This document shows, piece after piece, positions 1 through 29,123 of a DNA stretch of 29,123 nucleotides. Origin of the DNA: a virus. The translations under genes were made by a program, and so were the position numbers. Within the stretch, counting starts at the first letter, position 1; every line of letters starts with the position of its first letter. The notes under the pieces were generated by a model that saw only the letters and a program-made list of their open reading frames with translations, had not been told where the DNA came from and did not search any database. Location: IMG/VR virus record IMGVR_UViG_3300030419_002757, positions 1,900-31,022 of that record; one strand, 5' to 3'.

Positions 1-991
1 CAAGTTTAAGCTGTTGTGACTCTTCAATGATATTCGTTCCGGGCTTGTATGTGACGCTATCAAAAAATATTGTTTCAGAAACATCATATTCAGCGGCATA
101 TTGTTGATATTGAAAATCCAAATGTTTATCATTTATTGAATTTGATGCAATACATAAGTCTGCGGGCATTTCATTTAGCTCGGCCAAGCGAATAAAAGCT
201 CTTGTATCTCTTGGAAAACAAGGACCACCCCAACCAAAACCATATCTAAAAAACTTATTATTAATTCTACTGTCTGATCCAACTGCATTCAAAACACTAT
301 GGGGGTTTGCCCCTATCTTAGATGCAATGTCGCCCACCATATTGGCAAACGATATTTTAACAGTCAAAAAACAGTTCATTGAAACTTTTGTTAATTCTGC
401 ACTTAATCTATCCATTGTATGTACAATTGGGGAGTTCATACATACTTTTTCATACACCTTTTCAATTGCATGAGCAATTTCATTGGATTCCGCTCCAATG
501 TAAACACAGTCTGGGTAACTCTGGTTGTATAGAATTGTGCCTTGAGCAACTGTTTCGGGATTAAAACTTACCGTCCAATTTAAATTGTTCAACCTGTCTG
601 CAACAGTGTTGGAATATCCCGGATTGACATTAGAGCAGATAACCAAATGTTTTTTATCTTGTTGTTTTCCCAGTTCAACCAATGAATCAACAACACTATC
701 GACTTGAGATACATCATACTTACCATCGGGTTCTGATTCTGTACGCACAGTTACAAAAATAAGTTCTCCGTGATCCACGGCTTTTTTCAAATCGATTGTT
801 GCGTGGAGATTTTTAGAACGAGCAAGGGTGCCATTAACATGAGGTTCAACAGAGGCAAAAGTTTTATCATTGATCTTATCAACATACTCTTTCACTATGT
901 CAACCCCAACAACATTGAATCCTGACTTCTCCAATGTTAACGCAAAACATAAGCCCAATCGACCTATTCCAATAACTGATAAGTTTTTCAT
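1..991 (-). CDS. UDP-glucose/GDP-mannose dehydrogenase family protein (partial, 3' end outside window)
   Basis: Oxidises a nucleotide sugar to a nucleotide uronic acid using NAD, in the cytoplasm. I translated it by hand; at least 330 residues are present and the C-terminus lies beyond base 1. The N-terminus has a Rossmann motif (VIGIGRLG, residues 6-13). NPETVAQGT (about 144-152) stands where the family has its NPE-x-L-x-E-G segment, followed by the AELTKVSMNCFLTVKISF helix with Lys and Asn. The catalytic cysteine is in GGPCFPRDT (Cys258), and YKPGTNIIEES matches the family's late YKPGTDDxRxS signature. The ATG at 991 lies 1 nt after the stop of the PIG-L gene, so it is the ninth gene of the glycan operon. 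Substrate (UDP-glucose, UDP-ManNAc or another) cannot be decided from these motifs. A uronic acid supply would fit the neighbouring glycosyltransferases. Confidence 0.9.
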   Translation of the reverse strand, partial: MKNLSVIGIGRLGLCFALTLEKSGFNVVGVDIVKEYVDKINDKTFASVEPHVNGTLARSKNLHATIDLKKAVDHGELIFVTVRTESEPDGKYDVSQVDSVVDSLVELGKQQDKKHLVICSNVNPGYSNTVADRLNNLNWTVSFNPETVAQGTILYNQSYPDCVYIGAESNEIAHAIEKVYEKVCMNSPIVHTMDRLSAELTKVSMNCFLTVKISFANMVGDIASKIGANPHSVLNAVGSDSRINNKFFRYGFGWGGPCFPRDTRAFIRLAELNEMPADLCIASNSINDKHLDFQYQQYAAEYDVSETIFFDSVTYKPGTNIIEESQQLKL

Positions 992-992
992 T

Positions 993-1634
993 CTACTCCA
1001 CCCATTTGTAAATTTTGTAAATCTCGCAATATTCCATATCACGATTAATAAAATTTTCCATCGAATAGATTCCAGCTATGTTGGTATATTTTTTTCTAAA
1101 ATAATTACCCTTTTTGGAATAAGATTGTTCTTTGGAAAAATCATAATTTGTTAAAAGATTGTGTTTAAACTCGTACAATTCTTTAGACATTTCAATGTAA
1201 TAATTGGGAATAAAGTTGACACTACTTGGACTGTAGACTGTAATGAATCTGTCGGCATGTTTAAACAAACCAAACGCCGCTTTATGGACCGCGAGATGAT
1301 CGGAGTGTGCATCCGAAGAGTCGTGTGTTATAATGTCAAAAGGTTCATCAAATTCAATCCTTTTGTAAAAGTCATCTTTCATAGTATCATAACTTTTGGT
1401 TAGTGATCTCTGAGGAAAATGTAAGTTAACATAGGTCAAATCTCTTCCGAGGGCTGTTCTCATTGTTTGGAAGTTTCTTTCAAATGTTGTTTCTTTTTCA
1501 TCCCAAAAACTTGCAATAACAATTTTAATGTCTTTGTAAAAATGGTGGTTTTTAAACAAATACCCCAAACAAGAAAATTCAAAATCATCAATATGAGAAA
1601 TAAAGAATATTAAATTTTTAGATTTCTTTTTCAT
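993..1634 (-). CDS. PIG-L family (LmbE-like) deacetylase
   Basis: Zinc-dependent hydrolase family that removes N-acetyl groups from sugars such as GlcNAc derivatives. I chose the ATG at 1634 (213 residues) rather than a longer frame reaching 1718. The family motif starts right after it: ISHIDDFEF (residues 12-20) corresponds to the usual HPDDE metal site, although the final acidic position is shifted. The second metal motif, THDSSDAHSDH, sits mid-protein. The extra 28 residues of the longer frame look like read-through of the GT8 gene in another frame. The start overlaps the GT8 gene by 17 nt, suggesting translational coupling. In this operon it probably de-N-acetylates an amino-sugar intermediate or product; that role is inferred. 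Confidence 0.85.
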   Translation of the reverse strand: MKKKSKNLIFFISHIDDFEFSCLGYLFKNHHFYKDIKIVIASFWDEKETTFERNFQTMRTALGRDLTYVNLHFPQRSLTKSYDTMKDDFYKRIEFDEPFDIITHDSSDAHSDHLAVHKAAFGLFKHADRFITVYSPSSVNFIPNYYIEMSKELYEFKHNLLTNYDFSKEQSYSKKGNYFRKKYTNIAGIYSMENFINRDMEYCEIYKIYKWVE

Positions 1635-2340
1635 AAACGTACTTCCACATCCTGTAAAAAATATCTTCACCGGCCTTCCATCGATCAGGAATCCAAGGCT
1701 TGTATCCATTAAATTCAACTATTTTTGCTTCTTTTTTATGAAACAAATAAGGATCTTTGTTATGATACAACTTGTGACAAAAATGATACTCATTGCCCAG
1801 TTCATAAAACGAATCAGGCAAATGTTTTCTAAAATACCAATCTATTAAAGTTTGATCATGATTTACCCAATTTGACTTGTCTTTGTATTCCATTAGGTCA
1901 ATAAAATATTGTTCGCGAGGTGTAAACACCAAAACCCCAGCTTCAAGTTCGCCAGTATGAGCAAGCAAGTAGCCACTCATAGATTCAAACTCAAACATGT
2001 TGTCAATGTTCTTTAATACCACACAATCAGCATCTAAATAAACTATCTTATCAAACTGAGTCATATTGAATACATTTAATTTGGTAAAAGTTAGCCAATT
2101 CTTACCTATTTCAAACCTGTCCCCATCTTCACCAGATGAAGAACTATGGATTTTTGGAACCTCCACCACCTCACAGCCAGCCTTTTCCAATAAAGATCTA
2201 TTCTGTTCAGACACCTCTTCGGATACCATACAATAGATCGGATATTCAGTTTTCGTCATTTTTAAAGACTTAACAACAACGATTGCGCCGGGCACAAAAA
2301 GATCATTTGTGGTCATCGTAACATAAGCATAATTATTCAT
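1618..2340 (-). CDS. Glycosyltransferase family 8 (glycogenin/galactosyltransferase-like)
   Basis: Retaining glycosyltransferase of the GT-A fold, 240 residues, using a nucleotide sugar and a divalent metal. The N-terminus NNYAYVTMTTNDLFVPGA is typical of GT8. The DxD metal motif is YLDADCVVLKNID with DAD at residues 103-105, preceded by the conserved WLTFTKLNVF helix (Lys before the DxD). The C-terminal IVEFNGYKPW matches the family's I-x-H-F-x-G-x-KPW, here with Glu in place of His. Length suits a glycogenin-type catalytic domain with no membrane segment. It lies 8 nt after the CgeB-like gene and overlaps the PIG-L gene. Sugar donor and acceptor are unknown. Confidence 0.9.
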   Translation of the reverse strand: MNNYAYVTMTTNDLFVPGAIVVVKSLKMTKTEYPIYCMVSEEVSEQNRSLLEKAGCEVVEVPKIHSSSSGEDGDRFEIGKNWLTFTKLNVFNMTQFDKIVYLDADCVVLKNIDNMFEFESMSGYLLAHTGELEAGVLVFTPREQYFIDLMEYKDKSNWVNHDQTLIDWYFRKHLPDSFYELGNEYHFCHKLYHNKDPYLFHKKEAKIVEFNGYKPWIPDRWKAGEDIFYRMWKYVYEKEI

Positions 2341-2348
2341 TTTATTTC

Positions 2349-3398
2349 CTATAGGGCTTTAACAACACTCATAAACTTATCCGCTCTTGCATCCCAAGTG
2401 TGATTAACAATAGCATGTTCATAAGCCGCATCAACAATTTTTCTTCTCTCTTCTTCATTTTCTTTGTAATATCTAATTTTTTCCACGAACTCTTCTGGGG
2501 ATTCAAATGCAACATAGTGTTTATCTTCTTCAAAAAGATTTTCGTAAACATTTACATTCTTGTCTTCCCTGTTGCAGTTTTCATCAAAACACCACATCTT
2601 ATTGGATCTATTGCACATAAGCATTGTTGTTTTTGTCATTGGAACCTCAAAATATCTGGTTCCGACAATATCAACCGGCCCAGTTGTACTAAGCCATATT
2701 TTGGCAGAATTGAGGCGCATTGCATAATCTCTAATATTATCATGATGGTGGTTTGAAAAATAAAAATCAATATCATCCCACTCTTGATATTTGTCTTTAA
2801 TTTGCTGCCTCAAGGTATGAGACCATCCTTGACCTTCTGGAGGTGTTTCTGGCAGTTTGTTAAATTCAGAAGTCTTTTCCCATCCGTTAGTAAAAGTATG
2901 TCCGAGACCACCAGTAAAACCAACATCATGGTCGCAAGGGCGATTGTAATCTTTAAACATCTCAGGGTCTGCTGCAAACGGGAGATGATGAAAAGGAACA
3001 CCAGTTGTTTTAGAAAACATATCGTAATCATGATGATAAGTGAAAGCAACATCTATTTTCTTTTCTTTTATCCAACCTAATTTAGTTGGTAGCGAACCAG
3101 CGTATTCTTTGTTTAAAATAATAGAAGTTGGAACCTTGCTATCTTCCAAACCTCTAATATTGGTCTCTCTATATTTAACTGCTCCTTTCCAAATGTTCAT
3201 CCAACCAAACCCAAAACAGATCAGGTCGGGCTTTATCGGAGCTTTGTCAATCAAATCATTAACGTGTACATCAAACCCTCTTGCATTAATAATAGATACA
3301 TTCGATTTTTTTGCAATCGAGTTCAATAGGCTTGAATAATATGTATAGGACTGGTTAGCACTTGGTACATAATTCGGCTCAAAATATAAAATATTCAT
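2349..3398 (-). CDS. CgeB-like glycosyltransferase (Glyco_trans_1_2 type)
   Basis: A 349-residue GT-B glycosyltransferase of the type found in spore-maturation CgeB and many phage/cell-surface clusters. The N-terminal half starts MNILYFEPNY and has FAADPEMFKDYN and HDVGFTGG in the inter-domain region. The C-terminal domain carries the features of the Glyco_trans_1_2 family: GTRYFEVPMTKTTMLMC, then LFEEDKHYVAFESPEEFVEKIRYY, then EEERRKIVDAAYEHAIVNHTW. The start ATG overlaps the stop of the upstream FkbM gene (TAATG), so the two are translationally coupled. No membrane helices or signal peptide are visible. Donor and acceptor are unknown. Confidence 0.85.
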   Translation of the reverse strand: MNILYFEPNYVPSANQSYTYYSSLLNSIAKKSNVSIINARGFDVHVNDLIDKAPIKPDLICFGFGWMNIWKGAVKYRETNIRGLEDSKVPTSIILNKEYAGSLPTKLGWIKEKKIDVAFTYHHDYDMFSKTTGVPFHHLPFAADPEMFKDYNRPCDHDVGFTGGLGHTFTNGWEKTSEFNKLPETPPEGQGWSHTLRQQIKDKYQEWDDIDFYFSNHHHDNIRDYAMRLNSAKIWLSTTGPVDIVGTRYFEVPMTKTTMLMCNRSNKMWCFDENCNREDKNVNVYENLFEEDKHYVAFESPEEFVEKIRYYKENEEERRKIVDAAYEHAIVNHTWDARADKFMSVVKAL

Positions 3399-4264
3399 TA
3401 TTCCTCCATTTCTCTTTCTTTTTTTACTTCTAAGTCTCTACGTTTTTGCTCTTCGTATTTACCTCTTAGGAAATCAACAGCTTCCAATGCTTCTTTTTGT
3501 TTTTCTTTGGCCCACAATTTTCTATTGTTGTAACCATAAGATCGATAGTCAGATTTCTGAAGGATATAATCAATAATTTTGTTGCTAAGATTAAAGCCTT
3601 TTAAAATGTGTTGAATCCAAGGTAGGCGGCGGTGTAGAGCATAAAGGCCATTCAAATAGTGTTCCATAATATCTTCTGACACATCAAAAGAATTGAAATA
3701 TTCACTCTTAATAAAGAAGCAGTCTTGGTATGAACACAATAACTTGTACCCTTTTTCTTCAAAAACGGAAGTAATAACTTTTAAACTTTGTTGGATATTG
3801 TGTCTTGATATTTCACCCGGAAGACGATGATAAAATGGTTCAACCATTTGTCCTCCCTCAATACAGATGACTTTGGGCATAAATTCAGAAAATGTCTCAA
3901 ATACTTCCAAGTCCAAACCATCAATATCAATGGAACAGAAATCGATTTCTCTATTGACATGGTTTCTAATAACATCATCAAATTTTGAATGCGTGTCGTT
4001 AATTGCATCATTCAAGCAAACAATATTGTCGTGATCTGAGTAGTTGTTTTTCAAAGCTAAGAATCTATCTTTTTCGGGCTCAATGAAAATCCCAGACCAT
4101 CCTTCCTCAAAGAGTTTTCGACAATTACTACCCTTGATGCCATCCCAAGCTCCAAATTCAACAAACAATCCCTCTTTAATGTTTAGAATATGAAATATTT
4201 TTTCAACAATCCCATCGTTACCCGTAGAAGAGTATTTATCGTATTTGTAGTCTAATAAGTTCAT
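3398..4264 (-). CDS. FkbM-like SAM-dependent methyltransferase
   Basis: A 288-residue class I methyltransferase-like protein. The SAM-binding motif I is LFVEFGAWDGIKGSNC (about residues 33-48), followed by IFIEPEKDRFLAL for the ribose-binding acidic strand and by FCSIDIDGLDLEVFETF (motif IV region, D-x-D-G). These are hallmarks of the FkbM family, which often O-methylates sugars in glycan clusters. The C-terminal 45 residues are charged and helical (from YNNRKLWAKEKQ to the end) and lie outside the catalytic core. It overlaps the upstream GT4 gene by 4 nt and the downstream CgeB-like gene by 1 nt. Methyl capping or decoration of the glycan is the likely role, inferred from context. Confidence 0.8.
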   Translation of the reverse strand: MNLLDYKYDKYSSTGNDGIVEKIFHILNIKEGLFVEFGAWDGIKGSNCRKLFEEGWSGIFIEPEKDRFLALKNNYSDHDNIVCLNDAINDTHSKFDDVIRNHVNREIDFCSIDIDGLDLEVFETFSEFMPKVICIEGGQMVEPFYHRLPGEISRHNIQQSLKVITSVFEEKGYKLLCSYQDCFFIKSEYFNSFDVSEDIMEHYLNGLYALHRRLPWIQHILKGFNLSNKIIDYILQKSDYRSYGYNNRKLWAKEKQKEALEAVDFLRGKYEEQKRRDLEVKKEREMEE

Positions 4265-5163
4265 TTTTTATTCTCCATAGTTGAATGAAAGAAATTAAAA
4301 TATCTATCCACAACATGTGACATTTCATAGTTTGAATCAAAATCGTTTTTTATTTTCTTTGAAAAGTCAATTTTTGGTGGCGAATAGAGGTCTACTGGTG
4401 AGAAGTCCCATTCGTTTTCTTCAATAATAATTGCATCTTTTCCAGCAATTTCTTTTGTGCCGCCTGTTGATGAACAAATTATTTGACAATCTGATGCTCT
4501 TGCATCGACAACCACGTTTGGACAATGATCTAACCACGCAAGGTGAATAAAATATTTTGACGCTTTGTAAATTGATAATAACCGATCCTTATTTACTTCA
4601 CCAACATAAAAAACCCTTTCTTGTTTTCTAATTTGGCTTTCGGTAACTCGACCTGCGATTATCAGGGCATCTTTTTCCCCAGAATGTTCTAAGAAGTAAT
4701 CTATATTTTCATCTAATCTTTTATGAGGTCTCCAAGAAGAAGCACAACACCATAGGTTGTCATATTTCTCGTTTCTCAGAGGATTGGTTGTTGAGATCAA
4801 CTCTGTATCAGCACCATTGCGAATAATAGAATAATTGTCATGTGTTCCAAAATATTCAAAAGCTAGTTTTTTATTAAAATCAGATTGGAAAACAACCCCG
4901 TCTGATCTTTGATAGGTTTTTAAAATATTAGAATTTTGTAGTTGCCAATCTTGCGTTGTGTTAAAATAAAGCCCATCTAAACGTTGTACAAGTGGTGCGG
5001 TATGATGTTGCTTAAATGACTCAATAAAGCACAAACTTGCATCAGCTTTTTTACTATCGTCAAATGAATGCCCAGCCAAGGAACCATATTTAAAAAGTTT
5101 TAAAGCAAACGAATTTGGACCAGAGTTGCTTCCTAAGTTGACATTTTCTAAGTGGATATTCAA
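4261..5163 (-). CDS. GT4-family glycosyltransferase
   Basis: A 300-residue GT-B glycosyltransferase, compact for the family. The linker VFQSDFNKKLAFEYFG followed by IIRNGADTELIS is the typical GT4 inter-domain segment. The C-terminal nucleotide-binding half has CCASSWRPHKRLD, then VFYVGEVNKDRLLSIYKASKYFIHLAWLDHCPNVVVDARASDC, where the family normally has the E-x7-E motif; the first Glu is not conserved here. The only reasonable start is TTG at 5163. It overlaps the stop of the upstream gene (TTGA, 4 nt) and has GAGG just upstream. It belongs to the nine-gene glycan operon; substrate unknown. Confidence 0.85.
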   Translation of the reverse strand: MNIHLENVNLGSNSGPNSFALKLFKYGSLAGHSFDDSKKADASLCFIESFKQHHTAPLVQRLDGLYFNTTQDWQLQNSNILKTYQRSDGVVFQSDFNKKLAFEYFGTHDNYSIIRNGADTELISTTNPLRNEKYDNLWCCASSWRPHKRLDENIDYFLEHSGEKDALIIAGRVTESQIRKQERVFYVGEVNKDRLLSIYKASKYFIHLAWLDHCPNVVVDARASDCQIICSSTGGTKEIAGKDAIIIEENEWDFSPVDLYSPPKIDFSKKIKNDFDSNYEMSHVVDRYFNFFHSTMENKK

Positions 5164-6782
5164 AACAACCTCTTGTATTTTTCCTGACTTCTTATCTTTT
5201 GAGAAGTTGCGTGTTGTTCTTGTTGTTTTATTTTATCGACATTATTTGGGTTCATCCTGTTGTAAACATGTAATATTTTTGATACATACTTTATCTTATC
5301 ACCCGCCATTTCTAACATCGGCAGCATCAAGGCTTGATCATAGGCGGTTTTGTAGTATTCACCATCATCATCTTGTAAGTCCTCCATATTGATCAAGTTC
5401 CACAGAAGCTGTTTGAATGTTCTCAAATGAGATGCCCTCCAATTGTCTTCTCTAAAAGTGTTGTTATCAATAACACGTTTTGGATACTTGGAGGGTTCAA
5501 CACCTTTTGTTGCCCAAGGGTGATAAACATAACTGCCGTATGTAAGCAAACATGACTCTTCATTGTATAATTTATTCAAATATTCAAAAACATGTATTGA
5601 AGAAAGCCAATCATCGCCATCTAAAATAATATTGATATCTTCTGATTCAATATGATGTTGCTTAGAGTTTAAAACACTTGCTATGTTGCCAAGAGCATAT
5701 TTTTTATCTTTGTTTTTAATTAAAACAAACCTTTCATCTTCTTTGATCAACTCCTCAACAACAGAAATAGAATTATCATCTGACATATCATCTATAAGAA
5801 AACATCTAAAATTAGAATACTTTTGCCTTTTGATACTTGTGATACATTTTTTCAACCACTTTTCGGCGTTGTAAAATGGCACCACAACATTAAAGCGTGA
5901 TTGTTTTTTTGATAAATTGTGACTAGGGGTTTCAAGATTATTAACCAACTCAAAGTGATCCCAAAACATTTCTGTTCGGTTTTTCAAATAAGTCAATATT
6001 GTTTCTCTATTTTCAAACCACTCTTCATCTTTGTGTTGGACATTCTCATTCAAAATAAGTTCACAATTTAATAATTTCGCTTCAATTACTAAACGAGGGC
6101 ATGTATCGGCTGCGCGTGGAAAAAAAATGAGACCTTTACTTTTTGCCATCTTTTCTAACAATTTTTCATATTCCAAGCCCCAAACCAATTCATATTTTAA
6201 ATTATTTTCTTTGGCATATTCAATTGCATCATCAACCCCTTTTATCCACGAATTAGAATTAAGAATTATCCATTTGTCATTTTTCTTAGAGGTATCTAAA
6301 TTTTCAATTAAATCTATGGTCTCATCACTAAAGACAGAACTCAAAACTTTATTTTTGTCTTCTTTTAAAAATGGAAACAAATTTCGATATCGCTGGCGTT
6401 GACCGTGACTCATCCACCATACAGTTTGAGCATTATTGTAGAATACTGAAACCATCTTGCCTTTAGAAGTTAGGTGGCAATCGCACTTACCCTCTGCGAG
6501 TGCATGTTTCTCTGGGGATCTAAAGCGACAATACTTGTAATCATATTCAAGAACAATGTACTTTAAATTCTTTAAAGCATAAAGAATACATTCATCACGC
6601 AAATTGGCAAAATTGCCAAAAATCCAGAATGCATCCTTGTATTGTTTCATCAAAGAGACGGTAACTCTATGTGAATGACTTTTCATACAAGGGTACAAGC
6701 TGGAATCAATAATAGCTTGGGTTGTTAATTCGGCTCCACCAACATAGTCTTTTACAAAACTATCGGAAACACATATGATCAT
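5160..6782 (-). CDS. Two-domain glycosyltransferase: GT4-like N-terminus fused to GT2 C-terminus
   Basis: A 540-residue protein with two catalytic-type domains. Residues 1-270 resemble a shortened GT-B enzyme: YVGGAELTTQAI near the start and, near residue 220, GLIFFPRAADTCPRLVIEAKLLNC, a GT4-like donor-binding region. After a short linker a GT-A domain of family GT2 begins at about residue 295: RFNVVVPFYNAEKWLKKCITSIKRQ, then FLIDDMSDD, then IILDGDDWLSS, which is the metal-binding DxD. The C-terminal part (HVYNRMNPNN) is less typical. One chain could add two successive sugars. The N-terminal domain may be degenerate and I cannot prove it is active. It is separated by 3 nt from the gene before it and overlaps the one after it by 4 nt. 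Confidence 0.85.
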   Translation of the reverse strand: MIICVSDSFVKDYVGGAELTTQAIIDSSLYPCMKSHSHRVTVSLMKQYKDAFWIFGNFANLRDECILYALKNLKYIVLEYDYKYCRFRSPEKHALAEGKCDCHLTSKGKMVSVFYNNAQTVWWMSHGQRQRYRNLFPFLKEDKNKVLSSVFSDETIDLIENLDTSKKNDKWIILNSNSWIKGVDDAIEYAKENNLKYELVWGLEYEKLLEKMAKSKGLIFFPRAADTCPRLVIEAKLLNCELILNENVQHKDEEWFENRETILTYLKNRTEMFWDHFELVNNLETPSHNLSKKQSRFNVVVPFYNAEKWLKKCITSIKRQKYSNFRCFLIDDMSDDNSISVVEELIKEDERFVLIKNKDKKYALGNIASVLNSKQHHIESEDINIILDGDDWLSSIHVFEYLNKLYNEESCLLTYGSYVYHPWATKGVEPSKYPKRVIDNNTFREDNWRASHLRTFKQLLWNLINMEDLQDDDGEYYKTAYDQALMLPMLEMAGDKIKYVSKILHVYNRMNPNNVDKIKQQEQHATSQKIRSQEKYKRLF

Positions 6783-6785
6783 ATT

Positions 6786-8030
6786 TTATCCTGATGCAGC
6801 CTCAAGAAAAAGTTTTTCAATCTCGTCATCATCTACAATAAGTTCTTTTTCACATATTAGATCAACGAATTTAGCATACATATTTTGCTCTTCAAACTTA
6901 TCTAAAATGATTGTCTTTAACTCTTCGGCAATTTGTTTATGTTCGGACCAATTCTTTTTCATTTCTCTTAATTTCATTTTGTAGGAACCTTGGTCCGCAA
7001 AAGCCCACATTGAATCTTTATCAATAACAGTGTCCCAAACAGCTTGTTTTTGAACTGGTCTGATAGAATATTCAACATTAGAAAAGTAGTCTTTACCATC
7101 ATGATGAAGAAAATCTAACTGTCCTGACCATCCGACTGTGATAACTGGTAGTGAATTTTGGGCGGCCTCAAACATTGGAAGACCAAAACCTTCTCCATGT
7201 GCTATATTCACAAGTGCTTTAATTTTATCATGACTGTAAAGCCATGTCATCTGGCCATCAGATAAATCACCATGTAAAATATAAACTTTACATTTTCTTT
7301 GTGGATATTTTTGAAGCAAAACCTCGTAATGTTCAGAAACCGCTTCCCAATCAAAATAACAATTTGATTTAAAATTGGTTTTAATAACTAAGCCAACCTC
7401 TTGGTCAATAAATTCTTCAACAAACCATTTTACAGTATTTTCTAAATTTTTTCTAGGACCCATTTGAGATACAACTAAAAAATTAAAATCAGTTGATAAC
7501 TCAAGATTAGTAATTGGCTCTGGTTCATGTGTTCTGACTGGATATCCAACCGAATTGATTGGAGTTGTCAAAGAGAAACCTTTTTTCTCATTTGTGTTTT
7601 TATTAACCATCATACCTTTGGTGGATTGATAAACATTTTTAGAATGCTCAGAAACAACAATGATATTGTCCATTTCATTTCCTTTTTGGAGCCACAAAGG
7701 AGACACTTTGTTTGTTTCAATACCTGCTGTGTAACCGATATTGATTGGTGCCATTTTTTGCCACTCATTCGGAATTGTAATCTGTAGAGAAATATCCGGT
7801 CTTAGTTTCTTTTGTGACATGAGGATTTGAGTTGTTGTGATTCTTTCATCCATCCATTGTCTAAATTCGCTATCTTCCCAGACCCATCCGGTTTGGCCCC
7901 AATTAATTGGGTTGATAAAGATTTCAAAATCATTTTCTCTAGTTCTTAAGGCTCTAAGGGCAAAGCGTGACTGTTCTCCATATCCTGATTGTGATAACAC
8001 AGGCCCATTAACTAAAATATTCTTTTTCAC
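6786..8030 (-). CDS. GT4-family glycosyltransferase
   Basis: A 414-residue GT-B glycosyltransferase. The N-terminus has the acceptor-side loop GPVLSQSGYGEQSRFALRAL. IIVVSEHSKNVYQ marks the end of the first domain, and FNFLVVSQMGPRKNLENTVKWF starts the second. The diagnostic GT4 motif is ALVNIAHGEGFGLPMFEAAQNSLPVI, with the two glutamates E-G-F-G-x3-F-E that contact the nucleotide sugar. The start is GTG at 8030, fixed by a strong SD (AAGGAGGT) and by the 4-nt overlap GTGA with the upstream stop. No membrane segment. Second gene of the glycan operon; donor and acceptor unknown. Confidence 0.92.
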   Translation of the reverse strand: MKKNILVNGPVLSQSGYGEQSRFALRALRTRENDFEIFINPINWGQTGWVWEDSEFRQWMDERITTTQILMSQKKLRPDISLQITIPNEWQKMAPINIGYTAGIETNKVSPLWLQKGNEMDNIIVVSEHSKNVYQSTKGMMVNKNTNEKKGFSLTTPINSVGYPVRTHEPEPITNLELSTDFNFLVVSQMGPRKNLENTVKWFVEEFIDQEVGLVIKTNFKSNCYFDWEAVSEHYEVLLQKYPQRKCKVYILHGDLSDGQMTWLYSHDKIKALVNIAHGEGFGLPMFEAAQNSLPVITVGWSGQLDFLHHDGKDYFSNVEYSIRPVQKQAVWDTVIDKDSMWAFADQGSYKMKLREMKKNWSEHKQIAEELKTIILDKFEEQNMYAKFVDLICEKELIVDDDEIEKLFLEAASG

Positions 8031-9292
8031 GCTACCTCCTTAAACCTTATTCCGCTGTAATTTTTTCTATTACTCCAAGAGCCATTTTTTTCATGAACTT
8101 TGTCCATGGCTTCAACCCACGTTTTTTTAAACTTGTCAAATCCATAGTTGTTAATAACATGTTGTCTACCTTTTTGGCCCATCTCTCTACGAGCTTCCGC
8201 TGTCATGTAATACATCTTGCTTAATGCAGATTCAAATTCTGATTGTGCTATGCGATCTTCATAAATATAAGGAACATCTAATGAGCCAATTACAGACTTG
8301 GCTTTAGGTGTGATGCCGATCCCAAACCACTCAGAGCCATCTGTGACTTGTTCTTGTAGTCCTCCGGTCATATTGACAACTATTGGAGTACCACAGGAAA
8401 GAGATTCAAGCGTAGACAAGCCAAATCCTTCGGCATCAGAAATGTTTATGGTACAATCAGCCATATTATATAAAGCAGCCAAATGGTGCGGAGTTACCTT
8501 ATCTGTGGAAAGCATAACTTGTCTATTTTCAAGTTTCAAGTGGTTTATGATGTGAGGCAGGTCTTGCCCATGAGGGTCTTTAGCATCAGTGTGCATAATC
8601 AATTGTGCTTTATCATGAAGGTCGTTTTTATCCAACCATTCTTTAAACCACCATATTAAAGTGCCAGATTGTTTCCGACGAGCATTGCGGTTGTTCCAAA
8701 AGAAGATTATTTTGTCTCTATCTTCGGGGGGGAGTGAGTCATTTCTTATTTTATCAATCTCAGACTGTGAAACTGGTTTAAATATTTCATTGTTCACAGC
8801 ATGAGGAATATATTGACGTTCTACTTCTGGTGCAACTATGGACACAATGTCGTCGGAAACTCTGGAAATCGTTGCAATAAAATCATTTGATAGATAATAT
8901 TTCCTATTAAAATGTGGGGCAGGGAAATTATCCCAAACATGGTAATAAACTATTGGAACTAAAGAGCGAATTTCATTTTCAATGTTCCAAAACCAACCCC
9001 AAAACCTTGGATCAGTCATTATCCAAACAATGTCTGGTTTTTCTGTTCTAATGACGGATCGAATCATCTCTGGATTACCATACCCATCAATCGGTATTAT
9101 TCTCCAATCATCCTCATATGGTTTTATTGTCACAGGTGTGTAATCATTATGTTTGATTGCGCCACCTAATGAGACAATAGAATACCTTCCGGTGTCCAGT
9201 AACGCAGTGCAAATATAATTTGTCTGTGTTCCAACACCGGAAGGCGAGAGGGGGTGATCAGAAAGTGTTAAAATCTTTATTTTTTTACTCAA
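8027..9292 (-). CDS. GT4-family glycosyltransferase (first gene of glycan operon)
   Basis: A 421-residue GT-B glycosyltransferase. It starts SKKIKILTLSDHPLSPSGVGTQT, with the glycine-rich acceptor loop. VSIVAPEVERQYIPHAVNNEIFKP is the domain linker. IIFFWNNRNARRKQSGTLIWWF begins the nucleotide-binding domain, and CTINISDAEGFGLSTLESLSCGTPIVV carries the E-G-F-G-x3-x-E signature. The start is TTG at 9292, because the promoter -10 element lies at 9311-9316 and leaves only a leader of about 12 nt. AAGAGG lies 6 nt upstream of that TTG. This gene receives the operon's promoter directly and probably has the highest mRNA level of the nine. Confidence 0.92.
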   Translation of the reverse strand: MSKKIKILTLSDHPLSPSGVGTQTNYICTALLDTGRYSIVSLGGAIKHNDYTPVTIKPYEDDWRIIPIDGYGNPEMIRSVIRTEKPDIVWIMTDPRFWGWFWNIENEIRSLVPIVYYHVWDNFPAPHFNRKYYLSNDFIATISRVSDDIVSIVAPEVERQYIPHAVNNEIFKPVSQSEIDKIRNDSLPPEDRDKIIFFWNNRNARRKQSGTLIWWFKEWLDKNDLHDKAQLIMHTDAKDPHGQDLPHIINHLKLENRQVMLSTDKVTPHHLAALYNMADCTINISDAEGFGLSTLESLSCGTPIVVNMTGGLQEQVTDGSEWFGIGITPKAKSVIGSLDVPYIYEDRIAQSEFESALSKMYYMTAEARREMGQKGRQHVINNYGFDKFKKTWVEAMDKVHEKNGSWSNRKNYSGIRFKEVA

Positions 9293-9310
9293 ATTAACCT
9301 CTTTTGATCT

Positions 9311-9339
9311 ATAATAACGTCATTAAGTATCTTTGTCAA
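9311..9339 (-). promoter_or_regulatory. Near-consensus sigma70 promoter for the glycan operon
   Basis: On the minus strand the sequence reads TTGACA (9334-9339), a 17-bp spacer, then TATTAT (9311-9316). The -35 is perfect, the spacing ideal and the -10 differs from consensus at one base. A start about 7 nt downstream gives a leader of about 12 nt before the TTG start codon of the first glycosyltransferase. It implies transcription by the unmodified host polymerase, unlike the motif used by the virion genes to the right. The 79-nt gap 9293-9371 otherwise holds only AT-rich DNA; a weak A/T hairpin near 9340-9370 is not a convincing terminator. Confidence 0.85.
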
Positions 9340-9371
9340 GTAAAAAAAGAACTTTTTTAAAATAAAATATT

Positions 9372-9896
9372 TTATGGACAGTTATCTGTTTTGTAAAACT
9401 CACATCCCTTACAAGATAATCTGTTTTTTATATTATTTTGTTTGGAAATATGAGTTAACGCTCTTGTTAATAAACTTGTAGCATTTTCTGTTTTTTTAGA
9501 ACCAGAAGTGACCCGAAAAATTTCAACATTATCTTTTTTTGCTGTTCTTTTTAAAAGGGCAAAGTGTGTTTCTACTATTTGTGGATCGATGTTGTGCTTT
9601 TCACAGAAAAATTTCTTGTACAATGTCAATTGATATGTTATCAGTTTATCAGATCTTTTCTTGGCATCCCATCCCCATGAACAAGACTTCCAATCTATGA
9701 TATGATACTTGCCATCTTCAGTTTGCAATACAAGATCAATGAAGCCTTTAAATTTGATATCTTCAAATACAAATTCATCAATATGTTCATACAGGCGTTC
9801 CTCAACAGAAATAACTTTAAAATCGCCAAAATATTGCTCGACGGCTGGTATTATCTCAGGAGAAAGATTGTCAGCTTGCGTTATCATCTCCATCAC
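9372..9896 (-). CDS. PD-(D/E)XK nuclease (RecB/Cas4-like), apparently lacking its N-terminal part
   Basis: A 174-residue frame with the core of a PD-(D/E)XK exonuclease: FKGFIDLVLQTEDGKYHIIDWKS gives Asp54 and the D68-x-K70 pair. QLTLY (89-93) matches the QxxxY motif of RecB/Cas4-type nucleases. Three cysteines near the end (162, 165, 173) recall the C-terminal part of a Cas4/AddB iron-sulphur site, whose fourth cysteine normally lies in the N-terminal region that is absent here. The frame starts at GTG 9896 (or ATG 9893 or 9887) with no convincing SD. It stays open upstream to 9932 with no better start, and overlaps the end of the hub gene. The family usually has roughly 80-100 more residues before the first conserved Glu. 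It could be a working short variant, but a 5'-truncated remnant is more likely. Confidence 0.7.
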   Translation of the reverse strand: MMEMITQADNLSPEIIPAVEQYFGDFKVISVEERLYEHIDEFVFEDIKFKGFIDLVLQTEDGKYHIIDWKSCSWGWDAKKRSDKLITYQLTLYKKFFCEKHNIDPQIVETHFALLKRTAKKDNVEIFRVTSGSKKTENATSLLTRALTHISKQNNIKNRLSCKGCEFYKTDNCP

Positions 9897-12804
9897 AAGT
9901 TCTGGTTTTGTAACTTGAATCTTTTTTAACTCTCAAATTAGTTATATATGGCATTAAGTGTTTCATCGTTAAATCATTATCGGCTGTATTCCACATAGAG
10001 GCTGCGTTATCATCAATTTTTAATCCAGATATATTTAAATTTTCTAAACTTCTCGGTGAAAGTATTGTTTTCTTAAAATCCGTATCTTCATATATTTTTT
10101 TCTTTTCTTCTGGTCTAATTCTAAATTGTGTTTCTAATGTAGTATACCAACCCTCACTACCTATAGCTTGAGTAGTTCTCATAACTTGAAAGTAACAACT
10201 ATTTTTATATATGTTAGGTAGATAATCAACTCTAAAACAATCTCCAGGTTGTATTGATGATACACCATAAGTTGTTAAACTCAAAGTAATTGGTAATAAA
10301 TTAGGTCTTTTGGTCATTATTACCTCTTTTACTAATCTAGTTTTATAATAGTCTGAAAAATTAGTAGCTACTTTATAACCAGCCATTTGTGCTACTTCAA
10401 TATTTAAATCAATTTGTTCATTATCCCATATTTCTTTTAGTTCTTCTGGTGATTTTCCTTCATTTAAAGATTCATCAGAAGTTAAATCTGGTTGAGATTG
10501 TAAAAGTGAGCCTTCAAGTAAATCTATCCTTGATTTAGTTGTGTTTACATTATAAGTACCAGTTAATAAATTTTGAGCGTTTTCATATACATCTGCTATA
10601 GAAGCATCTCTGTCTTTTCTAGCACTTATCTGACCTGCTCTAAAAGCACCATTGTCTGGTAAATATAAAATACTAGCTGTTTCTTTATCAAGAGAACCCA
10701 AAGCTACCGCTTCATCAACTAAATCAGTTACAGGATACATTTTATTTTCATGACTCATAGCTTGTATCGCGTACATATTACCAATGTTTCCTTGTGGAAG
10801 ATTAAAACTAACATCATAACTTTTAACAATAGAATTTTTTGACATTATATCAAATGTAAATAAATCTTCAAAAAATTGATTTTTACTTTCACTTTCATCA
10901 TTGTCATTCTGTATATTACCCGATTGATTTATAAGTTCTTGTGTTTCAACTCTATTTTTGTCAATTATCATTAATTCAGAATCAGTTTCACCACTCATTA
11001 TTTCCCAATCCCAAACACCATTTGAATCACCACTTATTGTATTTAATAAATCTTTTAACATCTCTCTTACATTTCCACTTGATTTTAAAGAACTTATTAT
11101 TACATCTATGTTTATGAAAACTTCTCGTATCGGTATTCTATTTTGTGTATTATCATACTCAAATTCATTATCTACAGCATCACCAAAATATTGAGGTGTT
11201 TTTTCTACTTGATAGCTATATGAACCACCGTTTTGAGCTAACTCATCATCTATGTCATATCCCCACCATACTGGTAATATGAATGTTGGTGGTTCTTCTG
11301 GTACTTCGGATAAAGTTTGTTGTCTTTCTAAAAAAATTTCACTATAAGTCGTAAAAGAATTTGAAGAATCAAATCTGACTTGTAAGTCCTTTCCATTGTT
11401 TATTTCATCATCATTTTTTCCAAAACCAAACTGAGAATTTATAACTATATCCTCAAATAAACCCCAAGCTATGTACACATCATCAACATCAAGACTATTC
11501 ACAAATACACCTGTTCTTATTGAATTATTACTAGCGTTAGATGTCTCAACACTACCAGGTGTTAATTTATTTGAACCTAATTGTCTTTGAGCTAAAGCTT
11601 TTAAATTATTGTTAAAATTTTCTACTTCATCTGTACTACTGTCAGCGTCTGGTGTTACAAGAAATTGGTCTACATCAGAAATATCATCACCACCCGATGC
11701 ACCCGTAGCACCGTCATTAGCTAAAGTTGGTTGAACTCCCAAATACAAAATTCCATAATTTAATATATTCTGTATATTTCGTGTCATTGAAATATCAGTT
11801 TCAAATGACATTAATGAACTATTAGCAGATGTTATTTCTACCATACACTGAACACTACCATTTTCCATAATTTTAGCATCATAGTTTGTAACCACACCTT
11901 GTAATACTTCAAGGTCACCTTGATTTTCAGTAATTTTTCCTAAAACTTTATCATCTTTATCTGGTTCTCCATATAAAAAATCTTTTATAGAAGCTCCATT
12001 TTGTGAAGAATTTATCAAATCTTCAGGTTCATATAAAGTTGATGTACTCCAACCAAAATCAACAAATATGGTAGCACCTGGTTTTAAAAAATATCTATTA
12101 TATATTTTATCAAAATCATTAAAATTATGAACCTCAAAATTTATACTTGTTTTTTTAATAACACCTAAAGTTCCTTCTGTGTTTGAGGTAATTGATGTTA
12201 TACCAGTTGGAGGTTTTAAAAAATTGTTAGATTCTTGTTCGTCTGGAAATATAGCTGCTATCGTACTATCTGAAACACCTGATTCAGAGGTTGTTCCTGG
12301 TTCATTCACACTCAAAGAAATATTAGGGTTTGTATCGTTGATATAATTTAAAACATGATTTCCAATTGTATATATTTTAGTAGCATGTTCTGCTCCGTCT
12401 CTTGGTTCAATGTCTGGTTTTACATAAAATACACCATCAATTTCAACAACCTTTGTACCTTCATGTTTTTGTGCATATTTTTTAGCTTTTCTTTTAGCAG
12501 ATGAAGTTTTTAACCAAGAGGGTGTACCTTCAATTTCATCATCTGGATTAAATTCTTCTAAAGTTTCTACTACAACTTCCTTATCTATAAATTTAACAGC
12601 TGTCCACATTCTAACGAAAGGTGTACGAGATGATAAGTCAGCTAATACATTGGGTTTACCACCCGGTACAACACCAGTAGAATCATTAAAAACTCCACTA
12701 ATTGATTCACCAGGTGCTGCTTCACCAGCAACTCTCTGTCTGTCTTTAAGTTTTTTTGCTACCTTTTCAGGTATAGGAGAACCGAATAGTCTTTTATTTA
12801 TCAT
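9871..12804 (-). CDS. Large virion protein, probable baseplate hub (gp27/XkdQ-like)
   Basis: A 977-residue protein at the end of the tail operon, after the LysM gene, where contractile-tail phages encode the hub that caps the tail tube. About 90 residues before the end, LSLTTYGVSSIQPGDCFRVDYLP and GWYTTLETQFRIRP resemble the C-terminal tube-like domain of hub proteins. An N-terminal block around residues 215-265 (KKTSINFEVHNFNDFD, PGATIFVDFGW) looks like the stem of a structural domain. It is over twice the length of T4 gp27 (391 residues), so it may also carry spike or wedge functions. No signal peptide or membrane helix. The last 10-20 residues are encoded by DNA that in another frame belongs to the nuclease, so the true C-terminus may be altered. 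Hub assignment rests on position and weak pattern similarity. Confidence 0.6.
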   Translation of the reverse strand: MINKRLFGSPIPEKVAKKLKDRQRVAGEAAPGESISGVFNDSTGVVPGGKPNVLADLSSRTPFVRMWTAVKFIDKEVVVETLEEFNPDDEIEGTPSWLKTSSAKRKAKKYAQKHEGTKVVEIDGVFYVKPDIEPRDGAEHATKIYTIGNHVLNYINDTNPNISLSVNEPGTTSESGVSDSTIAAIFPDEQESNNFLKPPTGITSITSNTEGTLGVIKKTSINFEVHNFNDFDKIYNRYFLKPGATIFVDFGWSTSTLYEPEDLINSSQNGASIKDFLYGEPDKDDKVLGKITENQGDLEVLQGVVTNYDAKIMENGSVQCMVEITSANSSLMSFETDISMTRNIQNILNYGILYLGVQPTLANDGATGASGGDDISDVDQFLVTPDADSSTDEVENFNNNLKALAQRQLGSNKLTPGSVETSNASNNSIRTGVFVNSLDVDDVYIAWGLFEDIVINSQFGFGKNDDEINNGKDLQVRFDSSNSFTTYSEIFLERQQTLSEVPEEPPTFILPVWWGYDIDDELAQNGGSYSYQVEKTPQYFGDAVDNEFEYDNTQNRIPIREVFINIDVIISSLKSSGNVREMLKDLLNTISGDSNGVWDWEIMSGETDSELMIIDKNRVETQELINQSGNIQNDNDESESKNQFFEDLFTFDIMSKNSIVKSYDVSFNLPQGNIGNMYAIQAMSHENKMYPVTDLVDEAVALGSLDKETASILYLPDNGAFRAGQISARKDRDASIADVYENAQNLLTGTYNVNTTKSRIDLLEGSLLQSQPDLTSDESLNEGKSPEELKEIWDNEQIDLNIEVAQMAGYKVATNFSDYYKTRLVKEVIMTKRPNLLPITLSLTTYGVSSIQPGDCFRVDYLPNIYKNSCYFQVMRTTQAIGSEGWYTTLETQFRIRPEEKKKIYEDTDFKKTILSPRSLENLNISGLKIDDNAASMWNTADNDLTMKHLMPYITNLRVKKDSSYKTRTCDGDDNAS

Positions 12805-12806
12805 TT

Positions 12807-13085
12807 TTAAAACCCTTTGGCGTTTTCAACTGATACTGGTATCCTTAATGATGTTCCTGCTGGTATGTTCATTGTTTTTAGATTGTTAACTCTAGCTATA
12901 AACCACCAAAGTGTAGAATCACCATAAAATCTGTTAGCTAGGTTATCACATCTATCACCTTCTTGTGCTATGAAATACATATCATCATTTTTTTCTGGAA
13001 CTTTGTTATATATTGTTGTTTGATAATATCTTTTTTTTAAATCTGTACTTTTTTTTGTTTTTGTATTTTCATATCGTGATGCCAT
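12807..13085 (-). CDS. LysM-domain baseplate protein (gp53 / tail protein X type)
   Basis: A 92-residue protein with one LysM-like domain in its C-terminal two thirds: YFIAQEGDRCDNLANRFYGDSTLWWFIARVNNL followed by IPAGTSLRIP. Phages use this fold as an adaptor between the inner tail tube/hub and the baseplate wedges (T4 gp53, P2 gpX, PBSX XkdP). The N-terminal 25 residues are basic and probably an extension. The ATG at 13085 has GGAG 7 nt upstream. The gene sits between the tube-initiator candidate and the hub with gaps of 2 nt on each side, the usual place for this adaptor. A virion role rather than a lytic one is favoured because there is no hydrolase domain. Confidence 0.8.
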   Translation of the reverse strand: MASRYENTKTKKSTDLKKRYYQTTIYNKVPEKNDDMYFIAQEGDRCDNLANRFYGDSTLWWFIARVNNLKTMNIPAGTSLRIPVSVENAKGF

Positions 13086-13087
13086 AT

Positions 13088-14776
13088 TTAATCTCCAACA
13101 TATCCATAAAATTGTGTGTCTAATTGAGGAACTGATGCGTGAATTACTTGATATGTAATGTTAGCTGTCACATGTCTTGGTACTCTCTTTCCACTTTCAG
13201 TTTCCCAAGTTGAAGATTGTTCTACTGAATAATTTAAGGATTTAATAAATCCCATCAATTCATTTTTACTTTTACCAAATATTTCACCCATTCTAAATTT
13301 TGTTAATGGTGGTTTCATTTTTATTTTTCCACCTAAATTAACATCAGCCATATATTGAGGATAACACAATGATGTTAACTTATTCATTTTTTTATATATC
13401 ATTCCCAATTCATCAGAGGTTTGAGCCACTAATCTTAATGTAAAAGTAATATCTCTTTCACTTCTTTCATACACATATACTGGTTCACTTCTTCCAATGT
13501 AGTTTGTTGAAGCCCAAGTAGGTGCTATATTTTCTGTGAGTCCTTCTATATAAGCTCTAAAAAATATATATTTGTTATCTCTCAAATCTTTAAAGTATAA
13601 TGGCATTCCTTCTTTTTTGTCTTCTACACTAAATGCAAGTGTATTTTGGCCATCATTTAGTCCAGTTGTTAATCCAAGTATCGTATCTAATGAATTACCC
13701 TCAATCATTTTTGCTAATGTCATCTTATCACCAGATTTCTTTGAAGGATTTTTAAATTTTGTTCCACCTGCTATTGGAAATGAGGTTTCTAAATCACTAA
13801 TTATTGGAGGCATAAAAAGACCATCATAATTTGTAAATGTCTCATCCAATTTAAAAGGTATTGTCGTAGGGCCACCATAAGATAAGCTGGTGGGAGAGGG
13901 AATTAATACATCTCGTCTAATTAATACATTTGGTGTTGTTCCAACTATTCTCGCAAGTGAAGACCCTAAAGTAGATAGTGGATTATAAAATCTACCAAAT
14001 CTTTGTGGTGAAAACATTGAAATATTTGGTTTGGATGACATTGGCCATTCAACTTTAGAACCAATATATCCTAATGCATTTTGTTTTGCAATAAATGCAA
14101 CTCCAGCAGCTGATGATAAATATTTAGTTAATCTTAAAGTATCAGTCACTGCCCTCACTATTGGAACAGAACGACTTCCTGCGTTTACAACTCTACCACC
14201 ACTTAAAAAATTATCTGTTGGAAGATGACTCACTATATAAGGCTCACCTGAACCAGCACCAAGTAACTCTGTTCTACCAAAGTTAAATATACCAGATTTT
14301 GCATCATCATTCCTAATCCTTAACTTATCCCTATTAACACCAGGATAACTTATTGGTACATTTCCACCCCATTCTGGATTATTTTTTGGTGTGTGACTTG
14401 CGTTATATAAGTTTGACCAATCTTGAGTTGCTAAATCTAAACCAAGTGTAGCTAAATCAGTTGGTGATGTAGCTTTATATTGTGTACCTGTGTATGTATT
14501 TATGTTACTTATTGTTATACGATTATTTTTTGGTATTCTGGAATCAAATTGTTGTTCATCATAAAACTTTGTTAATAAATCTTCACTAACAAAGGCAGGT
14601 GGTTGTCTTAAAAGAGTATCAAGTATAACAGATTCAGCAGCTTCAGAGTGTGTACCTTTAGCTGAAAGTAAAATAGATGGAGGAGTACCACCTGGTAAAG
14701 GTTGATTTACTTGATAATCATCAGCTCTGTTTTGTATATCATCTTGGAAGATACTTCTTAAATTTTCTAAACCCAA
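13088..14776 (-). CDS. Virion structural protein, candidate tail-tube initiator/baseplate protein
   Basis: A 562-residue protein. The C-terminal 150 residues (from VYVYERSERDITFTLRLVAQ to HVTANITYQVIHA) look like a beta-rich tail-tube-type domain, as in baseplate-tube junction proteins such as T4 gp48/gp54. The N-terminal half is glycine, serine and proline rich with no recognised motif. The start is TTG at 14776, preceded by GGAG at 7 nt; the frame has no methionine near the N-terminus that would serve better. It lies between the tape measure and LysM genes (gaps 12 and 2 nt), exactly where tube-initiator genes occur in T4 (29-48-54) and in simpler contractile phages. Function is inferred from position plus the domain look; a direct match is not proven. 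Confidence 0.55.
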   Translation of the reverse strand: MGLENLRSIFQDDIQNRADDYQVNQPLPGGTPPSILLSAKGTHSEAAESVILDTLLRQPPAFVSEDLLTKFYDEQQFDSRIPKNNRITISNINTYTGTQYKATSPTDLATLGLDLATQDWSNLYNASHTPKNNPEWGGNVPISYPGVNRDKLRIRNDDAKSGIFNFGRTELLGAGSGEPYIVSHLPTDNFLSGGRVVNAGSRSVPIVRAVTDTLRLTKYLSSAAGVAFIAKQNALGYIGSKVEWPMSSKPNISMFSPQRFGRFYNPLSTLGSSLARIVGTTPNVLIRRDVLIPSPTSLSYGGPTTIPFKLDETFTNYDGLFMPPIISDLETSFPIAGGTKFKNPSKKSGDKMTLAKMIEGNSLDTILGLTTGLNDGQNTLAFSVEDKKEGMPLYFKDLRDNKYIFFRAYIEGLTENIAPTWASTNYIGRSEPVYVYERSERDITFTLRLVAQTSDELGMIYKKMNKLTSLCYPQYMADVNLGGKIKMKPPLTKFRMGEIFGKSKNELMGFIKSLNYSVEQSSTWETESGKRVPRHVTANITYQVIHASVPQLDTQFYGYVGD

Positions 14777-14788
14777 TTTAATTCTCCG

Positions 14789-16561
14789 TTATACATTAGC
14801 TATTGCTTCTGCTGTTCTTAAACCTATTCTTCTTGTTTCAGCAATTAAAGTTTCATTTTGTTCTCTTAATTTTCTATTTTCGTCTGCAATTGGTTTCATC
14901 GCATCTTTAATCATTCCACCCAATTTTTCGATTGGAACAATAGCTTCTTGTGGGTGAACATTAACCAATCCCTCTTGTGTTGTTATACCACCGTCTTGTG
15001 CAGAAGCTACACCTTTTAGACCACCAATCAAACCACCAACTATTGCTGGTATACCTAAAGCTAATCCTATACCCAAAGGTCCCAAAAATGTAGCTTGTTT
15101 ACCTAGCATAGTTGCGATTGAGAACGCAAAGTTTAACATACTTTTACCAGCCATTACTCCTAAAAGACCTGTTATAATTGGTACTATACCTTTCATTTCA
15201 GATAAAGCTTTTGTAGCTGACACAAACCCACCTGCTATTTGACCTACCATAGGTCCTATTGAAATAATTAATTCCGCACCTACTGTTTTTAAATTATTTA
15301 TAATTTTTGATATATTATCCAAAGCATTCGGACCAATCATTTTTTCCAAACCAGGTTGGGCTGCGATTGCATCACCAAGAGTTCTAACCTTTTCTTGATT
15401 ATTAACCATTTTAGACATCTGTTCAACACTAACACCAAGAGCTTTGGCTAATGATTGCCTTTGTAATACATTCATTTTTTCAAATTCAGCTTGACTTCCA
15501 ACTTGTTTTGTTAATTCTACAGCAAATTCATCAGCTTTACCTGCCAAAGCTAGTTCTCTTGCCTTTTGTAGATTTACATCTCTACCCAACATGATAGAAG
15601 CTTCAATTTCAGCGTTAAGTGAACTTTGAAACTCTAACATACCTTCCATAGAACTTGCTATTGTGGATAAAGTTGTACCAAGTCTTGTCGCTTGAATTGC
15701 TGCTTTCATTAAATGTTCTGGTGTCATACCAGTGAATTTAGCTATTGATTCTGATGAAGCTGCGATATCCCTCATCACGGTATTTGGTGAAACTCCCTCG
15801 GCCTCGGCTAATAAAGCAGTTTGTTTTGCAAAGTTTTGAGCCGTGTCAAATGACATTCCCGCTACTTGAGTTAGAGTACCTAATAATTTAGTACCTTCAG
15901 AATTACTTATACCAAGTGCCAATGATGTATCTATAATATTATTAGCCATTTCAACTGATTCATCTCTTCCGAATCCAAAGTTATCGGTTAGCTCTTTTGA
16001 TACCGTGGCTACTTCTGCTAGTGATTGTCCTAATCTAGTAGCTTCTTTTCCAGCTACTAACATATCATTCTTAAATTGTTGATTTGTTATTCCAAGTGCA
16101 CCAAACTCTTTACCAATTGTACCTGTCATAGCAGCAAATTTTGTAAATATAGCTAATATACCACCACCTATACCAAAGATTGATAATGATGATTTTACCA
16201 TTTCGTGTAGAGATTCTGCAGATTTTTTTGTGGCTTCGTGTAACTCTTTTTGTTTCTTTTCTCTTGCTTCGTCTAATTTGTTCTGTGCTATTTGTTGTGT
16301 GACACTTTCAGTCGTAATTTTATATTTTCTAGCTAATATTTTATTCCCATTCTTTGCAAAGGTGTTAGCTTTTTCTTGTAAATTGTTTTGTATTTCACCA
16401 AGTTTATTATTATCCTTGGAATTATCTATGGCCTGTTGTACCAAATCTGCTCTATCTTGTACGGTTGTATTACCCCGTTTAAGAGTATTCGTATACTCCT
16501 GTTCGAGACTAACTAATTCATCTAATAAATCTCGTCTCTCTTTAAAATCTTCATTGGCCAT
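14789..16561 (-). CDS. Tape measure protein
   Basis: Sets tail length and is threaded through the tail tube before DNA ejection. At 590 residues it equals, as I recall, the length of T4 gp29, so the tail should be about as long as T4's. Residues 1-120 are charged heptad-like coiled coil. A hydrophobic stretch near 128-150 and a large one at about 455-520 (alternating Gly, Ala, Leu, Ile) are typical. The C-terminal block GGITTQEGLVNVHPQEAIVPIEKLG is the tape-measure ending seen in many phages, followed by a final coiled coil. It follows the tail assembly chaperone region, as is usual, and lies 4 nt after the small 85-residue gene. I see no hydrolase domain. Confidence 0.9.
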   Translation of the reverse strand: MANEDFKERRDLLDELVSLEQEYTNTLKRGNTTVQDRADLVQQAIDNSKDNNKLGEIQNNLQEKANTFAKNGNKILARKYKITTESVTQQIAQNKLDEAREKKQKELHEATKKSAESLHEMVKSSLSIFGIGGGILAIFTKFAAMTGTIGKEFGALGITNQQFKNDMLVAGKEATRLGQSLAEVATVSKELTDNFGFGRDESVEMANNIIDTSLALGISNSEGTKLLGTLTQVAGMSFDTAQNFAKQTALLAEAEGVSPNTVMRDIAASSESIAKFTGMTPEHLMKAAIQATRLGTTLSTIASSMEGMLEFQSSLNAEIEASIMLGRDVNLQKARELALAGKADEFAVELTKQVGSQAEFEKMNVLQRQSLAKALGVSVEQMSKMVNNQEKVRTLGDAIAAQPGLEKMIGPNALDNISKIINNLKTVGAELIISIGPMVGQIAGGFVSATKALSEMKGIVPIITGLLGVMAGKSMLNFAFSIATMLGKQATFLGPLGIGLALGIPAIVGGLIGGLKGVASAQDGGITTQEGLVNVHPQEAIVPIEKLGGMIKDAMKPIADENRKLREQNETLIAETRRIGLRTAEAIANV

Positions 16562-16565
16562 TGTT

Positions 16566-16823
16566 TTATCCTATTAAATCGTCTATTGTTACTTTTTTTG
16601 GTTTAAATGATTTGTGATTTGGGTCAACTTCGTTTGCAAACTTATTAAAATCATCCCACAAATCTTTGAGCTCTTTGTTTAAATTATCAACATCTTTTTT
16701 TGTTTTTGGGTCTTTTTTGATATTACGAACAGCTATTTTATTAGCTATCTTATTTATAATCTTTTTATAAAGACCTTCTGATAAGATGTTTTCTCTGTCC
16801 ATATATGATTTTTTCTTTGACAT
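16566..16823 (-). CDS. Small basic/acidic helical protein of unknown function
   Basis: 85 residues. I use the ATG at 16823 because GGAG lies 6 nt upstream; the TTG at 16835, 12 nt further up, would start inside that SD. The protein is highly charged with about 20 lysines, predicted helical, and ends VTIDDLIG. It starts SKKKSYMDRENILSEG, a beginning I associate with small proteins next to tail genes in marine T4-like phages, without known function. It stands 4 nt before the tape measure gene and has its own copy of the ATATTTATATATGA motif 26 nt upstream, so it heads the tape measure-to-hub transcript. A tail assembly helper is possible; unproven. Confidence 0.8.
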   Translation of the reverse strand: MSKKKSYMDRENILSEGLYKKIINKIANKIAVRNIKKDPKTKKDVDNLNKELKDLWDDFNKFANEVDPNHKSFKPKKVTIDDLIG

Positions 16824-16849
16824 AATACTCTCCAATTAGATGTAATTAT

Positions 16850-16863
16850 TCATATATAAATAT
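16850..16863 (-). promoter_or_regulatory. Phage promoter motif copy (tape measure transcript)
   Basis: Minus strand reads ATATTTATATATGA, within the 18-nt block TTGATATTTATATATGAA shared with the copies at 18954 and 26254. It lies 26 nt upstream of the ATG at 16823, immediately downstream of the frameshift extension that ends at 16879. No terminator precedes this copy, so it probably adds transcription to read-through from upstream. Confidence 0.65.
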
Positions 16864-16878
16864 CAAATATGTAGAAAA

Positions 16879-17106
16879 TTATCTTTTAAATCTTGGATTT
16901 GTGGTGGGGGATGATATGTTAGCTTTTTGATTAGCTTTTTTTATCTCTTCATTTTCTTTTTTTCGTGTATCAGCTAATTGTTTATAATAGAAATTTCTTA
17001 AATATATGGGCATTGTATATACATCAGAATGTGTAAATCCCTTTCCATAATACATCAGTTGAAATATTTGTTCGTGAAGTTTTGCTTTATCACTCGGTGT
17101 CAGGCC
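16879..17106 (-). CDS. C-terminal frameshift extension of the tail assembly chaperone
   Basis: An open frame of 75 codons, starting GLTPSDKAKLHEQIF and containing FTHSDVYTMPIYLRNFYYKQL, then a lysine-rich tail. It has no start codon with an SD. Upstream it is closed by a TAA just before the seven-T run of the 248-residue gene, so the frame opens only across that run. The first internal ATG (17055) would give 58 residues, removes the conserved-looking beginning and has no SD. I therefore read it as the second half of a chaperone fusion made by slipping +1 (or -2) on the T run. In lambda (G-GT), Mu and P2 such fusions recruit tape measure and tube subunits. The position directly before the tape measure fits. 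Confidence 0.7.
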   Translation of the reverse strand, partial: GLTPSDKAKLHEQIFQLMYYGKGFTHSDVYTMPIYLRNFYYKQLADTRKKENEEIKKANQKANISSPTTNPRFKR

Positions 17107-17836
17107 AAAAAAAGTTTACCGTCATCGGTATATCTACCTTGACAGTTTCCCCCCCTATTTCTATTTCTTGTTGTAATTCAATATCTGGAGAAACATCTTT
17201 GATTTCTTTTCTTAAAACCATTGAATCTCTAGCTAATAAATTTAAAACAAATTCGTTAATTTTGGTTTGTGTTTTATCACCATCAACGGCTGTGATGGTA
17301 TGTCTTAAACGAGTAGTCAATTCTGGTGAAACTTGTGTACCCAATTTTTTTGAAGCGTTTAATTCTTCTAATATCTTTGTTTCTTCCTTACCAGTCAATA
17401 ATTTAAAAGATATCTTCTTTTTAGATATTGGTAATTCAACCTCAAACTTATTTTGATTTATATTGTCTGGTAATTTTTTAAATGGACAATCTGCTAAATT
17501 AAATGTGTGTTGAATAGTTTCACCTGTAATTGGATTTGTAACCTCACAAGTATATTCAGGTCCGTAAGCTAAAACTCTAGCTGCTACCATAACTGCGTTT
17601 TTATCACCAAGAACCAAATCAGCACCTTTTACACCTTCTGTAAGAATAAGTGCATCTATTAATTTATCTATAACCACACCTTTTTTAATCAGATTCTGTG
17701 ATGTAAGAATATCCTCTTCTTTAGCAGTCATATATTTTATTTCAATTTTACCATTTCTTAATGGTGAATCTTCTGAATATAGTTTACCACCACTCGGTAA
17801 ATCTATTAATTCACTTGGAAACTTATTATCTGACAT
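17090..17836 (-). CDS. Tail assembly chaperone / baseplate hub assembly protein (gp26/gp51-like)
   Basis: 248 residues in the zero frame. It starts with LPSGGKLYSEDSPLRNGKIEIKYMTAKEEDILTSQNLIKKG, a pattern I recognise from T4-like phage proteins annotated as baseplate hub/chaperone (gp26-type). Two similar segments appear, near residues 20-60 and 135-165 (ISFKLLTGKEETKIL). A very strong SD (GGAGGT, 6 nt before ATG 17836) is embedded in the last codons of the lysozyme gene, coupling the two. The gene ends in a seven-T run at 17107-17113 followed by five codons and TGA. Slipping there would yield a protein of about 318 residues. Assignment as tail chaperone rests on this layout and on its place upstream of the tape measure. 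Confidence 0.7.
   Translation of the reverse strand: MSDNKFPSELIDLPSGGKLYSEDSPLRNGKIEIKYMTAKEEDILTSQNLIKKGVVIDKLIDALILTEGVKGADLVLGDKNAVMVAARVLAYGPEYTCEVTNPITGETIQHTFNLADCPFKKLPDNINQNKFEVELPISKKKISFKLLTGKEETKILEELNASKKLGTQVSPELTTRLRHTITAVDGDKTQTKINEFVLNLLARDSMVLRKEIKDVSPDIELQQEIEIGGETVKVDIPMTVNFFWPDTE
17107..17113 (-). promoter_or_regulatory. Putative +1 (or -2) ribosomal frameshift site, seven T
   Basis: Coding strand reads GTA AAC TTT TTT TGG in frame zero, which stops 5 codons later. Moving +1 after the second TTT gives TTT TTT (T) GGC CTG and opens 75 more codons. The -1 frame reaches TGA within three codons, so -1 is excluded. The +1 frame is closed by TAA just upstream of the run, leaving only this slippery run and a few following codons as the shift window. 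A sequencing indel in the homopolymer is the main alternative. Confidence 0.65.
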
Positions 17837-17837
17837 T

Positions 17838-18308
17838 TTATACCTCCATACTTCGTCTAAACCAACCGAAGTAAAATTTGTCTTGTTCTGGTTTTTTTGT
17901 TACTAAATCAGCGTAATATTTAACACGATAAGCTCTAACTCTTTCTACCTCTACACCTTTAAGTGCTTTGATAGTTGCTGGTCCTAAACCACCATCTACA
18001 TCAATACCTCTACCCTTACCATTAGCCGCTCTTTGTAAAATCTTTACCGCTGTTCCTCTACCCATATTAACACACATATCAAAGAATATGTGCCATAGAT
18101 TTTCTGGAAGTGATTCAACACGATTCTTATCCCAATAATCTCTTTTGTATATTTCTTTAGCTTGTTCTCTTGTCAAGTTCTTTATATCTACATCTGGATA
18201 GAATCTTTTTGTAATACCAAAATTAGTTTCACCACCCAAATCATTTGGGTCATTCACATAACCACCTTCGTGTTCTAGCACAGTTTCTATTATTTCATTG
18301 AAATTCAT
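17838..18308 (-). CDS. GH108-family muramidase (lysozyme) with peptidoglycan-binding domain
   Basis: Cleaves the glycan backbone of peptidoglycan. From ATG 18308 it has 156 residues, starting NFNEIIETVLEHEGGYVNDPNDLGGETNFGIT, the GH108 signature with the catalytic Glu at residue 14 (EGGY). The C-terminal half (ILQRAANGKGRGIDVDGGLGPATIKAL) is the PG_binding_3-type domain, and the protein ends WFRRSMEV. A longer frame begins at ATG 18350, but that ATG lies 1 nt from the promoter motif and lacks an SD, while AGAAGG precedes 18308. No signal peptide or membrane helix, so export needs a holin or it is a virion enzyme. It sits between tail tube and chaperone genes, with its own terminator-promoter cassette upstream. 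The 43-nt leader is longer than at most other genes here. Confidence 0.88.
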   Translation of the reverse strand: MNFNEIIETVLEHEGGYVNDPNDLGGETNFGITKRFYPDVDIKNLTREQAKEIYKRDYWDKNRVESLPENLWHIFFDMCVNMGRGTAVKILQRAANGKGRGIDVDGGLGPATIKALKGVEVERVRAYRVKYYADLVTKKPEQDKFYFGWFRRSMEV

Positions 18309-18351
18309 ATTTTTGATAACCTTCTTTTTTTTGAATAATTTACATAACATT

Positions 18352-18365
18352 TCATATATAAATAT
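18352..18365 (-). promoter_or_regulatory. Phage promoter motif copy (lysozyme-chaperone transcript)
   Basis: Minus strand ATATTTATATATGA, 14 nt after the hairpin of the tail tube terminator and 43 nt before the lysozyme start at 18308. It should restart transcription for the lysozyme and the chaperone. Confidence 0.65.
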
Positions 18366-18375
18366 ATACTAAATG

Positions 18376-18404
18376 AAAAAACCCTCAACTTTTTATTGAG
18401 GGTT
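18376..18404 (-). terminator. Rho-independent terminator after the tail tube gene
   Basis: Minus strand AACCCTCAA, 7-nt loop, TTGAGGGTT, then a run of T. Nine-bp stem with four G/C pairs. It lies 28 nt after the tail tube stop codon and 14 nt before a promoter motif. Confidence 0.85.
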
Positions 18405-18432
18405 CTATCAATACATTTACTTTTAGTATTTA

Positions 18433-18921
18433 TTAGAATTTAAGAACAGCGTAATCATATCTTAATGTTAAACTTATTTCAACAGGTGTAGCGTCATCAA
18501 AAGTTAAATCACCAAAATTAGCACTTTGTATATAACAACCTTTCAGTTCCCATTCCTCAACGACATCACCAACAGGCCCTAACACATTAAATGTAACATT
18601 TTTTTTGTAAAAATCAGAATATCCGTCTCTACCAGTTACTGATTCATGTGATAATCTTACCCATTCCATTACTTGTTGTGCTGCTGAAGGAACAACTGGG
18701 TCATATAAGGTAATCTCTAATGGCTGCCATCTTGACTTACCTTTAACATATCTTGTCACATTCATATGTTCCAAAATAACTTCATCTGATTCTATTGAAG
18801 GTCGAGTTGCGGTTTTAATTAAATAAGCGTTAATACCATCAATTTGCATAATAAATCTATTTTTGAGCTTTGGCTCAAAGGGTGTAAACATTATGTCTTG
18901 TGGTTCTAATATCTCTGCCAT
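18433..18921 (-). CDS. gp19: Tail tube protein (gp19-like)
   Basis: Subunit of the inner tail tube, stacked as hexameric rings beneath the sheath. 162 residues, almost the same as T4 gp19 (163). The pattern is typical: LKNRFIMQIDGINAYLIKTATRPSI near the N-terminus, RYVKGKSRWQPLEITLYDPVVPSAAQQVMEW in the middle, WELKGCYIQSANFGDLTFDDATPVEISLTLRYDYAVL at the C-terminus. It follows the sheath gene and has its own promoter copy 32 nt upstream and terminator downstream, giving a monocistronic transcript suited to a highly abundant subunit. SD AGGAG precedes ATG 18921. Confidence 0.95.
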   Translation of the reverse strand: MAEILEPQDIMFTPFEPKLKNRFIMQIDGINAYLIKTATRPSIESDEVILEHMNVTRYVKGKSRWQPLEITLYDPVVPSAAQQVMEWVRLSHESVTGRDGYSDFYKKNVTFNVLGPVGDVVEEWELKGCYIQSANFGDLTFDDATPVEISLTLRYDYAVLKF

Positions 18922-18953
18922 TATTTTTTCTCCTAAATATTGATACCTTTAAT

Positions 18954-18967
18954 TCATATATAAATAT
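18954..18967 (-). promoter_or_regulatory. Phage promoter motif copy (tail tube transcript)
   Basis: Minus strand ATATTTATATATGA inside TTGATATTTATATATGAAT, 32 nt upstream of the tail tube ATG and 13 nt after the sheath terminator stem. Confidence 0.7.
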
Positions 18968-18977
18968 CAAAAAATAC

Positions 18978-19013
18978 AAAAAAAGGGATTTATATTTCTA
19001 CAAATCCCTTTTT
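18978..19013 (-). terminator. Rho-independent terminator after the sheath gene
   Basis: Stem AAAAGGGATTT paired with AAATCCCTTTT around a 10-nt loop, followed on the minus strand by a T run. It begins 20 nt after the sheath stop codon. The A/T flanks make it look bidirectional, but no plus-strand gene needs it. Confidence 0.85.
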
Positions 19014-19032
19014 AGTAGATTACATCACATTA

Positions 19033-21219
19033 TTATTCAGGGAATGCTGCACCTGTAGGTTGGATTGTGAAATCTAATACAATAAACTCTGCAGTTCTTG
19101 TAGGTTGTAGGAATAATTGTCCTACAAGTTGATTTCTATCAATCGTATCTGGTGTGTTGTTTGTTTCATCCATCACAACTCTAAAAGCGTTCAGTCCACT
19201 TTGTGATTGAACATTTTCTAAATATGGATTAACAATTCCCAAGAATCTTCTTCGTGTCGCTGCGGTATTTTGTTCAAATAACAAGAATCTTGAAGATGAT
19301 GCTATGAACTTTTTAACCTTAATAAGAAGTCTTCTTACATTGATTCTATCTAAAGCTGAAGCTTTCTTCTGAAGTGTTTTCTGTCCAAACACAGTTACCC
19401 CTTGTCCAGGGAAAGTAGCTATTGGATTGACATTTGAGTCATATAGAGTATCTCTATCAGATTGAGTCAGTTTTCTTTCAGCTCTTACAGCAATATCAAT
19501 ACCACCACGATTCAATCCAGCAGGAGCAAACCAAGGATGAGCAACCTTATCATTGAATGCATATATTCCACCCATTACAACTGAAGGTGGCACCCATCTA
19601 TTTTTACCTGTTACTTGTGAATCTGGAACTTGAACCCAAGGCCAATACATAGCAGCGTAATTAGAATCCTTCGCTTCAGCTCTTGTAGTAGCATCAACCA
19701 CATTTTGTCCATATGTTACTGGGTCTATGATAGCAAAACAATCACCTCTGTCCTCACATACATCCACAATTTTGGTAGCTATAGTTGTATGTTTACTATC
19801 TATAATACCTGGTGCCAATATCAAGTTTATGTCATATTCATCTTGATTTGATAATAAATCTAAAGCTTGAGCGTAAGATTTACCACCATTAACATCAGTA
19901 AGTGATGATGGAGTGAACCCTTGTGTTTGAGAATCTATCGTTTCATAGAAATTAACAGCTGCGGATAATGTACCTTTTTGAACACCACCAGCATCAAACC
20001 CACTCAATCCATCTGTACCACCACCAAATCCACCGTGAAGTGAACCACTTCCAGAAGCTGGTAATGAACCAGAGAAAACTGCTAATCTTACATTTCCATT
20101 CTCATCGAGATAATCTGGTGTTAAATTAGCACCTGGAACTTCAACTCTAACATATTTTGACCTATTTTGATATGAACCAGATAATTGTAAAAATGGTTTA
20201 CCATTTTCGTCTGTTTGAACAGTTTGAACTTGGTCACCCACTCTTTTACTTATAAAATCAGTTGATTTAGGGTCAAGACTTAAATTACTAAATGTTTCAA
20301 GAACTTGTTTTCTCTTAACTGAATCATCACCTCTTCGTATTTGTAAAGTAAATGTACCTTTACTATTATTTACTGTTGGAATCTCATACCTAATGTTATG
20401 TACAGAACCACTTAATAAAATATGATTTGTTTTAGTATCATCTGACACATTATTTAATATACTACCTTCAGCGTGAGTTCTCAATGTGAATGATGTGTTA
20501 GGAGAAGCAGCTCCTCCACCTTGTATATCAATCAATTCACCAAAAGCAGTAGTTCCACTTGATGTAGTAAATGTACCACCTGCAAATGTTAGATTTAATC
20601 CACTTCCACTTGTGGTAGACATAAAACTTGCAGTAGTACCACCAGCTGCTGAAGCTGAAAAGTTTAATCCGTGTAAAGACTGACTAGCGTTAAATGTATT
20701 TACAAATTCTTGTGTAGTTGCTATTGTAGTAGAACCAGATGATACAAAAATAGAAGTTGCAGTTTCATCATCTCTAAAATTACTAGCGTCTCTAACAAAA
20801 TGAAAATCTACACCACCCATAATAATTTCTGTACCATCAAAAGCTCCACCAGCATCAAAAGCTATCGAACCACTAGCTGGTGTACTTCCAACAGTACCAG
20901 GAGTTTGAACATTAACACTAGCTGAGGCATGACCATAATCACCAGCCAATATCCTAACAACTGTTAATGTATTTGAATTTTTTAAATATTGTTCAGCTGT
21001 ATGTGATGTTAAATATTGATATGAATCAGAACCACTTAGAAAAACATCACCAAAAACTTGTTGAAATTCTGAATATGATGTAACTATGGTTGGTACAAGT
21101 GCTGGACCTTTAACGGTCGGTCCAATTAGAGCAGCTCCTATATCTGCTATGGCTGCGGGGAGGAAAGACTGGTCTACTTCATTCGTAAATACACCAGGCG
21201 ATACTATTTTTTCTGCCAT
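19033..21219 (-). CDS. gp18: Tail sheath protein (gp18-like)
   Basis: Subunit of the contractile sheath. 728 residues, a little longer than T4 gp18 (659). N-terminus EKIVSPGVFTNEVDQSFLPAAIADIGAALIGPTVKGPA is the conserved sheath start with the linker that joins neighbouring subunits. The conserved C-terminal domain (from about 560) has GGIDIAVRAERKLTQSDRDTLYDSNVNPIATFPGQGVTVFGQKTL, then RRLLIKVKKFIASSSRFLLFEQN and the final FLQPTRTAEFIVLDFTIQPTGA. A glycine/serine-rich insertion (about 100-250) probably forms surface domains. It has its own promoter copy (62 nt upstream) and terminator, consistent with high expression. Confidence 0.96.
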   Translation of the reverse strand: MAEKIVSPGVFTNEVDQSFLPAAIADIGAALIGPTVKGPALVPTIVTSYSEFQQVFGDVFLSGSDSYQYLTSHTAEQYLKNSNTLTVVRILAGDYGHASASVNVQTPGTVGSTPASGSIAFDAGGAFDGTEIIMGGVDFHFVRDASNFRDDETATSIFVSSGSTTIATTQEFVNTFNASQSLHGLNFSASAAGGTTASFMSTTSGSGLNLTFAGGTFTTSSGTTAFGELIDIQGGGAASPNTSFTLRTHAEGSILNNVSDDTKTNHILLSGSVHNIRYEIPTVNNSKGTFTLQIRRGDDSVKRKQVLETFSNLSLDPKSTDFISKRVGDQVQTVQTDENGKPFLQLSGSYQNRSKYVRVEVPGANLTPDYLDENGNVRLAVFSGSLPASGSGSLHGGFGGGTDGLSGFDAGGVQKGTLSAAVNFYETIDSQTQGFTPSSLTDVNGGKSYAQALDLLSNQDEYDINLILAPGIIDSKHTTIATKIVDVCEDRGDCFAIIDPVTYGQNVVDATTRAEAKDSNYAAMYWPWVQVPDSQVTGKNRWVPPSVVMGGIYAFNDKVAHPWFAPAGLNRGGIDIAVRAERKLTQSDRDTLYDSNVNPIATFPGQGVTVFGQKTLQKKASALDRINVRRLLIKVKKFIASSSRFLLFEQNTAATRRRFLGIVNPYLENVQSQSGLNAFRVVMDETNNTPDTIDRNQLVGQLFLQPTRTAEFIVLDFTIQPTGAAFPE

Positions 21220-21277
21220 GTTATTTCTCCTATTAATATATTAATATGTGTAATTTTCCTATCTCGTGCACAGATAG

Positions 21278-21303
21278 TTTTTCATATATAAATATATGAA
21301 AAA
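21278..21303 (-). promoter_or_regulatory. Promoter motif copy inside a perfect A/T palindrome (sheath transcript)
   Basis: The exact 14-bp motif occupies 21282-21295 (minus strand ATATTTATATATGA), 62 nt upstream of the sheath ATG. Around it TTTTTCATATA and TATATGAAAAA pair perfectly about a 4-nt centre. Because the symmetric half contains most of the motif reversed, this copy could act in either direction, unlike the others. No U run follows the hairpin, so I do not read it as a terminator. The remaining gap 21220-21335 shows nothing else. Confidence 0.55.
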
Positions 21304-21335
21304 AACTTGAAACGATTATATTTATTTACTTTATC

Positions 21336-21611
21336 TTATTTATTTGAAGTAAAAATACCGGTATCCGGGTCTAACGAACCTTCACCATATTTTTCAGTTA
21401 TTCCATCAAGAAAAGTTTTTTCATCATTTTGAATTTTTAAAAATTCGTCTTTTAAATTATCTTCATTTTTGTCAAAACCTTCTAATTGTTGTTCAGTTCT
21501 TAATCTAGCTAAAGATAATTGTCCAAACTGATTTTGTATATTAAAATAACTTTCTTGTATCTCTTTAACTTTTTTTAGTTCTTCTTCTGTGAATTTTGTT
21601 TCTTCTGACAT
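21336..21611 (-). CDS. Small coiled-coil protein of unknown function
   Basis: 91 residues, acidic and helical: FTEEELKKVKEIQESYFNIQNQFGQLSLARLRTEQQLEG, then ITEKYGEGSLDPDTGIFT at the end. Proteins with this layout (glutamate/leucine helix, then KYGxGxxDxxTGxF) are common in T4-like marine phages and have no assigned role. It lies between the tail terminator and sheath genes, suggesting a part in tail or neck assembly, but that is only context. A variant promoter motif is 29 nt upstream. No terminator separates it from the sheath promoter. Confidence 0.8.
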   Translation of the reverse strand: MSEETKFTEEELKKVKEIQESYFNIQNQFGQLSLARLRTEQQLEGFDKNEDNLKDEFLKIQNDEKTFLDGITEKYGEGSLDPDTGIFTSNK

Positions 21612-21640
21612 CTTATAACCTCTATTTTGTTGTTGACATA

Positions 21641-21652
21641 TTATATAAATAT
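21641..21652 (-). promoter_or_regulatory. Variant phage promoter motif
   Basis: Minus strand ATATTTATATAA keeps the first ten bases of the motif and loses the final TGA. It stands 29 nt before ATG 21611, the same distance as good copies elsewhere. The surrounding 21620-21680 is almost pure A/T, so chance is possible. Confidence 0.4.
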
Positions 21653-21679
21653 ATATAAATTATTTAAAAAAACAATTTA

Positions 21680-22612
21680 TTATCCTGATGATTCTCCTTC
21701 AAATTCTCCCGTATCACCACTTCCACCAGTTCCACCTCCACCACCTGTTTCACCAGAAATTTGACCTCCTGTGGCATCACCTTCAAAATTAAATGTAACT
21801 CTTGATGGTGTAAGTTCTTTTCTTGTATTTGAAACTTTATTTGTAACTACTGAATTTAAATACTCAGGTAACAGATAAGCGTTTGTTGTGATGGTGAATG
21901 TAGATTTAATAAATCTTTCACCATCTTGATTCATCTCGGAGGCGTCTGATATATTGTCTGCCACACATAAAAACTTCATATTAGTTGAATCACCCCAATA
22001 AGTGTTACTTTGAGCTACAAACATTTCAATCAATGGATTCATCTGTTCTATAAAATTTGTCCATAACACAAACTCATAAGTTAAATCAGCGTAGTCCGGC
22101 ATACCAGTAACCACATTTTCATAAACTGGTTTGACACCTTGTTGAACCGAAAATCTATCATACTGATTATCTTTACTCCAACTAGAATTTCTTACTACAT
22201 TTATAAATTTACGCTGTATATCATGATGAAATCCTTGACCACTTAAATTATTTTTTACCACATCTGTCCTTTTTAACATTATGAGTGGAAGAATCAATGA
22301 ATTATTTTTATCTCTCAACACACCTCTTTTTCTAGCAGCTACCCACCTTTCCTCGTTACCATAATAAACTGGTATCTTAAATGTTTCATTAGCTTCTTTA
22401 ACTCTTGGTTTCATAACATTTTTTACATGATTTAAGATAGCTGTGTCAATATCCTTTAATGTGATTGAATAATTATTTGAAAAATTATTTCCAGGTATAA
22501 TAGTTGTTTCACGATTTCCTCTAATAGTTTTATTTTTAGTGGATACTTGTTCTCCTCTATTGACAGAAGCTTTATTAACTACTTGTTTATTCGTAATCGG
22601 TTTGATAGCCAT
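21680..22612 (-). CDS. gp15: Tail terminator / tail sheath stabiliser (gp15-like)
   Basis: Caps the finished tail and joins it to the head. 310 residues (T4 gp15 has 272). The order of segments follows T4 gp15 as I remember it: a predicted helix (DIDTAILNHVKNVM), a strand FKIPVYYGNEERW (T4 VPITYASKEHF), LPLIMLKRTDV, then YENVVTGMPDYADLTYEFVLWTNFIEQMNPLIEMF (T4 YELSIFTRYEDDMFQIVEQI), FLCVADNISDASEMNQDGERFIKSTFTITTNAYLLPE (T4 IVLMSAAIDEAIDG...YPP). The last 40 residues are a Gly/Thr/Ser/Glu tail, a likely flexible end. It overlaps the preceding gene by 1 nt (TAATG). Confidence 0.72.
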   Translation of the reverse strand: MAIKPITNKQVVNKASVNRGEQVSTKNKTIRGNRETTIIPGNNFSNNYSITLKDIDTAILNHVKNVMKPRVKEANETFKIPVYYGNEERWVAARKRGVLRDKNNSLILPLIMLKRTDVVKNNLSGQGFHHDIQRKFINVVRNSSWSKDNQYDRFSVQQGVKPVYENVVTGMPDYADLTYEFVLWTNFIEQMNPLIEMFVAQSNTYWGDSTNMKFLCVADNISDASEMNQDGERFIKSTFTITTNAYLLPEYLNSVVTNKVSNTRKELTPSRVTFNFEGDATGGQISGETGGGGGTGGSGDTGEFEGESSG

Positions 22613-23040
22613 TATACTTTATCTCCCCTTCTTCTTCTTTCTCTTATTCTTAAAGCTTTTAATTTGTCTTTTTTTGTTAACACTTTACCTTTGATTTCTT
22701 CAGATTTAATCGCGTTTTTATCTACTTTTCCAATAGCTATCTCTCTTTGTATATCGACTTCAATAGCTTCAGTTCCAGTTTGACTATCTTTTCCATCTAT
22801 CCTGTTTCCAAACTTATCAATCTTACCCAACATCTTATTCATCATTTCTTCTAACTTTAAATTACCGTTTGGTTCTATTGGAGCGTGATATACCTTTTCA
22901 CCATAAACATCTTCTTCATAGTGTTCCTTTACATTACCATTAACTTCTTCCACAACATTCACTGGTTTTTGTGGTTTAAAGTTTGGAGATGAAGTATCTA
23001 ACTTTGTTATTTTTTTACCTACTATTTTTTGAACTGCCAT
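22612..23040 (-). CDS. Charged protein of unknown function
   Basis: 142 residues, alternating basic and acidic. It starts AVQKIVGKKITKLDTSSPNF, has a central LEEMMNKMLGKIDKFGNRIDGK helix and ends in a strongly basic stretch (KALRIRERRRRGDKV). No recognised domain, signal peptide or membrane segment. The ATG at 23040 lies inside the preceding 44-residue basic gene, and the stop overlaps the gp15-like start by 1 nt, so translation of the run 23715-21680 is probably coupled. Position between head-completion and tail-terminator genes suggests a neck or head-assembly role; unproven. Confidence 0.75.
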   Translation of the reverse strand: MAVQKIVGKKITKLDTSSPNFKPQKPVNVVEEVNGNVKEHYEEDVYGEKVYHAPIEPNGNLKLEEMMNKMLGKIDKFGNRIDGKDSQTGTEAIEVDIQREIAIGKVDKNAIKSEEIKGKVLTKKDKLKALRIRERRRRGDKV

Positions 23041-23149
23041 TTTTCTTCCTATTCCGCTTTACTTGATTTGCGGTTCGACCATGACGGTTTAACCATTCAT
23101 TTTTTAATCTTCTTTGTCTTTTTCTTTCTTTTGCTGCTCTATTCGGCAT
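23015..23149 (-). CDS. Small, very basic protein (44 residues)
   Basis: Starts PNRAAKERKRQRRLKNEWL and continues NRHGRTANQVKRNRKKNGSSKNSR; about 18 of 44 residues are Arg or Lys. It overlaps the end of the cysteine-rich mini gene by 11 nt and the start of the 142-residue gene by 26 nt, both in other frames. There is only a weak SD (GAAG), so it would depend on reinitiation after the mini gene. The composition suggests nucleic acid binding, but no fold is recognised. Short frames like this can be chance, but this one fills a 183-nt gap that otherwise has no gene. Confidence 0.5.
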   Translation of the reverse strand: MPNRAAKERKRQRRLKNEWLNRHGRTANQVKRNRKKNGSSKNSR

Positions 23150-23201
23150 TACAATCTTCACATTTTTTACAACAATCACATTTACATTCACATTTTTCCA
23201 T
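23139..23201 (-). CDS. Cysteine-rich mini protein (20 residues)
   Basis: The frame reads MEKCECKCDCCKKCEDCNAE: seven cysteines in 20 residues, as CxCxCxCCxxCxxC, the spacing of metal-thiolate peptides. It has a strong SD (AGGAG 8 nt before the ATG), the same type used by the virion genes. It follows directly after a gene whose product ends in a cysteine-rich segment. I infer metal binding from composition only. Nothing this short can be assigned to a family by eye. Confidence 0.55.
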   Translation of the reverse strand: MEKCECKCDCCKKCEDCNAE

Positions 23202-23223
23202 TTTATTTTCTCCTATGTTTTTC

Positions 23224-23715
23224 TTATGAACATTCCCAACTACACCATGTTGCTCCTGCACCGGTAGTACACATCCATTCAGGGTCATCCGCATTCATCG
23301 CAGCAGAACAAAAGGTACAGTTACCACCTGGTAAACATTGACAACTACATTCTGATGTAGATGTTGTCAAAGTAATTCTACCTGCCATATGTATAGCTAA
23401 ATTCTCAAAAGGAGCTGGATTTTCTACTTGTGCATCGAGAATCAATCCACTAGAAGCTTGGTATACCTTAAATACCGGTGTTTCTCCTATATTCATATAT
23501 TCAGATGTATTATCGCTATCATCAACACCCATACCTGGTATATCTGTATGAGTAGAAAGAGGTGTCAATGTCGAAGCGCCAACTAATTGACCAGTCGATG
23601 GTGAAAATACACCAACTGAATCTTCTCCTATTACCAAATCATTTGAATTAACAGTATCTATAAACCAAAAACATTGAGTTTGAGATTGATGATATGTTCC
23701 AAGTGGTGTATTCAT
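23224..23715 (-). CDS. Unknown virion-module protein with cysteine-rich C-terminus
   Basis: 163 residues. The first 115 are mostly polar beta-type sequence (TPLGTYHQSQTQCFWFIDTV ... FENLAIHMAGRITLTTSTSE). The last 45 carry eight cysteines: ECSCQCLPGGNCTFC, then WMCTTGAGATWCSWECS. The stop at 23224 is followed by the cysteine-rich mini gene after 22 nt. The start overlaps the preceding gene's stop by 1 nt. Cysteines with tryptophans at the end could bind metal or form cross-links in the particle. No signal peptide. No known family recognised. Confidence 0.75.
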   Translation of the reverse strand: MNTPLGTYHQSQTQCFWFIDTVNSNDLVIGEDSVGVFSPSTGQLVGASTLTPLSTHTDIPGMGVDDSDNTSEYMNIGETPVFKVYQASSGLILDAQVENPAPFENLAIHMAGRITLTTSTSECSCQCLPGGNCTFCSAAMNADDPEWMCTTGAGATWCSWECS

Positions 23716-24188
23716 TATCTTGGTCTTTCTTCAATTTGTAATGTTGATAATCTACTTCTATTAGCAGTTGCTTTAATCTGATGTTTATACGCCGGATGTC
23801 CAGCAAACAATTGTGGTTCTGTTGTACCATTGATTTCCCAATAATGGTCGTTCCAATCTACAATGTCTCCAATTTCTGGATAAAAATTAAGTGAACCACT
23901 TGCTAAATTTTCTCTTTGAAAATACATTTCTATATTAGCGTTTAAGTCAGCACCAAATTCAGTTTGTTCAATTTCAGGTTCATTATATAAGATTAAACAA
24001 TTAACTCTAAATCCTACATCATAATATTTTGTGGTAGATTCACCATATATGTTTTCATTAGTTCTATCTATATTTACTTTATAGACATCAACTGATTGAC
24101 CTACTATTTCATCAATTAACTCTTCGTTCATCGAGTTAATCAAATCAAATTCTTTTTGTGGTACAAAAAATGGTTTTGTTTGTGACAT
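23715..24188 (-). CDS. Neck/head-completion protein, gp14-like candidate
   Basis: 157 residues. The pattern DEIVGQSVDVYKVNIDRTNENIYGESTTKYYDVGFRVNCLI, then NANIEMYFQREN, then EIGDIVDWNDHYWEINGT and AGHPAYKHQIKATANRSRL resembles small neck proteins of T4-like marine phages (gp14 type), which sit between portal and tail. It follows the larger connector candidate by 4 nt and precedes the gp15-like gene by three genes, in the 13-14-15 order of T4. The assignment depends on this order and on a weak pattern match; a head-tail adaptor of another family is the alternative. Confidence 0.5.
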   Translation of the reverse strand: MSQTKPFFVPQKEFDLINSMNEELIDEIVGQSVDVYKVNIDRTNENIYGESTTKYYDVGFRVNCLILYNEPEIEQTEFGADLNANIEMYFQRENLASGSLNFYPEIGDIVDWNDHYWEINGTTEPQLFAGHPAYKHQIKATANRSRLSTLQIEERPR

Positions 24189-24192
24189 ATGA

Positions 24193-25374
24193 CTATCCTA
24201 TATATATTTTTAATGGTGCTTTGTTCAACACTTGTTGTTGAGCATCAGCTACTTCTTGTTCTTTTCTTGCTCCCTCTGACAATGAAACTGATTCTAAAAA
24301 CTCTTTTAATTCTTCCAATGCGTTTACTTTTTCCTCTCTACCCTCTGCTTTTAAACCTTCCCCATCCATAGACACTTCACCATTAGGAAGTGGCATCGAA
24401 GCATATTTACTTCTTATAATTCCTAATAATTCCTTTGAACTAGCTAAAGTGTATTTTCTAATCCATTGTCTACCAGGAGAGTTAATTTCAGAGTATGTTA
24501 AAAATTTATAAGGTATATTTGATGGGTCAGAAACTTTTCCATCTGTATATGTTCTGGTTACACCTTGTTTATCTTCTTTTAAATAATAATGAAAATATAC
24601 TTTATTACCATCATCTGCTGATTTTGGTCTTGGGAATATACTTAATTTATTATTTATCAACTCAAAAGAATAAGCTGATTTTCTGACTAAATCATTTGTT
24701 TCAATAGCATTAGCTCTTGCTAAATCATATGAAATAGGTCTTAATATATAAGATACCGCTGGTGAAACATTACCAAACCCAAAAGAATCCAATAATTCAA
24801 TATTATCATATGTTCCAGCAAATGGGTCGTAGAATTTAGATATAGCTGCTGGACCTTGATTGAATACTTTTTGTATTTCAACTCTTTTTCCATTATGTGA
24901 TGATGATATAGTTGATTCAGTAGCTAAATCGTATGTCTGTTTTTCTGAAGATAGTGTAATTGAACCGGTGTACATTGTAACACCACCACCAACATTAACA
25001 GCTTCACCATATTGTTCAGATAATAAAAATGTTGAACCCATATGAGGAGCTTCTGGTTCGTGAGAACCCGTATCACCAAACGAACCACTCTGTCTATCCG
25101 TTGAACCATAATGTTCCCACATCCAATTTTTTGTATTATAATGATTTATTTGTGCTGAATATTCAGATACCGCTTCTTCAAACATAGCGTATATTGAACC
25201 ACTATTAAATTCCAATTGCATAACTGGATGCCCAAGTTTTCTAGCCACATATTTAGTTACATTTAAACTTTCTGACTGAAACTGAGTATCACTATCGTAA
25301 GTACCATATGGCGTTGAACCAGTTATTTGACTAGCTGTCGTAGGGTCTTCATATATAAATTTAAATTTAGACAT
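24193..25374 (-). CDS. Head-tail connector/neck protein, gp13-like candidate
   Basis: 393 residues. Near the N-terminus NVTKYVARKLGHPVMQLEFNSGSIYAMFEEAVSEYSAQIN is the helical pattern of phage adaptor proteins that bind the portal (a G-P-V strand and a conserved E-E-A-x3-Y helix). The middle is beta-rich. From residue 345 the chain is charged coiled coil (EEKVNALEELKEFLESVSLSEG) ending APLKIYIG. A promoter motif copy lies 29 nt upstream, after a terminator, so this gene heads the neck operon (25374 to 21680). A structural role in the neck is likely; the gp13 label is tentative. Confidence 0.6.
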   Translation of the reverse strand: MSKFKFIYEDPTTASQITGSTPYGTYDSDTQFQSESLNVTKYVARKLGHPVMQLEFNSGSIYAMFEEAVSEYSAQINHYNTKNWMWEHYGSTDRQSGSFGDTGSHEPEAPHMGSTFLLSEQYGEAVNVGGGVTMYTGSITLSSEKQTYDLATESTISSSHNGKRVEIQKVFNQGPAAISKFYDPFAGTYDNIELLDSFGFGNVSPAVSYILRPISYDLARANAIETNDLVRKSAYSFELINNKLSIFPRPKSADDGNKVYFHYYLKEDKQGVTRTYTDGKVSDPSNIPYKFLTYSEINSPGRQWIRKYTLASSKELLGIIRSKYASMPLPNGEVSMDGEGLKAEGREEKVNALEELKEFLESVSLSEGARKEQEVADAQQQVLNKAPLKIYIG

Positions 25375-25403
25375 CTATCTTTCTCCAAAAAGGGTATTAT
25401 TCA

Positions 25404-25417
25404 TCATATATAAATAT
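25404..25417 (-). promoter_or_regulatory. Phage promoter motif copy (neck operon)
   Basis: Minus strand ATATTTATATATGA, 29 nt upstream of ATG 25374 and 12 nt after the terminator hairpin at 25430-25457. Confidence 0.68.
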
Positions 25418-25427
25418 AAAGCCAAAC

Positions 25428-25457
25428 AAAAAAGGGTGAGATATTTCCCACCCTTTT
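25428..25457 (-). terminator. Rho-independent terminator after the 142-residue gene
   Basis: Minus strand stem AAAGGGTG paired with CACCCTTT plus one A/T pair, loop about 10 nt, followed by T residues. It starts 19 nt after the stop at 25477. Confidence 0.83.
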
Positions 25458-25476
25458 GTTTATTATATAACAATAT

Positions 25477-25905
25477 TTATCCTCTATAAGAATATTTTGG
25501 TTTTTTGTCAGGAAGTTCTGAAATTAAACTTGGATTGTTTTCCAAGTCTGTAAGAGTAATTGGTTTTTCATCTTTTAGATTTTTATCTTTTAGATTTTCT
25601 TTGTCCCACCATTCCTCAACATGTTTTTTCTTTATAGAATCTACTTTAACATTCCAAGAAATATTCATTGTATCGTCCATCACATCTAAATAAAATTCAT
25701 CACCAAATTTTTCTTTTACTTTTTCATTAACATATCCTTCAACATACTCTTCAAGTGTGTCCATTTGTAAAACACCATTTTCATCAAAAAATTCATCTTT
25801 TATAGCTTCAATGTTTTTTTTGTAAAAATCCATGATATCTTCAAAATTAAATTTTAATTCCAAATCGACATCACCATAAAATGTATGACTACCTATTTTT
25901 TTCAT
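25477..25905 (-). CDS. Acidic protein of unknown function
   Basis: 142 residues, acidic and lysine-rich: MKKIGSHTFYGDVDLELKFN, then long helices (EDIMDFYKKNIEAIKDEFFDE, LEEYVEGYVNEKVKEKFG), ending DKKPKYSYRG. A direct repeat in the DNA (25570-25598) encodes a short duplicated stretch KDKNLKDEK near residue 110. No motif, signal peptide or membrane segment recognised. It lies 17 nt downstream of the 75-residue gene, sharing its promoter, and ends at a terminator, so the two form a transcript immediately after the capsid gene. A capsid-associated role is possible from position only. Confidence 0.75.
   Translation of the reverse strand: MKKIGSHTFYGDVDLELKFNFEDIMDFYKKNIEAIKDEFFDENGVLQMDTLEEYVEGYVNEKVKEKFGDEFYLDVMDDTMNISWNVKVDSIKKKHVEEWWDKENLKDKNLKDEKPITLTDLENNPSLISELPDKKPKYSYRG
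25570..25598 (-). repeat. 15-bp tandem duplication inside the 142-residue gene
   Basis: ATCTTTTAGATTTTT (plus strand, 25570-25584) is followed directly by the same sequence minus its last T (25585-25598). It is in frame and duplicates five codons (NLKDK/NLKDE). Probably a recent slippage. Confidence 0.7.
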
Positions 25906-25922
25906 ATAACCTCCAATTTATT

Positions 25923-26150
25923 CTATGTTGCCATGCACACTACTTTAAATCCACCAAGACCATTAGCATCAGGTTTTGATGAACTAAAATAATTAGAAGC
26001 TGTTGTAAACAACCCATTTATTCCAGTTGAACCACTAACAGTATTTAAACCGGTCATTTTAATTGATACATTTTCGAAAACTTGAGGTGATTGAATATGA
26101 AGTGAAGTCTCTTTTTTAGTTAATTTATACTTACCTATTCGTCTTGCCAT
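25923..26150 (-). CDS. Small protein of unknown function, possibly capsid-associated
   Basis: 75 residues: a basic N-terminus (ARRIGKYKLTKKETSLHIQ) and a Gly/Ser/Thr-rich C-terminal half (TGLNTVSGSTGINGLFTTAS ... GLGGFKVVCMAT). No family recognised. A strong AGGAG lies before ATG 26150. It is the first gene after the capsid gene and has its own promoter copy with a 103-nt leader, longer than for any other gene here. A minor head protein is plausible from position and size only. Confidence 0.7.
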   Translation of the reverse strand: MARRIGKYKLTKKETSLHIQSPQVFENVSIKMTGLNTVSGSTGINGLFTTASNYFSSSKPDANGLGGFKVVCMAT

Positions 26151-26253
26151 TTTATTTCTCCTAAATGTTGAGTCACTACTCTCTAGGAATTAATTTTTTT
26201 TTAGACTGACTATGTTTAGTGACTACTTTAATCAGTTATAGACATACTATAAT

Positions 26254-26267
26254 TCATATATAAATAT
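26254..26267 (-). promoter_or_regulatory. Phage promoter motif copy (post-capsid transcript)
   Basis: Minus strand ATATTTATATATGA inside TTGATATTTATATATGAAT, 11 nt after the capsid terminator stem and 103 nt before ATG 26150. The leader between them (26151-26253) contains a split inverted repeat, AGTCACTA (26171-26178) and TAGTGACT (26217-26224), and an 8-9 nt T run; no small gene. Confidence 0.68.
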
Positions 26268-26273
26268 CAATAT

Positions 26274-26308
26274 AAAAGAAAAACCCCTCAAATTAATAAG
26301 GGGTTTTT
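26274..26308 (-). terminator. Rho-independent terminator after the capsid gene
   Basis: Stem AAAAACCCCT paired with AGGGGTTTTT, loop 10 nt, the minus-strand 3' side rich in T. It starts 24 nt after the capsid stop codon. Its G/C-rich core (four pairs) with flanking A/T pairs gives a clear intrinsic terminator. Confidence 0.87.
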
Positions 26309-26331
26309 CAACGATTTAATTAAAGATTAAC

Positions 26332-28053
26332 TTATACTAAATTAAGGTCTTTAATTTGAATCTTACCATAGAACTCAGGTCTAATCATCTTCTTCGCATA
26401 TCGAGTCATCACACCTTTACGAGGAGTAAAGTCGGATGGGTCGTATACAAGAGGAGTCATAATTAGAGGTACATATGGAGAATATACAGCACCTGTTTCA
26501 AGGAAGTTACTTCCTCTGAAACCTACAAGAACAGTATTTTCTGTCATATAAGGATTCTTATAAACAGTAAATCTATTTTGTAATTGTCCTGCTACTTGAA
26601 CACCAGCTGCGAACTGTGTTTTCAAACCATCTGTATTAACTGAATATCCAGGAATTGATTCAAGGATTGTTGCAACAGTCGGAGAAACAACTACGAAGTT
26701 AGCACCACCTCTCAAGGTTAATCTTTGGATTTCATTAGAAACCTTTTGGATTTTACCTAATAGAGTTTGATACCATTCGAATCTTGTTCCATAGAATGTT
26801 GTAATAGACCAGTTATCTTCAGAAGTACCTACACCATCATAATCCTCACCAGGAGTTACAGACCAGAAGTCTTGAGTAACTGCATCACCAACCAACATAT
26901 CAAGTATTTCTAAATCAATTTCTAATGAAATATATTCAGATAACATTGATGTTAATTCAGCTTCGGCGTCAACACTATGATAAGCGTTTAAGTCTTGAGC
27001 TAACTCAGGAGACCATACTGCTTTCAACTTACGAGTCTTAGCTACAATAGCTTGAGATTTAAGTTGTAAGTCAACTTCAGGTATTTTAAGTGTATCAGCA
27101 GTAGCATCACCAGCAGTATCTTCAAAGTCACCTCTAGCAGCTTCAGTAGGCTGTTTTGAGAAGATAAATTGAAGCTTCATACCTGATGTACTAGCACCAA
27201 ACGCACCTGCAGAAGATGCAGAAACGATAAATGTTACATCAGTACCATCGGTTTGAGTAAATTGAGGTAACATACTATGAGCACCATTGTCACTAGAACC
27301 TGATATATTCCAAGAACGAACTGATTTGAAATCTGCGTCTGCACCAAATCCACCTACAGGTACTTGAAGTTTAACAAGATGACCAGAAGCTAATGAAGAT
27401 GAAAACTCTTGATTAAAGTTAATATCTTTATAAGTTGCAGATGATGATGCGTAAGCACCTGCTGCTGGAGCAGAGTTATCAGCGTCAGCTGTCAGTAATG
27501 ATGAAGTTGTATTAATTGAATAGTCATAACGACCTTCACCATATAAACCACCAACACCAAATGGAGCGGTTGAACCAGTTGGTGAGTTAGGACCAGTTGC
27601 ACCTTGTAATGATGAAACACTACCACCAGGTACTTTAATATGATTGTTTGTACCAAATCCTTCAGCTTGTGACTGAGCAGTTGTTTTACCATACTTAAAG
27701 TCAAGGTAAAATACCAGACCAGAAGGTAAGTTCATCGGTTGAACAGATACAAAGTCTTGAGCTGCGATTTCACCAAAGATTCTACGAACCAATGGAAGAG
27801 CCACACCTGACCATTCTTCTGAACCTGCACCAGCTGTACTACCACCAGCTGTACCACCAGTACCACTATTTTCTTGGATTAACTGACGAGCTTGGTTCTC
27901 AAGCATTACAGCCATTCCACTTTTTTGAAAATCCTCATTTAAACCTTCAAGAAGACCAGTTTTATCCCATTTACTAACGAGATTTTTAGCTTCTTCTTGT
28001 TGTTTCTTATAAGGACTTGCTCCTAAAAGAGCATCATTTACATAATCACTCAT
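26332..28053 (-). CDS. gp23: Major capsid protein (gp23-like)
   Basis: Main head subunit, HK97-fold, 573 residues (T4 gp23 has 521). The conserved start of the mature domain is WSGVALPLVRRIFGEIAAQDFVSVQPMNLPSGLVFYLDFKYG at residues 81-122, a clear gp23 hallmark. VDLQLKSQAIVAKTRKLKAVWSPELAQDL is the E-loop/spine region, and YKNPYMTENTVLVGF and FYGKIQIKDLNLV close the chain. The first 61 residues are a helical propeptide ending LIQE, which fits the T4 prohead protease rule (L/I-x-E before the cut). After it comes a Gly/Thr/Ser-rich spacer. It follows the scaffold gene by 12 nt and is followed by a terminator. SD AGGAG before ATG 28053. Confidence 0.97.
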   Translation of the reverse strand: MSDYVNDALLGASPYKKQQEEAKNLVSKWDKTGLLEGLNEDFQKSGMAVMLENQARQLIQENSGTGGTAGGSTAGAGSEEWSGVALPLVRRIFGEIAAQDFVSVQPMNLPSGLVFYLDFKYGKTTAQSQAEGFGTNNHIKVPGGSVSSLQGATGPNSPTGSTAPFGVGGLYGEGRYDYSINTTSSLLTADADNSAPAAGAYASSSATYKDINFNQEFSSSLASGHLVKLQVPVGGFGADADFKSVRSWNISGSSDNGAHSMLPQFTQTDGTDVTFIVSASSAGAFGASTSGMKLQFIFSKQPTEAARGDFEDTAGDATADTLKIPEVDLQLKSQAIVAKTRKLKAVWSPELAQDLNAYHSVDAEAELTSMLSEYISLEIDLEILDMLVGDAVTQDFWSVTPGEDYDGVGTSEDNWSITTFYGTRFEWYQTLLGKIQKVSNEIQRLTLRGGANFVVVSPTVATILESIPGYSVNTDGLKTQFAAGVQVAGQLQNRFTVYKNPYMTENTVLVGFRGSNFLETGAVYSPYVPLIMTPLVYDPSDFTPRKGVMTRYAKKMIRPEFYGKIQIKDLNLV

Positions 28054-28065
28054 GATTATTTTCTC

Positions 28066-29043
28066 CTATAATAAACCAGCTAGTTTCTTAAATCTGTTAG
28101 CAACTTGACTTTCTTCAGTAATCACTTTACGAGATTCTTTAGAAGGTTTTGTTGACGCAACAGCAGAACTGGCTGATTCGCTAATTGATTTTCTAGTTTT
28201 AATTGAACCATTATCACCGAACTGTTCTGCAAGTGTAGAATAAACAAGTTTAATCTCTCTTGTAGTTTGAGCTCTGTCAAATGTTTCAACTACTTTTAAT
28301 TTTTGACCGTTATCCAAAGAAAATTCTTTGAACAATTTATTTGTGAATAGAAGTTTAGCATTCAAAATGTTTACTTCATGAAGTTTGTCTTTCAAGAAAT
28401 GAACTGCTTCTTTGTATTCTTTCAATTCAGCTTGTACTTCAGAAAGTTCAGATGAATCATCTTCAACAGATTCTTCTACTTCTTTTTCATCATCGTCATC
28501 TTCAGTAAGAGCAGCCTCATCGATTTCATACTCTTCTTCAACAGTTTCATCGACATCTTCTTTATCATCATCATCTTCATCTTCACCTTCTGAAAGTTCA
28601 GATTCTAATTCTTTGATAACAGCTTCTAAGTCAAGTTCTTCTTCAACTTCATCTTCATCATCATCATCATCTTCTTCTTCTTCAGCGACTACTGGTGCGT
28701 ATTTTACACCATCGATTTCAATGATACCTTCTTCTTCAACTTCTTCGTGAGCACCCTCTTCTGCCTCTTCTTCATCATCACCACCAAAGTCTTCGTCTTC
28801 ATATTGACCTTCTTCAGCTGGAACTTCATCTTCGTGAGCACCTTCATCAGCTTCAACTTCATCTTCATCTTCATCTTCTAAAACAGGTTCACCTTCTTCA
28901 AGTTCATCCTCTTTAAGTTTAGCAGATAATATAGATTTAAGTTGAGGTGTGAATGCTTCTTCTAAAGCCATCTTTGCGTTTTGTAAAGCTGTTTCACGAA
29001 CTGCTTTAGCATCAGCAATGGCTTCTTTTAATAAATCACTCAT
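28066..29043 (-). CDS. gp22: Prohead core scaffold protein (gp22-like)
   Basis: Internal scaffold for head assembly, normally degraded by the prohead protease. 325 residues (T4 gp22 has 269). Residues 1-45 form a helix (LKEAIADAKAVRETALQNAKMALEEAF). Residues 48-195 are extremely acidic, with short runs of Glu and Asp and repeats such as EGAHED/EGAHEE. Residues 200-325 are coiled coil and helix (VQAELKEYKEAVHFLKDKL, LLFTNKLFKEFSLDNGQKLKVVETF), ending ANRFKKLAGLL. Its place just upstream of the capsid gene matches T4 order 22-23. Motifs fitting the protease rule (LSE) occur in the acidic region. No promoter motif is visible between 29044 and the window end, so it is probably co-transcribed with upstream genes. 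Confidence 0.88.
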   Translation of the reverse strand: MSDLLKEAIADAKAVRETALQNAKMALEEAFTPQLKSILSAKLKEDELEEGEPVLEDEDEDEVEADEGAHEDEVPAEEGQYEDEDFGGDDEEEAEEGAHEEVEEEGIIEIDGVKYAPVVAEEEEDDDDDEDEVEEELDLEAVIKELESELSEGEDEDDDDKEDVDETVEEEYEIDEAALTEDDDDEKEVEESVEDDSSELSEVQAELKEYKEAVHFLKDKLHEVNILNAKLLFTNKLFKEFSLDNGQKLKVVETFDRAQTTREIKLVYSTLAEQFGDNGSIKTRKSISESASSAVASTKPSKESRKVITEESQVANRFKKLAGLL

Positions 29044-29087
29044 TGATTTTCTCCATTATATTTTATTTTGGAATAAGTTTATTAGGA

Positions 29088-29106
29088 AACTTAATAGTGT
29101 TAAGTT
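29088..29106. repeat. Short perfect inverted repeat upstream of the scaffold gene
   Basis: AACTTAA, 5-nt centre TAGTG, TTAAGTT, located 45 nt before the scaffold start codon. All A/T except one C/G pair per arm, with no T run after it, so a weak hairpin or a protein site rather than a good terminator. Confidence 0.4.
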
Positions 29107-29123
29107 ATATTTAGACACCGTAT

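Follow-up and report, generated by a model that had tools for sequence, protein, structure and literature searches.

A covarying hairpin 5' of a predicted +1 frameshift site in a T4-type tail assembly chaperone gene

The tail assembly chaperones of T4-like phages are known to come in a short and a long form, and in some of these phages poly-T -1 frameshift sites have been described (Vladimirov 2022, to the extent that it is conveyed by excerpts of PMC10885494 and PMC12846349). For the archaeal myovirus HSTV-2 a +1 shift has been put forward, an upstream hairpin not being mentioned in the available part of the source (PMC5009743). The effect of RNA structure on the 5' side of a slip site is described from reporters: with a hairpin a short distance 5' of it, -1 shifting is attenuated and +1 shifting stimulated (PMC3639245; also PMC5009743, both in excerpt), and in an engineered reporter an upstream hairpin promotes +1 shifting in yeast (PMC3639245). 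In the present study we have analysed a viral gene located in a window of 29,123 nucleotides, the window being the whole stretch of DNA examined (IMG/VR record IMGVR_UViG_3300030419_002757, positions 1,900 to 31,022). We propose from its sequence that this gene contains a built-in signal which probably makes some ribosomes skip one base, thereby adding a C-terminal tail to a T4-type tail assembly chaperone.

The gene is on the - strand and its 0-frame ends (17836->17090) with GTA AAC TTT TTT TGG CCT GAC ACC GAG TGA (Table 1). The stop is found five codons past a run of seven T (T7), and skipping one base at this run opens 75 further codons, which read GLTPSDKAKLHEQIFQLMYYGKGFTHSDVYTMPIYLRNFYYKQL... 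up to a second stop at 16879-16881. Upstream the +1 frame is shut by a TAA (inside GGTAAAC), only ACT TTT TTT stands in this frame between the TAA and the slip site, and there is no ATG, GTG or TTG near the site. The -1 frame is blocked early, as it reads TTG GCC TGA with the TGA two codons on. The earlier note on this DNA had described the window gene in these terms, and all of its sequence details agree with the letters on checking.

Table 1. Features of the recoded gene and its neighbours in the window
Feature	Position	Strand	Basis
Tail tube gp19, 5' neighbour	18433..18921	-	phrog_4542 4e-29
Glycosyl hydrolase 108 endolysin, directly upstream of recoded gene	17838..18350	-	PF05838 3e-28
Whole recoded gene, predicted long form of 318 aa (NFF-GLTPSDK junction) and stop	16879..17836	-	
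Short form, gp26-like tail assembly chaperone, 248 aa	17090..17836	-	PF12322, phrog_150, IMG/VR relatives
Conserved RNA hairpin ACUGUCAaGGUAgauaUACCgaUGACGGU, 3' end 4 nt before slip codons	17118..17146	-	Folding energy dip, individual folds, synonymous-shuffle z, covariation, spacing
Slip tract UUU_UUU_U (T7) before GGCC	17107..17113	-	Common requirement is in-frame UUU then pyrimidine
+1-frame extension, 75 codons (GLTPSDKAKLHEQIF...), gp51-like C-terminal module	16882..17106	-	
89-aa ORF between recoded gene and next large ORF, without family match	16566..16835	-	
590-aa ORF, likely tape measure protein	14789..16561	-	Position and C-terminal sequence; no family match

The neighbourhood shows the gene order of a G/GT-type chaperone, with the recoded gene standing between the tail tube gene and the likely tape measure gene; in the window, an endolysin gene and a small ORF are situated in this interval too. 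A tape measure protein is annotated at the equivalent place in Flavobacterium phage immuto (L081), and the major capsid protein places the phage in the neighbourhood of immuto and Microcystis phage Mel-JY01, with 50% identity. Two other regions of the - strand were noticed. Positions 1-9292 contain glycosyltransferases, UDP-glucose/GDP-mannose dehydrogenase, PIG-L deacetylase and FkbM methyltransferase clustered beside the tail genes, and positions 28066-29043, upstream of the major capsid gene, encode a very acidic Glu/Asp-rich protein that is likely a prohead core protein.

The 248-aa product belongs to the gp26 family, matching PF12322 (T4_baseplate) over residues 12-244 with 39.4 bits against a cut-off of 24.5, and it also matches phrog_150 'baseplate hub' (2e-11), the same group matched by T4 gp26 and gp51 at 7e-71 and 3e-84, respectively. 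In IMG/VR it has 80 relatives with identities of 46-77%. The extension and the C-terminus of T4 gp51 are homologous, a relationship seen in comparisons of family profile against family profile (83%, E 9e-6). Whole-fusion profiles of the window lineage and of the Kyanoviridae gp26-gp51 fusions align across the junction (96.5%, E 9e-10), and the Kyanoviridae fusions in turn align with T4 gp51 (99.2%, E 6e-20). Single-sequence matches of the extension are weak (best phrog_634, E 0.0016), a single-sequence profile comparison with T4 gp51 gave no match, and an HMM built from the extension alone did not rank T4 gp51 proteins above shuffled decoys. A weak assignment of the extension to DUF6760 (PF20546, best 1.5e-4) was dropped, having been found in none of the four phage records tested. 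A structure model of the 0-frame protein alone (pLDDT 89) matches hub proteins, including that of SP-15, among viral models, and nothing significant was found in the PDB with Foldseek (E 2.7). In VIA-align the best two matches were 3klu, YqbN of a B. subtilis prophage-like element (Z 5.5, rmsd 4.7, 89 aligned), and 2ob9, the HK97 tail assembly chaperone (Z 5.4, rmsd 4.5, 80 aligned), the next one having 4.1. Z values below 8 are middling, and the likeness of the modelled fold to YqbN and the HK97 chaperone is suggestive only.

The T run and the frames were compared, as the earlier note had proposed, across 168 distinct loci coming from three IMG/VR scans, two isolates and the window itself. 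The +1 extension is shared by 166 of them, and in all 168 the 0-frame stop lies 3-8 codons after the slip codons, the second frame being conserved, overlapping and without a start of its own, as in G/GT-type genes. In 36 aligned extensions Y30, P33 and R37 are invariant. Past the 0-frame stop, the differences at +1-frame codon positions 1, 2 and 3 amount to 2183, 944 and 3350, which is the pattern of a translated frame. Chance, a sequencing error or a decayed gene is therefore ruled out by the open extensions of the 166 relatives together with this codon-position pattern. Similar +1 layouts exist in Bacillus phage SP-15, Listeria phage LIS04 and Streptococcus phage GXN1. Among other cultured phages, the gp26-like gene of Rhodothermus phage RM378 (L199) ends TCC TTT TTT TGG AAT with an open +1 extension. 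The gp26-like genes of Stenotrophomonas phage RAS14 (L090), of Klebsiella phage FKP10 (L195) and of locus L092 are followed by an extension in the -1 frame, in which a clear canonical heptamer or start codon was not found.

The last two slip codons, followed by the A-site codon, read TTT TTT TGG in 119 of the 168 loci, TTT CTT TGG in 29 and TTT TTT TAC in nine, the rarer combinations being TTC TTT TGG (three), TTT CTA TGG (three), TTC TTC TGG (two) and three singletons. As expected for +1 P-site slippage, an in-frame UUU with U or C as the next base is present in each of the 166 loci that have a +1 extension, so that tRNA-Phe is able to re-pair one base forward on UUU or UUC. The two loci that break this rule (L294 and L336, A AAT TTC TTC TGG) have their extension in the -1 frame, with the candidate -1 site A_AAU_UUC alongside. 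They have the identical junction stretch CCTTCCCGGTAGATCCCGAATATAAACC, and their proteins are only 62% identical, so they are not one contig counted twice. Codon choice follows the same rule, as the P-site Phe codon is TTC in 0 of 73 cases against 124 of 648 elsewhere in the gene (p=5e-7). The first Phe codon is also rarely TTC (3/75 against 124/648, p=2e-4), which indicates that T7 is retained beyond what the minimal P-site rule demands. One of the six peptides used for searching IMG/VR contained FFW; its back-translation admits TTT and TTC equally and therefore does not bias these counts.

The earlier note had included neither the homology of the extension with gp51 nor a conserved hairpin located 5' of the slip site. 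In 50-nt windows the mean folding energy is about -13 kcal/mol immediately 5' of the slip site, compared with about -5 elsewhere, and in individual folds the 3' arm of the stem ends 3-5 nt before the slip codons at most loci. Against shuffles preserving protein and codon set, the folding window adjoining the slip site has a mean z of -1.98, other folding windows ranging from 0 to -0.4. In 29 distinct sequences of the branch to which our window belongs, the 7-bp outer stem is 90.1% paired and the covariation of the hairpin is 0.506, against 0.219 (SD 0.026) when shuffled and 0.18 or less with a slid partner; 30 cells, with the inner stem also examined, are changed on both sides. Members of the TTTCTN branch, among them the cultured Flavobacterium phage, show only a weak signal (mean z -0.84), and the element is thus limited to part of the lineage and not universal. 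A Shine-Dalgarno-like GGAGG stands just 5' of the hairpin in 72% of the loci with a modest excess over synonymous shuffles; it is mostly forced by Gly-Gly-Glu in the protein.

Transcriptional slippage in the Roseiflexus IS630 transposase, in which one base is lost, likewise involves a hairpin 5' of a homopolymer (PMC5009743, in excerpt), and RNA polymerase could in a similar way, depending on the hairpin, drop one U from U7 so that some transcripts would encode the fusion in frame. The tract itself is in agreement with such a process, with exactly T7 across the site in 128 of the 168 loci and T8 in one, and a contribution of transcriptional slippage could be an alternative cause of the retention of T7 beyond the minimal rule. 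However, an unbroken tract would be expected, and the one present in the window is not a family-wide feature: 35 loci have no T run longer than three and four more have T4. Of these 39 broken tracts, a point of difference from Roseiflexus, 37 retain the +1 layout, some with a strong hairpin (L035, L077, L348), and in TTTCTATGG the homopolymer never exceeds three. A single rC:dA mismatch is described as preventing the realignment needed for slippage (same source, in excerpt), and the gap of ~4 nt between hairpin and tract is unlike that in Roseiflexus. Taking this evidence together, we consider transcriptional slippage, the main rival, an improbable explanation of the fusion, though it may contribute in T7 members.

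A -2 ribosomal shift on the T7 tract, the alternative given by the earlier note, would lead to the same downstream frame with one extra Phe, and it would be feasible if only the T7 of the window is considered. The natural variants make it very improbable, since on TTC TTT TGG the tRNA-Phe would be placed on UCU, TTT CTA TGG likewise forbids re-pairing, and the layout is kept in both. The second frame might instead be a separate gene translated by re-initiation near the gp26 stop, as it is so annotated in cyanophages and in Pseudomonas phage Cygsa01. Stop/start overlaps are in fact present in Cygsa01 and in Vibrio phage K362, whose sequences look like coupled ORFs. In the lineage of the window, however, between the upstream stop and codon 12 of the extension, 60 of 75 loci have no ATG or GTG, and 45 of 75 have no ATG, GTG or TTG. 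The overlap, moreover, is always 3-8 codons long, with its end on the slip site, and in Kyanoviridae the annotated ATG of gp51 falls inside a predicted 3' stem. Re-initiation is accordingly, to our judgement, scarcely credible for this lineage and the most improbable of the explanations considered.

The programmed +1 frameshift in a T4-type tail assembly chaperone, as put forward by the earlier note, is the best-supported reading in view of the layout of the 166 loci, the slip rule and the gp51 homology. We consider it very probable, on the basis of the sequences compared, that the gene yields a short form (248 aa) and a long form (about 318 aa) by this shift, at an inferred efficiency that would leave the former as the major and the latter as the minor product. 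We propose that tRNA-Phe on the P-site UUU would slip one base forward to UUU or UUC while the A-site codon waits, translation then continuing in the +1 frame. The hairpin, with its 3' end some 4 nt ahead of the slip codons, may re-form at the mRNA exit behind the ribosome and in this way favour the forward movement. On the lambda G/GT model, coating of the tape measure protein would fall to the short form and recruitment of tail tube subunits to the long form. A broader proposal, that a natural hairpin 5' of UUU_Y drives +1 shifting in a major T4-type branch and that homologues elsewhere shift -1 with a 3' hairpin, seems to us somewhat favoured. If true, one gene would have evolved both shift directions, the structure having been moved to the mechanically required side in each case.

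In the searchable literature we found no +1 shift accompanied by a natural, conserved 5' hairpin, and no orthologous genes that shift in opposite directions and have the structure on opposite sides. To our knowledge, a hairpin ahead of the slip site is known otherwise only from artificial tests, and the combination of +1 shifting and a natural hairpin on the 5' side appears to be new. A natural, conserved and covarying 5' hairpin would make the +1 mechanism of the engineered reporters testable in bacteria. Furthermore, an orthologous gene which may give rise to the short and long chaperone by a +1 shift, by a -1 shift, by apparently coupled ORFs or by two genes allows a direct comparison of the evolution and mechanics of frameshift direction. 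It also implies that many T4-type genomes are without annotation of the long chaperone.

Several known systems share part of this arrangement. In lambda the gene for gpG/gpGT similarly lies between the tail tube and the tape measure, but the lambda type shifts -1 whereas the window lineage would shift +1. Work on the SARS-CoV attenuator hairpin (PMC3639245) likewise deals with a hairpin near and 5' of the slip site whose closeness matters; that hairpin is part of an engineered reporter in yeast, while the one reported here is a natural covarying element in phages. Forward re-pairing in the P site is also the mechanism of bacterial prfB, and CUU_U, the P-site shift of prfB, occurs in a subset of the loci. 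Unlike prfB, the A-site codon is UGG, UAC or UUC and not UGA, and there is a hairpin instead of a Shine-Dalgarno sequence 3 nt from the slip site; the gene is therefore not of the prfB type.

The closest comparison is with T4 and the Kyanoviridae. The earlier note had regarded a fusion as unusual for relatives of T4; gp26 and gp51 are indeed separate in T4, but both Kyanoviridae and the window lineage apparently frameshift, and T4 is then the exception. T4 obtains its short and long forms from separate divergent genes, whereas in the window lineage one gene with a predicted +1 shift would provide both. T4 gp26 ends GLKEFFELL, with an FF equivalent to that of the slip site, while T4 gp51 runs on with the homologous C-terminal module. 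In Kyanoviridae (P-SSM2, S-PM2, HTVC008M) the gene, the place of the shift and the C-terminal module are homologous to those of the window lineage, and gp51 is annotated as a gene of ~57 codons right after gp26. In cyanophage loci L102:1996-2891, L103:1472-2364 and L113-L192, where gp51 is annotated separately, the locus resembles a -1 frameshift. The ending XXT TTT TTC, one codon before the stop, is common to all 80 IMG/VR relatives of P-SSM2 gp26; it contains U_UUU_UUC, and the -1 frame is open into gp51. An upstream GGAGGG binds the anti-SD at -6 kcal/mol or below in 98% of 56 loci, 3 kcal/mol beyond synonymous shuffles, and a downstream stem-loop reaches -13.5 kcal/mol against about -5; in S-PM2 a stem of unrelated sequence is at the equivalent place. 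This appears to be the textbook -1 arrangement with a -1 site in use, and the cyanophage 'gp51' is probably not a separate gene. Canonical -1 shifting (X_XXY_YYZ plus 3' structure) needs an open -1 frame, which the gene in the window lacks at its slip site, and the predicted shift of the window lineage is opposite in direction to the -1 shift of Kyanoviridae.
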